Assembly (NCBI GenBank): GCA_001767455.1
Contig: MELC01000075.1
Location: 1-64,000, forward strand
Direction of reading: 5' to 3'
DNA: 64,000 bases
Source: Acidobacteria bacterium RIFCSPLOWO2_12_FULL_66_21
GTDB lineage: Bacteria; Acidobacteriota; Vicinamibacteria; Vicinamibacterales; 2-12-FULL-66-21
In this document: in pieces, positions 1 to 64,000 of the stretch
Layout of the letters: each line of letters starts with the position of its first letter
Position numbering within the stretch: the stretch's first letter is position 1
Notes under the pieces: generated by a model
The model's input: the letters and a program-made list of their open reading frames with translations, nothing else
What the model was told of the DNA's origin: nothing
Databases searched by the model: none
Translations under genes and position numbers: made by a program

Positions 1-64
1 TCGACGACGCCGGCGCCCATGCCGACCGCCGCTCGACGACGCCGGCGCCCATGCCGACCGCCGC
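1..64. repeat. Exact 32-bp tandem duplication at the window edge
   Basis: Positions 1-32 and 33-64 are identical. The unit begins TCGACGACGCCGGCG. Because 32 is not a multiple of three, the peptidase gene that runs leftward through it changes frame in the second copy. The conserved peptide RLFAAVGMGAGVVE is read through the right-hand copy, and unrelated residues follow in the left-hand one. The repeat sits at the very end of the sequence, so an assembly overlap artefact is the simplest explanation. A true frameshifting duplication cannot be excluded. Confidence 0.85.
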
Positions 65-2728
65 GAAGAGCCGCGAGCGCGTGCCGATGAAGGCCGCGCC
101 CTCCCCGCCGTAGCTGTGGCCGTTGATCCCGATTCGCTTGGGATCGATGTAGCCCATCTCGATCGCCTTGCGCACGGCCGCCTCGACCGACTCGAGCATG
201 TCGCTGTGCGACGCGCCCGTGTGGTAGTACACGTCCGGAATCACCGTGATGTAGCCGTCGCTCACCGCCTGGACGGGCGACGATCCCATGCTCGCGAGGT
301 ACGACGGCGCGCTGTAGCGGTGCAGGTTCTGCGAGTTCTTCTCGTAGAAATTCACGAGCGCCGGCCGCTTTTCACCCGGCTTGTAGTCGTCGGGAATGCC
401 GATCAGGCCCTGGAGACGGTGGCCGTCCTTGTCCTTGTAGTCGAACAACAGACGATGGCCCCACAGGTATTCGGCCTGCTGCGGGTTGGCGTTGCTGATC
501 TTCTTCGACTCCGTGAAGCCCGGGCCCGACACGCGCAGATCGGGGAACTCGACGAAGGTCTGCCGCGTGAAGAGATATTTCTCCGCCTTGGCGGCCCTCA
601 CCGGATTGCTGAAGGACGCATCCTCGTACACGAGCTCCTTCAACTGGCCGTTCGCCAGCTCGTAGAACCCGCCCCTCTTGGTCCACTCGCCGTACGCGGA
701 CAGCGTGATCGGCTTGGAGAGATCGATCTTCGCGCGCGCCGCGGCGCCGCCGCCGCGTCCACCGCCCGGACCGCCAGGTCCGCCGGGCGTCACGCCACCT
801 GGCGGGTCGAGCGGCTCGGTCCGCACGTAACGCAGGCGGATCTCGTTCTTGCTCCCGAACCCGTTCGTCAGATTGCGCGGAGCCGAACCGTCCAGCGGAA
901 GCTGCCACAGGTCATACCGGTGATGCACGATGACCGACTTGTTGTCGCTGGTGTAGCCGGCGATGCCGTACGACGGCCTCGGACCGGGATGGTCGAACTC
1001 CAGGTCGACGAAGCTGACCGGCGGCGGCGTGGCGAGCGTCCGCGTGGACGCCGCGTCGAGGTCGTACGCCTGGTACTTGTTGTCCTTCCAGTACAGGAAG
1101 TAGCGGCCGTCTGGCGAGATGCCGAAGGTGTGGTTCCCGGTCGACGTGTTGATCAACTGCGCCTTCAGCATCAGCGTCCGCTCGCCCGTCGTCGTGTTGA
1201 CGCGGTAGATGTCGGCGGCGGCACGCTTGTAATCGTGGATGTACCCGCGCGTGTCACGGCCCACCGCCCAGCGGCCGTCAGGCGCGACCTCGAGATCGCG
1301 CAGCGTCCCGTCCGCGAGCTTGACGAACTTGCCGGCCGGCACGTCGAACGCCTCGCGGAACGTGAAGTTGCGATCCTGCTCGGCGCGAATCATCTGGAGC
1401 GACTGCACGCGCTCGTCCGCGGTGTTCCAGACGTCGACGTTGGCCTGCTCGTCTGTGGTCTTGCGCGTCGTGTCCGGTGCGGGCATTTGCGCCTTGGCGC
1501 CGAAGAACACGCGCTTGTGGTCGTCGCTCCAGTCGAGCGCCGCGCGATCGCTGATCACCCAGCCTTTGGGGAACCCGGCGGCCTTCGCCGGATCCAGCAC
1601 GAGCGGGGCGGCCTCGATGTCGGTGAGCGCCGCCTGCACGTTGGGGAACGCGATCAGCATGTTGTCGCGCTCGCGCATCTTCTCGACGTCGAGCCCTTTG
1701 AGCACCGCGAGCGCCGTGCCGTCGTCGCTCCACGTCAGCCGGTTGTACAGCCGCGCGTCGTCATCGAGCGTCTCGACACGGCCGTTGCGAAGATCGAGCA
1801 CGAACAGTCCGTTCGCGTCCTTGACGGTGGCGTCCACGGTGTAGGCGAGCAGGTCGCCCGGCTTGTTGAAGGCGATGTCGCCGACGCTGCCGAGCAGCTG
1901 ATCGCGGCCGGTCACGAGGTTATGGAGGATGACGTCGGCGCCGCGCGGGCCCGTCGCCGCGGGAGCCGCCGCACCGCCCGCCGCGCCGGGAGCGCCAGGC
2001 GTCTCGGGAGCCGACGACGCGCCACGGCCTCCGCCGGCCCCGGCGGCATTCGGCGCCCGGCGCCGGAGGATCAAGTACGTGGAGTTGGCGGAGAACGTGA
2101 ACGACTGGATGTCCTGCCATGACTTGATCGCGCCGGTCGCGAGGTTGCGCAGCTCGACGCGCGGCGGCACTTCCGGACGTGCCGCGCCGCCGCGAGCTGG
2201 CGCGCCTGTCGGCTGCGCCTGCCCAGGGCCTGTCGAAGGGGTGGCCGGCTGCGTTGCCGGCGGAGTCTGCGGTGCGGCGGGCGGCGTCGTGGGCGCAGGC
2301 GCGTCTGTCGGCTGCGGAGCGCCGGGGGGTTGCGGCGCCGCTCCTCCCCGGCCGCCGCGGCCGCCGCGGCCGCCGCTGGGATCGACGGTGTAGGCCAGCC
2401 ACTTGGAGTCGGCCGAGAACCTGCCGCCCGTCCCGTTGGGGACCTCGATGTCCTGACTCGTCTCGCGCCTGACCAGGTGCAGCACCGGTTTGGAATCCGC
2501 CGGCGCCGTGTTCGAGAACGACAACCCGTAGGTCACCCACTGGCCGTCGCCGGAAATCTCCTGGCCGGCGATGGCGCGCCACTTCGTGTAATCGTCGATC
2601 CCGAGCGGCTTCTTGGCGGCGGTCTGCGCGCCGGGGACGGCGTATGCCAGGCCGACGGCCACGAATACGGCCACAGCGAGCGCGGCACGCTGGGCACGCC
2701 GGGATGAACGGGCGGTCTCGTGCTTCAC
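1..2728 (-). CDS. S9 family (prolyl oligopeptidase-like) secreted peptidase, 3' end cut off
   Basis: This is a serine peptidase of clan SC, probably exported, that would cleave oligopeptides in the periplasm. The GTG start at 2728 follows AGGAG and opens a signal peptide with a basic N-end and a hydrophobic stretch (LAVAVFVAVGLAYA). A long beta-propeller-like region follows, interrupted by Gly/Pro/Ala-rich low-complexity segments near residues 105-165 and 215-245. The nucleophile lies in GHSYGG, Ser at about residue 872 (bases 113-115). The Asp and His of the triad would lie beyond the window. The last ten or so codons fall in a 32-bp duplication that breaks the frame. A palindromic repeat of the type CTTCGACAGGCCCTGGG is read in frame at 2218-2244. 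Isolated gene; neighbours give no substrate. Confidence 0.88.
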   Translation of the reverse strand, partial: MKHETARSSRRAQRAALAVAVFVAVGLAYAVPGAQTAAKKPLGIDDYTKWRAIAGQEISGDGQWVTYGLSFSNTAPADSKPVLHLVRRETSQDIEVPNGTGGRFSADSKWLAYTVDPSGGRGGRGGRGGAAPQPPGAPQPTDAPAPTTPPAAPQTPPATQPATPSTGPGQAQPTGAPARGGAARPEVPPRVELRNLATGAIKSWQDIQSFTFSANSTYLILRRRAPNAAGAGGGRGASSAPETPGAPGAAGGAAAPAATGPRGADVILHNLVTGRDQLLGSVGDIAFNKPGDLLAYTVDATVKDANGLFVLDLRNGRVETLDDDARLYNRLTWSDDGTALAVLKGLDVEKMRERDNMLIAFPNVQAALTDIEAAPLVLDPAKAAGFPKGWVISDRAALDWSDDHKRVFFGAKAQMPAPDTTRKTTDEQANVDVWNTADERVQSLQMIRAEQDRNFTFREAFDVPAGKFVKLADGTLRDLEVAPDGRWAVGRDTRGYIHDYKRAAADIYRVNTTTGERTLMLKAQLINTSTGNHTFGISPDGRYFLYWKDNKYQAYDLDAASTRTLATPPPVSFVDLEFDHPGPRPSYGIAGYTSDNKSVIVHHRYDLWQLPLDGSAPRNLTNGFGSKNEIRLRYVRTEPLDPPGGVTPGGPGGPGGGRGGGAAARAKIDLSKPITLSAYGEWTKRGGFYELANGQLKELVYEDASFSNPVRAAKAEKYLFTRQTFVEFPDLRVSGPGFTESKKISNANPQQAEYLWGHRLLFDYKDKDGHRLQGLIGIPDDYKPGEKRPALVNFYEKNSQNLHRYSAPSYLASMGSSPVQAVSDGYITVIPDVYYHTGASHSDMLESVEAAVRKAIEMGYIDPKRIGINGHSYGGEGAAFIGTRSRLFAAVGMGAGVVERRSAWAPASS

Positions 2729-2786
2729 GGTATGACTCCTGGTGCGGGTTTCATTTCGGTAGGCGAATATTACCTCTATCGCTGAC

Positions 2787-2870
2787 AATTGCCGACTGCC
2801 GATTGCAGATTGCCGATTACCGGATTGATGATTGCCGGTTGCCGAGTGCCGGATTGACGATTGAAGATTG
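2787..2870. repeat. Heptamer tandem array, consensus ATTGCCG
   Basis: About twelve 7-bp units follow one another (ATTGCCG, ACTGCCG, ATTGCAG, ATTGCCG, ATTACCG and so on), with two 8-bp slips (GATTGATG, GATTGACG). The array lies between two divergent genes, so any promoter of either gene must flank or overlap it. It is one of many locus-specific heptamer arrays in this window. Confidence 0.85.
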
Positions 2871-2958
2871 GGGGCAGCCGAGCTTCGTCGGGCAATAGGC
2901 GGACACAGCAACCCGTCGGCGTCACGTGGTATATCCATAGCGGCGCGGGAGTGTCCCA

Positions 2959-3423
2959 ATGGCCTCGAAGAAGATCAGCTTCGACACCGTCCGGAAGATC
3001 GGTCTGGCGCTGCCCGGTGTGGAAGAGGGCACGACCTACCGGTCGCCCGCGCTGAAGGTTCGCGGACAGCTGCTGGCGTGCCTGGCGATCCACAGGTCGG
3101 CGGAGCCCGGGACTCTCGCCGTCCGGATCGATTTCGCGCGGCGCGACGAGATGATCGCCGCCGATCCCGACACCTACTACCTTACCGATCACTACGTGGA
3201 CTATCCGATCGTGCTCGTGCGGCTGTCACGCATCCACGTCGCCGCTTTGCGGGACTTGCTCGGGTCGGCGTGGCGGTTCGTGAGCGAGCAAAGCCCGGTC
3301 GAAGCGTCCGTAGAACGCCGCACAAGCCCTTCTAACTTAGTGAGAACCGCCTTCCCATTCTCCGGAATGGGTAGCCCGCAAGTTTCTGAGAATACTGCGG
3401 GCCACTGCGGGCACAGGCTTTGA
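2959..3423 (+). CDS. MmcQ/YjbR family protein with an atypical C-terminal tail
   Basis: The first 115 or so residues match the small YjbR/MmcQ fold, often described as DNA-binding-like, with IGLALPGVEEGTTYRSPALKV near the N-terminus and TYYLTDHYVDYPIVLVRL in the middle. Family members usually stop near residue 110-120. Here about 40 more residues (from VEASVERR) have no resemblance to the family and are rich in Ser, Thr and Gly. They coincide with the point where base composition drops and two orphan genes begin. The original 3' end has therefore probably been replaced by read-through into inserted DNA. A -10-like TATATCC lies upstream. Confidence 0.7.
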   Translation: MASKKISFDTVRKIGLALPGVEEGTTYRSPALKVRGQLLACLAIHRSAEPGTLAVRIDFARRDEMIAADPDTYYLTDHYVDYPIVLVRLSRIHVAALRDLLGSAWRFVSEQSPVEASVERRTSPSNLVRTAFPFSGMGSPQVSENTAGHCGHRL

Positions 3424-3640
3424 CAGAGTAAATACTCGGTAGAGGGGTGGGCGAACCGCTATCTGATTTCTTCGGCCGATTTTGGCCAACCTATAATTGA
3501 TCTAGTCCGCAGGGATTGTGTGGGGGGATCGTGGATGACTGCTCCGGCCGGCAAAGGATGCCGGTCCGAGACTTCGCCGTCAGGTTCACCACATTCCTTT
3601 GCCCACGGCGACTTGCTCGGACCCACGCGGGAGGTAGCCG

Positions 3641-4174
3641 ATGGTCCTCTGGTGCCTGTTGATATCTCTCGTTTACGGCGCTCCGTCCGCTGCTTCCGCC
3701 GCCCCCACCCGGAAAGGAGGCATTGAGTGGGTCTTCATCGACGGGGCGAAGGAGCCGTGGTTGCTGCCAGAATGGCTGGTGTGGCAGAACGTCCTGGCAG
3801 GCATTTACACAATCAGAAGCCATCATCTTGAAGGCTCGCCATTCGATTCCCTGCCTGTCACGGCGGCCGAGCGGAAGCGCATCGAAAGCGCAGCCACTTG
3901 GTACAACCAGCATCAAGACGCTTGCACGGAGCGGCAGAAACGTGAAGTCGAGATGCTCCGTGCAGCGAAGCGGCCTCAGGCAGACCTCGACGACGGGCAA
4001 AGAAAGGTCATCCTCGATTGTCGCGAGCAAGTACTTGATCGTGTCGATCGCTTCCTGGGTGAGTTGTCAGGAGAAGGACGGGCGGCCCTCCTTGCGTACG
4101 TCAACGCTAGGAAGTCAGGAATGTGGATGAGAGTGGCGAAATCCGAGCTGGATTTCTACAAGAGGCCACGTTAG
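3641..4174 (+). CDS. Hypothetical secreted protein
   Basis: No family recognised. The 177-residue product starts with a signal peptide (MVLWCLLISLVYGAPSAASAA) and then a charged, helix-rich mature part with many Lys, Arg, Glu and Gln. Two cysteines (in DACTERQ and LDCREQ) about 45 residues apart could form a disulfide. A strong GGGAGGT sits 5 nt before the ATG. Codon use is less G/C-biased at third positions than in the surrounding genes, suggesting later acquisition. The neighbour just downstream is also a small secreted orphan, and the two may be one transcript. Confidence 0.6.
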   Translation: MVLWCLLISLVYGAPSAASAAPTRKGGIEWVFIDGAKEPWLLPEWLVWQNVLAGIYTIRSHHLEGSPFDSLPVTAAERKRIESAATWYNQHQDACTERQKREVEMLRAAKRPQADLDDGQRKVILDCREQVLDRVDRFLGELSGEGRAALLAYVNARKSGMWMRVAKSELDFYKRPR

Positions 4175-4205
4175 GCAATCCCGGGATGGAACAGGAGGGG
4201 AACGT

Positions 4206-4664
4206 ATGTGCCGAAGAGCATTACTCATCGCCTGTGCGGTCCTGTTGCTGTTCGGAAGCCCTCGGGCGTCTGAAGAGTATCCCGAGGGCGACGACGAAGC
4301 CCAGATTCCCAACTGCGGTTCCGTGAGAGGCGACACTGATATTTGGCAAAAGCCGCCGAACGAAAAGAAGATTGAAGGGTTTTCTCAGACAACCCGCCAA
4401 TGGACCGGCTGTGGCAGTAAGGTCCGGGTCGAAGCGTGGATCGATAGGGTTGATGACAATCACAACGGGGTCTCCGAGCCAGCGGAGCTTCAAACAGCAA
4501 GTCGTGCAGGACTCCTTGGGATTTCAACAAACGCGAAGGAGAGCCGCAGGCGCGATCCGCATGGCAATCTCTTCCGTCTGAGGGCAAAGGCGCAGTGGAC
4601 GGTGAACGACCACGCGTTCACCAACTATGCGTATGACGTCTGGCTGCGCGTGAAGCGGTACTGA
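4206..4664 (+). CDS. Hypothetical secreted protein with an EF-hand-like loop
   Basis: No family recognised. A signal peptide (MCRRALLIACAVLLLFGSPRAS) precedes about 130 residues. The segment DRVDDNHNGVSEPAEL resembles a calcium-binding EF-hand/dockerin loop, with Asp, Asp, Asn, Gly and Glu at suggestive positions, so extracytoplasmic calcium binding is possible but unproven. Two cysteines (NCGS, GCGS) could pair. AGGAGGGG precedes the ATG. It lies 31 bp after the preceding secreted orphan and ends only one base from the convergent sigma-factor operon. Base composition is lower in G+C than the rest of the window. Confidence 0.58.
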   Translation: MCRRALLIACAVLLLFGSPRASEEYPEGDDEAQIPNCGSVRGDTDIWQKPPNEKKIEGFSQTTRQWTGCGSKVRVEAWIDRVDDNHNGVSEPAELQTASRAGLLGISTNAKESRRRDPHGNLFRLRAKAQWTVNDHAFTNYAYDVWLRVKRY

Positions 4665-4665
4665 A

Positions 4666-4905
4666 TCAGCTTAAGCCGTAGAGGTGCAGCGCCTCGTGGA
4701 GGACCTCGGTGAGGTACGCGAGGCAGAGGCCACCGATGAGCGCGGGCTCCCATCGCCGCCACTTCGCGGGCGGTCGGGACGGCCGCTGAGCGGCTTGCCG
4801 GGCCAGCGCCTTGTGACAGCGTGTCCGCACGCGCTCAGCGCGCGCGGCGTCCGGCCCGGCTGGCGGCAGACGCTCCAGCCTTCTGAGCAATGGATCGCCG
4901 GTCAT
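4666..4905 (-). CDS. Small membrane protein coupled to an ECF sigma factor (putative mini anti-sigma factor)
   Basis: This 79-residue protein starts at an ATG that overlaps the stop of the sigma-factor gene (ATGA), so the two are translationally coupled. Residues 1-50 are basic and cytoplasm-like; residues about 51-70 (EPALIGGLCLAYLTEVLHEA) form one membrane segment close to the C-terminus. Gene order sigma then small membrane protein is the usual sigma/anti-sigma order. However, no zinc-binding HxxxCxxC motif is present and the protein is shorter than known anti-sigma factors. The function is inferred from position only. Confidence 0.68.
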   Translation of the reverse strand: MTGDPLLRRLERLPPAGPDAARAERVRTRCHKALARQAAQRPSRPPAKWRRWEPALIGGLCLAYLTEVLHEALHLYGLS

Positions 4906-5489
4906 GGAGTGACCTCGCTCGGTATCGGCAGGCCTGACACCTCGCCGTCCTCGAGAGCCCTGGCGAGCAACGCGCGGGCGCGGCTCAAGCGCTGGCGCAG
5001 CGCCTCGGGCGTGACGCCGCAGACCTCGGCCGCTTCCGATGGCTGCAGTCCCTCGACCGCGACGAGCAGCAGCACTTCCCGGGCGCCCGCCGGCATCGCG
5101 GCCAGGGCCGCCTCGACGCGCCGCTCGAGCTCGTTTGCCGCGGCTTCCTCGAATGGCGACGACTGGTCCGGATTGAAGGGCCAGAGCGCCAGCAGGCTCG
5201 ACGCCTGCGAATCCTCGAGCGCGCGCGACCGGCAGTAGCTCACATACAGGTTCCGGGCGACGGTGAAAAGCCACGGGCCGAGCCGCGTATCGGCCTGGAG
5301 CCTCGCGCTGTGCCCCACCAGCCGCAGCCACGTCTCCTCGACCAGATCCTCGGCCACGTCGCGGCGCCGGGACAGGCGGGCCAGAAAGCCGAACAGCCGC
5401 GCGTGGAATTCCGCATGCACCGCGTCGAACGCGGCCGCGTCCCCCTCGCGGAGGCGCCGCACGAGCGTCAGCTCGGTTTCCCGGTCCAT
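4902..5489 (-). CDS. RNA polymerase ECF-type sigma-70 factor
   Basis: This 195-residue protein has both ECF regions. Region 2 covers residues about 10-80, with DVAEDLVEETWLRL and the -10-recognition helix around PWLFTVARNLYVSYCRSRA. Region 4 covers residues about 125-180, with MPAGAREVLLLVAVEGLQPS and the helix-turn-helix AAEVCGVTPEALRQRLSRAR. It directs RNA polymerase to a specific stress regulon. The gene overlaps by 4 nt a small membrane-protein gene, the likely negative regulator. The ATG at 5489 is the first start giving a normal region 2. An inverted repeat GTGACG-TC-CGTCAC lies 30 bp upstream. Confidence 0.9.
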   Translation of the reverse strand: MDRETELTLVRRLREGDAAAFDAVHAEFHARLFGFLARLSRRRDVAEDLVEETWLRLVGHSARLQADTRLGPWLFTVARNLYVSYCRSRALEDSQASSLLALWPFNPDQSSPFEEAAANELERRVEAALAAMPAGAREVLLLVAVEGLQPSEAAEVCGVTPEALRQRLSRARALLARALEDGEVSGLPIPSEVTP

Positions 5490-5518
5490 GCAGGTAATAA
5501 CGCGCGCGAAAGCCGACC

Positions 5519-5532
5519 GTGACGTCCGTCAC
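5519..5532. promoter_or_regulatory. Perfect inverted repeat between divergent genes, possible operator
   Basis: GTGACG and CGTCAC form 6-bp half-sites with a 2-bp spacer, followed 8 bp later by another CGTCACG. The repeat lies in the 94-bp gap between the ECF sigma gene and the divergent small membrane-protein gene, a plausible place for a dimeric regulator. No regulator is identified. Confidence 0.35.
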
Positions 5533-5583
5533 GCCGCCGCGTCACGTTCGTTATATCCAAATGAGACACCACCGGGGAGAAAT

Positions 5584-5931
5584 ATGCCGATACTTCACGA
5601 CCTGCAGCAGATCAGCCTGTTCGCCCTGACCTCGCTGGCTGTCTGCGTCCTGCCGCTTCTCATGGCCATCTGCTATGTGTTCCGGCCGAGCGAGGCGAAC
5701 CTGGCGCTGATGCGGCCGCTGTCGCTCGCGGCGATCTTCGCGGGGCTCTCGGGCGTTTTCAGCGGCCTCACCATCATCCTGCGGGGCCTTGCGGCGACGC
5801 CGCCCAGCAACACGCCCTGGGGGAGCGTCGCGGCGGGCATGTCGGAGGCGCTGATTCCCGCGTTCGTCGGGTTCAGCTGTCTGACTGGCGCCTGGCTGCT
5901 CGTCGCGCTGGGAATGCGGCGGACGGGCTAG
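5584..5931 (+). CDS. Small integral membrane protein, three predicted segments
   Basis: This 115-residue protein has hydrophobic segments at residues about 10-30, 43-68 and 88-110, with a conserved-looking FRPSEANLALMRPLSLAAIF between the first two. The layout vaguely recalls MotA/TolQ/ExbB-type subunits, but key channel residues cannot be confirmed, so it is left as hypothetical. The ATG follows GGGGAGAA at 5 nt. It is divergent from the ECF sigma gene and convergent with transketolase, with only 22 bp between the stop codons. Confidence 0.7.
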   Translation: MPILHDLQQISLFALTSLAVCVLPLLMAICYVFRPSEANLALMRPLSLAAIFAGLSGVFSGLTIILRGLAATPPSNTPWGSVAAGMSEALIPAFVGFSCLTGAWLLVALGMRRTG

Positions 5932-5953
5932 AAGGGGTTCCAGAGGTTCCGCG

Positions 5954-7807
5954 CTATGCGCCTGCGGCTCCCTTGACAGCGTTGACGATGTGGCGCGCGG
6001 AGATGCCGTAGCGGTCGAGCAACTCGTCCGGCTGGCCGCTGCGCGGGATCTCGCGCACGGCCAGGCGGCGCACGACCACACCGGCTGACGCGACGGCCTC
6101 GCTGACGGCGTCGCCGATGCCGCCGGCGGCGTAATGGTCCTCGACGGTGACGATCACGCCGCGCGTGGCCGCCGCCGCCTCGATCATCGTCTTCCCGTCG
6201 ATCGGCTGCACCGAATAGGCGTCGATGACGCGAATGCTGATGCCCTCCGCCTGCAACCGGTCGTACGCCTTCAGCGCCTCGAACACGGTCACGCCGGCGG
6301 CGACGACGGTGGCGGCGTCGGCGGCGCTCTGGCGCAGCACCTTGGAGCCGCCGATCGGGAAGCGCTCGCCGGCGTCGTAGATGACGGGCGTCTTGGGCCG
6401 CGACGTGCGCATGTAGGCCATGCCGGGACGCTCGGCCATCTCGGCGACGAGCCGCTCGGCGCTGACGCCGTCGCACGGATACAGGACCGCGCAGCCCGGC
6501 ACCGCGCGCATCATCGCGAGATCCTCGAGCGCCATCTGCGACGGGCCGTCCTCGCCGATCGAGATCCCGGCGTGCGACCCGGCCAGCTTGACGTTGACCG
6601 CCGAGATCCCCGCCATGCGGATGAAATCCGCCGCGCGCGTCAGGAAGCACGCGAACGTCGAGGCGAACGGGATCGCGCCGCGGGCGGCAAGCCCCATGGA
6701 CGCCCCGACCATCGCCTGCTCGGCGATGAAGTTCTCGAAGAAGCGATCCGGGTGGGCCTTCTCGAACTTGTCGCTGTAGGTCGAGTTCTTCACGTCGGCG
6801 TCGAGCGACACGACGCGCGGATCGACGCCGCCCAGCGCCGCGAGCGCGGTGCCCCACGCCTCGCGCGTGGCCACGGCGTCCCCCTTCTTGTACGCCGGCG
6901 CGGGCATCTTCGAGTAGTCAGCCGTCGGGTCGGGACGGCCCGCCCGCGCGGGCCGCCGGATCTCCGGTCTCGGCGCGGCCGGGCCCATCTGCTTCTCGAG
7001 CTCGGCGATCGCCTTGTCCGCCTCCTCACCTTTCTTCAGCGGCTTGCCGTGCCAGCCGTCCTTCCCTTCAATCGCGGCCAGGCCCTTGCCCTTGAGCGTG
7101 CGCGCGAGAATCATCGACGGCTGCCCCGTCGTCGCGCGCGCCTCCGCGTACGCGTGCTCCAGGGCCTCGACGTCGTGCCCGTCGACGACCATCGTGTGCC
7201 ACCCGAACGCGTGCCACCGCGCGGCGATCTCGTCCATCCGATGGCCGAACTGCGTGGGCTGGCTCTGGCCGAGCGCGTTCACGTCGATAATCGCGCACAG
7301 GTTGCCCAGCTTGTGGGCAATCGCGACGTCCGCCGCTTCCCACACGGAGCCTTCCGCCATCTCGCCGTCCCCGAGGAGCACGTACGTGCGGTAGCCGGAT
7401 CCGATGCGCCGCGCGTTGAGCGCGATGCCGATGGCGGCGCAGATCCCCTGGCCGAGCGAGCCGGTCGCGACATCCACGAACGGCAGCCGGGGCGTCGGAT
7501 GTCCCTCGAGGTCGGAGCCAATCTGCCGGAGCTTCAACAAGTCTTCGCGCGGGAAGAGGCCGGCCTCGGCCCACGCGGCATAGAGGATCGGCGCCGCGTG
7601 CCCTTTCGACAGCACGAAGCGATCGTTGTCGGGATTGTGCGGATCGGCCGGATCGAACCGCATCTCCCCGAAGAACAGCGTCGCGACGATCTCGGCGGCC
7701 GACAGACACGTGGTCGGATGACCGCTTCCCGCGGCGCTCGTCGAGCGGACCGAATCGATCCGAAGCTGGGTGGCGATGTTATGAAGGGCGGCGACTGAAG
7801 TGCTCAT
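5954..7807 (-). CDS. tkt: Transketolase
   Basis: Transketolase is a thiamine-diphosphate enzyme of the non-oxidative pentose phosphate pathway that transfers two-carbon ketol units between sugar phosphates. The 617 residues match the shorter animal/archaeal-like transketolases rather than the longer E. coli type. Visible motifs are GSGHP (His30), SKGHA (68-72), the TPP signature starting GDGEMAEGS (146-154), and the pyrimidine-domain segment with FENFIAEQAMVGASMGLA. The C-terminal domain is complete (RYGISARHIVNAVKGA). No Shine-Dalgarno is visible; a TAGACT lies 10 nt before the ATG, compatible with a very short leader. It stands alone. Confidence 0.95.
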   Translation of the reverse strand: MSTSVAALHNIATQLRIDSVRSTSAAGSGHPTTCLSAAEIVATLFFGEMRFDPADPHNPDNDRFVLSKGHAAPILYAAWAEAGLFPREDLLKLRQIGSDLEGHPTPRLPFVDVATGSLGQGICAAIGIALNARRIGSGYRTYVLLGDGEMAEGSVWEAADVAIAHKLGNLCAIIDVNALGQSQPTQFGHRMDEIAARWHAFGWHTMVVDGHDVEALEHAYAEARATTGQPSMILARTLKGKGLAAIEGKDGWHGKPLKKGEEADKAIAELEKQMGPAAPRPEIRRPARAGRPDPTADYSKMPAPAYKKGDAVATREAWGTALAALGGVDPRVVSLDADVKNSTYSDKFEKAHPDRFFENFIAEQAMVGASMGLAARGAIPFASTFACFLTRAADFIRMAGISAVNVKLAGSHAGISIGEDGPSQMALEDLAMMRAVPGCAVLYPCDGVSAERLVAEMAERPGMAYMRTSRPKTPVIYDAGERFPIGGSKVLRQSAADAATVVAAGVTVFEALKAYDRLQAEGISIRVIDAYSVQPIDGKTMIEAAAATRGVIVTVEDHYAAGGIGDAVSEAVASAGVVVRRLAVREIPRSGQPDELLDRYGISARHIVNAVKGAAGA

Positions 7808-7860
7808 GAGAATCGAAAGTCTATCAGACCCGGATGTAACAGTGACTTTGACTTTGAGCG

Positions 7861-7888
7861 TGACTATCGACTATCGACAATCGACTGA
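7861..7888. repeat. Heptamer tandem array, CGACTAT type
   Basis: Four near-identical units (CGACTAT, CGACTAT, CGACAAT, CGACTGA) are preceded by TGACTT hexamers at 7852-7860. The stop codon of the leftward DUF255 gene and its last residues (SIVDSR) are read from this array. The same heptamer occurs at 27186-27246 and, inverted, at 43081-43110. Confidence 0.8.
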
Positions 7889-9417
7889 CGCCGAGCGAGC
7901 AGGAAATGGGCAGCCAACGGTCCGTGCTCTGCGGCACGAGGGGCGATCGCGGCGAGCGTCGAGTCGGCGGCGCGGGCGAATTCGCGCTCGCCCGAGGTCG
8001 CCGACAGCCGGCGCAACACCTGCGCCGCCTCACAGTTGAGCACGAACGGCTTGAGGCGCTGACGGACCAGGCCGATCGCGTCCTCCTGCTCCGCGCGATC
8101 GAAAAAACCTCCTGCGCCCGGGTCCCACATCGTGCGGATTGCGTAATGCGCCAGCTCTTCCGCCATCATTTCGTACACGACGTTGCCGGTGGCGTCGAAC
8201 GCGTCGAGGTTCGCCGCGGCCATCGCCACCTGATCGGCAAGCAGCCCTCGCGCACCGCTCCCCGCGCGTGTCGCGAGGAGCGGAAGCGGGGCGGAGGGGT
8301 CCCCGCGAGCGACGAGCCTGGCGGGGTGCAGGGGGCCCCGCCATTCAGAAAAATGTGCGACGCCGTCGCCAGGACGGTATCCGGCGAGCAGCACGCGCTC
8401 GAGCGACGTGAGCGCAAACGCGCGCAGCCCTTCGTCGTCGAGCACGCGCGCGGCATGGAGTGCCGCGCCGACCATCGAGCCGTTCGCGTCGGTGAAAGGG
8501 ATCGCGCCGACGGGCGGGGGCGGCAGGAGGCGCCGGTCCTCTTCCGTGGCCGCGTAATAGCGATCGTCGGCCTGCTGCGCGCCGAACCAGCCTCCTTCGG
8601 GATCGCTGAGCCACGTCTGCACGTAGCGCAGAATGTCCGACGCGCGCCCGGTCAACCGCGACAGGCCGAGCTCCGCGCCGGCGTCCAGGTATAACCGCAG
8701 CAACGCGGCGTTCGCGTCGAGCAGTTTCGCCGTCTGCGGCACCTGCCAGTCGCGGTTCGCGGCACACCGGAAGAACCCGCCGTCGATCTCGTCGTACAGC
8801 GGTCCCCACCCCATGGCGTCCAGCGTCTTCACCGCGATCGCACGCAGCCCTTCGTCGTGCGACTCCTTCCAGAGGTCGATCGCCAGGCGCACGGGGGCCA
8901 CATGCGGGAATTTCGGCGGCGCGCCGAAGCCGCCGTGCCCGGCATCGAATGTGTCGAACACCAGCCGGGCGAGGTCCGCCTCGGACCGCGGCACGTCCCC
9001 TGAAGGGGACGCCGGCAGCGGGGATGGCGCGCCCGCCGCGGCCGGCCCGCGCGCGAACGCCGCGAGGACGCGATCGAGCACGCCCCGCATCCGTTCGCGG
9101 TCGACGAAGGTGCCGCCGCCAAGAATGTCGCCGCCGGGCGAGAGAAACGCGGTCGTCGGCCAGCCGCCGAGCGTATACCGCTCGCTCACGTCGGGCCGCT
9201 CGTCCGCATCGACCCGCACGGGCACGAACCGCTGGTTGATGACGGCCGCCGTATCCTCGTCGGCATAACTGGTCCGGTCCATTTCGAGGCACGACTGGCA
9301 CCACGGCACCGCAATCGACAGCAGCACGGGTTTCTGTTCGGCGCGCGCGCGGACGAACGCGGCGGGGCCCCACGGGAGCCACTCCACCGCCGCCGAGGGG
9401 ACGGAACTGGGGGACAT
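7864..9417 (-). CDS. Thioredoxin-fold DUF255 / YyaL-like protein
   Basis: This 517-residue protein joins an N-terminal thioredoxin-like domain (residues about 10-130) to an alpha/alpha-barrel glycosidase-like region, as in the YyaL/SPATA20 family. The thioredoxin motif is WCQSC at about residues 39-43, and the family signature APPKFPHVAP follows near residue 170. It lacks the SPYLLQHA start common in the family and is shorter than the usual 650-700 residues. An in-frame palindromic repeat encodes a proline/arginine-rich stretch near residues 359-371. The last six residues and the stop come from a heptamer array. The biochemical role of the family is not established. A TATAAT lies 12 nt before the ATG. 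Confidence 0.86.
   Translation of the reverse strand: MSPSSVPSAAVEWLPWGPAAFVRARAEQKPVLLSIAVPWCQSCLEMDRTSYADEDTAAVINQRFVPVRVDADERPDVSERYTLGGWPTTAFLSPGGDILGGGTFVDRERMRGVLDRVLAAFARGPAAAGAPSPLPASPSGDVPRSEADLARLVFDTFDAGHGGFGAPPKFPHVAPVRLAIDLWKESHDEGLRAIAVKTLDAMGWGPLYDEIDGGFFRCAANRDWQVPQTAKLLDANAALLRLYLDAGAELGLSRLTGRASDILRYVQTWLSDPEGGWFGAQQADDRYYAATEEDRRLLPPPPVGAIPFTDANGSMVGAALHAARVLDDEGLRAFALTSLERVLLAGYRPGDGVAHFSEWRGPLHPARLVARGDPSAPLPLLATRAGSGARGLLADQVAMAAANLDAFDATGNVVYEMMAEELAHYAIRTMWDPGAGGFFDRAEQEDAIGLVRQRLKPFVLNCEAAQVLRRLSATSGEREFARAADSTLAAIAPRAAEHGPLAAHFLLARRQSIVDSR
8307..8342. repeat. GC-rich palindromic repeat inside the DUF255 gene (copy 1)
   Basis: The segment reads GAGCGACGAGCC, then GGCGGGGTGCAGGG, then GGCCCCGCC. 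GGCGGGG and CCCCGCC pair as a hairpin. Almost the same sequence occurs between genes at 44485-44521. Here it is translated without breaking the frame. Confidence 0.75.
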
Positions 9418-9429
9418 TCGATTCTGGGA

Positions 9430-9437
9430 ATTATAAT
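9430..9437. promoter_or_regulatory. Shared palindromic -10 (ATTATAAT) for two divergent leaderless genes
   Basis: Only 26 bp separate the start codons at 9417 (minus) and 9444 (plus). The self-complementary ATTATAAT gives TATAAT on both strands, 6 nt before the plus start and 12 nt before the minus start. Neither gene has a Shine-Dalgarno sequence. The plus transcript would begin at or next to the ATG. Confidence 0.6.
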
Positions 9438-9443
9438 GAGGGG

Positions 9444-9935
9444 ATGCTCACGCTGCGGTACGCCGCTGTGGTGGCGCTGACGCTCTGGGTCGGCGGCCTT
9501 GTCGCACTCGGCGCCATCGCGGCGCCGTCGATCTTCGACGTGAGCGCGCTGCGGGTCGAGGGACCCGCCGGGCGGCTGCTCGCCGGCGCGATCTTCGGCG
9601 AGACGCTGCGGCGTTTCCACCTCCTCACTTACGCCGCGGCGGCCGTGCTGCTGATCTCGCTCCTGACCCGCGCGGTGCTCGGACCGAGGCCCCGGAGGTT
9701 TGCCGTGCGGGTCGCCATCGCGTTCCTCATGACCGCGGCGACCGTCTATGCGGGTCTGGTACTGGCGCCGCGGATTGGACGCACGCAGGCCGAGATCGGC
9801 GCCGCCCCCTCGACGCTCGCGGAAACGGATCCCCGCCGCGTCGAGTTCGAGCGCCTGCATGGGGCCTCCTCCGGGCTCGAGCTCGTGCCGCTCGCCGGAG
9901 GCCTGCTCCTCCTGTTCTGGGAACTGAAGGACTGA
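9444..9935 (+). CDS. DUF4149 domain membrane protein
   Basis: This 163-residue protein has four hydrophobic segments (about 5-27, 57-80, 88-108 and 143-160). It matches the TMEM205-like DUF4149 family, including the early GGLVALGAIAAP and the FERLHGAS segment before the last helix. The family's function is unknown. It is the first gene of a rightward group; the next start lies 2 nt after its stop. A TATAAT 6 nt before the ATG suggests leaderless expression. Confidence 0.82.
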   Translation: MLTLRYAAVVALTLWVGGLVALGAIAAPSIFDVSALRVEGPAGRLLAGAIFGETLRRFHLLTYAAAAVLLISLLTRAVLGPRPRRFAVRVAIAFLMTAATVYAGLVLAPRIGRTQAEIGAAPSTLAETDPRRVEFERLHGASSGLELVPLAGGLLLLFWELKD

Positions 9936-9937
9936 GA

Positions 9938-10393
9938 ATGACTCACGAGGCGATACTCGATCGCATCCGGCACACGATCGACACGGAACGGGACGTCACG
10001 CGCGCGATGGAGCGCACGGTCCATCTCCTGCGCACGCAGCTCGAGGATTACACCTGGGCCGGCGTGTATCTGATGGAGGGCAGCGAGCTCGTGCTGGGCC
10101 CGTATGCGGGCAAGCCGTCGCCGCACACGCGCATCCCGCTCGGCCGCGGCATCTGCGGCGCCGCCGCCACCGAGCGCGCGACGATCGTGGTCGACGACGT
10201 GACCGCGGATGCGCGGTACCTGGCGTGCAGCATCGACACGCGCTCGGAAATCGTCACGCCCATCATCCACGACGGCCGGGTCCTCGGCGAGATCGACGTC
10301 GACAGCGATCGCCACGCGGCGTTCGGCCGGAAGGACCGCGACCTGCTCGAGTCGGTGGCGGCGCTGCTCGCGCCGCGTCTCGCCGCAGGCTAG
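9938..10393 (+). CDS. GAF domain protein, possible free methionine-(R)-sulfoxide reductase
   Basis: This single GAF domain of 151 residues resembles the fRMsr group, which reduces free methionine-R-sulfoxide with cysteines inside the ligand pocket. The segments GRGICGAAATE and YLACSIDTRSEIVTPI align with the family positions that hold the resolving and catalytic cysteines. Two of the three E. coli cysteines seem present (in GICG and LACS). It follows the DUF4149 gene by 2 nt, so the two are cotranscribed. Sensor GAF proteins can look alike, so the catalytic role is an inference. Confidence 0.78.
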   Translation: MTHEAILDRIRHTIDTERDVTRAMERTVHLLRTQLEDYTWAGVYLMEGSELVLGPYAGKPSPHTRIPLGRGICGAAATERATIVVDDVTADARYLACSIDTRSEIVTPIIHDGRVLGEIDVDSDRHAAFGRKDRDLLESVAALLAPRLAAG

Positions 10394-10417
10394 AGCGGCA
10401 TTCCGGAGAAGGCAGTC

Positions 10418-11425
10418 ATGTCTCATACCATCACGTTGATTCCCGGCGACGGCATCGGTCCTGAAGTCACCGAGTCGGTGCTGCGCATCTTCAAGGCCGC
10501 CGGACTCGACATCGAGTGGGATCGCCAGGACGCCGGCCTGATCGCGTTCCAGCGCTACAACCAGTCGCTGCCCGCCTCGCTCATCGAGTCGGTGCACAGG
10601 AACAAGGTGGCGCTCAAGGGACCGGTCACGACGCCGATCGCGGAAGGCTTCACGAGCGTGAACGTCGGTCTCCGCAAGGCGCTCGACCTGTACGCGAACC
10701 TCCGGCCCGTGCGCAACCTGCCGGGCGTCCCCAGCCGTTTCGAGAACGTCGATCTCTTCATCGTCCGCGAAAACACCGAGGACCTGTACTCCGGCCTCGA
10801 GCACGAAATCATCCCCGGCGTCGTCGAGAGCCTGAAGATCATCACGGAGCGCGCCTCCACGCGCATCGCGCAGTTCGCGTTCGAGCACGCGCGCGCGTAC
10901 GGCCGCAAGCGCGTGACCGCGATTCACAAGGCCAACATCATGAAGCTCGGGGACGGGCTCTTCCTCGAGTGCGCGCGCACCACGGCGCGCGACTACACCG
11001 ACATCCGCTACGACGAGCGGATCGTGGACGCGGTGTGCATGCACCTGGTGATGCACCCCGAGCGCTTCGACGTCCTCCTGCTCCCGAACCTGTACGGCGA
11101 CATCGTCTCCGATCTCTGCGCGGGCCTGGTCGGCGGCCTGGGCGTCGTCCCGGGGGCGAACATCGGCACCGACTGCTCGGTGTTCGAGGCGGTGCACGGC
11201 AGCGCGCCGGACATCGCGGGCCAGGATCTGGCGAACCCGATCGCGCTGCTGCTGTCCGCGTTGCTGATGCTGGAGCACCTCGGCGAACGCCAGCGGGCCG
11301 AGCGCATTCGCGCCGCGCTCGAGCGGGTGCTCACGACGACGACGATCCGGACGCGGGACCTCGGCGGCGAGGCCACGACGACGGAGTTCACGGATGCGAT
11401 CTGCAGAGAGATCGAGAAGGCCTGA
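10418..11425 (+). CDS. NAD-dependent isocitrate dehydrogenase family protein
   Basis: This 335-residue beta-decarboxylating dehydrogenase belongs to the isocitrate/isopropylmalate family. The segments FTSVNVGLRKALDLYANLRP and VRENTEDLYSGLEHE are typical of NAD-type isocitrate dehydrogenase, related to the eukaryotic IDH3 subunits, rather than of LeuB. Further family positions are the catalytic Lys/Asp segments IHKANIMKLGDGLF and LPNLYGDIVSDLCAGLVGG, and the nucleotide-site VHGSAPDIAGQ. It would make 2-oxoglutarate in the citric acid cycle. GGAGAAGG lies 6 nt before the ATG. It is the third gene of a rightward group. Confidence 0.9.
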   Translation: MSHTITLIPGDGIGPEVTESVLRIFKAAGLDIEWDRQDAGLIAFQRYNQSLPASLIESVHRNKVALKGPVTTPIAEGFTSVNVGLRKALDLYANLRPVRNLPGVPSRFENVDLFIVRENTEDLYSGLEHEIIPGVVESLKIITERASTRIAQFAFEHARAYGRKRVTAIHKANIMKLGDGLFLECARTTARDYTDIRYDERIVDAVCMHLVMHPERFDVLLLPNLYGDIVSDLCAGLVGGLGVVPGANIGTDCSVFEAVHGSAPDIAGQDLANPIALLLSALLMLEHLGERQRAERIRAALERVLTTTTIRTRDLGGEATTTEFTDAICREIEKA

Positions 11426-11501
11426 AGCGCGAGGTTCTCCCACCATGACGATGCGCGGGTCTGCTCGCGAACGCCCGCAAACAGTCCCACCGCACGCATG
11501 A

Positions 11502-11507
11502 TATAGT
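11502..11507 (+). promoter_or_regulatory. -10 hexamer TATAGT for a leaderless gene
   Basis: TATAGT ends 6 nt before the GTG at 11514, and no Shine-Dalgarno is present between them. This is the spacing seen before several other isolated genes in the window. Confidence 0.5.
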
Positions 11508-11513
11508 TCGCGC

Positions 11514-12650
11514 GTGATGCTCGACGACATCACCCAGGCAGTTCTCGCGCGGGAGGAAGTCGCGCGCTACCTGCGTGGCGGCCACGGCGAGACGGAGTTG
11601 CAGGCGCGCGAGCGCATCCACGCATACCTCGACGAGCTGCGGACCACGCAGCGCTATCCCATCTACCGCGCGCTGAAGCACCCGCTGTATCCGATCCTGC
11701 GCAAGATCGATCGCATCTACGAGCGCGTGGAGGTCCCGCAGCAGGCGACCCGCGAGGGGCGCGTCATCTACATCTCGAATCACAAGAGCCATCTCGATTA
11801 CCTCGTGGAGCCGCTCGCGCTCGACGACAGCGGCATCCGCCCGCCGGTGATCGCGGCCGGCATCAACCTCTTCGGCGGTCCGCTCGGTCTCATCCACCGT
11901 CACGTGACCGGCGCGATTCCCATCCGGCGCAACACCAAGGATCCGGCGTACCTCGTCACGCTGAAGGCGTACGTCGCCGAGCTCCTCCAGCGCCACGATC
12001 TGCTCTTTTACATCGAGGGCGGCCGCAGCTACTCGGGGGAGCTGAAGTCACCGAAGACGGGCCTGCTGCACGCGACGATGCAGGCCGACGGCGCGCCCGC
12101 GCAAATCCTGCCGATGGCGGTCGCCTACGACGTCGTGCTCGAGGACCACATCCTGGCGCACCAGGGAGCGAAGCGGCGCCAGCGGCCGTTCGCGCGCGAG
12201 ATCGCCGAGATGGTGCGGTACGCCGTGGGGTATCAGTCGCGCGCGTACGTGACCTTCGGCACGCCGATCTCGAGCAGCGGCGTCGATGCCGAGGCCCGGC
12301 GCGACGTCATGGAGCTCGCGCACGTGACGCGCGACGCGATCGGCCTGCTCTACAAGGTGCTGCCGACGGCGGTGCTCGCCGCGGCGCTGCACCGGTCGAT
12401 GACGCGGCGCGAGCTCGAGGCGCGGGCCGACGCGATCGTCGAGACCGTGCGCGCGGCCGGGGCCAACATGGGCGTCGCGTCGGGACGCCAGGCGGTCGAG
12501 GAAGGGACGGCGCCGCTCGTCGCGCGCAACATCATTCATGTCGAAGCGGGCGGACGCTACCGCGTGCGCGAGCGCACTGTCCTGCGATACTACGCGCGCA
12601 CGCTGCAGCACCTGCTGACCGGCCCCCGCCGGAGTCTCAGAACCCACTGA
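11514..12650 (+). CDS. PlsB-like glycerol-3-phosphate / 1-acyl-glycerol-3-phosphate acyltransferase
   Basis: This is a 378-residue membrane-associated acyltransferase of phospholipid synthesis. It shows the acyltransferase motifs in order: block I NHKSHLD (His90 to Asp95), block II around GAIPIRRN, block III FYIEGGRSYSGEL (about 165-177) and block IV ILPMAVAYDVV. The extended EGGRSYSGE form resembles the GPAT/DHAPAT branch (PlsB-like) more than PlsC. It could start at GTG 11514 or ATG 11517. The proline dehydrogenase start overlaps its stop by one base, so the two genes are coupled although their pathways are unrelated. Confidence 0.86.
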   Translation: MMLDDITQAVLAREEVARYLRGGHGETELQARERIHAYLDELRTTQRYPIYRALKHPLYPILRKIDRIYERVEVPQQATREGRVIYISNHKSHLDYLVEPLALDDSGIRPPVIAAGINLFGGPLGLIHRHVTGAIPIRRNTKDPAYLVTLKAYVAELLQRHDLLFYIEGGRSYSGELKSPKTGLLHATMQADGAPAQILPMAVAYDVVLEDHILAHQGAKRRQRPFAREIAEMVRYAVGYQSRAYVTFGTPISSSGVDAEARRDVMELAHVTRDAIGLLYKVLPTAVLAAALHRSMTRRELEARADAIVETVRAAGANMGVASGRQAVEEGTAPLVARNIIHVEAGGRYRVRERTVLRYYARTLQHLLTGPRRSLRTH

Positions 12651-13585
12651 TGATTGCTCAGACCTCCAAGGCATTCTTTCACGCACTCGCCCGCAGCCGA
12701 ACACTCAAGCGCCTCGCCTCCCGCTACGGCATGCGCCACCCCGGCTCCTTCGCGCGCCGGTTCATCGTCGGCGAGGACGTCGACGAAGCGCTCGGGGCCG
12801 CGCGCGCCATCCAGGCCTCGGGCCTGATGCTCACGCTCGATCTGCTCGGCGAGGCCGTCGCGAACATGGCCGAGGCGGATGCCGCGACGCGCGCGTACCT
12901 CAACCTGATGGACCGGATCGTCGCGGCGGGCATCGAGCGCAACATCTCGCTCAAGCTGACGCAGCTCGGGCTGACCATCGACCGCGCGACCTCCGTCGAC
13001 AACCTGCGCCGGATCCTCGACGCCGCCACGAAGCACGATTTCTTCGTGCGCGTCGACATGGAGGACTCGCCGTTCACCCAGATAACGCTCGAGATCTTCG
13101 AGACGATGTGGCAGCAGGGATATCGGAACGCCGGCATCGTGCTGCAGTCGTACCTGCGCCGGAGCGTCGCGGACGCGAGGCGCATGAACGAGCTCGGCGC
13201 GCGCGTGCGTCTGGTGAAAGGCGCGTACACGGAACCGAAGGAGGTCGCATACCAGAGCAAGGCGGACGTGGACGCGGCCTTCGTGGAGATCTCGAAGTTG
13301 TTGCTCGCGGAGGGCCACTACCCGGCGATCGCCACGCACGATCCGGCGATGCTCGGCGCGGCGCACGCGTTTGCCTCCGAACGCCGGATCGCGCCGGATC
13401 GCTACGAGTTCCAGATGTTGTACGGCATCCGGCGGGACCTGCAGGCGCGGCTGCTCGCCGGCGGGTATCGCATGCGCGTATACGTCCCGTTCGGCCGTGA
13501 ATGGTTCCCGTACTTCATGCGCCGGCTCGGCGAACGCCCCGCGAACATCGGATTTGTAATCCGCGGATTGCTGCGCGAGCACTGA
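12650..13585 (+). CDS. Proline dehydrogenase (FAD-dependent)
   Basis: The enzyme oxidises proline to pyrroline-5-carboxylate using FAD and passes electrons to the membrane. The 311-residue monofunctional form has the beta/alpha barrel motifs: NISLKLTQLGLTID (about 98-111), VRVDMEDS (about 136-143), VLQSYLRRS (about 164-172), RLVKGAYTEP (about 190-199), ATHDPAM, and the C-terminal MRVYVPFGREWFPYFMRRLGERP containing the substrate-binding arginines. Its ATG overlaps the last base of the acyltransferase stop. No P5C dehydrogenase is nearby, so the second step of proline use lies elsewhere. Confidence 0.94.
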   Translation: MIAQTSKAFFHALARSRTLKRLASRYGMRHPGSFARRFIVGEDVDEALGAARAIQASGLMLTLDLLGEAVANMAEADAATRAYLNLMDRIVAAGIERNISLKLTQLGLTIDRATSVDNLRRILDAATKHDFFVRVDMEDSPFTQITLEIFETMWQQGYRNAGIVLQSYLRRSVADARRMNELGARVRLVKGAYTEPKEVAYQSKADVDAAFVEISKLLLAEGHYPAIATHDPAMLGAAHAFASERRIAPDRYEFQMLYGIRRDLQARLLAGGYRMRVYVPFGREWFPYFMRRLGERPANIGFVIRGLLREH

Positions 13586-13601
13586 GCAGCGTTAGGTAGA
13601 A

Positions 13602-13623
13602 CGCCCGACCTTCAGGTCGGGCG
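13602..13623. repeat. Perfect 22-bp palindrome (REP-like hairpin)
   Basis: CGCCCGACCT and AGGTCGGGCG form a perfect 10-bp stem around TC, 17 bp after the proline dehydrogenase stop. No T-run follows, so it resembles a REP element rather than a classical terminator. The rest of the gap 13624-13876 holds no gene that I can see. Confidence 0.75.
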
Positions 13624-13876
13624 AGTATGTAACGCAAAGCCCTTTGTGTATGCAAACGGCCAACTCCGCCCCGGCCGCGTACATCAACCACTACACTGTC
13701 ACCCGGCAAGCTCAACCGCGGTTCGGGGCCGCGTACCGCCTAACTACCGGACATAACGGTCGAAAGCCGGCGTGGCACATCTCTTGATATTCCTGAGGCT
13801 CAGGGGACGCGGAACGCTGCAGTGACAGCCGGCGTCCTAGCAGGTAGGGCAGACAAAGGAACGAGGGAGAGCGCCC

Positions 13877-14170
13877 ATGGTGACCAACTACCCCCAGCAA
13901 TTAGGGGCGGCGGCGGAAGTCAATCGGGAGAACACGACGGGAGTCGTCGCCCGCGCGATGGGCCGCCTCGGTCAGTTGCTGTGCGGGCTGCGTGGCCACG
14001 ATTCCGTGCTGCACTTCGAGGCGAATCGCGTGATGATGCGCTGCACGTCGTGCGGTCACGACACACCGGGATGGGAGATCGGCGGACGCGGCCCGCGCCG
14101 GCGCTTCGAGGGCGACGCCCGGCGGCACCTGCTCACGCCGCAGCGTCTCGTCCTGCGCAAGACGGCCTGA
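13877..14170 (+). CDS. Small zinc-ribbon-like protein, unknown function
   Basis: This 97-residue protein carries Cys pairs in LLCGLRGHDSVLHF and MRCTSCGHDTPGWEI, with one single Cys and one CxxC some 30 residues apart plus nearby His, suggesting a small metal-binding unit. No enzyme family recognised. GAGGGAG precedes the ATG by 6 nt. It is monocistronic; a strong intrinsic terminator follows 29 bp after the stop. Confidence 0.68.
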   Translation: MVTNYPQQLGAAAEVNRENTTGVVARAMGRLGQLLCGLRGHDSVLHFEANRVMMRCTSCGHDTPGWEIGGRGPRRRFEGDARRHLLTPQRLVLRKTA

Positions 14171-14198
14171 GCGCCACTCGCGCCACGAACATCGCCAG

Positions 14199-14230
14199 AG
14201 GCCAGTCCTCGGATGAGGGCTGGCCTTTTC
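14199..14230 (+). terminator. Intrinsic terminator
   Basis: AGGCCAGTCCTC and GAGGGCTGGCCT pair over 12 bp with one G-U pair around the loop GGAT, followed by TTTTCCTT. It ends the small zinc-ribbon gene and lies just before the end of the convergent M20 peptidase gene. Confidence 0.85.
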
Positions 14231-14234
14231 CTTG

Positions 14235-15368
14235 TCACAGCGTCAGCGCCAGAGCGGCGAGCGCATCACGGCAGGCCACGACGTCAGCCGCGCGCACGTA
14301 CTCCTCCGGACTGTGCAGCCCCGCCCCGCCCGGGCCGAACAGCACGGATGGCGTGCCGGCTTCGCCAATCACAGCCGCGTCCGTCCAGAAGCTCATGCCG
14401 ACGATCGCGGTGGTGATGCCGGCGGAGGCCGCGGCGCGCGTCAACCGGGCGGCCAGGTCGCTTCCCGGCGGCAGTTCATACGGCGGCCGCGCGAACATGA
14501 GACGCCCCGCCGCCTCGAACTCCGGATCGTCGTCGCGAAGCTCCGTCAGGATCGACTCGATCTCGGCCACCGCGGAGCGAGCCGTTTCACCGGCAACCGT
14601 CCGCCGCTCCATCTGCAGGCGGCACCGGTCAGGGTAGCTGCTCAACTCGTGCCCGCCGTTGATGATGGACGCGTGCAGCGAGGCCGTTCCCATCAGCGGA
14701 TGCGGTGGACGCGACTGCAGATCGCGATCGAGCCGCTCGAGACGGTTCAGCAGGCGGCCCATCCGCAGGATCGCGTCGCGACCCTCCGCAGGACGGCTGC
14801 CGTGGGCGGCGCGTCCGCGCGCCTCGATCTCGATCCACGCGAACCCCTTGTGGCCGGCGGCGATCTGCAGATCCGTGGGCTCGGTGACCACGGCCATGTC
14901 CGCGTGCCATGCCCGGACGAGAGCATCGGCGCCGAGGCTTGCGTACTCCTCGTCGGCCACGGCCGCCACGATCAGGCGTCCCTTGCGGAAGCCGCGCGCG
15001 CGCGCGACCCGCGCCGCGTCGATCATCGCGGCGACGCCGCCTTTCATGTCCTGCGCGCCACGGCCGTAAATCCGTCCGTCGCGCTCCACCGGGTCGAACG
15101 GCGCCGTCATGCCTTCGACACCGACGGTATCGGTATGGCCGCACAACATCAACGACGGTCCGGACTCGGTTCCCTCGAGCACGCCGATGACGTTCGGGCG
15201 CCCCGGCGCGGCTTCCTGGAGCTGCACGTCGAGACCGAGCCCGCGCATCCGCCGCGCGATGGCGTCGGCGATGCGACCCTCACCCGCGGCACCAGGCACG
15301 AGCGTCGGGTTGACCGAATCGATGGCAACGAGCTCTTTCAGCAGCGACAAAACCGGGTCTGCGTTCAT
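14235..15368 (-). CDS. M20 family metallopeptidase (ArgE/DapE/ACY1-like)
   Basis: This is a 377-residue dizinc amidohydrolase acting on N-acyl amino acids or small peptides in the cytosol. The N-terminal catalytic domain has the metal motifs LCGHTDTV (about 74-81), YGRGAQDMKGGVAAM (about 98-112) and VADEEYASLGA (about 136-146, catalytic Glu-Glu). The dimerisation lid begins near GHKGFAWIEIEARGRAAHGSR. Substrate within ArgE/DapE/carboxypeptidase G2-like groups cannot be told from sequence alone, and no arginine or lysine biosynthesis gene is adjacent. The gene lies between a terminator and a heptamer array. Confidence 0.9.
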   Translation of the reverse strand: MNADPVLSLLKELVAIDSVNPTLVPGAAGEGRIADAIARRMRGLGLDVQLQEAAPGRPNVIGVLEGTESGPSLMLCGHTDTVGVEGMTAPFDPVERDGRIYGRGAQDMKGGVAAMIDAARVARARGFRKGRLIVAAVADEEYASLGADALVRAWHADMAVVTEPTDLQIAAGHKGFAWIEIEARGRAAHGSRPAEGRDAILRMGRLLNRLERLDRDLQSRPPHPLMGTASLHASIINGGHELSSYPDRCRLQMERRTVAGETARSAVAEIESILTELRDDDPEFEAAGRLMFARPPYELPPGSDLAARLTRAAASAGITTAIVGMSFWTDAAVIGEAGTPSVLFGPGGAGLHSPEEYVRAADVVACRDALAALALTL

Positions 15369-15375
15369 GTCGTTT

Positions 15376-15432
15376 CTCGGCGCTCGGCGCTCGGCGCTCG
15401 GCGGTGGAAGCTGGAAGCTGGAGGCTGGAAGC
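15376..15432. repeat. Two abutting heptamer arrays, CTCGGCG x4 and TGGAAGC x4
   Basis: Four copies of CTCGGCG (15376-15403) are followed by four of TGGAAGC (15405-15432, one with A to G). Both have a strict 7-bp period. The pair fills the gap between divergent M20 peptidase and SDR genes. Confidence 0.85.
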
Positions 15433-15444
15433 TGCCCTCTGGCG

Positions 15445-15450
15445 TATTAT
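15445..15450 (+). promoter_or_regulatory. -10-like TATTAT for a leaderless SDR gene
   Basis: TATTAT ends 6 nt before the ATG at 15457, directly after a heptamer array. No Shine-Dalgarno is present. Confidence 0.4.
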
Positions 15451-15456
15451 CGCCGA

Positions 15457-16251
15457 ATGGACCTGCACGGCCGTGTAGCGGCGATTACCGGCGCATCCGC
15501 GGGAATCGGGCTCGCGACGGCGCGGCATCTCGCGCGCGAAGGGGTCGCGGTCGTGCTGGGCGCGAGACGAGCGGACAGGCTCGAGAGCGCAGCGCAGTCG
15601 ATCCGGGAAGCTGGCGGCCGCGCCGAAACGGTCGCGATGGATGTCACGATTGAGTCGGACGTCACCGGGCTCGTCGCGCGCGCCGAGACGGCGTTCGGCG
15701 GGCTCGACATCATGATCTGCAACGCCGGTTTCGGCTTCTACGGAACGGTGGAGGACACGCCTGGCGACACGATGCGCCGGATGATGGACGTCAATTTCAT
15801 GGGCACGTTCTACGGCGCGCGCGCCGCGCTCCCGATCTTCCGTGCTCGAGGGCAGGGGCATCTGATCGTCGTGTCTTCGATCGTGGGACAACGTGGCATC
15901 GCGCAGATGAGCGCGTACGGCGCGACGAAGGCCGCGCAGGTGGGGTTCGTCGAGGCGCTGCGCACCGAGTTCGTGGGCACGGGCATTCACGTCAGCGTGG
16001 TGTATCCGATTTCGACAGAGACGGAGTTCCGGTCGGCCATGGAGCGCGACTATGGCCACTCGGTGAGCGGTCTCGGTCCCAGGCAGAGCGTCGATCACGT
16101 CGCGCGCGCAATCCTGGAGTGCGTGAGGAAACCGCGCCCTGAGGTCTATCCGCATGGGCCGTCACGCGCGCTCGCGGTACTCAACGCGGTGGCGCCGGCC
16201 TTCGCCGACAAGCTCGTGAAGAAATACGGGCGGCGGCGCGAGATCACGTAG
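15457..16251 (+). CDS. Short-chain dehydrogenase/reductase
   Basis: This 264-residue classical SDR uses NAD(P)H to interconvert an alcohol and a ketone. It shows TGASAGIG (11-18, cofactor loop), NAGFGFYG (about 88-95), the serine in IVVSSIVGQ and the catalytic YGATK (about 153-157). An arginine-rich LGARRAD after beta strand 2 favours NADP. The substrate is unknown. It is 5 bp upstream of the CCA-adding enzyme gene and probably cotranscribed with it. Confidence 0.92.
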   Translation: MDLHGRVAAITGASAGIGLATARHLAREGVAVVLGARRADRLESAAQSIREAGGRAETVAMDVTIESDVTGLVARAETAFGGLDIMICNAGFGFYGTVEDTPGDTMRRMMDVNFMGTFYGARAALPIFRARGQGHLIVVSSIVGQRGIAQMSAYGATKAAQVGFVEALRTEFVGTGIHVSVVYPISTETEFRSAMERDYGHSVSGLGPRQSVDHVARAILECVRKPRPEVYPHGPSRALAVLNAVAPAFADKLVKKYGRRREIT

Positions 16252-16256
16252 ACGAG

Positions 16257-17627
16257 ATGCACAGCGAAGTCGAACTCGCGTCGGCGATCGCACGCTCGGT
16301 GCGCGACGGGGGCGGACGTGCGCTCGTCGTCGGCGGATGGGTCCGCGATCGCCTGATGGGACGGCCGTCGAAGGACGTCGACATCGAAGTCTACGGCCTG
16401 CCCGCGCCGCGCGTGCGCGATCTGCTCGCCGGATTCGGATCGGTCAATACGGTCGGCGAGAGCTTCACGGTCTACAAAGTGGCGGGCATCGACGTGTCGC
16501 TCCCCCGCCGCGAATCCAAGATCGGACGCGGCCACCGCGGGTTCGAGGTGAGCGGCGATCCGTCCCTCTCGATCGAAGAGGCGGGACGGCGGCGCGACTT
16601 CACGATCAACGCGATTGGATGGGATCCGTTGACCGATGCCTACGTCGATCCATGGAACGGCCGGCGCGATCTCGACGCGCGCGTGCTGCGGGCCGTCGAC
16701 CCGCGGACGTTCGGCGACGACAGCCTCCGCGTGCTGCGCGCCGTTCAGTTCGCGGCGCGCTTCGAGTTCGCGCTCGACCCCGGCACCGCCGAATTGTGCC
16801 GGCGCATTCCGCTCGACGATCTGCCGTCGGAGCGCATCTGGGGGGAAATCGACAAACTGCTGCTCCACGCGCGGCGGCCGTCCCCCGGCCTTGCGCTCGC
16901 TCTCGATCTCGGGGTGATCGATCGCCTCTTCCCGGAGCTGCGGGCGCTCGTCGCGTGTCCCCAGGAACCCGAATGGCACCCGGAAGGAGACGTCTGGGTG
17001 CACACCTTGCTCGTGGTGGACGAGACACGGTCCCGGATTGACGGATTCGATCGCCCGCAGCAGGTCGCGCTGATGCTCGGCGCACTGTGCCACGATCTCG
17101 GCAAGCCGCCGACGACAGCCTTCATCGACGGCCGCATCCGATCGCTCGATCACGAACAGGCCGGCGTGGCTCCGGCCGAGGCGGTGCTCGATCGCCTCAA
17201 CGTCCACACGATCGGCGGCTACGACGTCCGCAAGCAGGTGCTCGGCATCGTCGCGCACCATCTGAAGCCCGGGATGTTCCGGAAGGCGGCGACACCGGTC
17301 GGCGATGGGGCGTTCCGCCGGCTCGCGCAGAAAGTGGACCTCGAGCTGCTCGCGATCGCCGCGAAGGCCGACTGCATGGGACGCGGCGGCGGGTTCGACT
17401 GTTCCGCGATGGACTGGTTCCTCGAGCGCGCCCGGCAGCTCGGCGTCCAGCACGCGCCCCCCGAGCCGATCGTAAAAGGGCGTCACCTGCTCGCGCTTGG
17501 ACTCGCGCCGGGCCCCCGCGTCGGCGAGGTGCTGAAACAAGTGTACGAGCGCCAGCTCGATGGATCGATCGCGTCGCTCGAGGACGGGCTGCGCGCCGCG
17601 CGCGAGATGATTGGACGACGGGATTGA
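16257..17627 (+). CDS. cca: CCA tRNA nucleotidyltransferase with HD domain
   Basis: This class II nucleotidyltransferase adds or repairs the 3'-CCA end of tRNAs. The head domain begins with VVGGWVRDRLMGRPSKDVDIEV (about 22-43; G-G and the D-x-D metal site) and the RRRDFTINAI motif follows near residue 115. The neck has LRVLRAVQFAARFEF. The C-terminal half carries an HD-type domain with VWVHTLLVVDE, GALCHDLGKPPT and GIVAHHLKPG, as in E. coli-type Cca with phosphohydrolase activity. The 456 residues make a full-length protein. It follows the SDR gene by 5 bp. Poly(A) polymerases look similar; the HD domain favours Cca. Confidence 0.92.
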   Translation: MHSEVELASAIARSVRDGGGRALVVGGWVRDRLMGRPSKDVDIEVYGLPAPRVRDLLAGFGSVNTVGESFTVYKVAGIDVSLPRRESKIGRGHRGFEVSGDPSLSIEEAGRRRDFTINAIGWDPLTDAYVDPWNGRRDLDARVLRAVDPRTFGDDSLRVLRAVQFAARFEFALDPGTAELCRRIPLDDLPSERIWGEIDKLLLHARRPSPGLALALDLGVIDRLFPELRALVACPQEPEWHPEGDVWVHTLLVVDETRSRIDGFDRPQQVALMLGALCHDLGKPPTTAFIDGRIRSLDHEQAGVAPAEAVLDRLNVHTIGGYDVRKQVLGIVAHHLKPGMFRKAATPVGDGAFRRLAQKVDLELLAIAAKADCMGRGGGFDCSAMDWFLERARQLGVQHAPPEPIVKGRHLLALGLAPGPRVGEVLKQVYERQLDGSIASLEDGLRAAREMIGRRD

Positions 17628-17647
17628 CAGTACAATCCCCAGACCTC

Positions 17648-18337
17648 ATGCGAACGTTTCTGCCGTTGATTCTCCTGCCGGGCCTGATGCTGGCGCACGC
17701 GGCCGCCGCGACGGCCCAGGAGCCGATCGAGACGCTTCCGATCGGCCGCTACGTGCTCGACCTCCGGGGCGCCATGCCGCGCCTCAAGGCCGACCCGCTC
17801 GTGGCGACCGCCATCAACGTGACGCCCGCCAACCTGCCGACGCGCGGACGCGGCTACGTGGCCGGGGGCCAGTGGTATGCGCTGCGCACGGGAAAAGTGA
17901 CGATCGGGATCGGCGGCGAGGTGCTCGTATCGCAGGCCAGGCGCACGCTGCCGGCGGCCGTCGAAGGAGGCGAGGAGGGCCCGACCGCCATCCGCGACCT
18001 GATCGTCGTCACTCCGCAGGTCTCGCTGAACTTCGGCAAGCGGCAGGGATGGAGCTATCTCAGCGGCGGCGTCGGCTCCTCCATCTTCACCGCCGAGCGG
18101 CAGGCGGAGCCGCCGCCGCCTGACATCATCGTGATCGGCACGCCCATCGTCGAGTCGCGCCAGCGACCGCTGACGATTACGTACGGCGGCGGTGCGCGAT
18201 GGTTTCTCAACAGACACATCGCGATCTCGATGGATCTGCACTTCTATCGCATCGGCGCGCAGCCGGCCAGCATCACGCGCCCCGCCATGCCCGCCACGAG
18301 GCTCCTCGTGCTGAGCGTGGGGACGGCGTTCAAGTGA
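17648..18337 (+). CDS. Outer-membrane beta-barrel-like secreted protein
   Basis: This 229-residue protein has a signal peptide (MRTFLPLILLPGLMLAHAAAATAQ) and then alternating polar/hydrophobic strands typical of small outer-membrane barrels (KVTIGIGGEVLVSQ, VSLNFGKRQGWSYLSGGVG, LTITYGGGARWFL). It ends in a phenylalanine-lysine rather than a terminal aromatic. No specific family recognised. TTGACAGTACAAT, with a -10-like TACAAT, lies 11 nt upstream of the ATG. It is convergent with the epimerase gene, 8 bp between stops. Confidence 0.75.
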   Translation: MRTFLPLILLPGLMLAHAAAATAQEPIETLPIGRYVLDLRGAMPRLKADPLVATAINVTPANLPTRGRGYVAGGQWYALRTGKVTIGIGGEVLVSQARRTLPAAVEGGEEGPTAIRDLIVVTPQVSLNFGKRQGWSYLSGGVGSSIFTAERQAEPPPPDIIVIGTPIVESRQRPLTITYGGGARWFLNRHIAISMDLHFYRIGAQPASITRPAMPATRLLVLSVGTAFK

Positions 18338-18345
18338 CGCTGGTG

Positions 18346-19245
18346 TTACGCGGCGTCCCGGCCGCGACGCCATTCTTCGAACAAGCGGGCGGCGTTTCCC
18401 GCAACCGAGTGCAGCGAGGGATTCCAGCCGAGCGCGCGGGCACGTGGGCTCCGCACAATCTGGTCGAGCGCCAGCGCGTCCGCATAGGGGCCCATCTTCT
18501 GGCGCGCCTCGGCGATCGGCACGTGCCGGATGCTCGGGACCGTCGGCGCCTGTGCCGCGATGGCGGCGACGATCTCGTTCACGCGCTCGTCCCCTTCGTC
18601 GTTGGCGTGATAGATCCCCGAGGCGTCCGTCCGCGTCGCCAGCCGCACGTAGAGATCGGCGAGGTCTCCGTCGTAGACGAGCGGCCAGTGATTCTCGCCG
18701 GTACCCATCACTCGCACGAGCCCGTTGGCGGCATCCTTGAACAAGTCGCCGACGATGCCGCGCCAGCCGCCGTACACGATGCCGGGCCGGACGACGATCG
18801 AGCGGATGCCGGCGGTTGCCGCGTCGAGCACGCGCTGCTCGTGCGGCGCGCGCCACGCGGAAATCTCGGCCGGGCGTACCGGCGCCGTCTCGTCCGCGGG
18901 TGTGGACGTCGGGCCAAGGGACCAGATGCCCGACGTGTAGATCAGCACGCGCCCCGATCCGGACATCGCGGGCAGGACCGTATCGAGCAGGATGGCATCG
19001 AGTTGCGGCCCGCGGGGGCTGTAGTCGATCGCCGTGTGCACGATCGCCTCGGCCGCCGCCGCCAGACCGGCATAGGAGGCCGGAGCCGCGAGATCGCCGA
19101 GTACGGACCGCCCGCCAAGCGCCTGCACCTGCGCGGCCTTCTCGGTGTTGCGCACCAGCGCGTCCACCACGTGCCCCCCGCGCACGAACGCCTCGAGCAC
19201 CGACGACCCGACGTATCCGGATCCGCCCGTCAAGAAAACATGCAT
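18346..19245 (-). CDS. NAD-dependent epimerase/dehydratase family protein
   Basis: This 299-residue atypical/extended SDR has the Rossmann glycine motif TGGSGYVGSSV (6-16) at the very N-terminus, an IYTSGIWSLG segment and RPGIVYGGWRG. The usual YxxxK is not clear; the corresponding region reads APHEQRVLD. It would act on a nucleotide-sugar or similar carbonyl compound using NAD(P), but the substrate is unknown. Its ATG overlaps the stop of the upstream diadenylate-cyclase-like gene (ATGA), so the two are translationally coupled. Confidence 0.85.
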   Translation of the reverse strand: MHVFLTGGSGYVGSSVLEAFVRGGHVVDALVRNTEKAAQVQALGGRSVLGDLAAPASYAGLAAAAEAIVHTAIDYSPRGPQLDAILLDTVLPAMSGSGRVLIYTSGIWSLGPTSTPADETAPVRPAEISAWRAPHEQRVLDAATAGIRSIVVRPGIVYGGWRGIVGDLFKDAANGLVRVMGTGENHWPLVYDGDLADLYVRLATRTDASGIYHANDEGDERVNEIVAAIAAQAPTVPSIRHVPIAEARQKMGPYADALALDQIVRSPRARALGWNPSLHSVAGNAARLFEEWRRGRDAA

Positions 19246-20585
19246 CAGATGTCCCAGACCCTCTCGTGCCGATCGTAGAACGTGATGAGCCCGTCTTCGC
19301 TCACCTTCAGCACTTCGCCGAAGCGCCCCGCGGTCATCGCGGCCGTCGTGCGCGCACCCTCGACGGCCAGGCTCGAGTGGGGTTCCGGCGGCTCGGTGTG
19401 CAGCAGGATCGCGCCCACGGCCAGCAGCCGTCCGGTGCGGTCCATGACGGTGGCGCCGTCGGTCCGCGCCAGACCGCAGAGGACCGCCGGATCGAGCTCG
19501 CGCGCATTGCGGCCGCGCAGCATGTGTATCAGCTGGCTGCGGCTCGGAACGTCCATGCCGATCGCGTGCGGGAAGTCGAGCTGGTCGCCCGGCGCGACGA
19601 GCTGCGCCAGGGCGTCGGACGGATCGCGCAGCACCACGAACAATGCTCCCTCGCGCGCGTCCGACAAGTCGAGCGCCGTTTGAAAGAGCCGGTCGGCGAG
19701 CGCGTCGTTGCCGACCGCGCCGGCCCACATCTCGTACTTCGCCTGCAGGTCGAGCAGGTGCCAGCGCGCGTTGCGGAAGCTGAACGCCTGCGCGCCTTCC
19801 GCAAACACCTTGATCTCGTGCGCCGGGCTGAGCACCGCGACGATGTCCCGCGACCGCGCCGTGGCCAGGGCATGCGGGCGGTAGCTGGCGGCGCAGGGCA
19901 CGGTGAGCGTTCCCGCGTCCGCGTACCGCCCGATTTCAACGATGTCGAGGACCATCCCGCTCCGGTTCACCAGGAACAACGTGCGCAGCCCGTCGCACAG
20001 CCGGTAGAAGCTCTTGATCCCGGTCAGCGCCTGTGTGTACGGGTACGCTTCGGACGAGGGTGGGCGCGCGATCGGATCGTCTTCATCCCCCAGCAGCAGA
20101 ACGCCCGAGGAGATGGGCCGATTCTCGTAGGTGGAGAGGCCCGCGACGCGCAGCACTTCAATCGCCGTGGCAATCAGGTCGGCGCGGCTCTGCGAGCCCT
20201 GGCCGTACGACCCTGAATCGAGAAACGCGCTGACGTACCGATCTTCGATCGCACCGCGGAAGAGCTCGCCATGGTCGAGCATCTGACGGGGATCGAAGAT
20301 CGCACGGTACCGCGCCGCCAGCACCGCGCCAATCGCGCGCGCGAGCCGCACCTCGTGGCGCGTGAACGGCCGGCGCGACGGCACGTGCAGCACGTGACGC
20401 GTGCCGAACCAGCGAATCGTCAGGACGGACGGGTCGCTCGTCGGCTCGATCGACAACCGGCCGTCGGAGGACATCGACGGCGTGGCTTCCGTCTCGAACG
20501 TCGCGCGGCTGAAGAACTGCCGGAGCGCCGCCTGCAGCAGGTTGTCGTAGAGCGCACTGGCGGCAAATACCGGCGGAAGGGACAT
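19245..20585 (-). CDS. DisA_N (diadenylate cyclase)-domain protein with altered RHR motif
   Basis: The C-terminal part of this 446-residue protein (from about residue 310) resembles the DAC domain that makes cyclic di-AMP. LARTDGATVMDRTGRLLAVGAIL carries the DGA motif (376-378). Where active cyclases have GTRHRAA, this protein has GARTTAA (RTT, 412-414), so two phosphate-binding residues are lost and cyclase activity is doubtful; it might bind a nucleotide instead. The first 300 residues are unrecognised and may be a sensor. It overlaps the epimerase gene by 4 nt. A TATGAT lies 9 nt before the ATG. Confidence 0.72.
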   Translation of the reverse strand: MSLPPVFAASALYDNLLQAALRQFFSRATFETEATPSMSSDGRLSIEPTSDPSVLTIRWFGTRHVLHVPSRRPFTRHEVRLARAIGAVLAARYRAIFDPRQMLDHGELFRGAIEDRYVSAFLDSGSYGQGSQSRADLIATAIEVLRVAGLSTYENRPISSGVLLLGDEDDPIARPPSSEAYPYTQALTGIKSFYRLCDGLRTLFLVNRSGMVLDIVEIGRYADAGTLTVPCAASYRPHALATARSRDIVAVLSPAHEIKVFAEGAQAFSFRNARWHLLDLQAKYEMWAGAVGNDALADRLFQTALDLSDAREGALFVVLRDPSDALAQLVAPGDQLDFPHAIGMDVPSRSQLIHMLRGRNARELDPAVLCGLARTDGATVMDRTGRLLAVGAILLHTEPPEPHSSLAVEGARTTAAMTAGRFGEVLKVSEDGLITFYDRHERVWDI

Positions 20586-20594
20586 CAGTTTTCC

Positions 20595-20602
20595 ATCATA
20601 AT
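20595..20602. promoter_or_regulatory. Overlapping divergent -10 elements in a 24-bp gap
   Basis: CATAAT on the plus strand (20597-20602) is 7 nt before the ligase start. TATGAT on the minus strand (20600 to 20595) is 9 nt before the DAC-domain gene start. The two hexamers overlap, so polymerase could open only one direction at a time. Confidence 0.5.
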
Positions 20603-20609
20603 TCAGGGC

Positions 20610-23120
20610 ATGGCGCGGCGCACGCTGATCGATTTCTTCGCCGACCTCTCGCAGGCCGGCGGTGAGTTCGTCGTGTACGACGACGGGTATCGACGCTGGT
20701 CGTACACCTACCGCGATCTCACGCGCGCGGCCGAGGGGTTCGCCGCGCGCCTGCGCGGCGCGGGAATCACGCAGGGCGACGCGGTCGCCATCTGGGGAGA
20801 GAACCGCGCCGAGTGGATCATCGCGCTGTGGGGCTGCCTCCTCGAGGGGGTCGTTGTCGTCCCGATCGATTACCGCGCGTCGGCTGACTTCCTGCGCCGC
20901 GTCGCGCACCTCGTCGACGCGAAGGCCCTCCTCGTCGGCGACACCGTGGACGCCAGCGGACTGGATACGTGGTTGCTAAGTGAGCTAAAAGTGCCTGTCC
21001 CCCTTTCGCCGCCAGAAAGGGGGACTGTCCCCCTTTCCCCGGATACGACGGCGGAAATAATTTTCACGTCGGGGGCGACGGCAGAGCCCAAAGGGGTGGT
21101 CATCACCCATCGCAACATCCTCGCGAACATCGTGCCCATCGAGCGCGAGTTCGCCAAGTACAAGCACTGGGCGAAGCCGTTCCTCCCAATCCGCTTCCTC
21201 AACCTGCTGCCGCTCAGTCACATGTTCGGGCAGGCCATGGCCACGTTCATTCCGCCGCTGTTCTCGGGCGTGGTCGTCTTCACGCGCAGCTACGCGCCGG
21301 AGGACATCGTCACCCAGATTCGCGAGCGCAGGGTGTCGGTTCTCGTGTGCGTGCCGAAAATGCTCGAGGTGCTGCGGGACCACGTCCTGCGCGTCGCGCC
21401 AGAGGCCGCCAGCGCGCCGGAGAAGATGCACTGGACGCGGCGGTGGTGGCGCTACCGCAGGATCCACCGGCTGTTCGGGCTCAAATTCTGGGCGATGGTC
21501 GTGGGCGCGGCGCCGCTCGACCCCGAGCTCGAGGCGTTCTGGGGCCGGCTGGGCTTCGTCGTCGTGCAGGGCTACGGCCTGACCGAAACCGCGCCGATCG
21601 TCACGCTCAACCATCCGCTGCAGGCCTCACGCGGCGCGGTCGGGAAACCCATCCCCGGCGTGGAAATCAAGATTGCCGAGGACGGCGAGGTGCTCGTGCG
21701 CGGCGAGAACGTGACACGCGGCTATTTCAACGCGCCGGAAGAGACGCGCGCGGCCTTCGTCGACGGCTGGTTCCATACCGGCGACATCGGCGAGCTGGAC
21801 GCGAAGGGACAGCTCCACATCCGCGGCCGGAAGAAGGAGATGATCGTCACGCCGGAGGGGTTGAACGTCTTCCCCGAGGACGTCGAGCGCGTGCTGAACG
21901 ATCTGCCGGGCATCAGGGAATCCGCCGTCGTCGGCCTGACGGCACCCGGTTCGATGGCCGAACGCGTGCAGGCGATCGTGGTCGCCGAAGGCACGCCGGA
22001 TCTGGACGACATCGTGCGCGCCGCGAACCGCCAGCTTCTGGATCACCAGAAAATCCGCGCCATCGCCGTGTGGCCCGGACCGGAGCTGCCGCGCACCGAA
22101 GGCACCCGGAAGCTCAAACGCCGCGAGATGAAGCAATGGCTGATGGGCGCGCAGCAGCCGGGCGCGGCGCCGCAGGCGGCGCATGGGGGCCGGACCATCA
22201 CGTCGGTCGTCGAGCGGTTCGCCCCCGGACGCGCGATCGGGCCCGCCACCACCGTCGACGAGCTGGGCCTCAGCTCCCTGGAACGCGTGGAGCTGATGCT
22301 CGCGATCGAGGAGGCGTTCCAGGTCACCCTCGACGAGACGAAGTTCGCCGCGGCCACCACGATTGCGGATCTCGAGCGGCTCACCAAGCCGCTCGACGCG
22401 GCGGGCGCGGCGGCCATGATCGCGGCTGCCGACCCGATCGACTTTCCGTCCTGGAACCGCAGCGCGCCGGTCCGGGCACTCCGCCGGGGCAGCCTGCCGA
22501 CGTGGATCCTGCCGATCGCGCGTCTCTTCGTCACCCTCGACGTGCAGGGGCTCGAGCACCTGCGCGAAACCACCGGTCCCGTCATTTTCGCGGCCAACCA
22601 TCAGAGCCACTTCGACGGGCCGATGATCCTCCAGGCGCTGCCCCCGCGCTGGCGGTATCGCGTCGCCCCCGCGATGGCGAAGGAATTCTTCAACGCGCAC
22701 TTCCATCCGCGCGAGTTCCCGCTGCGGGCCAGAATCACCAGCGGGCTCAATTACTATCTGTCCACGCTCTTCTTCAACGCGTTCCCGCTGCCGCAGCGCG
22801 AAATCGGCACACGCCAGACGCTGCGCTACATCGGGGAACTCGTCGGCGAGGGCTACTCCATCCTCATATTCCCGGAGGGACGGCGCACGGATGCCGGCGA
22901 AATCAAGCCCTTCCGGCCCGGCGTCGGCATGATCGCGGCCCGGCTCGAGGTCCCCGTGGTGCCCGTCCGGATCGAGGGGCTCGACCGGATACTGCACCAC
23001 AGCTGGTCGTTCCCGCGACGCGGCCGCGCCCGCATCGTCTTCGGCCGGCCTATGTTATTGAAAGGTAAAGATTACGCCGCTCTTGGCCGCGAGGTTGAGG
23101 GGGCGGTACGGGCATTGTAA
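20610..23120 (+). CDS. Acyl-CoA/ACP ligase - acyl carrier - PlsC acyltransferase fusion (Aas-like)
   Basis: This 836-residue protein has three modules. An AMP-forming acyl ligase (about 1-510) shows TSGATAEPKGVVITH, GYGLTETAP, TGDIGELDAKG and a terminal GTRKLKRREMK. A carrier-like domain (about 530-600) has LGLSSLERVEL, whose serine could carry phosphopantetheine. A PlsC-type acyltransferase (about 620-836) has NHQSHFDGP and FPEGRRTDAGE. Together they could activate a fatty acid and transfer it to a lysophospholipid, as Aas does in the cytoplasmic membrane. A palindromic repeat is read in frame at residues 128-144, before the ATP-binding loop. It is divergent from the DAC-domain gene, 24 bp apart. 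Confidence 0.88.
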   Translation: MARRTLIDFFADLSQAGGEFVVYDDGYRRWSYTYRDLTRAAEGFAARLRGAGITQGDAVAIWGENRAEWIIALWGCLLEGVVVVPIDYRASADFLRRVAHLVDAKALLVGDTVDASGLDTWLLSELKVPVPLSPPERGTVPLSPDTTAEIIFTSGATAEPKGVVITHRNILANIVPIEREFAKYKHWAKPFLPIRFLNLLPLSHMFGQAMATFIPPLFSGVVVFTRSYAPEDIVTQIRERRVSVLVCVPKMLEVLRDHVLRVAPEAASAPEKMHWTRRWWRYRRIHRLFGLKFWAMVVGAAPLDPELEAFWGRLGFVVVQGYGLTETAPIVTLNHPLQASRGAVGKPIPGVEIKIAEDGEVLVRGENVTRGYFNAPEETRAAFVDGWFHTGDIGELDAKGQLHIRGRKKEMIVTPEGLNVFPEDVERVLNDLPGIRESAVVGLTAPGSMAERVQAIVVAEGTPDLDDIVRAANRQLLDHQKIRAIAVWPGPELPRTEGTRKLKRREMKQWLMGAQQPGAAPQAAHGGRTITSVVERFAPGRAIGPATTVDELGLSSLERVELMLAIEEAFQVTLDETKFAAATTIADLERLTKPLDAAGAAAMIAAADPIDFPSWNRSAPVRALRRGSLPTWILPIARLFVTLDVQGLEHLRETTGPVIFAANHQSHFDGPMILQALPPRWRYRVAPAMAKEFFNAHFHPREFPLRARITSGLNYYLSTLFFNAFPLPQREIGTRQTLRYIGELVGEGYSILIFPEGRRTDAGEIKPFRPGVGMIAARLEVPVVPVRIEGLDRILHHSWSFPRRGRARIVFGRPMLLKGKDYAALGREVEGAVRAL
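20991..21040. repeat. Palindromic repeat read in frame inside the ligase gene
   Basis: GTCCCCCTTTC (20997-21007), GAAAGGGGGAC (21015-21025) and GTCCCCCTTTC (21027-21037) are three alternating half-sites, so two alternative 11-bp hairpins can form. The translated insert reads VPVPLSPPERGTVPLSP, unlike anything in ligase families at this position. The unit resembles REP elements. Confidence 0.8.
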
Positions 23121-23180
23121 GGCCGGGTTTGCTATCCGGGGTCCGGATGTGGCACAATCTTTGATTGGAAAGGACGGCAA

Positions 23181-23399
23181 TTGAGCAAGGATGATCTGAT
23201 TGACGTGCAAGGCACCGTGGTGGCGGTCCATAGCGGCGGGTTGTACCGCGTGCAGTGCGACCAGGGACACGAGGTGCTTGCCCAGTTGAGCGGCCGGATG
23301 CGCCGCTTCCGAATCAAAGTGGTTCCCGGCGACCGCGTGACGGTGGGCGTCTCGCCCTACGACCCGGTCCGCGGCATCATCACCTTCCGCGCTCGCTGA
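23181..23399 (+). CDS. infA: Translation initiation factor IF-1
   Basis: This 72-residue OB-fold protein binds the ribosomal A site during initiation. Family segments are VQGTVVAVHSGGLYRVQC, VLAQLSGRMRRFRIKVVPGD and the terminal GIITFRAR; length is exactly usual. The start is TTG, preceded by GGAAAGGA at 6 nt; an ATG nine bases in would delete conserved residues. CACAAT 29 bp upstream may be the -10. It is separated from the usual ribosomal-protein cluster and is 6 bp before a DEAD-box helicase gene. Confidence 0.95.
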   Translation: MSKDDLIDVQGTVVAVHSGGLYRVQCDQGHEVLAQLSGRMRRFRIKVVPGDRVTVGVSPYDPVRGIITFRAR

Positions 23400-23405
23400 C
23401 AAGTT

Positions 23406-24677
23406 TTGAACTCTCACACATCCTCTCATCCACAGGCGAAGGGACGACGACCCGGACGAGGTGCGCCGCGGTCGGGCCCCGCGCGCGAGGCCCGCTTCCA
23501 GGCGCCGCCGACCACGCGCGTCGTGACCCGCCCGCAGGCCGCCTACGACCCCAAGCCCGTCGGATTCGACACGCTGGGGCTCGAGCCCTCGCTCATCGAG
23601 GGCGTCCGCATCCGCGGCTTCGCCATGACGACGCCAATCCAGAGCGCGGTCATCCCGATCGTCATGGACGGCGATGATTTGATCGGGTGCGCCGACACGG
23701 GCACCGGCAAGACGGCCGCCTTCCTGCTGCCGATCCTGAATCGCATGCTCAGGGCGCGCGCGGCCGCTCCCGAAGAGCGCGGCTACACGCGCGTGCTGAT
23801 CCTCGCGCCCACGCGCGAGCTTGCCGTGCAGATCGAGGACGACGTCCAGGGCTTCATCTATCACACGGACATCACGAGCGTCGCCGTGTACGGCGGCGTC
23901 GAGATGGGACCGCAGGAGCGCGCGCTGAAGTCGGGGGTCGACATCATCGTCGCCACGCCCGGCCGGCTGATGGATCACATGCGCAGCCGCACGGTGTCGT
24001 TCGACAAGCTCGACACGCTCGTCCTCGACGAAGCGGATCGGATGATGGACATGGGCTTCTGGCCCGACGTGCGCCGCATCGTGCAGACGCTTCCGGACTC
24101 GGCGGCACGGCAGACGCTGCTCTTCTCGGCGACGATGCCGGAAGAGGTGATGAAGCTGGCCGACGAGGTCGTGCGCGAGGCGAAGTACGTGCAGGTCGGA
24201 TCGGCGGGAGGGCCCGCCAAGGGCATCACGCACACGATCGAGACGGTGCCGGCGGCCGAGAAGACGGAATGGCTCGCGAAGTTCCTGCGGCGGACCGCGG
24301 GCCCGGTGCTCGTGTTCGTCCGGACCAAGTCCGGCGCCGACCGGCTGGCGCGCCGGCTCGCGGCCTTCGGCCTGAAGGCGGCCGCGCTGCACGCCGATCG
24401 CACGCAGCAGCAGCGGTCGCAGGCGATCGAGGGGTTCCGGAGCGGCACGTATCGCGTGCTCGTCGCCACCGACGTCGCGGCGCGCGGCCTCGACATCGAC
24501 GGCATCACGCACGTCGTCAACTTCGAGGTCCCGTCGAATCGTGAAACCTACGTGCACCGCGTCGGACGCACGGCCCGGGCGGAAGCGACCGGCACGGCGC
24601 TGACGCTCGTCGCGCCGGAGGAGCTGCGCGCGCTGCAGGCGCTGCAACGCTCGTTCGGCATGGAACTGCAGGGATAA
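23406..24677 (+). CDS. DEAD-box ATP-dependent RNA helicase (RhlE-like)
   Basis: This 423-residue helicase remodels RNA, probably in ribosome assembly or mRNA decay. Motifs in order: GFAMTTPIQ (Q motif), ADTGTGKTAAF (Walker A), PTREL, TPGRL, LDEADRMMDMGF (motif II), FSATMP (III), VATDVAARGLDI (V) and HRVGRTARAEA (VI). A basic, Pro/Arg-rich N-terminal extension of about 50 residues precedes the Q motif; the TTG start is uncertain and a later GTG is possible. It is 6 bp after infA, and its stop overlaps the next ATG by one base. Confidence 0.92.
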   Translation: MNSHTSSHPQAKGRRPGRGAPRSGPAREARFQAPPTTRVVTRPQAAYDPKPVGFDTLGLEPSLIEGVRIRGFAMTTPIQSAVIPIVMDGDDLIGCADTGTGKTAAFLLPILNRMLRARAAAPEERGYTRVLILAPTRELAVQIEDDVQGFIYHTDITSVAVYGGVEMGPQERALKSGVDIIVATPGRLMDHMRSRTVSFDKLDTLVLDEADRMMDMGFWPDVRRIVQTLPDSAARQTLLFSATMPEEVMKLADEVVREAKYVQVGSAGGPAKGITHTIETVPAAEKTEWLAKFLRRTAGPVLVFVRTKSGADRLARRLAAFGLKAAALHADRTQQQRSQAIEGFRSGTYRVLVATDVAARGLDIDGITHVVNFEVPSNRETYVHRVGRTARAEATGTALTLVAPEELRALQALQRSFGMELQG

Positions 24678-24973
24678 TGGACGACACCAACGACATCGCC
24701 ACGCCGCCGGCCGTTGACGGCGAGACGAACAGCACCGCAGCGCCGGCCTCGACGACCACCGAGGCCCCGGCCGCCCCCGCCCCCGTGTCGGAAGCTGTCC
24801 TGAAGTTCAAGTCGTGCCGCTGGCGCTCGGACAAGGACGCCGGCGAATTCTGCACGCACAGGGACGTCCTGCCCTTCGCGGGCAAGGAAGGCTTCAGCGC
24901 GGATTCGTGGTGCCCGGAGTGCAGCTTCTACAAGCTGCGGCGGACGCCCAAGAAGCGGGAATATACGTACTAA
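24677..24973 (+). CDS. Small cysteine-rich protein downstream of the helicase
   Basis: The 98 residues fall into a flexible Ala/Pro/Thr-rich N-terminal half and a conserved-looking C-terminal half with cysteines in KSCRW, EFCTHRDV and WCPECSFYKLRR. Four Cys plus a His suggest a zinc-binding module. No named family recognised. The ATG overlaps the helicase stop (TAATG), so the protein may be an RNA-related partner of the helicase, by position only. The stop abuts a heptamer array. Confidence 0.72.
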   Translation: MDDTNDIATPPAVDGETNSTAAPASTTTEAPAAPAPVSEAVLKFKSCRWRSDKDAGEFCTHRDVLPFAGKEGFSADSWCPECSFYKLRRTPKKREYTY

Positions 24974-25096
24974 GCAGGCAGCTGGCAGCACGCAGCAGGC
25001 AGTGACTCCAGCTGTCGAGCTGATTCAGTGTGACCCGCGTGATCCGCTGCCAGCTGCCAGCTGCCGGCTATCCACTCTGCTGCCAGCCGCCAGCCT
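24974..25096. repeat. Inverted pair of GCAGCTG/GCTGCCA-type heptamer arrays
   Basis: The left arm (GCAGGCA, GCTGGCA, GCACGCA, GCAGGCA) starts directly after a stop codon. The right arm (GCTGCCA x3 and variants) ends just before the convergent MerR/TPR stop. The arms are complementary and could fold as a large hairpin. The core contains AGCTGAT (25018-25024) and GCGTGATCC (25037-25045), which recur inverted in the array at 32335-32426. Confidence 0.8.
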
Positions 25097-25097
25097 T

Positions 25098-25961
25098 TCA
25101 CTCCAGAAACTCCTTGGCCAGCTCGGCCCACTCGCCCGTCGGCGCGAGCTCCTGATAGGCCTTCCAGTGGGGCTTCGCTTCTCCTGAATGCCCCATCTTC
25201 TCCAGTGTCACCGCCAGGTAGAAGTGTGCGTCGGCGTACGCGGGATTGATCGCGACGGCGTCGCGATAGCAGCCGAGCGCGCTCTCGTACCGCCCGAGGT
25301 CATGGAGGATGTTGCCGAGGTTGAAGTGCGCCTCGAAGCAGTCCGGATCGAGCGCGATCGCGCGCTCGTAGAGCGCATGCGCCTCGATCAGCTCGTCGTG
25401 CGCGTAGTGGATGTTCGCGAGGTTGACCAGCGCGGGGACGAGATCCGGATCGACGATGAGCGCCTTGCGGTAGGCGGCCGCTGCGAGCGGAGTGTTCCGC
25501 TCGTCGCCGTCGTCCAGGCGCGATCCTTCACCGAAGTACTTGGCGGCCAGCGCCGCCTGCGGATCGGGCAGCGGTGTCGTCAGAGGCGCGGTGCCCGGCA
25601 GCGGGAGCTGCGCCGGCACCGCCTTGGGCTGATGCGCGCCGATGGCGACCACCTTGGCGCGAGGCCTGTCGGATGCGGCATGCGCGGCATGAAAATCCAG
25701 CTCGAGCTGCCCCTGCCGCTCCGCGACCAGCACGCGGAGGATCTTCTTGAGCGCCGTCCCGCTCTGCAGCTCCGCGGCGACGCGCTTGACGGCCAGCAGA
25801 TCGGCGAAGGAGAACTCGCGCTCGTGAAGGGCCGCGGGCGACTGCCGCAACAGGCCCCACTTGTCCAGGTAACGCAGGTGCGTCTCGGTGACCGCCGGAT
25901 ACAGGCTGCGCACGTCGCGCAGGCTGTACGGTCCGCTCGCCGCGGACGGAGACGTTGTCAT
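25098..25961 (-). CDS. MerR-type HTH plus tetratricopeptide repeat protein
   Basis: This 287-residue protein starts with a MerR-like winged helix (about 12-80: YSLRDVRSLYPAVTETHLRY, then SFADLLAVKRVAAEL) that would bind DNA. A Pro/Ala linker follows, then about four TPR units (residues 150-275) with the usual small-large residue pattern (ALVNLANIHYAHDELIEAHA, AHFNLGNILHDLGRYESALG). The TPR part probably senses or recruits a protein partner. Targets are unknown. Divergent from glucokinase across an inverted heptamer array. Confidence 0.85.
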   Translation of the reverse strand: MTTSPSAASGPYSLRDVRSLYPAVTETHLRYLDKWGLLRQSPAALHEREFSFADLLAVKRVAAELQSGTALKKILRVLVAERQGQLELDFHAAHAASDRPRAKVVAIGAHQPKAVPAQLPLPGTAPLTTPLPDPQAALAAKYFGEGSRLDDGDERNTPLAAAAYRKALIVDPDLVPALVNLANIHYAHDELIEAHALYERAIALDPDCFEAHFNLGNILHDLGRYESALGCYRDAVAINPAYADAHFYLAVTLEKMGHSGEAKPHWKAYQELAPTGEWAELAKEFLE

Positions 25962-26003
25962 TCAGTAGCGAAGATTAGCGACAACCCTCTGCTTGTCAAT
26001 AGC

Positions 26004-26154
26004 AATTGTGAGTTGCAAGTTGTGAATTCACAGGCACCAGGCCACGTTCCAGCCACCGGACGACTTCCGCAAAGGCCGAACGCAACAAGCCGTCCGGCCG
26101 TCCCGAGCAGCACTACGCGTGTCAATTCACAACTCACAATTCACAATTACAATG
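26004..26154. repeat. Inverted heptamer arms (A[A/G]TTGTG) around an 88-bp spacer
   Basis: The left arm (26004-26032: AATTGTG, AGTTGCA, AGTTGTG, AATTCAC) and the right arm read from the other strand (26121-26154: AATTGTG, AATTGTG, AGTTGTG, AATTGAC) share the same unit order. The spacer contains its own CCGGACG/CGTCCGG inverted repeat. The whole looks like a small non-coding element with terminal inverted repeats, lying between divergent genes. Confidence 0.75.
26148..26153 (+). promoter_or_regulatory. -10 hexamer TACAAT for leaderless glucokinase gene
   Basis: TACAAT is formed at the outer edge of the right heptamer arm and ends 7 nt before the ATG at 26161. No Shine-Dalgarno is present, which decides for the ATG at 26161 over an upstream GTG or ATG. 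Confidence 0.55.
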
Positions 26155-26160
26155 TCGGAG

Positions 26161-27192
26161 ATGCTGCTCGCCGGAGACATTGGGGGCACGAAGACGCTGC
26201 TGGGGCTGTTCTCGGCGGCGCCCGAGCGTCCGACTCCCGTCGAGATCGGCGAGTTCATCACGCTCGACTACGACGGGCTCGAGCCGATGATCCGCGAGTT
26301 CCTGCGGGCGCGGCTCGTGGAGCCGCGACGGATTGAAGCCGCCTGCTTCGGCGTCGCCGGCGCGGTCACCGAACAGGTCGCGCGCCTGACCAACGTGCCG
26401 TGGCGGGTGGAAGGCGCGGCGCTGGCGGAGGCGTTCGCGTTCCGGCGGACGCGCGTGTTGAACGATCTCGAAGCCCTCGCCTACGGCGTCACCGTCCTCC
26501 AGCCCGGGGAGATTGCCGTCCTGCAACGGGGCGTGCCCGTGCCGGGAGGCAACGCGGCGGTCATCGCGGCCGGTACGGGACTCGGCGAAGCGCTGCTGCA
26601 CAACGTCGAGGGACGCTTCGTGCCCGGCGCCTCCGAAGGGGGACACGCGGACTTCAGCGCGCGGACGCCGCGCGAGCTGGAGATGGTGCGGGAGTTGACG
26701 CGTATCTTCGGGCGCGTCAGCGTCGAGCACGTCATCTCGGGCCCCGGCCTCGTGAACGTCTATCAATTCACGCACCAGTCGTTCGGCACCGGCCCCGCGC
26801 TGACCCCGAGCAGCGTCGCCCCCGCGCGGCTGTGCGAGGCCGTCGGCCCGGTCGAGGATCCGCAGGACCTGCCCGCGCGCATCAGCCTCGCCGCCATGGA
26901 GCAGCGCTGCCCGCACTGCGTCGAGGCGCTCGACCTCTTCGTGTCCGCCTACGGGGCCGAGGCGGGCAACATCGCCCTGCGCACCGTCGCGACGGCGGGC
27001 GTGTATGTCGGCGGCGGCATCGCCCCGAAGATCCTGCCGGCGCTCCAGGAGGGCGCCTTCCTGGAGGCGTTCCGCGCGAAAGAGCCGATGGCCGACCTCG
27101 TCGCGACGATTCCGGTCACGGTGATCCTCAACTCCGACACCGGCCTGCTCGGCGCGGCGGTTCACGCCCAGGACATCAGCACCAGCGACTAG
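26161..27192 (+). CDS. glk: Glucokinase
   Basis: Glucokinase phosphorylates glucose with ATP to glucose 6-phosphate. This 343-residue member of the bacterial Glk family starts MLLAGDIGGTKTLLGLF (phosphate-1 loop DIGGTK, 6-11). It shows LNDLEALAYGV (catalytic Asp near residue 102), AAGTGLGEALL (about 137-147), SEGGHADFSAR (about 158-168), and the adenosine region GGGIAPKILPALQEGAF. The stop lies inside a heptamer array. It is predicted to be leaderless. No sugar transport or glycolysis neighbours except a distant transketolase. Confidence 0.93.
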   Translation: MLLAGDIGGTKTLLGLFSAAPERPTPVEIGEFITLDYDGLEPMIREFLRARLVEPRRIEAACFGVAGAVTEQVARLTNVPWRVEGAALAEAFAFRRTRVLNDLEALAYGVTVLQPGEIAVLQRGVPVPGGNAAVIAAGTGLGEALLHNVEGRFVPGASEGGHADFSARTPRELEMVRELTRIFGRVSVEHVISGPGLVNVYQFTHQSFGTGPALTPSSVAPARLCEAVGPVEDPQDLPARISLAAMEQRCPHCVEALDLFVSAYGAEAGNIALRTVATAGVYVGGGIAPKILPALQEGAFLEAFRAKEPMADLVATIPVTVILNSDTGLLGAAVHAQDISTSD

Positions 27193-27246
27193 CGACTATC
27201 GACTGGCCTGGCGACTATCGACTATCGACTATCGACTATCGACTGT
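27186..27246. repeat. Heptamer tandem array, CGACTAT type
   Basis: Seven or so units (CGACTAG, CGACTAT, CGACTGG, then CGACTAT x4 and CGACTG) contain the glucokinase stop codon TAG. Same heptamer as at 7861-7888 and, inverted, at 43081-43110. Confidence 0.85.
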
Positions 27247-27321
27247 TGTAGCATCGGCCAACGCCACTCCCGGACACGTGTGGGGCGTGGATCGGTGTCT
27301 TTGTTCGGGGAGGAAACAAGA

Positions 27322-30078
27322 ATGCAAGTGAAACGGGTGCTTCTCGCCGCGCTGACGCTCGTCGCGCTGTCAACGGGCGCCGCGGCACAGGACACCGGAT
27401 CGGTTTCCGGTGCCGTGTTCGATCCGCAGGGCAACGTGGTCGCGGGCGCCATCGTGCGCATCACGGGCGAACAACTGCCGACCGGCCGCACGCTCACCAC
27501 CACCGACACCGGGATGTTCCAGTTCCATGCGTTGCTGCCCGGAACGTACACGGTCGTGGCGGAAAAATCCGGGGTCGGCACGACCACGCGCACGGTCGCC
27601 GTGGACGTCGGCAAGGACACGCAGTTGGATCTCGCCATCGGCGTGAAGGTGAGCGAAACGGTGACGGTCACCGCCTCGACTCCGGTCGTCGACGTCAAGT
27701 CCACCGAAGTCAATTTCAACTACAAGGCGGCGCAGATCGAGGCCCTGCCGCTGCAGAAGAACTACTCCGGCCTGTTTCAGCTGATTCCCGGCGTGGCCGA
27801 GAACAACAGCTTCGCACCGGCGGGCGGCGCGAGCCGGCAGGACAACAAATACCTGATGGACGGCGTCGACATCACCAACCCGGGCTTCGGCTACCTCTCG
27901 ACGGAAGTGAACGGGCTCGACATCGCGGAATTCAACGTGAAACGCGGCGCGATCACGGCGGAATTCGGCCGCGCCACCGGGTTCGTCACCAACGCGGTCA
28001 GCCGCTCGGGCACCAACGAGCTCCATGGCATCCTGAACATGGACCTGCGGCCGCGCAGGTTCAGCGCCGGCGCCAACACGCTGAACTCCGCCGGCGAGAT
28101 CGTCCAGATCCCGAGCACCGTGGATCGGTACACCGGCTCCGCCAGCCTGGGCGGTCCGCTGATCAGGAACCACGTCTTCTGGTACGGCTCCGCCCTCTGG
28201 GGGCGCACCCGGACGACCGGACGGACCAACGCGCTCGGTGCGGTCCCCGATTCGCCCGTGACGACGAAGGAGGTGTTCGGGAAGCTCACCGGACAGCCGT
28301 CGGCGAAGATGTTCGTCAACGCGGGATTCCGGTACCGGCCCTCGACGTGCGAGGTCTGCGGCATCGGCAACACGCAAGCCGCGACCGTCGCGCAGAACAA
28401 CGAATCGAACACGAAGGTCGGCACGGTCACGTGGAGCTGGTTCCCGACCAACCGCACCGTCGTCGACGCGCGTTACATCCGCATGGAGGAGAACTCCGAG
28501 AACCTGCCGCTCACGGACCTCGGATTCAAGCCCACGTTCAACGTCAACGATCTCGGCAGCATGGGCCAGTACACCGACACGACCGGGCCGTTCGCCGTCA
28601 CCAGAGGCGTGTGGAATCTCCGGTCGGAAAAGGTCAACTACCAGCGCGACGAGTTCCGCGCGAGCGTCAGCCAGTTCCTCGATCTCGCCAAGACGCGCCA
28701 CGAGCTCAAGGGCGGGTTCGGCTTCGAGGATGGCTCCGAGACGCTGGAACGCAAGTCGAATGGATGGGGCACCCTCGCCATTGTCGGCGGCGGATCGCGA
28801 ATCCAGGCGACCTACTACCCGGAGCAGCCCGCGCAGGTCTCGCCAGGGCGCACGTACAGCCTCTTCGTGCAGGACAACATCACCATCGGCTCGCGTGTCG
28901 TCATCAACGCCGGCCTGCTGGCCAACAAGGACGAGTTCTCGCAGGTCCTTCAGACCAAGAACACGTTTCTGGCCTTCGATTTCGGCGACGAGATCCAGCC
29001 GCGCCTCGGCATCAACTACCAGGTGCGTCAGGGGCAGGGGGACAAGGCCTACGCGAACTGGGGGCGTTACTACGCGATGGATCAGAAGAGCAGCGCGCGT
29101 TCCCTCGCGCCCGCGCGTCTGTTCTTCAACGATGCGATCTTCGATCGGACGACAGGCGCTCCGATCTCCGACTTGCCGCGCGCCAGCACGACCGGCAAGT
29201 TGATCAACCCCGGAATCAAGCCGACCTACACCGATGAATGGCTCGTCGGCTACGCGACGCCGATCCTGGCGCAGTGGGGCCTGGAGTTCTTCTACATCAA
29301 CCGGGAGTCGTTCAACTTCATCGAGGACATTCCCTCGGCGCTGCCGGCATCCGGACCCTTCCGCGCGGCGCAGCTCCCGGACGCCACGCGGAAGTACCAG
29401 GCCGCGACGATCGAGCTGTCTCGCAGGCTTGCGAACAACTGGGCGGCGACGGCCAGCTACTCGTGGAGCCGGCTCGAGGGGAACTTCGATCTGGACTACA
29501 GCGGAGGCGCCGTCTTCAACACGTCCTCCGCGATCCAGGACGGCCCGGGCGAATTCGTCCAGGACCCGTTCCGCAACGGCCCGATGGGACAGGATCGCCC
29601 GCACGTGTTCAAGCTGTTCGCGTCGTATGCCCCGCCGGCGGTGCCGAACCTGACCCTCGGCACGTACCTGCGCGCTCAAAGCGGCACGCCGTGGGCGGCG
29701 CGCGGCGTCGACTGGGACAACGGCCTGCGGCGGTACCTGGAGCAGGCTGGCACGAACCGCAACGACGCGTGGACCAACATGGATCTGCTGACCACCTACC
29801 GCGTGCCGGTCAAGGGGCACGCGAAAATCGCGATCGAGGCCCGGGTGCTGAACCTGTTCGGTCAGCAGACGACGCTGAGCGTCGATCAGCGGAAGTATCT
29901 CGATGCGCGAATCCGTCCCGCGACGTCCGCCTTCGCGGTCTGCGGAACGGATTACGCCTGCGCCACGGAGCTGTTCAGCGCGGCCCAGACGGGCAACCAG
30001 CCGAACAGCCGGTTTGGAAAGGGCACCGAGTGGGCGCCGCCGCGGCGCTTCCTGCTCTCCTTCAGGGCTGATTTCTAG
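27322..30078 (+). CDS. TonB-dependent receptor, Oar-like with carboxypeptidase-regulatory domain
   Basis: This 918-residue outer-membrane protein begins with a signal peptide (MQVKRVLLAALTLVALSTGAAAQ). A beta-sandwich regulatory-like domain follows (about 24-110: SGAVFDPQGNVVAGAIVRI, ending in VTVTASTPVVDV). Next comes a plug domain (about 125-240, with DNKYLMDGVDITNPGF and GAITAEFGRATGFV) and a C-terminal barrel ending RRFLLSFRADF with the aromatic terminal residue. Such proteins import large oligomers or act in export-related roles; the ligand is unknown. GGGGAGGA lies 8 nt before the ATG, so this one does have a Shine-Dalgarno. Confidence 0.9.
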   Translation: MQVKRVLLAALTLVALSTGAAAQDTGSVSGAVFDPQGNVVAGAIVRITGEQLPTGRTLTTTDTGMFQFHALLPGTYTVVAEKSGVGTTTRTVAVDVGKDTQLDLAIGVKVSETVTVTASTPVVDVKSTEVNFNYKAAQIEALPLQKNYSGLFQLIPGVAENNSFAPAGGASRQDNKYLMDGVDITNPGFGYLSTEVNGLDIAEFNVKRGAITAEFGRATGFVTNAVSRSGTNELHGILNMDLRPRRFSAGANTLNSAGEIVQIPSTVDRYTGSASLGGPLIRNHVFWYGSALWGRTRTTGRTNALGAVPDSPVTTKEVFGKLTGQPSAKMFVNAGFRYRPSTCEVCGIGNTQAATVAQNNESNTKVGTVTWSWFPTNRTVVDARYIRMEENSENLPLTDLGFKPTFNVNDLGSMGQYTDTTGPFAVTRGVWNLRSEKVNYQRDEFRASVSQFLDLAKTRHELKGGFGFEDGSETLERKSNGWGTLAIVGGGSRIQATYYPEQPAQVSPGRTYSLFVQDNITIGSRVVINAGLLANKDEFSQVLQTKNTFLAFDFGDEIQPRLGINYQVRQGQGDKAYANWGRYYAMDQKSSARSLAPARLFFNDAIFDRTTGAPISDLPRASTTGKLINPGIKPTYTDEWLVGYATPILAQWGLEFFYINRESFNFIEDIPSALPASGPFRAAQLPDATRKYQAATIELSRRLANNWAATASYSWSRLEGNFDLDYSGGAVFNTSSAIQDGPGEFVQDPFRNGPMGQDRPHVFKLFASYAPPAVPNLTLGTYLRAQSGTPWAARGVDWDNGLRRYLEQAGTNRNDAWTNMDLLTTYRVPVKGHAKIAIEARVLNLFGQQTTLSVDQRKYLDARIRPATSAFAVCGTDYACATELFSAAQTGNQPNSRFGKGTEWAPPRRFLLSFRADF

Positions 30079-30080
30079 GC

Positions 30081-30185
30081 AAGGCAGCCCTAAAGGGCTG
30101 CGCTACCGAAGCTATAGCAAGGCAGCCCTAAAGGGCTGCGCTACCGAAGCTATAGAAAGCCCTGAAGGGCTGCGCTCCGAAAAAC
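30081..30185. repeat. Three copies of a 38-bp palindrome-containing repeat
   Basis: AAGGCAGCCCT-AA-AGGGCTGC with a CGCTACCGAAGCTATAG tail is repeated exactly at 30081 and 30119, and a shorter third copy (AAGCCCT-GA-AGGGCTGCGC) begins at 30157. Each can form an 8-bp hairpin. They lie between convergent genes and may end both transcripts. A related palindrome array lies at 48127-48262. Confidence 0.85.
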
Positions 30186-30249
30186 GGTGAAGGCGACAAA
30201 ATGAACGGGCACAGAGGAGTCTGTGCTCGTTCGTCTTCTTCAGGGACAT

Positions 30250-32316
30250 CTATTTCAAGGCCGCGAGCAGTTGCCTGGCTTTCTCGTAGCCGGGGTCCAG
30301 CCGCAGCGCCTCGCGCGCCTGCGTCCTCGCTTCGTCGATACGCCCGACCTCCGCGTACGCCACGGCCAGGTTCAGATGCGCACTCGCGTCGGCCGGATCC
30401 AGGCGGACGGCCTGTTCCAGCTCACGCGCCGCATCGGCAAAGCGGCCCGTCACCGCGTAGGTCAGGCCCATCTGGCGTCTCGCGGCGGCAAACGCCGGCC
30501 GCGCCTTCACGGCTCGAGTGTAGAAGCCTTCCGCGAGCTTCACCGCCTCCAGCTCGAAGGCGAGCTGACCCAATCCAAACCAGCTGTCCGCGTCGTCGTC
30601 GCGCGCGGGACGGACGCCCTGAAGCACATCAACCGCGGCCGATCGATGTCCGGACGCGGCGAGGGCGCGCGCGAGATCGAATCCTGAAAGGTCCACGCGC
30701 ACGTGCGCGTCGAACGCGCGGCGCAGGTGCGGGACCGCCTCGGCGGCACGGCCCGTCTCGAGCAGCGCCTGGCCAAGCGCAAAGTCCACTTCGGGCTGGT
30801 TTGGATCGATCTTCCCTGATTTCCGGAGGTGACCGAGCGCGTCCTCCGGCCTCCCCGCCGCGACGAGCGCACGGCCGACACGGAAGTGCAAGACGCCGGG
30901 CGCCGGATGGATCTTCTCTGCCTCCGCCGCCCACTGCTCGCCCGCCGCGAAATCGCTCAGCCGGATCATGCGTTCGGCCATGCGCGTTCGCTCTTCGGCG
31001 CGCGCGTCGTCCAGGCCAAGAGGCCAGTTGGCCGCGGCGAGCAGGACCACGCATGCAGAGGTCAACAGGGCGGCGTCCCGAACACGGCGCGCGGTGAAGG
31101 CGTCGGCGATGGAGTCGAGCGCCGCGCCCGCACCGGTGCACAGCGGCACGAGCAAGGGAAGCCGATAGCGTTCCGATACGAAGAACACCGCAACCGCGAG
31201 CGCGTAGAGCGGCACGAACGCCGCCCAGACAACGAAACCCTGCGGGGGCAGCCGCCATGCGCCCCACGCAAGACCCACAATCCCCAGCGGGATGAGGAGC
31301 CAGGGCCCGACGACCAGCCCGCGCAACAGCGTGCCCGCGTCTTTCGCGTAGAACGGATAGCTGTAGTTCAGAGACAAGTGGGCGCTGTTGAAGACACGCG
31401 TCAGCTTGCGGGTCAGCAGCGCAAACGCTGCCCCTGGGTGCGCGCGAATCCACGACAGGCCCAGGCGGTAGAAGTAGGACGACACCTGCCGGTCGTCCAG
31501 CGAGCGGCCCGTCGCCCGCTCGGCAACGCGGCGGGCGTCCTCCTGCTGCCCGGCGATCGAGGGCGTGATGCCGGCGACGGCGTGATACGTTCCATCCGCC
31601 CGGGCGTTATTGCCGATGTAGAAGTTCAACCCGCCATGCGAGGCGGCGGGTGACCAGTCGCCCGCAACCACCGCGTTGCGGACCGTGACCGGAGAGAGCG
31701 CGGCGAGCATGCCCGCGGCAACCAGAAGCGCGCCTCGCCCGCGCCGAAGCGCCGCCAGCATCAGCACGATGCCTGCCGCGGCAACCAGCACGTTGGGCCG
31801 ATTGAGCGCCTGCACGCCAAACGCGACGCCCGCTGCCAGAAACCACGTTCCCCGCGGGCGTTTCAGAGCCTCCGTGAGGGCGGCCAGCGCACAGGCAGTC
31901 AGGAAAGGATCGAGTGCCGCCTGCAGCAACAGCGTCTCGTAAAACGTGAACAGCCCGGTGAGGGCCCCAAGAGCGGCGGCGATCCAGGCTGCACGGCCGC
32001 CGAACCACTCCCGCGTCATCCACCAGGTCAGCCCGACCGACGCCGTCCCAAGAACGATCTGCAGTACGCGGATCGCCGTGAGCGAACCGGCGATCGCAAG
32101 GACCGTCGCGGTGAAGTAGATGTAAAGGGGAGAGACAAAGTAAAGACCGGGTCCGAGCGTCAAGTCACCCGCGACAACGCGACGCGCGAGATCGAGATAG
32201 ACGCTGGTGTCGAGGCCGGCATCCGGCTGCAACAGGACGTGGTCCTTCAACTGCCACACGACGACGACCTTGACGCCGAAGACGGCTGCAAGGAATGCGG
32301 CCAGCCGGGATTTCAC
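30250..32316 (-). CDS. Multi-spanning GT39-like membrane glycosyltransferase with C-terminal TPRs
   Basis: This 688-residue protein has about ten hydrophobic segments in residues 1-430. An acidic first loop (DAGLDTSVYLDLARRV) resembles the Asp-containing loop of dolichyl/undecaprenyl-phosphate-mannose-type GT-C glycosyltransferases, and a large periplasmic loop lies at about 225-330. The C-terminal 240 residues are TPR units (such as LHFRVGRALVAAGRPEDALG and AHLNLAVAYAEVGRIDEART). It probably transfers a sugar from a lipid carrier to protein or glycan on the outer face. TATAAT lies 7 nt before the GTG start. It lies between two TonB receptors with no visible link. Confidence 0.8.
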   Translation of the reverse strand: MKSRLAAFLAAVFGVKVVVVWQLKDHVLLQPDAGLDTSVYLDLARRVVAGDLTLGPGLYFVSPLYIYFTATVLAIAGSLTAIRVLQIVLGTASVGLTWWMTREWFGGRAAWIAAALGALTGLFTFYETLLLQAALDPFLTACALAALTEALKRPRGTWFLAAGVAFGVQALNRPNVLVAAAGIVLMLAALRRGRGALLVAAGMLAALSPVTVRNAVVAGDWSPAASHGGLNFYIGNNARADGTYHAVAGITPSIAGQQEDARRVAERATGRSLDDRQVSSYFYRLGLSWIRAHPGAAFALLTRKLTRVFNSAHLSLNYSYPFYAKDAGTLLRGLVVGPWLLIPLGIVGLAWGAWRLPPQGFVVWAAFVPLYALAVAVFFVSERYRLPLLVPLCTGAGAALDSIADAFTARRVRDAALLTSACVVLLAAANWPLGLDDARAEERTRMAERMIRLSDFAAGEQWAAEAEKIHPAPGVLHFRVGRALVAAGRPEDALGHLRKSGKIDPNQPEVDFALGQALLETGRAAEAVPHLRRAFDAHVRVDLSGFDLARALAASGHRSAAVDVLQGVRPARDDDADSWFGLGQLAFELEAVKLAEGFYTRAVKARPAFAAARRQMGLTYAVTGRFADAARELEQAVRLDPADASAHLNLAVAYAEVGRIDEARTQAREALRLDPGYEKARQLLAALK

Positions 32317-32323
32317 TGTTGGG

Positions 32324-32329
32324 ATTATA
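32324..32329 (-). promoter_or_regulatory. -10 hexamer TATAAT for a leaderless membrane-protein gene
   Basis: On the minus strand TATAAT is followed by CCCAACA (7 nt) and the GTG start at 32316. No Shine-Dalgarno. Confidence 0.6.
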
Positions 32330-32334
32330 CGAGT

Positions 32335-32426
32335 AGCTGGCAGCTGGCAGCTGGCAGCAAGCAGTGGATCACGCTGACACGTATCAGCTGTCTGCTGCCT
32401 ATCTGCCCGCTGCCTGCTGCCTGCTT
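32335..32426. repeat. Inverted heptamer arms (AGCTGGC x3 ... GCTGCCT) with a shared core
   Basis: The left arm has three perfect AGCTGGC units. The right arm has GCTGCCT-type units in the opposite sense and ends 4 nt from the TonB-receptor stop. The core (32364-32390) contains GGATCACGC and ATCAGCT in the same order and similar spacing as the opposite strand of the array at 24974-25096, indicating one element family. Confidence 0.8.
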
Positions 32427-32430
32427 CACC

Positions 32431-35400
32431 TCAGAACAGATACTTGACCCCGAGCTGGACTTGCCTCGAGAAACTCGCGACGGAGTTGAAGATCCGCCCG
32501 AACGTCGAGCTGGTCGTCGTGAGCGTCGGGAACCCGAAGCTCGCGTGGTTCAGCACGTTCGTCGCGTCGATCCGGAGCTCCAGGTACTGATGACCGACGA
32601 CGCGCGTCCGCTTCGAGGCGGTGACGTTCAGGTTGGAGAACAGCGGACCGCGGAAGTAGTTGCGGCCGACGTTGCTGTACTGCCCCGGATCGGGGTTGCC
32701 GAACTTCGCGCGCTCGTCGGCGTTGAAATAGAAGACGATGCCACCCTCCTCGTGCACCGCTCCCAGACGGCTGCTGCAGCCGGTGCAGTTGGCGGGCGTC
32801 TGGACGACGTTGGTGAACGTGTTGCTGCCGGCGTAGACGGTCATCGGCCGGCCGCTCTCGATGACGGTCTGTGCGGCGAGCTGCCACCCGCCGATGATCG
32901 CATCCAGGGCGGATGAGGCGTCTCCGCCGAAGCGCCGCCCGCGCCCGAACGGCAGCTCCCATACGATCTGCCCCTGGAACACGTGCGTGCGGTCGAAATC
33001 CGACAGCGTGTAGTTGAGCGAGCGATCGTGCACGTTGAACGGCGTGCTGCTGGCCGACTGGTTGTTGGCCGTGCTCACCACCGTGAACGCCGGATCGTAG
33101 GATCGCGTGTCCTTCGATCGCGACAGCGTGTAGCCGACGAAGTACCCCAGGCCGTTGCCATACCGCCGCTCGAGCTTCATCTCGAGGGCGTGGTACCGCG
33201 AGTAGTCGTTCGAGTCGATGACGACGACCCCCGACGAGCTGAGGAACTGCGGGTACGGGAAGAAGAAGTGCGGCCCGAGACCGGCAAGCTCCGGGAGCGT
33301 CCTGCCGCTCTGAATGCGCTGGCCGAGCGAGGCGGCCGTGGCCGCCACCGAGTTGAGGGCCAGGTTCGACGCAAACAGCCGCCGCAGCATCGCGGCGCCG
33401 CTCTCCCCGGCGAGCCGCCTCGTGTCGGGGCCGAGCAACCGGTCGAGCAGCGCGCTCTCGCCGCCGCTTTTCGCGGCAACGAACGCGTCGAGGAACCCGT
33501 TGGTCGTGTAATCCGCCTGATCCACGTTGTACGCCCCGAACAGGTGCTGCGCGCGCCGCCCGACATACCCGATCTCGAGCATCGTCCGTCCCCAGATCTG
33601 GCGCTGGTACGTGATCGCCCAGCCATGCGTCAGCGGTGACTGGAACTCGGGATCGACGACGCGGATGCTGTTCGACGAGGTCGCCGGCTGCAGCAGGTCC
33701 GTCGGGCTCACCGTCGGCGCGAGTGACGGCAGGCCGTCCGCGAGCCGTCCGCCCGCCTGGCCGAAGGAGGTGTTGACGACGCCGGTCGTGAGCCCCGGGA
33801 TGCTCTGGAAGATCGCGGACGACAGCAGGAACGTGTTGATGCGATCGTATGCGACGCGGTAGTTCCCCCGAAGCGCGCTCGTGCCGTCGCCCTTCGGATC
33901 CCACACCACACCGACCGACGGGCCGAGGTTGTTCAGGTCGTTCTTGTACAGGTTACCCGTCACCCAGTTCAGGGTGTTGCTTGGCGCCGCGTCCACGGCG
34001 ACGCGCTGGTTCGGCACGCGGATAAACCCGTCGGGGTTCCTCGGGTGCATCTTCAGCTCCCACCGCAGGCCGGCATCGATCGTGACGTTCGTCTTCGGCT
34101 TCCACGTGTCCTGCGCGTAGAAGTCCATCTCGGGGAACCACGCCTTGAAGAGGAACGTCGTGCCGCCGGGCGCGTAGCTGTCGCCGCGCTGGACGAACCC
34201 CTGGCTGACGTTGCCCACGCGGCCGAGCAGGGTGTTGACGGCCAACTGCAGGGCGGGACGATCGAAGGCCGTGTTGATCGTGCCCGGGATCCCGAACAGT
34301 GTCGGATCGACGGTGTTCACGCCGGTGCTGAAGTCCACCCACGGCCCGACGTTGAGGCCGGCGACCGATCCGCGCTCGTCGGTGTGGCGTTGGTACCGGA
34401 TGTTCGTGCCGAACTTCAGGCTGTGCGCGCCGCGCGCGTAGCTCAGGTTGTCGACGAACTGGTACGTGTCGATGGTGCGCAGGTTGCCGGTCTCGAAGTC
34501 GTGCGGAGCGGTGAACTGAAGGCCCGTGAACGTGTACTTCGATGAATCCGCTTCCGGCGTGATGAAGTCGAACGTGAAGTGGTTCACCCCCGCGACGAAC
34601 TCGTTCACCGTGCTCGATCCCGGGTTCCACCGCCAGTTGGCGGCGACATTGTACGGGTCGCGCGTGGTGTCGACCAGGCACGAGACGTTCGGGTAGGGCG
34701 CAAGGCCGCCGTTCGCGTTGTCGCAGTACGTGTTCTGGTAACCCTTCGCGATTCGCAGGAACGCGCTGTGACGCGGGCCGAAGACGTGATCGATCTTGGT
34801 GACCCAGTCGTTCTGGCGCTCCTCTTCGGGCGCCTGCCACGTGTAGCCGGCCGTGTTCAGGCCGTCCCCCGTGATGTTGAACGTATTCGGCAGCGGCGTC
34901 TCGGTGATCAGCTTCCGGATCGCGGGATCGAGACCGCGGTGCTGCGGGTCTCCCGCCACGATGTCGTACGTGCCGGTCGGCACGATTGGATTGCCGCTCG
35001 CGTCGACGCTCGCTCCGCTGACGCCCGCCATCTGGTTGCGGCCCGTCAGCGAGAATCGCCACAGGCCGTCCCGCGCCTGCTGCGTGTAGACGGTCCGCGT
35101 CACCGTCAGCGTCCGGTCGAGGTGAAGCCACTGCGAGTTCACGAAGAAGAAGGTGTGGTTCTTCCTGATGGGCCCGCCAAGGCTGAAGCCGGGGATGTTC
35201 TGGGTGAAGTTCTGCTTCTTCACCCCCCGCACGTTGTTCTCCCATTCGTTCGCGTTGTACTGCGGGCGCCGATCGAAGTAGTACGCGGTCCCGGAGAACC
35301 TGTTCGAGCCCGACCGGGTGACCATCGTCACCTGGCCGCCGCTGTTGCGGCCGAGCTCCGCGGTGACGTTCCCCGTCAGGACACGAAACTCCGCGATCGA

Positions 35401-36039
35401 ATCAGGGTTCGTGCGCAGGGGCGCAAAGCTCGATCCGCCCGCGCTCGATTCGTTGTTGTCGATGCCGTCGAGCGTGTAGTTCCACGAGCGATCGCGCGCG
35501 CCGTTCACGTGCACGCCGCCGCCCGTGTTCGCGCCCGAGACGACGCCGGGCTGCGTGAGCACCAGGTCCAGCACGTTGCGCCCGCGGCCGCCGATGATCG
35601 GCAGGCTCTCGATCGTCTTCTGCTCGAACGTGGTGCCGATATTCCCCGACGTGCTCGTCTGCACGATCGGCGCGGCCGCGCGCACCTCGACCTGCTCGGC
35701 GATCCCACCGGGCACGAGCCTGACGTTGACCGTGGTCGGCTCGGAGATGTTCACCGCGTTGCCGCGCGCCACGAACGTCTTGAAGCCCTGCAGCTCCACC
35801 GTCACTGAGTAGGTGCCGACCTGGATCGCTTCGAAGGTATACGTCCCTGCGCCGGTCGTGACCGCGGTGAACGACACGCCGGTCGATTCGTTGGTGAGCG
35901 TGACCGCCGCCCCGGGGACGACGCCACCGGTCTGGTCAGTCACGGTGCCGAGCAGCCGTGACGTGGTGCCCTGAGCGAGGGCCGAACCGGCCGTGGCCAT
36001 CGCCAGCAGGCACGCGAACAGCAGACATTTCCTGCACAT
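32431..36039 (-). CDS. Large TonB-dependent receptor, Oar-like
   Basis: This 1202-residue outer-membrane receptor has a signal peptide (MCRKCLLFACLLAMATAGSALA), a carboxypeptidase-regulatory-like beta-sandwich (about 25-110: GTVTDQTGGVVPGAAVTLTN) and a plug domain (about 115-235: SLPIIGGRGRNVLDLVLTQPG, YTLDGIDNNESS, VTAELGRNSGGQVTMVTRSG). A very large barrel follows, ending FSRQVQLGVKYLF with the terminal aromatic. This architecture, with NxR/SGSNRF motifs, is abundant in Acidobacteriota. The ligand is unknown. A clear GGAGGTGT precedes the ATG. It is divergent from the prolyl oligopeptidase gene, so regulated uptake and degradation of peptides is conceivable. Confidence 0.93.
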   Translation of the reverse strand: MCRKCLLFACLLAMATAGSALAQGTTSRLLGTVTDQTGGVVPGAAVTLTNESTGVSFTAVTTGAGTYTFEAIQVGTYSVTVELQGFKTFVARGNAVNISEPTTVNVRLVPGGIAEQVEVRAAAPIVQTSTSGNIGTTFEQKTIESLPIIGGRGRNVLDLVLTQPGVVSGANTGGGVHVNGARDRSWNYTLDGIDNNESSAGGSSFAPLRTNPDSIAEFRVLTGNVTAELGRNSGGQVTMVTRSGSNRFSGTAYYFDRRPQYNANEWENNVRGVKKQNFTQNIPGFSLGGPIRKNHTFFFVNSQWLHLDRTLTVTRTVYTQQARDGLWRFSLTGRNQMAGVSGASVDASGNPIVPTGTYDIVAGDPQHRGLDPAIRKLITETPLPNTFNITGDGLNTAGYTWQAPEEERQNDWVTKIDHVFGPRHSAFLRIAKGYQNTYCDNANGGLAPYPNVSCLVDTTRDPYNVAANWRWNPGSSTVNEFVAGVNHFTFDFITPEADSSKYTFTGLQFTAPHDFETGNLRTIDTYQFVDNLSYARGAHSLKFGTNIRYQRHTDERGSVAGLNVGPWVDFSTGVNTVDPTLFGIPGTINTAFDRPALQLAVNTLLGRVGNVSQGFVQRGDSYAPGGTTFLFKAWFPEMDFYAQDTWKPKTNVTIDAGLRWELKMHPRNPDGFIRVPNQRVAVDAAPSNTLNWVTGNLYKNDLNNLGPSVGVVWDPKGDGTSALRGNYRVAYDRINTFLLSSAIFQSIPGLTTGVVNTSFGQAGGRLADGLPSLAPTVSPTDLLQPATSSNSIRVVDPEFQSPLTHGWAITYQRQIWGRTMLEIGYVGRRAQHLFGAYNVDQADYTTNGFLDAFVAAKSGGESALLDRLLGPDTRRLAGESGAAMLRRLFASNLALNSVAATAASLGQRIQSGRTLPELAGLGPHFFFPYPQFLSSSGVVVIDSNDYSRYHALEMKLERRYGNGLGYFVGYTLSRSKDTRSYDPAFTVVSTANNQSASSTPFNVHDRSLNYTLSDFDRTHVFQGQIVWELPFGRGRRFGGDASSALDAIIGGWQLAAQTVIESGRPMTVYAGSNTFTNVVQTPANCTGCSSRLGAVHEEGGIVFYFNADERAKFGNPDPGQYSNVGRNYFRGPLFSNLNVTASKRTRVVGHQYLELRIDATNVLNHASFGFPTLTTTSSTFGRIFNSVASFSRQVQLGVKYLF

Positions 36040-36112
36040 CGCACACCTCCAACAGGGCCATTGGCGATTCTAGATCATGTTGGGCGAGCCCGGAATCAAG
36101 GAAGATAGGGGC

Positions 36113-38218
36113 ATGCGGGCGCCGAGACCGAACTACCCACGGGCACGTCTCGCGGACGTCGTCGACACGTACCACGGCGTGCGTGTCGCCGATCCGTACC
36201 GCTGGCTGGAGGATGCCAGCAGCGCCGAAACAATCGCCTGGGTCCAGGCGGAGAACGAGCTGACGCGTTCGATCCTGGACGGTTCCGCGCGAGACGCGCG
36301 CGTCAGGCGGCTCACCGAACTCTACGACTATCCGCGGACAGGCGTGCCGCTCGAACGCGGCGGCCGATACTTCTTCACCTTCAACCCGGGCCTCCAGAAC
36401 CAGGGAACCCTGTACGTCATCGACGACGGGCAGGCCGATCCTCGCGTGCTGCTGGACCCGAACACGCTCAGCCCCGATGGAACCGTCGCGCTCACGGCGC
36501 TGTTCGTCGACGACGACGGGGAGCTGATGGTGTACGGACTGTCGCACGCCGGAAGCGATCTGCAGGAGCTCCTCGTTCGCGACATAGCCACCGGGGCGGA
36601 CCTGCCCGATCGCATCCGATGGGTGAAGTTCGCGTCGGTGGCCTGGCTGAAGGACGGCACCGGCTTCTACTACACGCGCTTTCCCGAGCCGGGCACCGTC
36701 GCGCCTGGCGATGAAAACTACTTCAACCGGATCTGCCTCCATCGCCTTGGCGACGCGCAGGAGAAGGACAGGCTGGTCTACGAGCGCCCCGACGAGCGCG
36801 AGACCGTCTTCCACATCGACGTCTCGCACGGCGGGCGATGGGGCGTCATCGCTGCGTACAAGGGAGCGAGCGACAAGAGCGAGATCTACCTGCTCGACTG
36901 TGCCGCGCCGGATGCCACGCCCCTCCCGCTGTTCACCGGATTCGATTCGGCCTATGCTTTCATCCAGGAGTCGCGCGGGCGGCTGCTGTTCCAGACCGAC
37001 AACCGCGCGGCGCGCGGCCGGATAGTGGCCGTCGATCCGCTCAGCGCGGAGGTATCGGAGCTTGTCGCCGAATCGCCAGACAAGCTGTCCACGACCGTCC
37101 TCGCCGGCGACACGATCGTCGCGTCCTACCTCCACAACGCCAGCGACCAGTTGCGTCTCTTCGACGACGCGTCCGGGGCACCGGCGGGCGTCGTCGATCT
37201 GCCGGGGATCGGATCCATCTCGGGCCTGACCGGGAGGCCGGGCAGCAGCGTCTTCTTTCTGGGATTCACCTCGTTCACGCAGCCGTCCACGAACCTCCGG
37301 TACGATCTCTCCTCGCACACGCTCCAAAGGTGGAGCGTCCAAACTCCCGACTCCCAACTCCCAACTCCCCACTCCAAACCTCAAACTCCAAACTCCAAAC
37401 TCCAAACCCCAAGCTCCAAACTCCCAACGTACGTGACCGAACAGGTGTGGTACCCGTCGCGTGACGGCACGCTCGTCTCGATGTTCCTCGTGCACCGCGC
37501 GGACCTGCCGCAGGACGGCAGGCGCCCCGTGCTGCTGACGGGGTATGGCGGATTCAACATCAGCCTGACGCCGGCGTTCGACCCCGCCAATTTCGTGCTG
37601 CTCGAGGCGGGCGGCATCTGCGCGGTCGCGAACCTCCGCGGCGGCGGCGAGTACGGCGAGCAGTGGCACGAGGCCGGGATATTCGAGCGCAAGCAGAACG
37701 TGTTCGACGATTTCATCGCGGCGGCCGAGTGGCTCGCCGCGAGCGGGGACACGAACCCGAAGAAGATCGCGATCGAGGGCGGCAGCAATGGCGGACTGCT
37801 GACGGCGGCGGTCATGCTGCAGCGCCCCGAACTGTTCGGCGCGGTCGTCTGCCGCGTGCCGGTCGTCGACATGCTCCGGTATCACCTGTTCACCGTCGGC
37901 CGGTTCTGGATGTCGGAGTATGGCAGCGCGGACGACCCGGAGCAGTTTCAGTACCTGCTGAAGTACTCGCCGCTGCACAACGTCAAGGAGGACGTGACGT
38001 ATCCACCCGTGCTGATCGCGACGGCGGACACCGACGACCGCGTCTCGCCGGGGATGGCCAAGAAATTCGCGGCGCGGCTTCAGGCGGCCGCGCAGGGCGG
38101 ACCGTTCCTGATTCGCGTGGAGACGAAAGCGGGCCACGGCGCCGGCAAGCCTGTCGCGAAGGTCATCGAGGAGGATGCCGACATCTTCTCCTTCCTGTTC
38201 AAGAGCCGTGACCTCTGA
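36113..38218 (+). CDS. Prolyl oligopeptidase (S9A) with an in-frame heptamer-repeat insert
   Basis: This 701-residue serine peptidase cleaves after proline in short peptides. The N-terminal part matches S9A (VADPYRWLEDASSAETIAWV, then a beta-propeller). The hydrolase domain has GYGGFNISLTP, NLRGGGEYGEQWHEAG, the nucleophile in GGSNGG (Ser about 558), the Asp region ATADTDDRV and the His region KAGHGAG. Residues about 410-439, at the propeller/hydrolase hinge, are made of heptamer-array DNA and read as repeated QTPNSKLQTPSSKL. The ATG at 36113 fits the family N-terminus; an ATG at 36077 would add 12 residues. No signal peptide is evident. Confidence 0.9.
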   Translation: MRAPRPNYPRARLADVVDTYHGVRVADPYRWLEDASSAETIAWVQAENELTRSILDGSARDARVRRLTELYDYPRTGVPLERGGRYFFTFNPGLQNQGTLYVIDDGQADPRVLLDPNTLSPDGTVALTALFVDDDGELMVYGLSHAGSDLQELLVRDIATGADLPDRIRWVKFASVAWLKDGTGFYYTRFPEPGTVAPGDENYFNRICLHRLGDAQEKDRLVYERPDERETVFHIDVSHGGRWGVIAAYKGASDKSEIYLLDCAAPDATPLPLFTGFDSAYAFIQESRGRLLFQTDNRAARGRIVAVDPLSAEVSELVAESPDKLSTTVLAGDTIVASYLHNASDQLRLFDDASGAPAGVVDLPGIGSISGLTGRPGSSVFFLGFTSFTQPSTNLRYDLSSHTLQRWSVQTPDSQLPTPHSKPQTPNSKLQTPSSKLPTYVTEQVWYPSRDGTLVSMFLVHRADLPQDGRRPVLLTGYGGFNISLTPAFDPANFVLLEAGGICAVANLRGGGEYGEQWHEAGIFERKQNVFDDFIAAAEWLAASGDTNPKKIAIEGGSNGGLLTAAVMLQRPELFGAVVCRVPVVDMLRYHLFTVGRFWMSEYGSADDPEQFQYLLKYSPLHNVKEDVTYPPVLIATADTDDRVSPGMAKKFAARLQAAAQGGPFLIRVETKAGHGAGKPVAKVIEEDADIFSFLFKSRDL
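37319..37428. repeat. Heptamer array and hairpin translated within the prolyl oligopeptidase gene
   Basis: A perfect hairpin (ACGCTCCA-AAGG-TGGAGCGT, 37319-37338) is followed by about twelve 7-bp units drifting from AACTCCC to ACTCCAA (37341-37428). Every unit lacks stops in the used frame, so 21 bp encode one repeating heptapeptide. The same kind of unit occurs between genes at 38221-38287. Confidence 0.85.
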
Positions 38219-38220
38219 TA

Positions 38221-38287
38221 ACTTCAAACCTCAAACTTCAAACCTCAAAACGTTTGAAGTTTGGAGTGTGGAGTTTGAGATTTGGAG
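38221..38287. repeat. Inverted heptamer arms (AACTTCA/AACCTCA ... TTTGAAG/TTTGGAG)
   Basis: Left arm AACTTCA, AACCTCA, AACTTCA, AACCTCA; right arm TTTGAAG, TTTGGAG, TGTGGAG, TTTGAGA, TTTGGAG. The arms can pair into a long A/T-rich hairpin spanning the whole gap between two convergent genes, starting 2 nt after one stop. It is a plausible bidirectional terminator. Confidence 0.8.
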
Positions 38288-40375
38288 TTATTTGAAGATC
38301 CCCTTCAGCTTTTTTCCCAGTGTGGAGAGTAACCCCTTGAGAGCCCGGTTCACGCGCTGCTTGGTCGTACCCTGGTGGACCGGGCACAGGCGCGAAGGCA
38401 CGTCGTCGCCCGGCTTGAAATATTCCGTGTACACAGGACACTGTTCGATCGGCCGCAGGTAGGATACGCGGCACAACTGCTCCTCGACGAGGCCACCCGG
38501 GTTCTCGAACGCGTCCGGCGTCCTTCGCCGCGCGGCGCGGCGCATGAAGTCGCTCCACAGCGGCAGCGCGTAGCGCGAACCGTAGGCGTCGCGTCCGATG
38601 GTCTTCGGCTGATCGAACCCCACCCACACGCCGACGACAATCGAGGATGAGAAGCCGACGAACCAGGCGTCCTTGAAATCGTTGGTCGTCCCGGTCTTGC
38701 CTCCGGCCGGAAAACGCACGCCCCACGTCCGCGCCGCGGCGCCCGTCCCGCGATCGAGGACGTCCTCGAGCATCGAGACCATCTGGAACGCAGTCTGCGG
38801 CGAGATCACCTTGTCGCTCTGCGGAGGATTGTCGTAAGCCGACCCGCCATCGGCATCGACCACGCGGATGACACCGCGCGGCCGGACAGCGAGGCCACCG
38901 TTCGGGAACATCGCGAACGCGGCGGTCAGCTCGAGTGGCGTGACTTCCCCGGAGCCGAGCGACAGCGACGGCACATCCGGCATGTCGCGCAGGCCCACCG
39001 AGGAGGCCAGGCGCAGGACCGGCCGCGTGCCGACTCGCTGCTGGAGCACCGTCGCGGCCCGGTTGTTCGATTCGATCAGCGCCGCGCGCAGCGTCAGCGC
39101 GTCGGCCGTCTCGCCGGCCGCGTTGCGCGGTGCCCACTCGTCGGGCCCCTGCGGCGTGATGTTCGCCAGCCCCTGCACCACGGACGCGGGAGAGAACCCG
39201 TGCTCGAGCGCGGCGGCGAACAGCAGCGGCTTGAACGCGGAACCCGGCTGCCGGCGGCTGCGCGTCGCCCGGTTGAACTGCGACTGCCGGAAGTCACGCC
39301 CGCCGACGAGCGCCAGAATGTCGCCGGTCGCCGGATCGAGCGCCACCAGCGCCGCCTGCAGGTTTCGATCGCCGAGCCGCCTCAGCCCGTCCTCCACGGC
39401 GCGCTCCGCGGCATCCTGCAGTTCGGGCACGAACGTGGTCCGGACCTCCCAGTCGGGCGGATGGTCGCCGCCGAACCGATCGCGGAACTGCTGCCGCAGG
39501 AACTCCTTCGCATACCCCCAGCGCGGCTCGGTCGCCCCGGGATACGGACGAATCTGAATCTTCGTCCGCTCGGCCGCGCGCTGCTGCGCCTCGGTGATGA
39601 ACCCCTCCTCGCGCATGCGCCCGAGCACGACGTGGCTGCGCTCGATCGCGCCGTCCAGGTTCGACCACGGCGACAGCGCGGACGGCGCGCGCGCGAGCCC
39701 CGCGATGACCGCGCATTCGGCGAGGTTGAGGCTCCGAGCCGGCCGCCCGTAGAGGTGCCGCGACATCGTCTCGACCCCGTACACGCCGGCGCTGAGATAA
39801 ATCCGGTTCAGGTACAGCTCGAGCACCTGGTCCTTGGTCAGCTCGGAGTCGATCATCAGCGCGAGGACCCCCTCGCGGATCTTGCGGATGTAGGACTTCT
39901 GGTTCGAGAGGAACAGCGTGCGCGCGAGTTGCTGCGTCAGCGTGCTGCCCCCTTCGACCGTGCCCGGCGATCGGACGTTCCGCACGATCGCGCGCGCGAG
40001 CGCGATCGGGTCGATGCCGGGGTGGCTGTAGAAGCGATGGTCCTCGATGGCGATGAACGCGTGCTGCAGATCCTTCGGAATGGCGGCGAGCGGCACGTCC
40101 TGCCGGTGCTCGTCCATGCGGAACCAGCGCCGGCCGTCCGCGGCGACGAACCACGTGTCGCCGACGCCGCGCTGAAGCCTGTAGACGGCCCAGGCCTGCC
40201 GCAGCATCCACGTCAGCGTGACGGCGGTCACGACGACGAGCAGCGCGAAGATCACCGCGGCGATCCGGTCGCGCACTGCCCGGACGCGAGGGAACGGCGC
40301 GGGGCGCAGAGGCCCCCGCAAGCGACCGAGCCGGGGTCCGGGGCGGAGCCCCGGCCTGAAGATGCTGCGTTTCAC
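38288..40375 (-). CDS. Class A penicillin-binding protein (PBP1A-like)
   Basis: This 695-residue bifunctional peptidoglycan synthase has a basic cytoplasmic start, one membrane segment (about 32-52), and a GT51 glycosyltransferase with EDHRFYSHPGID and GGSTLTQQLARTLFL. The transpeptidase has SxxK in GSAFKP, SNN in ESNNRA and KTGT in GGKTGTTNDFKDAWF. A C-terminal tail holds several Cys (LCRVSYL, QCPVY, LCPVHQ). The GTG at 40375 overlaps the phosphatidylcholine synthase stop (GTGA), so translation is coupled and the start is well supported. A frameshifted paralogue lies at 45828-48090, making this the intact copy in the window. Confidence 0.93.
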   Translation of the reverse strand: MKRSIFRPGLRPGPRLGRLRGPLRPAPFPRVRAVRDRIAAVIFALLVVVTAVTLTWMLRQAWAVYRLQRGVGDTWFVAADGRRWFRMDEHRQDVPLAAIPKDLQHAFIAIEDHRFYSHPGIDPIALARAIVRNVRSPGTVEGGSTLTQQLARTLFLSNQKSYIRKIREGVLALMIDSELTKDQVLELYLNRIYLSAGVYGVETMSRHLYGRPARSLNLAECAVIAGLARAPSALSPWSNLDGAIERSHVVLGRMREEGFITEAQQRAAERTKIQIRPYPGATEPRWGYAKEFLRQQFRDRFGGDHPPDWEVRTTFVPELQDAAERAVEDGLRRLGDRNLQAALVALDPATGDILALVGGRDFRQSQFNRATRSRRQPGSAFKPLLFAAALEHGFSPASVVQGLANITPQGPDEWAPRNAAGETADALTLRAALIESNNRAATVLQQRVGTRPVLRLASSVGLRDMPDVPSLSLGSGEVTPLELTAAFAMFPNGGLAVRPRGVIRVVDADGGSAYDNPPQSDKVISPQTAFQMVSMLEDVLDRGTGAAARTWGVRFPAGGKTGTTNDFKDAWFVGFSSSIVVGVWVGFDQPKTIGRDAYGSRYALPLWSDFMRRAARRRTPDAFENPGGLVEEQLCRVSYLRPIEQCPVYTEYFKPGDDVPSRLCPVHQGTTKQRVNRALKGLLSTLGKKLKGIFK

Positions 40376-41103
40376 GATCGGCGGGAGTGAAGAACGAGCG
40401 ACAGCACGGTGTAGTAGACGGGAAAGAAGAGCGATCCGATCAGCAGCGGCGCCGGCACTGAGGGAAGCGTCAGGACGATCGCCAGAACCATCACCGTCCA
40501 CACCGCGACCAGTGCAATCGTGAGGCCGCGCAGAACCGGCGTGCGCGTCGGATAGACGAACCCGATTCTGACGAACACCAGGCCGGACAGCGCCAGGAGG
40601 ACGCCGGCGTTGATTGCCGGCGCCAGACGCGCGGCATGGAGGTACAGCGCCGCGATGTTCCAATACGAGGGGAAGCCCGTGAAGAAATGGTCCGAGGTCT
40701 TCGCATCCGTCGAGGAGAAGCCGTAGGCGCTGCTCAACAGGACCGCCGACACGACGGCCAGACTCCAGCCCGCCGGCAGATCCCCCGCGTGGTACAGCAG
40801 GAGCGCCGGGACGAAGACAAACGTCAGGTAGTCGACGATGTCGTCCAGACGCGCACCGTCGAGCTCAGGCGTGACGGTCGATACACGCGCACGACGTGCC
40901 AGGAGGCCGTCAGTGGCATCGACAAGGGTGGCGGCGGTCATCAGCAGAAAGGCGTCGCGGTACCGGCCGTTGACCACCGCGAGCGTCGCCAGGAACGCCA
41001 GGACCGCTCCGGACGCCGTGTAGGCATGAACGGCCCAGGCAAAGACCCGATCGGCGGGGGCGTCCCACGTGCGCTGCTGAGCTGGGATCCGTTGAACTGT
41101 CAT
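40372..41103 (-). CDS. pcs: Phosphatidylcholine synthase (CDP-alcohol phosphatidyltransferase family)
   Basis: This 243-residue membrane enzyme condenses CDP-diacylglycerol with choline. The CDP-alcohol motif DG(x)2AR(x)8G(x)3D(x)3D is complete: DGLLARR, then DGARLDDIVDYLTFV. The N-terminal FAWAVHAYTASGAVLAFLA and the placement of the motif match Pcs rather than PgsA or PssA. Seven or eight membrane segments are predicted. The ATG at 41103 matches the Pcs N-terminus; an in-frame ATG further upstream adds residues unlike the family. It overlaps the PBP gene by 4 nt. Choline must come from outside. Confidence 0.85.
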   Translation of the reverse strand: MTVQRIPAQQRTWDAPADRVFAWAVHAYTASGAVLAFLATLAVVNGRYRDAFLLMTAATLVDATDGLLARRARVSTVTPELDGARLDDIVDYLTFVFVPALLLYHAGDLPAGWSLAVVSAVLLSSAYGFSSTDAKTSDHFFTGFPSYWNIAALYLHAARLAPAINAGVLLALSGLVFVRIGFVYPTRTPVLRGLTIALVAVWTVMVLAIVLTLPSVPAPLLIGSLFFPVYYTVLSLVLHSRRS

Positions 41104-41281
41104 CGTTTGTTCGTCATTTACACACCACGAAGCCCGTTGTAGAATCTGAGCACATTCCACCCCCAGCGGAGTGCCCTTTTTTCTCTCTCAACTTATCGGT
41201 CCGGGGCCTGCGAAGGCGAGCGCGCGTCATGCTGCGCGTGTCAGCCGCGGTATCCCGCAGCTCGCCGGTGGACGACGTTTC

Positions 41282-41299
41282 ATGAAACGGATTACATAG
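41282..41299 (+). other. Six-codon upstream reading frame overlapping the ftsH start
   Basis: ATG-AAA-CGG-ATT-ACA-TAG would encode MKRIT, and its stop shares one base with the GTG start of ftsH (TAGTG). This could couple translation, or may be the remnant of an older ftsH start. Only a weak GGACG lies upstream. Confidence 0.3.
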
Positions 41300-43092
41300 T
41301 GGCCTTACCGCGCTTCCGTCATCCCAGGTTCCTGGTTCCGGCCGCCCTCGTGATTGCGCTCGCGGCCGTTCCCGGCGGGGTGTACCTCGCCCGGCGCGCG
41401 CCGGCGCCTGCGGCGATGCCCTTCTCGGAGTTCCTGCAGCAGGTGGACGGCGGGGCCGTGGCCGCGGTCACTTTCGTTGACGGCGCGATCGACATCACGC
41501 TTCGCGACGGCCGGCGGGCGCACACCATCGCGCCGCCCGAGTTCCTCGCGGCGAACTCGTCGTTCGTGACCGACATGGTCAGGCGCCACGTCCGCGTCGA
41601 AGCGGCGCGGGCCGGCGATCCCGGGGCGATGAGCTACGGCGCGATCGTGACGGTGGCTGCGTTCTTCGCACTGCTCTGCTTCACCGTCTATCGCACGACC
41701 GCCGGGCGCATTCCGTCGATGTTCGGGCGCGCGCGCGAGGCCGAGCGCGGGAGCAACGTCATCACCTTCCAGGACGTCGCCGGCGTCGACGAAGCGAAGG
41801 ACGAGGTCAAGGAGATCGTCGAGTTCCTGGCCAACCCCGGGAAGTTCACGGCGATCGGCGGCAGGATTCCGAAAGGCGTGCTGCTCGTCGGACCGCCCGG
41901 GACGGGCAAGACGCTGCTCGCGCGCTCGATCGCGGGTGAAGCCGGCGTGCCGTTCCTCTTCGCGAGCGGCTCGGATTTCGTCGAGATGTATGCCGGCGTC
42001 GGCGCCGCGCGTGTGCGCCGGCTGTTCAAGGACGCCCGGCGCCACGCTGCCTGCATCGTGTTCATCGACGAGCTGGACGCCATCGGCCGCAGCCGCGGCG
42101 GCTCGTCGCTCAGCCACGAGGAGCGCGAGCAGACGCTCAACCAGCTGCTCGTCGAGATGGACGGTTTCGAACAGCAGCGCGGCATCGTCGTCGTTGCCGC
42201 GACCAACCGCCAGGACATCCTGGATCCCGCGCTCCTGCGTCCGGGCCGCTTCGATCGGCAGGTCTCGGTCGGCAATCCCGACCTGAAGGGCCGCGAAGCC
42301 ATCCTCCGCGTGCACTCGCGGAAGGTGTCGATGGAGCCGTCGGTGGACCTGCGATCGATCGCGCGCGGCACGCCCGGTTTCTCCGGCGCGGACCTCGCGA
42401 ATCTCGTCAACGAAGCCGCGCTCTTCGCCGGCCGCGCCGGACGGTCCACCGTCACCGATGCGGATCTGTCGGAAGCGCGCGACAAGGTGCTGATGGGCGT
42501 GGAGCGCCGGTCGATCGTGCTGAGCGAGATGGATCGCGTCAACTGCGCGTACCACGAGGCGGGCCATGCAGTGGTCGCCGCGATGCTCCCGCACGCGGAT
42601 CCCCTCCACAAGGTCACGATCGTCCCGCGCGGCCGCGCGATGGGCGTCACGATGCAGTTGCCCGAAGCCGACCGGCACACCTATACGAAGGACTATCTCG
42701 ACACGCAGGTGGCCGTCCTGATGGGCGGACGCGTCGCCGAGGAGATCTTCATGAACCACATGACGAGCGGCGCGTCGAACGACATCGAGCGCGCGACCGA
42801 CATCGCGCAGCACATGGTTTGCGAGTTCGGCATGTCGGAGCTCGGTCCGCTCGCCTTCAGGAAGCCGGGCAACGCATTCGAGTCGGATCGCGCGCACGCC
42901 CTCAGCGAAGCGACCGCCCAGCGGGTCGACGAAGCCGTCCGCCGCGTGGTGATGGACGCCTACGATCGCGCCCGCGCCATCATCGAGCGCGAGAAGGACG
43001 CCCTGCGGCTCCTCGCCGAGGAGCTGCTGGTCCACGAGTCGCTCGAGGCGGCCGAGATCAAGGCGCTGCTCGAGCAAGCTCATAGTCGATAG
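41299..43092 (+). CDS. ftsH: ATP-dependent zinc metalloprotease FtsH
   Basis: FtsH is a membrane-bound AAA+ protease that degrades misfolded membrane proteins and regulators. The 597 residues hold two membrane segments (about 11-27 and 113-131) around a periplasmic loop, then the AAA module: GPPGTGKT (198-205), IDELDAIGR (about 256-264) and ATNRQDILDPALLRPGRFDR (301-320). The zinc protease site is HEAGH (419-423), with the third ligand Asp in SGASNDIERAT. The GTG start has no good Shine-Dalgarno but overlaps a tiny upstream frame. The last residues (HSR) and the stop come from a heptamer array. Confidence 0.94.
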   Translation: MALPRFRHPRFLVPAALVIALAAVPGGVYLARRAPAPAAMPFSEFLQQVDGGAVAAVTFVDGAIDITLRDGRRAHTIAPPEFLAANSSFVTDMVRRHVRVEAARAGDPGAMSYGAIVTVAAFFALLCFTVYRTTAGRIPSMFGRAREAERGSNVITFQDVAGVDEAKDEVKEIVEFLANPGKFTAIGGRIPKGVLLVGPPGTGKTLLARSIAGEAGVPFLFASGSDFVEMYAGVGAARVRRLFKDARRHAACIVFIDELDAIGRSRGGSSLSHEEREQTLNQLLVEMDGFEQQRGIVVVAATNRQDILDPALLRPGRFDRQVSVGNPDLKGREAILRVHSRKVSMEPSVDLRSIARGTPGFSGADLANLVNEAALFAGRAGRSTVTDADLSEARDKVLMGVERRSIVLSEMDRVNCAYHEAGHAVVAAMLPHADPLHKVTIVPRGRAMGVTMQLPEADRHTYTKDYLDTQVAVLMGGRVAEEIFMNHMTSGASNDIERATDIAQHMVCEFGMSELGPLAFRKPGNAFESDRAHALSEATAQRVDEAVRRVVMDAYDRARAIIEREKDALRLLAEELLVHESLEAAEIKALLEQAHSR

Positions 43093-43110
43093 TCGATGGT
43101 CGATAGTCGA
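43081..43110. repeat. Heptamer tandem array, ATAGTCG type
   Basis: Four units (ATAGTCG, ATAGTCG, ATGGTCG, ATAGTCG) carry the ftsH stop codon. Reverse complement of the CGACTAT arrays at 7861 and 27186. The gap to the convergent L,D-transpeptidase gene also holds a TACAAT at 43122-43127 with no gene after it. Confidence 0.8.
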
Positions 43111-43162
43111 GCGGCGCGCGGTACAATCCGCTGCAGCAACCGCTCGAGGTCAGGGTGAGGCG

Positions 43163-43939
43163 CTAGTTGAGGTAGGTCGAGCCGTTGAGCCACGACTGGT
43201 CGGGATAGTAGGCGAACAGGAGCCCCCCGTCCTTCACGGCCTCGATCAGCGGACGGGAGATTTCCGGGCGGACGGCGGGGCACCCGAGGCTGCGGCCCAG
43301 GCGCCCTTGCGCCCGCGCGGTCGCGGCGTTCACGTAATCGGCGCCGTGAACGACGATCGCCCGATCGCGCGCCCGATTGTTGATGCCACGCTCCAGGCCG
43401 TCGAGCCGGAGCGAATAGCCGTGCTGCCCGATGTACGCCTCGCCGGTACGGTAGAGCCCGAGGCTCGATCGATTGCTCTCCGGCACATTCGAGAACTCGG
43501 TGGCGAAGTTCGCCCCGCTCCCCCGTCCATGAGCGACGAACTCTTCGAACAGCAGCGCGCGCGCCCGAAGGTCGTACACCCACATCCTGCGCGCGGTGGA
43601 AGGCCGGGAGAAGTCAATCACCGTCAGCGTGCCTGGATTCGTTGCGTCGCCACGCTCGACCGCGGCCGCGGCCGCCTGCAAGGCCAGAGAGAAGACGTCC
43701 CGATCCACGGCACCGAGCGCGACGGCGTCCCAGGTGGCCGCGTCAAAGGCCGAGCCCGCGTCCGCGTGGCGCACCACAGCAGAAGCGGCCGGCGCCGGTG
43801 CCGGGGCCTCGACCCGCACGGCGGGCGACTCGGCCGTTCGACCTGACACGGCCAGGCTCGGAACGATGAGCACAGCCACGGCAATGGCCAGCCGCGCGGT
43901 CACACGGGTATTCACAGGGGCCTTGCGTTGAATTGTCAT
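43163..43939 (-). CDS. Murein L,D-transpeptidase catalytic domain (YkuD_2-like) protein
   Basis: This 258-residue exported protein has a signal peptide (VTARLAIAVAVLIVPSLAVS), then an Ala/Pro-rich linker, and a catalytic-like domain from about residue 95. The motif HGADYVNA followed by GRLGRSLGCPAV matches the His...Gly-Cys core of the YkuD fold (catalytic Cys in SLGCPA). It would form or cleave 3-3 or lipoprotein crosslinks in peptidoglycan, or act as a related hydrolase. The ATG at 43939 gives the usual basic N-end. Convergent with ftsH. Confidence 0.85.
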   Translation of the reverse strand: MTIQRKAPVNTRVTARLAIAVAVLIVPSLAVSGRTAESPAVRVEAPAPAPAASAVVRHADAGSAFDAATWDAVALGAVDRDVFSLALQAAAAAVERGDATNPGTLTVIDFSRPSTARRMWVYDLRARALLFEEFVAHGRGSGANFATEFSNVPESNRSSLGLYRTGEAYIGQHGYSLRLDGLERGINNRARDRAIVVHGADYVNAATARAQGRLGRSLGCPAVRPEISRPLIEAVKDGGLLFAYYPDQSWLNGSTYLN

Positions 43940-44096
43940 TATTGGGTGTCGATCGCTATCGGCAGCGACCACACCATTCTACCCAGCTCCCGCTGCTTCT
44001 ACAACCTGAGCAGGCGGCGGATCGCGTCGAGGTGAGCCGCTCCCGTCAGCCGCAGGCCCGCGGCTCCAGTGCTCGATGTGACGGGAGTCGCAGCGC

Positions 44097-44351
44097 TCAG
44101 CCGACCGAGAGCCGCTTGTCGATCTCGGCAATCGCGAGCTGGATCTGCTGCTGTCGAACCGGATGCGCGGTCGCCTCGGCCTGCCGCTGCAGGTTTGATT
44201 TCGCGAGTCTCAGCGATTCGAGCTCGCGCACGCGCTCCGGGTTCTTCGGCGCGGCTGCGCCGCTGCGGCGACTCCGCTCGGCTTCACGCTCGTCTATCTG
44301 TTCCTGGATTCGCGCTTCCGCGTCGACAAGGCCTTCTCCGGAATCACCCAT
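44097..44351 (-). CDS. Small coiled-coil protein, unknown function
   Basis: This 84-residue, highly charged protein is mostly helical by composition, with long Glu/Arg/Gln stretches (EREAERSRR, VRELESLRLAKSNLQRQAEA) and no Cys or membrane segment. No family recognised. Codon use suits a real gene in this window. It stands alone between the L,D-transpeptidase gene and a damaged helicase gene; no clear Shine-Dalgarno. Confidence 0.55.
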   Translation of the reverse strand: MGDSGEGLVDAEARIQEQIDEREAERSRRSGAAAPKNPERVRELESLRLAKSNLQRQAEATAHPVRQQQIQLAIAEIDKRLSVG

Positions 44352-44484
44352 AAGAAATGTTCAGCCCTATGACAGACGATTAATTGACGAGGGTACTCCC
44401 TGCATTCTGCCTGAGAGTGGCGCCGCGGGCAACAGAATCTCTTCGCCCCGCCGCTACAGTGACGCGAACGGCGCGGAGCGAGCG

Positions 44485-44521
44485 GAGCGACGTGAGCCAG
44501 GCGGGGTGCAGGGGCCCCGCC
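44485..44521. repeat. GC-rich palindromic repeat (copy 2)
   Basis: GAGCGACGTGAGCC, then AGGCGGGGTGCAGGGG, then CCCCGCC. Nearly identical to 8307-8342 inside the DUF255 gene. GGCGGGG and CCCCGCC can pair. The remaining gap 44352-44484 shows no gene. Confidence 0.75.
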
Positions 44522-44527
44522 GCTAGA

Positions 44528-44580
44528 GGTCTTGACCCGAAAAACTTGCACTGAATGAGTCAAGTTTTTCGGTCAAGACC
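44528..44580. repeat. Long hairpin (about 20-bp stem, 12-nt loop) at the Lhr remnant
   Basis: GGTCTTGACCCGAAAAACTTG (44528-44548) pairs with CAAGTTTTTCGGTCAAGACC (44561-44580) with one bulged C. It resembles a transposable palindromic element. It spans the apparent upstream ATG of the helicase remnant, so that ATG is probably not the native start. Confidence 0.8.
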
Positions 44581-45763
44581 GTCCCCGCGTCAGCGGGGCG
44601 TTATCAAAGAATGCGCCCTAGAGGCGGAGCCTCTCGACGGTCTGCGGCGGAGCCTCGCTGATAGAGACGTGCTGTCGCTCTTCCACCCGGCGGTGGCCGA
44701 GTGGTTTCGCGCCTCGTTCGATCGGCCGACGCCGCCGCAGGTGCACGGCTGGCCGGCGATCGCGCGCGGCGCATCGGCGCTGATCCTGGCGCCGACCGGC
44801 AGCGGCAAGACGCTCGCGGCGTTCCTCTGGTGCATCAACCGGCTGATGTTCGAGCCGGCTCCCCCGCCGCCGGCGCGATGCCGCGTGCTGTACATCTCTC
44901 CGCTGAAGGCGCTGGCGGTCGACATCGAACGCAATCTGCGCGCGCCGCGCGCCGGCATCGCCAGCCGCGCGGCGGCGCGAGAGGACGCGCATCACATTCC
45001 GGCCATTGCCATCTGGACGGGCGACACGCCGGCGGTCGAGCGCGCCCGTTTCCTGCGCGAGCCCGCTGACATCCTGATCACCACGCCGGAGTCGCTCTAC
45101 CTGCTGCTCACGTCGAACGCGCGCGCGGCGCTGCGATCGATCGACACGGTCATCATCGACGAAATCCACGCGCTCGTTCCCACCAAGCGCGGCGCCCACC
45201 TCGCGTTGTCGTTGGAGCGGTTGGAGGATCTCGTCCGGCTGAAGCCGGACGCGACGCCCTCACCGGCAGCGTCCGGCTCCAGGCCCCACGGACCGTCCGG
45301 CATCCAGCGCATCGGGCTCTCCGCCACGCAGCGGCCGCTCGACGAGGTTGCGCGGTTCCTTGGCGGGCTGCGGCACACGCGCCGGTCACGTGCGAAGGGC
45401 AGGCCCACGGACGCACGCGCCACTCTCCACGACGAATTCTCGGCCCCTCGACTTCGCTCGGGACAGGCCGGGCGTCCCCTCAATGCGGAGTGCCGGCCGG
45501 TCACGATCGTCGACGCTATCAGCCGCGGCGCCCGCCAACTGCTCGTCTACATTCCCGAGGACGAGCCGGCCCGATCGGCGGTCGCCCGCGCCCTGGCCGC
45601 GCGCCTTGCGCTCCTCGCCCGCCCCGAGGACGGCCGCGGCGGACTGCTCGTGTCGGAGATCACTGGAACGCCGGCCGGGGAGCATCCCTTCGCGACCTAC
45701 CTCGTGGAGGCTGGTTTCACGCCGTCTGCGATGGGATTTCAAATGAGACGACGGACGTCGTAG
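44555..45763 (+). pseudogene. Lhr-type DEAD/H helicase with its middle deleted
   Basis: Lhr proteins are about 1400-1600 residues. This frame has only 402. The N-terminal part is convincing: LFHPAVAEWF, APTGSGKTLAAFLW (Walker A), YISPLKALAVD, TTPESLYLLLT, IDEIHALVPTKRGAHLALSLERL and GLSATQRPLDEVARFLGG. After RPVTIVDA the sequence jumps to the extreme C-terminus of Lhr (GARQLLVYIPEDEPARS, GEHPFATYLVEAGFTPSAMG). The whole second RecA domain, winged helix and core are missing, so it cannot be an active helicase. Two palindromic repeats (45233-45250 and 45446-45473) are read in frame. The likely native start is GTG 44669 (VLSLFHP). Confidence 0.82.
45233..45250. repeat. Perfect palindrome GTCCGGCT-GA-AGCCGGAC inside the Lhr remnant
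   Basis: Eight-bp arms with a 2-bp loop encode VRLKPD in frame. A degenerate second unit follows at about 45271-45302. These are REP-like insertions in coding DNA. Confidence 0.75.
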
Positions 45764-45835
45764 CTCGTGGCTCGTGGCTCGTTGTTCGTGGCTCGATTCG
45801 TTACGAGCCACGAGTCACGAGCGACGACTACCGTT
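45759..45835. repeat. Inverted heptamer arms (GCTCGTG ... ACGAGCC)
   Basis: Left arm GCTCGTG, GCTCGTG, GCTCGTT, GTTCGTG, GCTCG; loop ATTCGTT; right arm ACGAGCC, ACGAGTC, ACGAGCG, ACGAC. The arms pair as a hairpin that starts at the Lhr-remnant stop and runs to the end of the convergent PBP gene. A plausible bidirectional terminator. Confidence 0.8.
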
Positions 45836-48090
45836 TCACCTGTCGCATGATCACGCGCATCACGCCGTCAGGCCCGAGGACACGTTCGATCACAATCCGC
45901 GAGCCCTGATCGGGCGGCGTCCCGCTCGTGCCGACGCTGCCCCGCAGGATTGAATCGACCGTGGGTGTCGCCACTGCTGCCGCTTCGAGCGGAGTTGTGT
46001 TGTGCAGCGGGCAGAGCTCGTCCGGCACGCTGCCAATCGGGAAGTAGTCCTCGTACACCGGCGTCTCACCCGGAGCCGACCGTCGGGGGGCGGACGCGGG
46101 AATCACGCCGTACGCCTGGTCGTAGGACGGAACATCGGCCGCGGCCGTCATGGAGTACTCGATCTGGTGGCGGCATGCGTCGGTCGCGCGCTCGCCGCTC
46201 AGCCGGCAGATCGCGATTTTCTCGACGCCGGGAGGCACGGGATACCAGTCGGCCGGCGCGCCAGAGGTCGCAGCCCGCATGAACCGGCCCCACGCGGGCA
46301 CGGCGACCACGCCGGCAAACCCCTCACGCATGATGGGCGCGGGCCGATCGAGGCCGAACCAGATGCCCGCGAGCAGGTGCGGGGTGTATCCGATGAACCA
46401 GGCGTCGGCGAACTCGTCGGTCGTGCCCGTCTTGCCCGCGGCCGGCAGGCGGAAAGCCCGCCGCGCGCGCGGCCGTTCCCGTTCCGCTCGACAACACGTC
46501 GGCCAGCATGCTCGACATGAGGAACGCGGTCGTGGGGCTGACGGCCTGCGTGTGACGTTCCGGCGCCTCGTAGATCGGCGTGCCCTGCGCGTTCTCGATG
46601 CGTGTGATGAAACGCGGAGCCGCCACCAGCCCCTGGTTCGCGAACGCGCTGTAGGCGGCCGTGAGTTCCAGCAGCGTCACCTCGCCGGTGCCGAGCGCGA
46701 GCGATGGCACCATCGGCAATCCCGACTGGATGCCGAGCCGTTCCGCATAGTAGACGGCGGTACTCACGCCCACCTGCTGGAGCAGTTGCGCGGCCGCGCG
46801 GTTGCTCGACACCTTCAGCGCGCGGCGCAGCGTGTATTCGCTCCTCTCGTGCCCGCCTGATGGCAGCCACTGCGCGGTCCCGGAGTCAATGGGCGTGTCC
46901 AGATCGCTCAGAATCGTGCCTGGAGCGTAGCCACGCTCGAGCGCCGCCGCATAGATGATGGGCTTGAACGCGGAGCCGGCCTGGCGGTGGGCCTGCGTCG
47001 CCCGGTTGAAGCTGCTCGCGTTGAAGTCGCGCCCGCCGACGAGCGCGAGCACGTCGCCGGACCTCGGGTCCATCGCGACCAGGCCGCCCTGGAGGTCCTT
47101 CGCCGCGCGGCGCCTTCTGGCGATCTCCGTAATGCGCGTCGTCACCGTCCGCTCCGCCTCGCGCTGCAGCGAAGGGTCGTACGTGGAGTACACGCGCAGC
47201 CCTCCGCGAAGCATCTTGTCCGAGCCGACCAGCGCCACGAGATGCCGCCTGATTGCCTCCTGGAAGTACAAACCGGATGGGGATCCGCCGCCCGCGAGCA
47301 CGCTGCTGCGGCCGGTGGGGCGTGTCGCGCGCTCGGCAATCGGCGTCGCGAGAGCCAGCCGGAACTGCGCGTCCGTCAGCTTTCCCTGTTCGCGCATCAG
47401 CCGCAGGACCAGATCGCGCCGCCGGAGCGCGCGATCCGGCGCGACGAACGGCGCGTCCTTCGACGGCGATCGCACGACCGCCGCAAGAAGCGCGGCCTCC
47501 TCGGGCTGCAGATCGACCGCGGATTTCCCGAAGTACCCGCGCGAGGCCGCTTCAATGCCGTACAGCCCGCCGCCGAAGTAGACCGTGTTCAGGTACTCCT
47601 CGAGGATCTGCGGCTTCGTGTACTGCTCCTCGATCCGCGCGGCAAGCAGCACTTCGCGCATCTTCCGCCGGTACGTCCTGACGGGGGACAACTGCGACGC
47701 CCGCGCGAGCTGCTGCGTGATCGTGCTCCCGCCCTGCACGATGCGGCCGGCGCGGAGGTTGCGCCACGTGGCCGCGAGCACGCGCGGCGGGTCGATCCCG
47801 TGATGAGAAAAGAACCGGCGATCCTCCACGGCGGTCACGGCGCGCACGACGTGCGGGGACACCCGGTCGAGCGGCACATCGACGCGCTGCTCCGCGAAGA
47901 ACGAGAAGGCGGGACGGCCGTTCCGGTCGTAGACGATCGTGGCCTGCGCACGAGGCGCGATCTCGGCGAGCGCGGCCGCGGTGTCGAACTCTGCGGCAAT
48001 CGAGTGAGCCGCCACGGCGACGCGCAAGGCCATGGCCCATGCGGCGATCGCTACAATCGCGACGAGCGATATGAGAATCCATTTGCGCAC
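45828..48090 (-). pseudogene. Second class A penicillin-binding protein, frameshifted before KTGT
   Basis: This is a paralogue of the PBP at 38288-40375. From GTG 48090 (VRKWILISLVAIVAIAAWAM) it reads a membrane segment, the GT51 domain (EDRRFFSHHGIDP, GGSTITQQLARA) and the transpeptidase SxxK (GSAFKP) and SSN motifs. At 46451-46452 one extra C (read TTTCC instead of TTTC) shifts the frame just before the third active-site motif. Reading the next frame restores AAGKTGTTDEFADAWF and a normal C-terminus ending at 45828. A sequencing error is possible; otherwise the product lacks KTGT and would be transpeptidase-dead. An earlier TTG start at 48150 lies inside a palindrome repeat and is unlikely. 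Confidence 0.85.
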
Positions 48091-48126
48091 GCGTGATGTG
48101 AACCGCAAGGCGCGTGCCACAGGGAT

Positions 48127-48262
48127 GGGCAGGCCTAAAGGCCTGCGCAACTGGATTGTGTCGGAAGGCAGCCCTTCAGGCGCGGGTTGCGCAGCCCTTC
48201 AGGCGCGGGTTGCGTAGCCTTCAGCCGCGGGTTGCGCAGCCCTTCAGGGCTGCCCGTGGGTA
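48127..48262. repeat. Palindrome-derived array with a 23-bp period
   Basis: GGGCAGGCCT-AA-AGGCCTGCGC is followed by four units starting at 48168, 48191, 48214 and 48236 (GCAGCCCTTCAGGCGCGGGTT), the last closing as the hairpin GCAGCCCT-TC-AGGGCTGC. It lies between a PBP start and the fdhD stop, both leftward. Same palindrome core as at 30081-30185. Confidence 0.8.
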
Positions 48263-48269
48263 GCGCGTT

Positions 48270-49103
48270 TCACAGCGCCGCGATGCGGCTGGGGTGCGTG
48301 TAGAGATTGAATCCTTCGTCGCGTACGAACCCGAGCAGCGTGATGCCCGCCTCGTGGGCGAGCTCGACCGCGAGGCTGGACGGGGCGGACACCGCGCAGA
48401 CGAGACTGATGCCCGCGAGCCACGCCTTCTGCACGATCTCGAACGACGCGCGTCCGCTCACAGCGATGGCGTGCGTGTCGAGCGGCAGCCGGTCGGCGAG
48501 CAGCATCGCGCCGATCACCTTGTCGGCCGCGTTGTGCCGGCCGACGTCCTCCGCCGACGCCACGCAGGTCCCGTCGAGTCCGAACACGGCCGCGCCATGC
48601 AGTCCCCCGGTCTCGTCGAACACCGCCTGCCGCTCGCGCAGCCGAACGGGAAGCGACGCCGCCACCTCCCGCGTCATCGTCCACCGAATCGGGAGCGGAG
48701 AAGCCTGAAGGCGCAGCGAATCGATGGTGACCCTGCCGCACAAGCCGCACGACGAGTTCGTCAGCACGTTGCGCCGCTCCTGGAGGTTCCGCTCGACCGA
48801 CGCGGCGGCATCGCCGAGGAAGTACACATCCACGATGTTGTGCACTTCGGGATGGTGCGGATGGCGGCAGTGCTCGACGGCCCCGAGATCGGCGCTCGAT
48901 CGCAGAATGCCTTCGGAGAGCAGAAACCCGGCCGCGAGCTCACGATCGGCGCCCGGCGTCCGCATGATGACCGCGAAGGGCTTGCCGTGCAGCCGGACTT
49001 CGAGCGGCTCCTCGGTCGCGACCATGTCGGTGCCGCTGTCGCGCCCGGCGCGTTTGATGCGGGTCACCTCGACGCGGCGATGAGGGGAGAGCGGATCGGT
49101 CAT
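48270..49103 (-). CDS. fdhD: Formate dehydrogenase accessory sulfurtransferase FdhD
   Basis: FdhD carries sulfur from cysteine desulfurase to the molybdenum cofactor of formate dehydrogenase. The 277-residue protein shows AAGFLLSEGIL, the Cys pair in SSCGLCG, GGLHGAAVFGLDG, EDVGRHNAADKVIG and SGRASFEIVQKAW. The ATG at 49103 fits the family. It lies 7 nt downstream of a DUF523 gene, so the two form an operon. No formate dehydrogenase subunit is in the window, so the target enzyme is encoded elsewhere. Confidence 0.93.
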   Translation of the reverse strand: MTDPLSPHRRVEVTRIKRAGRDSGTDMVATEEPLEVRLHGKPFAVIMRTPGADRELAAGFLLSEGILRSSADLGAVEHCRHPHHPEVHNIVDVYFLGDAAASVERNLQERRNVLTNSSCGLCGRVTIDSLRLQASPLPIRWTMTREVAASLPVRLRERQAVFDETGGLHGAAVFGLDGTCVASAEDVGRHNAADKVIGAMLLADRLPLDTHAIAVSGRASFEIVQKAWLAGISLVCAVSAPSSLAVELAHEAGITLLGFVRDEGFNLYTHPSRIAAL

Positions 49104-49110
49104 GCGGCAG

Positions 49111-49644
49111 TCACCGCCCCTGGCGCGGGACTTTCCCCTGATGATACGCATGCACCCGCTCGATGAACTGCTCGCGCACGGCGGGGTCCTGGAGACGCCG
49201 CTCGTGCTCGACCGGCAGCGACGGCATGCGCCTCATGAGCGCGTGGGCGAACACCCCGCGCCCCGTTTTCGTCGTCGCACCGTCGGCGTGATGCAGCCGG
49301 ACATCGTCCACGCCGCAGCTCGGCGAGCCGCTCTTCAGCACGTACCCGTCGAGGTCTTCCTGCTCGAGTTCGTCCAGCCGCTTCGCCGTCCACTGCTCGA
49401 CCGTGGCCGTGTAGTCCATCCCTGTCGCCAGGCCCACCATGCGAATGCGCCTGCCCTTCTTGACCAGGTCGACGGGCTCGCGCGGGGTCCCCAGGCCGGC
49501 CTCGACCTCGGGACACACCGGCACCCACGTGACGCGCTGTCCGAGGACGTCGGCCAGGAACGGATCGCGCGTGTGGCCGCCGTCGTAACGGACCTCCTGT
49601 CCGAGCAGGCACGCCGAGATCCCAACGCGAATGAGGCGCGACAT
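49111..49644 (-). CDS. DUF523 (TudS-like) desulfidase family protein
   Basis: The DUF523 family includes 2-thiouracil desulfidase (TudS), which uses a 4Fe-4S cluster to remove sulfur from thiolated bases. This 177-residue protein has the conserved cysteines in ISACLLG (near residue 12), VPVCPEVEAGLGTPREP (near 44) and LKSGSPSCG (near 110), the three expected cluster ligands. Sequence alone does not prove the substrate. Coupled to fdhD (7-nt gap), it may share sulfur handling. The ATG at 49644 lies next to a tandem array, and no Shine-Dalgarno is seen. Confidence 0.85.
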   Translation of the reverse strand: MSRLIRVGISACLLGQEVRYDGGHTRDPFLADVLGQRVTWVPVCPEVEAGLGTPREPVDLVKKGRRIRMVGLATGMDYTATVEQWTAKRLDELEQEDLDGYVLKSGSPSCGVDDVRLHHADGATTKTGRGVFAHALMRRMPSLPVEHERRLQDPAVREQFIERVHAYHQGKVPRQGR

Positions 49645-49653
49645 GAAATCTGT

Positions 49654-49733
49654 GTGTTTCGGTGTTCTTCCGTGGTCGTTGTGAACCGTGTTCCGTGTTC
49701 TTCCGTGGTCTATAGTCCGCGAGTTCCGCGGTC
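49654..49733. repeat. Degenerate tandem array built on CGTGTTC / TTCCGTGGTC
   Basis: GTGTTCTTCCGTGGTC occurs twice, with CGTGTTC units and a final TTCCGCGGTC variant. The period is 7 bp in places. It fills the gap between the DUF523 start and the threonine dehydratase stop, both leftward. Confidence 0.65.
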
Positions 49734-50698
49734 TAATTCCAGCGGAGCCCCTTCAACTGATCCAGGTTCACATTCCCGCCGCTCAGCACGCAGACGACCT
49801 TCGATCCCTTCGGCGCGCCCACAAGGCCGTTGAGGAGCGCGGCAACAGGCGCCGCGGCGGCCCCTTCGACGACGAGCTTCGCGTGCGACATCACCCAGAT
49901 CATCGCCTCGAACATCTTCTCGTCGGGCAGCGTCACGATTTCGTCGACGAACCGCCGCACCACCTCGAAGGTCGTCTCGCCGACCCGCTTCACGCGCAGC
50001 CCGTCGATGATGCAGTCGACGCGGTCGAGCGTCACCACGTGGCCCGCGGCGACGCTGTCGCGCATGCCGGGCGCGCCCGACGACTCCACGCCGATGACTT
50101 TCACGGACGGCTTCAGGTTCTTGACCGCCATCGAGACGCCCGAGATGAGCCCGCCGCCGCCAATCGGCACGACGACGACGTCGACCTCGGGCCAGTCGCG
50201 GACGACCTCGAGCCCCAGCGTGCCCTGCCCCGCGATGAGCTCCAGGTCGTCGAACGGATGCACGTATGTGAGTCCGCGATCGCGCACGAGCTCCTTCGCC
50301 TTCTCGTTGGCTTCGTCCCAAATCGTGCCGTGCAGGACCACCTCGGCGCCGTAGCCTCTCGTGGCCGCCACCTTCGACGGCGTGGCGTTGGCGGCCATGC
50401 AGACAACCGCCTTGATTCCGTGGATCCTGGCCGCGAGCGCGACTCCCTGCGCATGGTTCCCCGCGGAGGAACAGACGACCCCGCGGCGCTTCTGCTCGTC
50501 GGTCAGGAGCGCGAGCTTGTTCAAGGGACCGCGGATCTTGTACGAGCCTCCGCGCTGGAAGATCTCCGCCTTCAGCCGCACGTCGAGCCCCGTCAGCTCA
50601 CTCAGGATGCGCGAGGTGAGGAGCGGCGTGTGATGGATGTGCGGGGCGACGCGCGCATGGGCGGCTTCGAACACGTCCGCGCCGAGCGGCAGGTTCAT
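49733..50698 (-). CDS. Threonine/serine dehydratase (PLP-dependent)
   Basis: The enzyme deaminates threonine to 2-oxobutyrate or serine to pyruvate through a reactive enamine. The 321-residue catalytic-domain-only form (no ACT regulatory domain) has the PLP lysine in GGSYKIRGP (Lys about 54), the phosphate/carboxylate loop SSAGNHAQG, the glycine loop GGGGLISG and VLSGGNVNLDQL. Absence of an ACT domain suggests a catabolic, not isoleucine-inhibited, enzyme. The ATG at 50698 overlaps the stop of a triple-RidA gene (ATGA); a GTG at 50704 is an alternative. Pairing with RidA, which clears the enamine, supports the assignment. Confidence 0.92.
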   Translation of the reverse strand: MNLPLGADVFEAAHARVAPHIHHTPLLTSRILSELTGLDVRLKAEIFQRGGSYKIRGPLNKLALLTDEQKRRGVVCSSAGNHAQGVALAARIHGIKAVVCMAANATPSKVAATRGYGAEVVLHGTIWDEANEKAKELVRDRGLTYVHPFDDLELIAGQGTLGLEVVRDWPEVDVVVVPIGGGGLISGVSMAVKNLKPSVKVIGVESSGAPGMRDSVAAGHVVTLDRVDCIIDGLRVKRVGETTFEVVRRFVDEIVTLPDEKMFEAMIWVMSHAKLVVEGAAAAPVAALLNGLVGAPKGSKVVCVLSGGNVNLDQLKGLRWN

Positions 50699-51876
50699 CG
50701 GCACACCGCCGTCATCAGGATTTCGACGTTGCCGTCCGGCACGATGATGCCCGCTTTCACCGTCGCGCGCGCCGGAAAGTCACGCTCGAAAAACCGCCGA
50801 TACTCGTCGTTCATCGCGCTGAAGCCGTCGAGGCTGTCCAGGTACACCACGGCGTCCACGACGTCGGCAGGCGTGCAGCCCGCGGCCCGGAGCACGGTGC
50901 GCAGCCGTTCGAGCGTGGCTCGCGTCTGGCCCGCCGCGTCGCCGTGGTTGTCCCTCGTGACGCCGAACGCTCCAGACAGATACACATGATGTCCCGCGCG
51001 GATGGCCGACGTCACGTTCGGGCTCGTCGGCGGCACGCTGATCGGTTCCCGGCGGGCCGACGAGGCGACCATCGTCATCTCGACCAGGTACGGACTCGCG
51101 GTCAGCCCGGCGACGACCGTGGCGCGAGCGGGTGGGGCCGTCGTGAAGCGCTCGAGGTACGTCGCGTTCACCGGCTGGAACGCGTCCGGCTCCGTCACGA
51201 ACACACGCACCGACACCACGTTCGAGTACGACATGCCCGCGGCGGCCAGCAGCTCACCGGCGTTCTTCATCACGACCCCGGTCTGTGCCGAGATGTCGCC
51301 CGCCACCGTCGTATTGTCGCGGCCGTTGCGCGAGATGATGCCCGACAGGAACAACGTGTCGCCCGACTTGATGGCGTAGCTGTAGGGGTTTGGCGATCGC
51401 AGCCAGGCCCGCGGATGGACGACCGTCCGTTCCGCGCCGGCCGGCACGGCGATCATCGACATCTCGACGAGGGCGCCGGGCACGACGAGGTCGGTGACGA
51501 CGGTCGTGCGCGTCGGCGGTTCCGCCGGCCAGTACGTCTTGTAGGCGTCGTTCATCGCCTGAAAGTCGGCGGACGATTTCAGGTACACGGTGACGGCCAC
51601 GACGCGATCGAGCGACGAGCCCGAGACCGCCAGGACGGCCCGCAGCCTGTCGATCACCCGGCGCGTCTGCGCCGCGACGTCGCCGGCGCCGACGAGCGCG
51701 CCGCGGTCGTCCACGGCGAGCGTGCCCGAAAGATAGATGAAGCCCCCTGCCTTCACCGCCGGGCTGAAAGGCCCCGCGGCGGGCGGACCCGTGGTCACAA
51801 TCTGTTTGGCCGGCATCTCGGTCCCCATGAGAGAGATCGCGGCGTGAAGAAGGGCCGCCGCGAGCGGGTACATCAT
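50695..51876 (-). CDS. Protein with three tandem RidA/YjgF domains
   Basis: RidA hydrolyses the reactive enamine/imine intermediates released by PLP dehydratases. This 393-residue protein has three complete copies (about 25-146, 160-268 and 275-391). Each keeps the substrate-binding arginine and the glutamate: RTTVVTDLVVPGALVEMSM, RATVVAGLTASPYLVEMTM and RATVKAGIIVPDGNVEILM. Single-domain RidA proteins normally trimerise; this chain could be a covalent trimer. It overlaps the threonine dehydratase gene by 4 nt. The start at 51876 is supported by TAGAAT 7 nt upstream and adds a hydrophobic stretch that might export it; an internal ATG at 51816 gives a standard cytosolic RidA start. Confidence 0.9.
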   Translation of the reverse strand: MMYPLAAALLHAAISLMGTEMPAKQIVTTGPPAAGPFSPAVKAGGFIYLSGTLAVDDRGALVGAGDVAAQTRRVIDRLRAVLAVSGSSLDRVVAVTVYLKSSADFQAMNDAYKTYWPAEPPTRTTVVTDLVVPGALVEMSMIAVPAGAERTVVHPRAWLRSPNPYSYAIKSGDTLFLSGIISRNGRDNTTVAGDISAQTGVVMKNAGELLAAAGMSYSNVVSVRVFVTEPDAFQPVNATYLERFTTAPPARATVVAGLTASPYLVEMTMVASSARREPISVPPTSPNVTSAIRAGHHVYLSGAFGVTRDNHGDAAGQTRATLERLRTVLRAAGCTPADVVDAVVYLDSLDGFSAMNDEYRRFFERDFPARATVKAGIIVPDGNVEILMTAVCR

Positions 51877-51883
51877 GGGGGGG

Positions 51884-51889
51884 ATTCTA
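51884..51889 (-). promoter_or_regulatory. -10 hexamer TAGAAT for leaderless triple-RidA gene
   Basis: On the minus strand TAGAAT is followed by seven C and the ATG at 51876. No Shine-Dalgarno. Confidence 0.55.
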
Positions 51890-51921
51890 CGTCGAAATGG
51901 CGAAGGCCCGGCGCGGCCGGT

Positions 51922-52129
51922 TCAGTGCGCCGCGCGATGTGTGATGGAGGTCCAGTCGCAGAGCGTCTGGATGTCGCGATCGCTCAGCCGCGCGGCGGTG
52001 TGGATCCACGTGTACGAGGGAAGCGGCATGTCCCGCTCACGGACTTCCTCGCACGCGTCCTCGAGGAACCCTCGCCTGGATGGCGATCGTCAGGATCGCG
52101 AACGCGACCGCCGCCCGCCGAACAATCAC
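51922..52129 (-). pseudogene. Remnant of a haem-binding-domain (Haem_bd) protein, middle deleted
   Basis: A GTG overlapping the FecR stop (GTGA, 52129) opens a signal peptide (VIVRRAAVAFAILTIAIQA). About 20 codons later the frame is lost. From 52068, in another frame, the C-terminal signature of the Haem_bd family is intact: FLEDACEEVRERDMPLPSY, then HTAARLSDRDIQTLCDW, ending at 51922. The central part of such proteins, which carries the CxxCH haem site, is missing. A deletion of some 70 codons with a frame change explains this. It was the third gene of a sigma-FecR operon. Confidence 0.75.
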
Positions 52130-53166
52130 TTTTCCCAATCGCGCTTCCACAGGCGCCACCATGTCGTGCTTTCCAGACCCAGGGCGTCCCACCAGCGATC
52201 GAGCGCCGCACGATCGCCGGCAAGGACCGCTTCCCTCGTCACCCCGTCGGGCGGCGGGGCCAGGACCGCCATCCTCTCGTAGACAAGGCGGCGCTCATCC
52301 AGCGACCCGCGCCTCAGGAGGTGCCAGAGCGTGAGCGCGTCGCGTGGCCGCGCCCGCGACAGGACGACGTCGAGCGCCGATGCGCGCCGCGCATCACCCG
52401 CATCGCTGAAGTCCAGCACGGCGAGCGCTCCGGCGTACCCCGCCGGCGCATCCTCGTACCGCGGTGTCCCGGGTCCGTTTCCACGACGGGTCGAGCAAAC
52501 GGCCCCTTCCGGGATGAACACTTCGCGCGCACCGCTCTGAAAGCCAACCCAGCCGTGGGTCACCCGGACCATGCCGCTGCCGTCGTCGGCGACCTGCAAG
52601 GTATATGCGCATCCGAGATCGACCGCCACCGCCGACGGCGTGTCGACGAAGAAGAACTTCGGAGGCGCCCAGATCGTGGCGTGAATCGTGCCGCGTGCGA
52701 GCGCCATCCGGTGCTCGCGCCCGCTCGAGGTGACGAGCTGCAGCCTCGTGTTCGGATCGACCTCCACTTCGCCGATTTCACCAACTTCGATGCGGGCGCG
52801 CGACGCGCCGTCGGTCACGAGCCACCCGCCTACCGCCAGCCTCGCGCCGTCGCGTCCGCGATTGCCCGCGACACGCACGCCGCTGACGACGGGCGCTCCT
52901 CCGACACGCTGGACGTCCCACCCGTCGCGGCGCGCCGTCCACGAGAACCATGCGGCGCTCGCGACGAGGAACATCATGGCCGCCACGGCGAGGGCCGGAA
53001 CCAGCATGCGGACCCAGCGCCGCACCGGGGGCCGCGGCCGGACGCCCAGCGGCTGCCCGCGATGGCGAAGCGGCGACAGCAGCGCCTCGAGGCGGACGAT
53101 CTCCGCGTCGGGCTCTCCGCTGCGGTCCCACAGATAGCGTTCGTCGTCCATTTGGCCTTCGCTCAT
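52126..53166 (-). CDS. FecR-domain anti-sigma-like membrane protein
   Basis: This 346-residue protein has a cytoplasmic N-terminal part (about 1-50), one membrane segment (about 52-72: MLVPALAVAAMMFLVASAAWF) and a periplasmic FecR-type beta-domain (about 100-230: GGWLVTDGASRARIEVGEIG, VDPNTRLQLV, then TPSAVAVDLGCAYTLQV). FecR proteins control their partner sigma factor. The ATG overlaps the sigma stop (ATGA). A C-terminal helical extension (about 240-346) is unusual for FecR. The operon continued into a haem-binding gene, now broken. Confidence 0.88.
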   Translation of the reverse strand: MSEGQMDDERYLWDRSGEPDAEIVRLEALLSPLRHRGQPLGVRPRPPVRRWVRMLVPALAVAAMMFLVASAAWFSWTARRDGWDVQRVGGAPVVSGVRVAGNRGRDGARLAVGGWLVTDGASRARIEVGEIGEVEVDPNTRLQLVTSSGREHRMALARGTIHATIWAPPKFFFVDTPSAVAVDLGCAYTLQVADDGSGMVRVTHGWVGFQSGAREVFIPEGAVCSTRRGNGPGTPRYEDAPAGYAGALAVLDFSDAGDARRASALDVVLSRARPRDALTLWHLLRRGSLDERRLVYERMAVLAPPPDGVTREAVLAGDRAALDRWWDALGLESTTWWRLWKRDWEK

Positions 53167-53690
53167 CGCTGCAACCTGTCGCGCAGCAGTCGCATGCCGC
53201 GGTGGAGATTCACGCGCACCGAGGCGGGTGTCATGCCGGTCCTGTCCGCGATTTCCTGGCCTGTCATACCCTCCACGAGCCGGAGCACGAGCGTCTCGCG
53301 ATAGGCATCCGGCAGCGACCGGACGACCTCGATCACGGCAATCGCCTCGGCCCGCGGCGCCGCCGCGTCCGGCGCTTCGAGGTCGGCGGGCAACTCGGTG
53401 GTTTCGACGGCGCGTCGATGGTGATCGATCGCGCGGCGCCGGGCGATCGAAGTGAGCCACCCGCCGAAGGCCTGCGGGTCGCGCAGCGTGGCCAGCCGGG
53501 CCCACGCCGCGAGGAAAACGTCCTGCACCAGGTCGTCGACGTCGACGCGGCCGACGCGCGCCAGCACGACGCCGTGGATGACCCGCGCATATCGCTCGTA
53601 GAGCCGCTCGAACGCGGACGCATCCCCGCCGCGCGCCTCGCGAACGAGCCGCGAGTCCTCCGCGGCATGCCCCGGGGAAAACCGCGTCAC
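53163..53690 (-). CDS. RNA polymerase ECF-type sigma-70 factor (FecR-linked)
   Basis: The core (about 175 residues from GTG 53690) has region 2 with ASAFERLYERYARVIHGVV and DVDDLVQDVFLAAWARL. The -10-binding helix lies in AFGGWLTSIARRRAIDHHRR, and region 4 has LPDAYRETLVLRLVEGMTG followed by the HTH QEIADRTGMTPASVRVNLHR. It would switch on a surface-signal or stress regulon under control of the FecR-type partner with which it overlaps by 4 nt. The start is uncertain: the frame stays open to 53840 and no good Shine-Dalgarno decides. Confidence 0.88.
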   Translation of the reverse strand: MTRFSPGHAAEDSRLVREARGGDASAFERLYERYARVIHGVVLARVGRVDVDDLVQDVFLAAWARLATLRDPQAFGGWLTSIARRRAIDHHRRAVETTELPADLEAPDAAAPRAEAIAVIEVVRSLPDAYRETLVLRLVEGMTGQEIADRTGMTPASVRVNLHRGMRLLRDRLQR

Positions 53691-53882
53691 GCTTGCCACG
53701 GGCGGGGACGCAGGCGCACACAAGAGTCTGGCAGCGATCTCCACCACCAGGGAGGACGCCGTGCGCGCGGAAATGTTAGCGAGTGGATGAGCTGGATGGG
53801 CGGGCCACCGCTCCCGATCCGGCGGCAGCTGGACATACAATCAATGAATCGACTGGATTGTACCGCACGCTCTGGAGGAATG

Positions 53883-54854
53883 ATGAAACGTCTGTGGATC
53901 GCCTGTGCTGTCGCGCTGCCCCTGCTTGCCCTCGCCGTGCCCGCGCAGGCGGAAGTCAAGACCGTGGGCAAGGCCCAGGTCAAGTTCGAGGGCATGCTCG
54001 GCAGGATGATGGGCCTTTTCGGCGGCAAGGCCGCCAAGGAAGGGGTCGTTTCAACGACGGCCGTCAAGGGCAACCGGAAGGCCACCATCAACGAGTCGAA
54101 CGGCCAGATCGTCGACCTCTCCGAGGAGAAGGTCTACGAGATCGACTTCAAGAAGAAGACCTACGAAGTGACCACGTTCGACGAACTGCGCCGCCGGATG
54201 CGCGAGGCGCAGGAACGCGCGCAGAAAGACGCGGAGAAGGAGCAAGGCAAGACCGAGTCCCAGCAGCCGCAGAAAGAGCTGGAGGTGGACTTCGACGTGA
54301 AGGAAACCGGCCAGAAGAAACAGCTCGCCGGCTACGACGCGCGTGAGGTGATCATCACGGTCACGGTCCGCGAAAAGGGCACGACGCTCGAGGACGGCGG
54401 CGGCCTCGTCATGACGTCCGATTCGTGGCTCGGCCCGCAGGTTCCGGCGCTCAAGGAAGTCGGGGAATTCGACGCCCGGTATTGGAAGCAGCTCCAGGGC
54501 CCGGAGGCGTCCGGCATGTCAGCCGAGCAGATGGCGGCGGCCCTCGCGCTGTATCCGATGATGAAGCCGGCGATGGAGCGTCTCCAGAAGGAAAGCGGCA
54601 AGCTGCAGGGGACGCCGCTGGCGACGACGACGACGTTCGAGGGCGTGAAGTCGAAGGCGCAGATGGCGAGCGCGGCGGAAAGCGGCGGCTCGGGTGGCGG
54701 CGGCATCGGCGGGATGCTCGCGCGCAAGATCAAGAAGGACGCGCCGAAACAGCGTTCGACGTTCGTCACGATCGCGCACGAGACGCAGCAGATCTCGACC
54801 AGCGTGGCGCCAGCCGACATCGAAATCCCGGCCGGCTTCAAAGAGAAGAAATAA
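53883..54854 (+). CDS. Secreted protein of unknown function
   Basis: This 323-residue protein has a signal peptide (MKRLWIACAVALPLLALAVPAQA), a beta-rich segment (TVGKAQVKFEGMLGRMMGLF, ATINESNGQIVDLSEEKVYE), a charged coiled-coil stretch (about 97-130) and a Gly-rich stretch near 270 (SGGSGGGGIGG). The pattern resembles the DUF4412-like periplasmic proteins but the match is not secure. TGGAGG lies 4 nt before the ATG; ATG 53880 would add one Met. Convergent with the hybrid histidine kinase gene, 3 bp apart, and divergent from the sigma-FecR operon. Confidence 0.72.
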   Translation: MKRLWIACAVALPLLALAVPAQAEVKTVGKAQVKFEGMLGRMMGLFGGKAAKEGVVSTTAVKGNRKATINESNGQIVDLSEEKVYEIDFKKKTYEVTTFDELRRRMREAQERAQKDAEKEQGKTESQQPQKELEVDFDVKETGQKKQLAGYDAREVIITVTVREKGTTLEDGGGLVMTSDSWLGPQVPALKEVGEFDARYWKQLQGPEASGMSAEQMAAALALYPMMKPAMERLQKESGKLQGTPLATTTTFEGVKSKAQMASAAESGGSGGGGIGGMLARKIKKDAPKQRSTFVTIAHETQQISTSVAPADIEIPAGFKEKK

Positions 54855-54857
54855 CGA

Positions 54858-56750
54858 CTAGGGGACGCGCGGAAGGTACATCTGGACGCGCGTCCCTTTC
54901 CCCTCCTCGCTGTCGACATAGATGCCGCCGCCGGTCTGCTTGATGATGCCGTACGCCATCGCAAGCCCCAGGCCGGTCCCCTTCCCCTGCTCCTTGGTCG
55001 TGAAGAACGGCTCGAACACGTGCACCCGCACGCTCTCGGGCATGCCCTGCCCGGAGTCGGCGACCGCAAGCAGCACGTACTCGCCCGGCGTGAGCCCCGG
55101 CCGGCCGGCGATGTCCTCCGCGCGGAGTGTCGTGTTCGCGGTCTCGAGCGCGAACCGGCCGCCTTCCGGCATCGCGTCGTGCGAGTTGGCGGCGAGGTTC
55201 ATCAGCACCTGCTCGAGCTGTCCCGGATCGGCGCGCACCCGCCAGGGATGCGGCTCGAGCTGGAACACGAGCTGCACGTCGTCGCCGAGCATCCGCTGGA
55301 GCAGCTTCTGGATGCTGGTGGCGACCTCGTTCAGGTCCAGCACGCGCGGCTGCATGACCTGCTTGCGGCTGAAGGCCAGGAGCTGCCGCGTCAGGGCCGC
55401 GGCCCGCCCCGCCGAGCGGCGGATCTCGACGACGTCCGCACGGCGCGGATCCGCCTCGTCGATTCGATCGAGCAGCAGATCCACGTAGCCGAAGATCGCC
55501 GTGAGGACGTTGTTGAAATCGTGCGCCACGCCGCCCGCGAGTCGGCCGACCGCTTCCATCTTGTGCGCCTGCCGAAGCTGCTCCTCGGTCCGCCGGAGTG
55601 CCTCCTCGGTCCCGAGGCGATCGGTGATGTCGCGCGCGTTGACGACGATGCCGCTCGACGGATCGTCGTAAAGGCTGCGGCCGAGCGCTTCGAGCACGCG
55701 CCACTCCCCCGACTTGTGCCGCACCCTGAACTCGAACGGGGTGGCCGAGTCCACCTCCTCGGACCACGTCGCGAGCAGACCCGCGGCGCGTTCGCGATCG
55801 TCCGGGTGGACGATGTCGAGCACCGATCGGCCCGTGAGCTCGCCGTAGGCATACCCGAGAATCCTCTGAATCGCGGGACTCTCGTACAGGACCAGGCCCC
55901 CCGTGCTCAGCACGACCACGAGGTCGGATGCGCGCTCCGTCAGCGCGCGGAAGTAGCGCTCGCGCCGCGTCAGCTCCGCTTCGGCCTCGCGGCGCTCGGT
56001 GATGTCGTGATGGTTGGCGACGATGGCGGCGACGGCGGGGTCGTCCAGGCGGTTGACGCCCACCGCTTCCCCCCAGCGCAAGCTGCCGTCCTTGCGCCTG
56101 AACCGATACTCGAAATGCACCGGTCGCCCGGGATTGGCGAGGCACTCGGCGAACCGGCGCCGCAGCTCCGGCAGATCGTCCGGATGCGTGTGCGCGTGCA
56201 TCGGCTGTCCCTGCAGTTCCTCGGGTGAGTACCCGCAGACCCGCTCGACGGCCTGGCTGTTGTACACCGCGACGAAATGCTCGTCGAGCAGCGTGATGGC
56301 GTCGGAGCTGTTCTCGACGAGCGCGCGAAACCGCGCCTCGCGTTCCTTCAGCGTGCGCTGGAAACCGGCCCGCTCGATCGCGTACCGGATCGCGCGCGTC
56401 AGCAGCTCGCCGTCCGCCTCGTCCTTCAGCAGGTAATCCTGCGCGCCGCGGTGCACCGCCCGCAGCGCATCCGCGTCGTCGTCGTGCGCGGTGAGGACGA
56501 TGATGGGAATCTCGCCGGCGGCCGCGGTGGTTTTCTCGACCGTCTCCATGCCGAAGCTGTCGGGCAGCCCGAGGTCCAGCAGGATCGCGTCGACGGGGTC
56601 CGACTGCAGCGCGGCGACGGCGTCGTCGAGCCGCGTCACGCGCCGCACGACCATCGGCGGCTGGACCCGGCCGAGCCGCGCCGTCACGATCAGCGCATAG
56701 GCGTCGTCGTCTTCGACAAGCAGCAGGCGGATGGGAGTGGCGGAAGACAT
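54858..56750 (-). CDS. Hybrid histidine kinase: receiver - PAS - PAS - kinase
   Basis: This 630-residue soluble signalling protein starts with a receiver domain (about 1-125; VEDDDAYAL, phospho-Asp in LLDLGLPD, Lys in YLLKDEAD). Two PAS domains follow (about 140-260 and 265-385), then HisKA with the phospho-His in GGVAHDFNNVLTAIFGYVDL and the HATPase domain (N box NLAANSHDAMP, DSGQGM, FEPFFTTK, GTGLGLAMAYGI). A receiver placed before the sensor modules means it probably takes phosphate from another kinase. No membrane segment and no response regulator nearby. TACAAT lies 17 nt upstream of the ATG. Confidence 0.92.
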   Translation of the reverse strand: MSSATPIRLLLVEDDDAYALIVTARLGRVQPPMVVRRVTRLDDAVAALQSDPVDAILLDLGLPDSFGMETVEKTTAAAGEIPIIVLTAHDDDADALRAVHRGAQDYLLKDEADGELLTRAIRYAIERAGFQRTLKEREARFRALVENSSDAITLLDEHFVAVYNSQAVERVCGYSPEELQGQPMHAHTHPDDLPELRRRFAECLANPGRPVHFEYRFRRKDGSLRWGEAVGVNRLDDPAVAAIVANHHDITERREAEAELTRRERYFRALTERASDLVVVLSTGGLVLYESPAIQRILGYAYGELTGRSVLDIVHPDDRERAAGLLATWSEEVDSATPFEFRVRHKSGEWRVLEALGRSLYDDPSSGIVVNARDITDRLGTEEALRRTEEQLRQAHKMEAVGRLAGGVAHDFNNVLTAIFGYVDLLLDRIDEADPRRADVVEIRRSAGRAAALTRQLLAFSRKQVMQPRVLDLNEVATSIQKLLQRMLGDDVQLVFQLEPHPWRVRADPGQLEQVLMNLAANSHDAMPEGGRFALETANTTLRAEDIAGRPGLTPGEYVLLAVADSGQGMPESVRVHVFEPFFTTKEQGKGTGLGLAMAYGIIKQTGGGIYVDSEEGKGTRVQMYLPRVP

Positions 56751-56823
56751 GGCGGCAGGCGCTGATATTGTATCGTCAAATCTTTTCGCTGCGGATATCA
56801 TCATCCTCTCCCCAGGAGGATCC

Positions 56824-56937
56824 GTGAAACGCCCCTTCGCGCCGCAGCCTCGGCAGCCGCTCCGCCTCGACAAGGGCGCGCTCGCCTGCAAGCGGGCGGC
56901 CGAGTGGCATAACATGAATCCCAGGCTGACGGCGTAA
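56824..56937 (+). CDS. 37-residue small protein upstream of the cyclophilin gene
   Basis: From GTG 56824, with CCAGGAGGA at 3-4 nt upstream, 37 codons read a basic, proline/arginine-rich peptide (KRPFAPQPRQPLRLDKGALA, then CKRAAEWHNMNPRLTA) ending in TAA. The next gene has its own AGGAGG 15 nt later. The well-spaced ribosome site and the position as first gene of the cyclophilin-sigma-kinase cluster argue that it is translated. Function unknown; it may be a leader peptide. Confidence 0.5.
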   Translation: MKRPFAPQPRQPLRLDKGALACKRAAEWHNMNPRLTA

Positions 56938-56952
56938 CCAGGAGGAACCACT

Positions 56953-57474
56953 GTGGAACCGGGCATCTACGCGAAGTTCGACACGACCGAGGGCACGTTC
57001 ACGGTCCGCCTGTTCGAGAAGGAGGCGCCGCGCACGGTCGCCAATTTCGCCGGGCTCGCCGAGGGCACGAAAGAGTGGGTCGACCCGTCGACGGGGAAGA
57101 AGCGGACCGGCCCGTACTACGACGGCGTCGTCTTTCATCGGGTCATCAACGGCTTCATGATCCAGGGAGGCGACCGCCTGGGCACCGGCACGGGCGGGCC
57201 CGGCTACAACTTCGCCGACGAGTTCCACCCGTCGCGGCGGCACTCGCGCGCCGGCATGCTCTCGATGGCCAACGCGGGGCCGAACACGAACGGCAGCCAG
57301 TTCTTCGTCACGCTCGGTCCCACCCCGCACCTCGACAACCGCCACTCGGTGTTCGGCGAGGTCGTCGAAGGGATGGAGGTCGTCACGAAGATCGGCGCGG
57401 TCGCGACCGGGCGCCAGGATCGCCCCGTGAAACCCGTCGTCATGAACCACGTCACGATTCAGCGGGTCGGGTGA
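56953..57474 (+). CDS. Cyclophilin-type peptidyl-prolyl cis-trans isomerase
   Basis: The enzyme speeds cis/trans isomerisation of Xaa-Pro bonds. The 173-residue single domain has [15 protein letters not shown] (catalytic Arg), the cyclosporin-pocket positions in [18 protein letters not shown] (about 97-114) and [16 protein letters not shown]. No signal peptide, so cytosolic. The GTG start is preceded by AGGAGG. Its stop shares one base with the ATG of a sigma-factor gene, which in turn overlaps a kinase gene. Confidence 0.94.
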
Positions 57475-58004
57475 TGGCGGACGATCGGCAGTCGCTCGAT
57501 TCGCTGCTGCCCGTCGTCTACCAGGAACTGCGGAAGCTCGCGGCCGCGTACCTGCGCCGCGAGCGCCCCGGCCAGACCCTGCAGCCCACCGCGCTCGTTC
57601 ACGAGGCGTACCTGCGGCTGATGAAGGACAAGCCGAATCGCTGGCAGAACCGCGCCCACTTCTGCGCGATCGCCGCGCATTCGATGCGGCAGATTCTGAT
57701 CGAGCGCGCCCGCGCGCGCGGCGCGCTCAAACGCGGCGGCGCGCGGCCGCGGATCACGCTCGACGAAGGACTCGTCGGCGGGAGCGAGGTGTCGACCGAC
57801 CTCCTTGCGCTCGATGAAGCCATGGAGCGGCTGGCGGCGCTCGACGCCGGGCAGGCGCGGCTCGTGGAGCTTCGGTTTTTCGGCGGCCTGACGGTCGAAG
57901 AGACGGCCGAGGCGATGAACATCTCGCCGGCCACCGTGAAGCGTCACTGGACCGTCGCGCGCGCCTGGCTCGCGCGCGAGCTGGAGAGCGCCCCGAACGC
58001 GTGA
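57474..58004 (+). CDS. ECF sigma factor of the kinase-linked type
   Basis: This 176-residue ECF-family sigma factor belongs to the group commonly found beside Ser/Thr kinases in Acidobacteriota and Planctomycetota. Region 2 reads LPVVYQELRKLAAAYLRRER, TALVHEAYLRLM and FCAIAAHSMRQILIERAR. Region 4 reads LVELRFFGGLTVEETAEAM and NISPATVKRHWTVARAWL. There is no anti-sigma factor; the overlapping kinase (GTGA) is the likely regulator, perhaps by phosphorylation. The ATG overlaps the cyclophilin stop by one base. Confidence 0.92.
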   Translation: MADDRQSLDSLLPVVYQELRKLAAAYLRRERPGQTLQPTALVHEAYLRLMKDKPNRWQNRAHFCAIAAHSMRQILIERARARGALKRGGARPRITLDEGLVGGSEVSTDLLALDEAMERLAALDAGQARLVELRFFGGLTVEETAEAMNISPATVKRHWTVARAWLARELESAPNA

Positions 58005-59500
58005 ACCCCACACGCTGGCGGCAGATCACCGATCTGTTTCACGCCGCGCTCGAGCGCGAGGGAGAAGCCCGCGCCGCGTTCCTCCGCGACGCGACCGCCG
58101 GGGATCCCGAGCTGCTCGCCGAAGTGCAGTCGCTCATCGCCAGCCACGAGCGCTCGGGAGCGTTCCTCGACGCGCCCGCGTGGGAGGCGGCGGCGCACCT
58201 CATTCTCGATGACGAGCGGGCGCTCACGGGCAAGACGCTGGGCGCGTACCGGATCGCGGAGGAAATCGGGCGCGGCGGCATGGGCGTGGTGTATGCCGCG
58301 CACGACGAGAGGCTCGGGCGCGACGTCGCGCTGAAGGCCCTGCCTCCGGAGTTCACCCGTGACGCCCGCCGCCGCGAGCGGCTCACGCGGGAAGCGCGCG
58401 CGGCCGCGGCGTTGTCGCACCCCTCCATCGCGACCATCTACTCGCTCGAGGACATCGACGGCGAGCTGTACATCGTCAGCGAACTGGTGAGGGGGCGGAC
58501 GCTGCGGGAAGAGCTCCACGGCGGACCGCTCGCGCGGGAGCAGCTGGTGCCGACGCTCGTGCAGATTGCATCGGGGCTGGCGGCCGCGCACGAGCAGGGC
58601 ATCGTGCACCGCGATCTCAAGCCGGAGAACGTCATCAGGCGTGCCGACGGGCAGGTGAAGATCCTCGACTTCGGCCTGGCGCACATCGACACGGCTCCCG
58701 ATCTTCCGGCATTCAAGCGTCTCACTGAGGCAGGCGTCGCGATGGGCACACCGGGGTACATGGCGCCGGAACAGTTCGGCGGACGGTCCATCGACGCCCG
58801 CTGCGACGTGTTCGCGTTCGGCGTGCTCGCATGGGAGCTGGCGACCGGCGAGCATCCCTTCGGCGCGGACGCGGCGGCGCTGCTCACGCGCATGACCGAG
58901 CTGCTGGAGGGACGGTCCGCCGGGATATCGCGGCACCTGGCGCCGCCGGCCCTGGACAGGATCGTCCGGCGCTGCCTGCGCGCGCGCCCCGCCGAACGTT
59001 ACGCGTCGGGCCGCGAGATGCTGGAGGACGTCCGCGCGCTCGAGCGCGCGAGCGGATGGACGTCCGCGCGGGCATTCGACGACACGGATCGGCTCTGGTG
59101 GTGGCGGTTTCACCAGGTGTCCATCGCGAGCCTGAACGCGGCGATGCCGATCGCGACGTGGTTCGTCCGCCCGCTCGTCCGCCCGTTCGGTTCGTGGTTG
59201 TTCTTCGCGGCGCTGGCCGCCGCAACGGTCTCGGTGACGCTGCGCCTGAACCTCTGGTTCACCTCACGCGTGCAGGCCGACCTGCTGCCGGAGCAGCGAG
59301 GCCGGCTCTATCCTTCCATCCTGCTTTCGGACGCGCTGCTGTCCGCCGTGCTGATTGCGCTCGCGGTCCTCATGGCGGGGAATCACGACGAGGTCGCGGC
59401 GCTCCTGCTCACGGTCGCGATCGTGATCCTCGCCTCGCTCGCGCTGATCGAGCCCACCACGACCCGCGCCGCCGGATTGCTGCCTCCCAGACAGCGCTAA
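58001..59500 (+). CDS. Membrane Ser/Thr protein kinase (PknB-like)
   Basis: This 499-residue Hanks-type kinase has an N-terminal conserved module (1-75, RWRQITDLFHAALEREGEAR), seen in acidobacterial kinases encoded with sigma factors. The kinase domain (about 83-350) has GRGGMG (90-95), the lysine in ALKAL (112), HRDLKPEN (203-210), DFG (223-225) and GTPGYMAPEQ. Three membrane segments follow near 400-490 in place of the usual extracellular sensor. It probably controls the sigma factor with which it overlaps by 4 nt. Its stop codon overlaps by 3 nt the stop of a convergent small gene (CTAA). Confidence 0.93.
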   Translation: MNPTRWRQITDLFHAALEREGEARAAFLRDATAGDPELLAEVQSLIASHERSGAFLDAPAWEAAAHLILDDERALTGKTLGAYRIAEEIGRGGMGVVYAAHDERLGRDVALKALPPEFTRDARRRERLTREARAAAALSHPSIATIYSLEDIDGELYIVSELVRGRTLREELHGGPLAREQLVPTLVQIASGLAAAHEQGIVHRDLKPENVIRRADGQVKILDFGLAHIDTAPDLPAFKRLTEAGVAMGTPGYMAPEQFGGRSIDARCDVFAFGVLAWELATGEHPFGADAAALLTRMTELLEGRSAGISRHLAPPALDRIVRRCLRARPAERYASGREMLEDVRALERASGWTSARAFDDTDRLWWWRFHQVSIASLNAAMPIATWFVRPLVRPFGSWLFFAALAAATVSVTLRLNLWFTSRVQADLLPEQRGRLYPSILLSDALLSAVLIALAVLMAGNHDEVAALLLTVAIVILASLALIEPTTTRAAGLLPPRQR

Positions 59501-59706
59501 CCAGCCTTCGTGTGGCCGGCGGCCTGGCTGGGCACCGACTCGCGATCGATCGAGTCCATTCCGACCGACACCTCCGATCCGGATCGCCCGCCCGGGATCA
59601 GTCGCCAGTCCGAGTAGCTGCCGGCCCGCTCCCTGGCGTGGGCCCGCGTTTCGGGGGCCTTCGACGACGAGTAGTCGCTCGTATCGCGCGTCCGATCGTC
59701 TGCCAT
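59497..59706 (-). CDS. 69-residue hydrophilic protein, unknown function
   Basis: Start ATG 59706 is preceded by CGGAGGGAG at 5 nt, an excellent ribosome site. The product is small and polar (MADDRTRDTSDYSSSKAPET at the N-end, then YSDWRLIPGGRSGSEVSVGM), with no Cys and no membrane segment. No family recognised. Its TAG stop lies within the kinase gene's terminal codons on the other strand, so the two convergent mRNAs overlap. Likely a real small gene hidden in an otherwise meaningless longer frame. Confidence 0.6.
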   Translation of the reverse strand: MADDRTRDTSDYSSSKAPETRAHARERAGSYSDWRLIPGGRSGSEVSVGMDSIDRESVPSQAAGHTKAG

Positions 59707-59829
59707 GGAACTCCCTCCGGGCATGCCCCGAGCAAGTTCCGGTCCATTCCGCCTGCGGCTGAGCTCGGCCCGCCGCCGTTCTCCTGTATCATTCCGGCAG
59801 CACTCTCCTTTCACATTCCAGTGTGATGT

Positions 59830-62640
59830 GTGTCTGAAATACGACGGCACCTCGAGACGTTTCTCGCGCCGGATCAGATACTCGATCGCGAGATCGACTG
59901 CGTCGCGTACGCCTCCGATGCGAGCTTCTACCGACTCGTGCCGAAGGCCGTGGTGCGTCCGCGCTCGATCGAGGATGTCCAGCGACTCTTCCGCTACAGC
60001 CGCTCGTGGCGGATTCCCCTCACGTTCCGGGCGGCGGGCACGAGCCTGTCGGGCCAGGCCGTCACCGACGGACTGCTGATCGACCTCTCGCGCCACTGGC
60101 GGAGCGTCGAGCCGCTCGACGGCGGCCGGCGCGTCCGCGTGCAGCCCGGAGTGGTGGGATCGACCGTCAACCGCGTGCTCGCGCCGTTTGCCGCGCGGCT
60201 CGGGCCGGACCCGGCCTCGATCGACGCATGCATGATGGGAGGCATCCTCTCGAACAACGCGAGCGGCATGTGCTGCGGCGTCTCGCAGAACAGCTACCAC
60301 ACGCTCGACTCGCTGGTGTTCGTCCTTCCGTCCGGCTCGGTCGTGGACACGGCCGATCCCGAGGCGGCCGCGCGCCTGGCCGAGCGGGAGCCCGGCCTCG
60401 TCGAGGGGGTCGCGTCGCTGCGCGATCGCATCCGGGCCACGTCCGCGCTGGCCGCCCGCATCCGGGAGAAGTACCGGATCAAGAACACCGTCGGGTACTC
60501 GCTCAACGCGTTCGTCGACTTCGAGGAGCCGCTCGACATCCTGGCGCACCTGCTGATCGGCGCGGAGGGGACGCTGGCGTTCATTGCCGGGGCCGTGCTC
60601 CGCACGGTGCCCGATCTGCCCGTGAAGTACACGGGACTGTTGCTGTTCGCGTCGATCGAGGACGCGTGCGGCGCGATCGGCCCGCTCGCATCCGCGGGAG
60701 CCGCGGCGCTGGAATTGATGGATCGGGCGGCCATGCGTTCCGTGCAGGACCTGCCGGGTGTGCCGGCGGCGCTCGCCTCGCTGCCGCCATCCGCCGCCGG
60801 CCTGCTCGTCGAGTTCCAGGAGCCGGCGGGCACGTTCGTGGAAGTTCTCGTCGCGCGCGCAGCGGCGGTGATGCGTCAACTGCCCCTCATCGTCCCGGGC
60901 CGGTTCACCGCCGACCCGGCCGAGCAGGCGCAGCTCTGGAAGATCCGCAAGGGGATGTTTCCATCGGTCGGCGCCGTGCGGCAGCGCGGCACCACGGTCA
61001 TCATCGAAGACGTCGCCTTTCCCGTCGCCGCGCTCGCGCCCGCGGTGGTCGATCTGCAGGCGCTCTTCGACGCGCACGGCTACCGGGACGCGATCGTGTT
61101 CGGCCATGCCAAGGACGGCAACCTGCACTTCGTGCTGACGCAGTCGTTCGGGGAACCGGCCCAGGTCGCGCGCTACGAGCGGTTCATGGCCGACGTCGTC
61201 ACCCTCGTCGTCACCCGGTATGACGGATCGCTCAAGGGGGAGCACGGCACCGGACGCAACATGGCGCCGTTTGTCGAGACCGAATGGGGCGGCGACGCGT
61301 ACGACATCATGAAGCGCGTCAAGGCGCTGGTGGACCCCGACGGCCTGCTGAACCCGGGCGTCATCATCAACCCGAATCCGCGCGCGCATCTCACCGATCT
61401 GAAGTCGCTCCCGGTCGTCGAAGAAGAAATCGATCGGTGTACGGAATGCGGGTTTTGCGAGCTGCGATGTCCCAGCCGCGATCTGACGCTGACGCCCCGG
61501 CAGCGGATTGCCGTCCGGCGCGCCATCGCGCGCGAGCCTGCGGCCGCCGGGGCGCTCGCGCGCGCGTTCGAGTACGACGGCGTGGACACGTGCGCGACCG
61601 ACGGACTCTGCGCCCTCGCCTGTCCCGTGGGAATCGACACCGGACAACTCGTCAAGCGCCTGCGCGCCGCGCGCCACTCGACGGCGACGGAGGCGCTCGC
61701 GGGCTGGACCGCGCGGCACTTCACGCTGACGGCCCGCACGGTCCGCGGCGCCCTGGCCGCCGGCCGCCACATGAACGCCATGTTCGGCGAGCATTTCACG
61801 GCGTCGATCACCAGGCGGCTCGGCCGCGCGGCGCGACGCGCCCTCCCGCTATGGATCGAGCCGATCCCGTTGCCGGCGTCCCGCTTGCCCCAGACGAAGC
61901 GCGACGGCGCTGTGGCGGTCTACTTCCCGTCCTGCCTGACGAGAACGCTCGGGGAGCTCCCGGGCGAGCCGCGCCCGCGCTCCACCGCCGAGGCGTTCGT
62001 CGCGACCGCCGCGCGCGCCGGCCTGCCCTTGCACATTCCCGAGGACATCGACGCGCTGTGCTGCGGCACGCCGTACTCGTCGAAGGGGTTCGAGAAGGCA
62101 CACGCGATCGCCGTCAACAGGGCCATCGATCGTCTGTGGCAGGCGTCCAACGAGGGGCAGCTCCCGATCGTCGTCGACACCAGCCCGTGTGCGTACGGCC
62201 TGCGCAACATCACGGGCCTGACCCCCGCGAATCGCGAGCGGGCCGCGCGGATGACCATCGTCGACGCCGTCGAGTACTTCGCATCCGAAGTGCTGCCGCA
62301 CCTCTACGTGCGGCGGCGCGCCGCGTCGGTGACGCTGCACCCGGTGTGTTCGCTCGTGAAGATGGGGCTCGCGCCGAAGTTCTCGGCGATCGCCGAGGCG
62401 TGCAGCGCGCGCGTCTTCGTCCCGCCCTCGGCCGGCTGCTGCGCATTCGCCGGGGACCGTGGATGGCTGGTGCCCGAGTTGACGGCCTCCGCGACGGCGG
62501 CGGAAGCCGCCGAAGTGCACGCTGAGGATGCCGAGGGCTGGTACTCGTCGAGCCGAACCTGCGAGCTCGGAATGATCCGCGCCACCGGCAGGAACTATCG
62601 GTCGTGGATCCACCTGCTCGACTGGGCGACGGGGACGTAG
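59830..62640 (+). CDS. FAD-linked oxidase with C-terminal 4Fe-4S and CCG domains (D-lactate/glycolate dehydrogenase type)
   Basis: This 936-residue fusion oxidises a 2-hydroxyacid such as D-lactate and passes electrons to the chain. It has a PCMH FAD domain (about 25-260: FRAAGTSLSGQAVTDG, GGILSNNASGMCCG, TVGYSLNAF, GAEGTLAFI) and a FAD-oxidase C-domain (about 280-520: FGHAKDGNLHFV, KGEHGTGRNMAP). Two ferredoxin-like clusters follow (CTECGFCELRCPSRD near 538 and CATDGLCALACPVGID near 592), then CCG-type segments (ALCCGTPYSSKG, GCCAFAGDRG). The start is GTG 59830. Fused forms correspond to GlcD+GlcF-like units. Isolated gene. Confidence 0.92.
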   Translation: MSEIRRHLETFLAPDQILDREIDCVAYASDASFYRLVPKAVVRPRSIEDVQRLFRYSRSWRIPLTFRAAGTSLSGQAVTDGLLIDLSRHWRSVEPLDGGRRVRVQPGVVGSTVNRVLAPFAARLGPDPASIDACMMGGILSNNASGMCCGVSQNSYHTLDSLVFVLPSGSVVDTADPEAAARLAEREPGLVEGVASLRDRIRATSALAARIREKYRIKNTVGYSLNAFVDFEEPLDILAHLLIGAEGTLAFIAGAVLRTVPDLPVKYTGLLLFASIEDACGAIGPLASAGAAALELMDRAAMRSVQDLPGVPAALASLPPSAAGLLVEFQEPAGTFVEVLVARAAAVMRQLPLIVPGRFTADPAEQAQLWKIRKGMFPSVGAVRQRGTTVIIEDVAFPVAALAPAVVDLQALFDAHGYRDAIVFGHAKDGNLHFVLTQSFGEPAQVARYERFMADVVTLVVTRYDGSLKGEHGTGRNMAPFVETEWGGDAYDIMKRVKALVDPDGLLNPGVIINPNPRAHLTDLKSLPVVEEEIDRCTECGFCELRCPSRDLTLTPRQRIAVRRAIAREPAAAGALARAFEYDGVDTCATDGLCALACPVGIDTGQLVKRLRAARHSTATEALAGWTARHFTLTARTVRGALAAGRHMNAMFGEHFTASITRRLGRAARRALPLWIEPIPLPASRLPQTKRDGAVAVYFPSCLTRTLGELPGEPRPRSTAEAFVATAARAGLPLHIPEDIDALCCGTPYSSKGFEKAHAIAVNRAIDRLWQASNEGQLPIVVDTSPCAYGLRNITGLTPANRERAARMTIVDAVEYFASEVLPHLYVRRRAASVTLHPVCSLVKMGLAPKFSAIAEACSARVFVPPSAGCCAFAGDRGWLVPELTASATAAEAAEVHAEDAEGWYSSSRTCELGMIRATGRNYRSWIHLLDWATGT

Positions 62641-62641
62641 C

Positions 62642-62673
62642 TATCAGCTATCAGCTATCAGCTGTCAGCTATT
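62642..62673. repeat. Heptamer tandem array, TATCAGC
   Basis: TATCAGC x3, TGTCAGC, then TATTTCAG. It starts one base after the stop of the rightward oxidoreductase gene and runs into the last codons and stop of the leftward transglycosylase gene. Confidence 0.85.
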
Positions 62674-63700
62674 TCAGGCGGTCGGCAAGCAAGCCGACGG
62701 TGAGCGCATAGCTGTGGGCGCAGTTGTAGCCAAGCAGCGCGTCGTAGTTCGGATACAGGAGGAAGCTGCGCGACCCGGCCTGTACGAGCGACGCCTGGAT
62801 CGACGACGAGGGAAGCGGTGCGCCCCGCACCGTTCGCAGGCCGAAGCGGCGCCACTCCTTCAGCGAGCGCGGGTCCGTCATCTGCCGTTCGGCCCGGCAC
62901 CCAGTCGCGCGTCGAGGAATCGCCAGCGCCGCCTCGTTGAGGCGTTTCGGGATCGTCACCTCGCGGCCCCACTGCCCCGTCGATGCCCATCCGTGCTCGT
63001 GCAGGTAGTAGGCGATGGAGGCGAAGACGTCAGGCAACGACGCCCAGATGTCGCGCCGTCCGTCGCCGTCGAAATCCTGCGCGTACTCCAGGTACTTCGA
63101 CGGCATGAACTGTGGCTGGCCGAGGGCGCCCGCCCACGATCCTTTCAGCTTGGCGAGCTCGATGTCGCCCCGGTTCACGATCTCGAGCGCGGCGAACAGC
63201 TCCTGCCTGAACATGTCGGACCGGCGCGGATCGTACGCCAGGGTGACCAGCGCGGGGATGGTCGGCCTGACGCCTGAAAACCGTCCAAAATTCGATTCCA
63301 GTCCCCACACCGAGACGATCACCTGCGGCCTCACGCCATGACGCGCGGCCACGCGCTTCAACAACGCGCGATTCGCCGACAGCATCCGCTGGGCCGTCTT
63401 CACCGTGGCTCGACTCAAGTGCTGCTTGAAGTAGGTCTCCAGGTCGAGCGTGAATTCGGCCTGTGTTCGATCGCGATCGAGAATCTGCGGCAGCGGCTCC
63501 TCGACGCCCTCCAGCGCCGCGTCGATGACTTCGGTCCGGATGCCCTTCGCCATCGCCTCGGCCCGCAGCACCGCCAGCCAGATTTCGAACGGCGGGGGTG
63601 GGGACGGTGGTGGTGCGACCGGCGGCGGCAGTTGAGCGTGCGTTCCGGCGGTTGCGAGGAGCAGGAGCGCCGCCACGCACGAGATCAGAGAGCGGCACAT
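62669..63700 (-). CDS. Lytic murein transglycosylase, MltB family
   Basis: The enzyme cleaves glycan strands of peptidoglycan in the periplasm. The 343-residue protein has a signal peptide (MCRSLISCVAALLLLATAGTHAQ), a proline-rich spacer, and the SLT_2 domain with the catalytic Glu in VWGLESNFGRFSG (about residue 135). GSWAGALGQPQFMPSKYLEYA, DFDGDGRRDIWASLPDVFAS and YPNYDALLGYNCAHSYAL also match MltB. The Cys at the start of the mature part is not in a lipobox, so it is probably soluble. TACAAT lies 8 nt before the ATG; the stop touches a heptamer array. Confidence 0.92.
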   Translation of the reverse strand: MCRSLISCVAALLLLATAGTHAQLPPPVAPPPSPPPPFEIWLAVLRAEAMAKGIRTEVIDAALEGVEEPLPQILDRDRTQAEFTLDLETYFKQHLSRATVKTAQRMLSANRALLKRVAARHGVRPQVIVSVWGLESNFGRFSGVRPTIPALVTLAYDPRRSDMFRQELFAALEIVNRGDIELAKLKGSWAGALGQPQFMPSKYLEYAQDFDGDGRRDIWASLPDVFASIAYYLHEHGWASTGQWGREVTIPKRLNEAALAIPRRATGCRAERQMTDPRSLKEWRRFGLRTVRGAPLPSSSIQASLVQAGSRSFLLYPNYDALLGYNCAHSYALTVGLLADRLK

Positions 63701-63708
63701 CTGCAGGA

Positions 63709-63714
63709 ATTGTA
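63709..63714 (-). promoter_or_regulatory. -10 hexamer TACAAT for the MltB-type gene
   Basis: On the minus strand TACAAT is followed by TCCTGCAG and the ATG at 63700. The 8-nt gap predicts a leaderless or nearly leaderless mRNA. Confidence 0.55.
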
Positions 63715-63828
63715 GCAGCGGAGTACCTCTCGTGCGGGACGGTCTCGCGAACGGTTCAGCCGCCAGACCTCCGGAACGGCACAGTGATCCGGGCTTGCAA
63801 GCCATCTCGGTGTGGGGTGCCGGTGCTG

Positions 63829-63920
63829 AACCTGTAGAACCTGTAGAACCTGCAGAACCTGCAGAATCTGTAGAACCTGTAGAACCTGTAGAACCTCTTA
63901 GAACCTGTAGAACCTCTTAG
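63829..63920. repeat. Tandem array with a 9-bp period (GAACCTGTA)
   Basis: Ten units: GAACCTGTA, GAACCTGTA, GAACCTGCA, GAACCTGCA, GAATCTGTA, GAACCTGTA x2, GAACCTCTTA, GAACCTGTA, GAACCTCTTA. Unlike the other arrays the period is 9-10 bp, so it keeps reading frame. It ends two bases before a -10-like TAGAAT. Confidence 0.85.
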
Positions 63921-63921
63921 T

Positions 63922-63927
63922 TAGAAT
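63922..63927 (+). promoter_or_regulatory. -10 hexamer TAGAAT for the gene at the right edge
   Basis: TAGAAT ends 6 nt before GTG 63934, the same layout as other predicted leaderless genes here. Confidence 0.45.
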
Positions 63928-63933
63928 GTCCAT

Positions 63934-64000
63934 GTGCGATCCCTCCTTCGCGGTGCGGCCGACTTCGCGCGGCAGATCGGCGGCATTCTGGCCGCCGTGC
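63934..64000 (+). CDS. Start of a gene cut by the window edge, unidentified
   Basis: GTG 63934 opens a frame reading RSLLRGAADFARQIGGILAA, with amphipathic helix character and codon use like real genes here. The competing ATG at 63928 in another frame gives a less protein-like product. Only 22 codons are visible, so no function can be given. Confidence 0.4.
   Translation, partial: MRSLLRGAADFARQIGGILAAV

Follow-up and report, generated by a model that had tools for sequence, protein, structure and literature searches.

The window, i.e. the whole stretch of 64,000 nucleotides analysed here, carries on its minus strand a gene encoding three RidA domains in a single chain (3x-RidA) next to a threonine dehydratase gene. 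The following features at and around the locus, all on the minus strand, are relevant.

53163-53840 (-): sigma-70 family (ECF-like) factor gene, upstream (profile match)
52126-53166 (-): FecR-domain gene upstream of 3x-RidA; genome G010 has a gene of this cluster immediately before its haem/3x-RidA genes
51884-51889 (-): -10-like element TAGAAT, 7 nt before ATGATG (same hexamer and gap in genome G001)
51817-51876 (-): N-terminal leader MMYPLAAALLHAAISLMGTE, hydrophobic, with no Lys or Arg (sequence)
51814-51816 (-): alternative internal start, M21 (sequence)
50695-51876 (-): 3x-RidA open reading frame, 393 aa, with three PF01042 stretches
51445-51786 (-): RidA domain 1, residues 31-144, with R123, E138 and Phe at the Tyr17 position (profile and alignment)
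51064-51396 (-): RidA domain 2, with R251, E266 and Y165, the only domain usually retaining the Tyr (genome match and alignment)
50704-51012 (-): RidA domain 3, with R370, E385 and Val at the Tyr17 position (genome match and alignment)
50695-50698 (-): ATGA overlap of the 3x-RidA stop and the dehydratase start (sequence)
49733-50698 (-): threonine ammonia-lyase (dehydratase), 321 aa from ATG (PF00291; TIGR01127)
49111-49644 (-): 2-thiouracil desulfurase (PF04463); a gene of this type adjoins 3x-RidA on the 3' side in five relatives that have no dehydratase there
48270-49103 (-): FdhD sulfurtransferase, in the same gene array in relatives

Domain architecture and predicted fold

The initial annotation had described three RidA domains in one chain, each keeping the substrate Arg and Glu, and both points are confirmed. 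The PF01042 stretches score 250.9 bits in the profile search, where the cut-off is 27.3, and the three domains were also found as separate matches in the genome scan. The model of the Rid family detoxifying hydrolases (TIGR00004) is matched with 225.1 bits, a score summed over the three domains, against a cut-off of 106.25. Aligned to E. coli RidA (reference sequence from NC_000913.3), R123, R251 and R370 are equivalent to Arg105, and E138, E266 and E385 to Glu120. The Tyr17/Glu120 footprint of the window protein hence consists of Glu in all three domains and Tyr in domain 2 alone. Because each domain has the Glu and the Arg responsible for binding the carboxylate of the substrate, the protein likely hydrolyses imino acids, and the predicted RidA-like chemistry would yield keto acids and ammonia.

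Residue conservation was counted over 65 aligned orthologues, i.e. the 66 distinct ones less L108, which was left out because its chain is cut within domain 1; for domain 3, the partial match L113 was entered as a gap. The Arg is kept in 65, 65 and 55 of the 65 rows in domains 1, 2 and 3, respectively, and the Glu in 58, 65 and 61. The domain-3 Arg is missing only in rows at 38-46% identity to the window protein and in the partial L113. Loss of the Arg in close orthologues had been named beforehand as evidence against the initial annotation, and close orthologues were found to keep it in all three domains. The Tyr17 position is mostly Phe in domain 1 (48/65, with Tyr in 7/65), Tyr in domain 2 (59/65) and mostly Leu in domain 3 (53/65, with Tyr in 4/65). 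A separate residue table of 52 rows, with one gene counted twice, agrees with these counts. In S. enterica RidA, changing the Arg is reported to have almost abolished activity, and changes of the Tyr and Glu to have had little effect (PMC4433059). The Arg being the critical residue there, 3x-RidA may have three active sites. The RidA site itself has been described both as a cleft between monomers (PMC5979572) and as a pocket on each monomer (PMC6435465).

The AlphaFold2 model of the chain (22 aligned sequences) has a mean pLDDT of 89.2 and a pTM of 0.89, which supports a fold as a single covalent pseudo-trimer. Chorismatases (4bps, 5ag3, 5a3k), which are also single chains, align over the whole predicted pseudo-trimer; 4bps matches with Z 25.0 and an rmsd of 3.0 over 279 residues spanning positions 43-391 at 16% identity, and Foldseek aligned chorismatases to the model over about 350 columns. 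The sequence falls far short of the chorismatase FkbO/Hyg5 model, with 16.2 bits against a TIGR04444 cut-off of 325. The suggestion in the initial annotation that the chain is a covalent version of the RidA trimer is supported by both the model and the single-chain chorismatase match. The idea is not new. The triple architecture is already published as a named type, 3x-RidA, described as "presumably covalently linked trimer units" with EF_0115 of Enterococcus faecalis as an example (Niehaus et al. 2015, PMC4433059). As far as that source describes it, the published type shares three tandem RidA domains in one chain with the window protein, and the same source reports RidA genes clustered with threonine dehydratase genes, as in the window. 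No other paper on "3x-RidA" or "three RidA domains" was found in the literature searched. The words "signal peptide" do not occur in the main text of PMC4433059, and the portion of the paper available to us mentions neither a haem domain nor an asymmetry of the three sites for 3x-RidA. The new part is the putatively exported, haem-linked variant.

Compared with the RidA/YjgF/UK114 homotrimer (TIGR00004, PF01042), the window protein has the same domain fold and the same Arg and Glu, but places three units in one chain; its family usually retains the Tyr in domain 2 only and mostly carries predicted export leaders. The cyanuric acid hydrolase AtzD (Toblerone fold) likewise concatenates three YjgF-like units in one chain, as reported in PMC3758960. 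According to the same source, its repeats have strongly diverged, with 9-18% identity among them, and catalysis takes place in its central barrel. AtzD gave no sequence match to 3x-RidA and was not among the 50 VIA-align rows listed.

Start codon and predicted export leaders

The initial annotation had proposed that an upstream start supported by a -10 element adds a hydrophobic stretch in conflict with a cytosolic role. Both the TAGAAT element and the stretch, at about residues 3-17, are present. The sister-genus genome G001 has the same TAGAAT at the same gap, before MRLPSPAAVCLAASLSA. Since the hexamer lies at 7 nt and is shared with G001, the first ATG is supported, and the leader MMYPLAAALLHAAISLMG is probably translated from the start at 51876. 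A GGGGA stretch precedes the internal M21.

Among 459 called starts drawn from the window and loci L093-L132, TANNNT occurs 28 times at a gap of 6 nt and 15 times at 7 nt, compared with 0-7 times at every other gap up to 39 nt. The excess at 6-7 nt fits leaderless starts, which look like a feature of the genomes sampled. The 43 starts concerned, the one at 51876 among them, point to widespread leaderless mRNAs in the lineage. Conservation of the -10 element across the 3x-RidA family was considered and rejected. The element lies at the 6-7 nt gap in five of 66 orthologues (the window, G001, G052, G042 and G032), no more than at several other gaps.

The family is widespread in the order, probably Vicinamibacterales, with 3x-RidA in 80 of 162 genomes at E <= 1e-45; across the phylum, 41 of the 396 genomes sampled have it at E <= 1e-60. 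Three loci from a scan of genome contigs (L038-L040) have an open frame of just 85-177 aa at the match and are uninformative on the triple form. On plasmids, no 3x-RidA match was found at E 1e-20. Leaders were scored on the deduplicated set of 66 orthologues with a strict rule, which is home-made and not SignalP. It requires an in-frame start, a positive n-region, an uncharged core with mean hydropathy >= 1.9 and small residues at -3/-1. Of the 66, 53 satisfy this rule. In the comparison sets, one of the 69 genes from eight neighbour families did so, as did 16 of the 19 from two families of secreted type. None of the five MsrP-like cluster genes was recognised, one of which has a twin-arginine-like start, so that the rule is not a full predictor. 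The 13 non-passing orthologues comprise one cut by a contig end (L094), one misplaced by the alignment with its leader further on (L027), two fused to haem domains (L034, L107), four with hydrophobic but uncharged leaders (the window, L099, L102, L103) and five without a leader (L095, L108, L109, L110, L113). Members of a second 3x-RidA group at 31-35% identity (L041-L045) show, by eye, lipobox- or Sec-like starts in L042, L043 and L045.

Some relatives link the triple RidA chain to an anchored haem domain. The loci are the following.

L107:6947-8560, L034 and L108:7032-8534: an anchored c-type haem-binding domain (PF14376), with 3x-RidA fused to it or immediately following

In a domain search, the G015 protein consists of Haem_bd (PF14376) and three RidA domains, with RRR, a hydrophobic anchor and a CYDCH motif at the N-terminus. 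The G056 frame, read by eye, has a similar N-terminus with a CYNCH motif. G010 encodes Haem_bd separately, in an open reading frame that ends just before that of 3x-RidA. Attachment of c-type haem occurs outside the cytoplasm, and the fused haem/3x-RidA chains should thus lie there. Judged from sequence, the 3x-RidA family of the order would typically be exported, by Sec-type leaders or by anchored haem fusion. No description of a periplasmic, exported, secreted, extracellular or lipoprotein RidA in bacteria was found in the literature searched. A TatC survey has yjgF in a gene list, apparently of genes near tat genes, in the part of it that was available.

Export to the periplasm, which the initial annotation regarded as contrary to its proposal, is thus indicated for most of the family, but the window copy departs from the pattern. 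Its leader has a core hydropathy of 2.17, lacks Lys and Arg and fails the strict rule. The lowest core hydropathies among real leaders are those of G001 (2.00) and the window, and G005, a member of the same four-member clade, has no leader; that of G008 is truncated by the end of its contig. With a leader that is weak and without a basic residue, export of the window copy may or may not persist. Leader decay in this clade, with a protein possibly cytosolic there, is a fair rival to persisting export.

Dehydratase pairing and its distribution

The dehydratase is of the PLP-dependent type. It matches TIGR01127 with 382 bits (cut-off 378.75) over profile positions 1-291 of 380, with the C-terminal part missing, and no ACT domain was found in it. 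The proposed overlap of the 3x-RidA stop (TGA, 50697-50695) with the dehydratase start (ATG, 50698-50696) was borne out as an ATGA, which is kept in the two g2 relatives G001 and G008. Because these relatives also start the dehydratase at the ATGA, the GTG at 50704 listed for the open reading frame is unnecessary. Neither the triple RidA gene nor the overlap depends as an observation on chance resemblance.

The pairing is rare across the family. Downstream sequence of at least 400 nt was available for 64 orthologues. In 34 of them the next called gene runs in the same direction; it is the dehydratase in three (the window, G001 and G008), each with a -4 overlap. A 2-thiouracil desulfurase-type gene comes next in five (G005, G010, G032, G042 and G013), overlapping by -4 in G005 and G010, with spacings of -1 in G032 and G042 and +10 in G013. 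The order after 3x-RidA in the window is dehydratase, then desulfurase and FdhD. Since the desulfurase-type gene adjoins 3x-RidA in five relatives, the dehydratase looks inserted. The simplest reading would be an insertion between 3x-RidA and an older desulfurase-type neighbour, on the lineage comprising the window and its sister genus. The window, G001, G008 and G005 form a clade with support of 99/96. The dehydratase-linked rows form no exclusive clade in the tree (two changes), with G005 among them, and an older gain of the dehydratase followed by its loss in G005 is possible and as good an account as insertion.

A dehydratase search covered 39 chosen genomes, namely those of the family and others in which 3x-RidA had been matched, and recovered an orthologue of at least 73% identity in 13. 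Three of these are paired with 3x-RidA, two are cut by contig ends (G011, G024), and in G042 the two genes lie on different contigs. No Rid gene was found near the dehydratase in the fetched stretch of G048, G004, G002, G032, G010, G023 or G059. The initial annotation saw an enamine producer and its detoxifier placed in one translational unit. That such pairing is what the unit is for is not supported as a general statement, since the dehydratase follows in 3/64 orthologues and seven genomes have no Rid gene near it in the fetched stretch. Where the ATGA occurs, the pair is probably translationally coupled, and coupling in one mRNA would tie the dosage of 3x-RidA to that of the dehydratase. 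A shared dosage follows from such coupling; a shared compartment is not shown by the coupling itself.

Possible functions and wider gene neighbourhood

We favour, with moderate confidence, the reading that 3x-RidA is a covalent imine deaminase for which export is the family norm and dehydratase pairing is lineage-restricted and dosage-setting. The three fused domains would form the covalent pseudo-trimer seen in the model, likely hydrolysing imines by analogy with RidA, and the proteins of the order would leave the cytoplasm through a Sec-type leader or an anchored c-type haem domain. More tentatively, we propose that exported pseudo-trimers, some of them haem-anchored, perform extracytoplasmic imine chemistry or ligand binding, and that the window copy reflects dehydratase capture with a decaying leader and a possible return to the cytosol. 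A somewhat doubtful alternative, in line with the initial annotation, has a cytosolic 3x-RidA in the window's clade that is made together with the dehydratase and destroys 2-aminoacrylate and 2-aminocrotonate where they form. The leader of an exported ancestor would have stopped working, or M21 would serve as the start, with the protein returning to the cytosol as the dehydratase arrived. Retention of the ATGA overlap in three species of two genera would suit such a history, as would a leader weakest in exactly the window's clade and absent in G005, the GGGGA stretch before M21 and the RidA-dehydratase clustering reported in PMC4433059. The -10-supported start argues otherwise, since it puts the leader into the protein, and G001 has the same hexamer and gap. 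The overlap is also not specific to the dehydratase, because the desulfurase-type gene has the same -4 overlap in G005 and G010. Moreover, the window genome already has two single-domain genes of RidA type (L001, L002) that keep the Tyr, Ser, Asn, Arg and Glu. As L001 starts without a leader, the clearance of enamines in the cytosol could do without 3x-RidA.

Two other readings change the function rather than the compartment. The pseudo-trimer could have been recruited to a different reaction, as in chorismatase or cyanuric acid hydrolase, a reading that we consider unlikely. The asymmetric sites, with Tyr usually in domain 2 only, Phe in domain 1 and Leu in domain 3, and the whole-chain fold match to chorismatase point that way; the sequence is remote from chorismatase, in both identity and TIGR04444 score, and the Arg and Glu are retained. 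It is very unlikely that the exported protein acts mainly as a chlorination-activated stress chaperone and not as a deaminase. E. coli RidA is reported to turn into a chaperone on N-chlorination (PMC4284807), a property that speaks for this role together with an MsrPQ-type gene pair in the fetched stretch at five of 32 orthologue loci. The link to the MsrPQ-like pair is loose, at several kb, and may reflect wider synteny, and a ligand-binding cleft is suggested by the conserved Arg and Glu of domains 1 and 2.

If the favoured reading of an exported imine deaminase is true, widespread exported and haem-fused RidA proteins would prompt one to ask which imines form outside the cytoplasm. RidA has so far been studied in relation to enamine stress in the cytosol, mitochondria and plastids. 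The window's clade would offer a natural experiment on how one mRNA comes to encode both an exported protein and a cytosolic enzyme. Should export fail, what is left would be an architecture and a kind of gene pair that are both known already.

Further observations concern the surroundings of 3x-RidA and other Rid genes. A single-domain Rid gene elsewhere in the window's genome (L004, G000:C86:90441-90773) has a signal-peptide-like N-terminus, MSKTPSTIAFVLVCLALAPVRSGAQ. The stretches before 3x-RidA in the window (52126-53840) and in G010 (L108:5387-7038) each have a FecR-domain gene, both from one cluster, immediately next to the 3x-RidA locus, and the gene before it is the sigma factor in the window and a 209-aa open reading frame in G010. 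The MsrPQ-type pair (Oxidored_molyb and Ferric_reduct) is found a few kb from 3x-RidA at L100, L106, L113, L118 and L121. Many other families of the order have 3x-RidA within a conserved block that also includes SET-domain, UPF0227 hydrolase and SpoIID/transpeptidase genes (L096, L097, L098, L107 and others).
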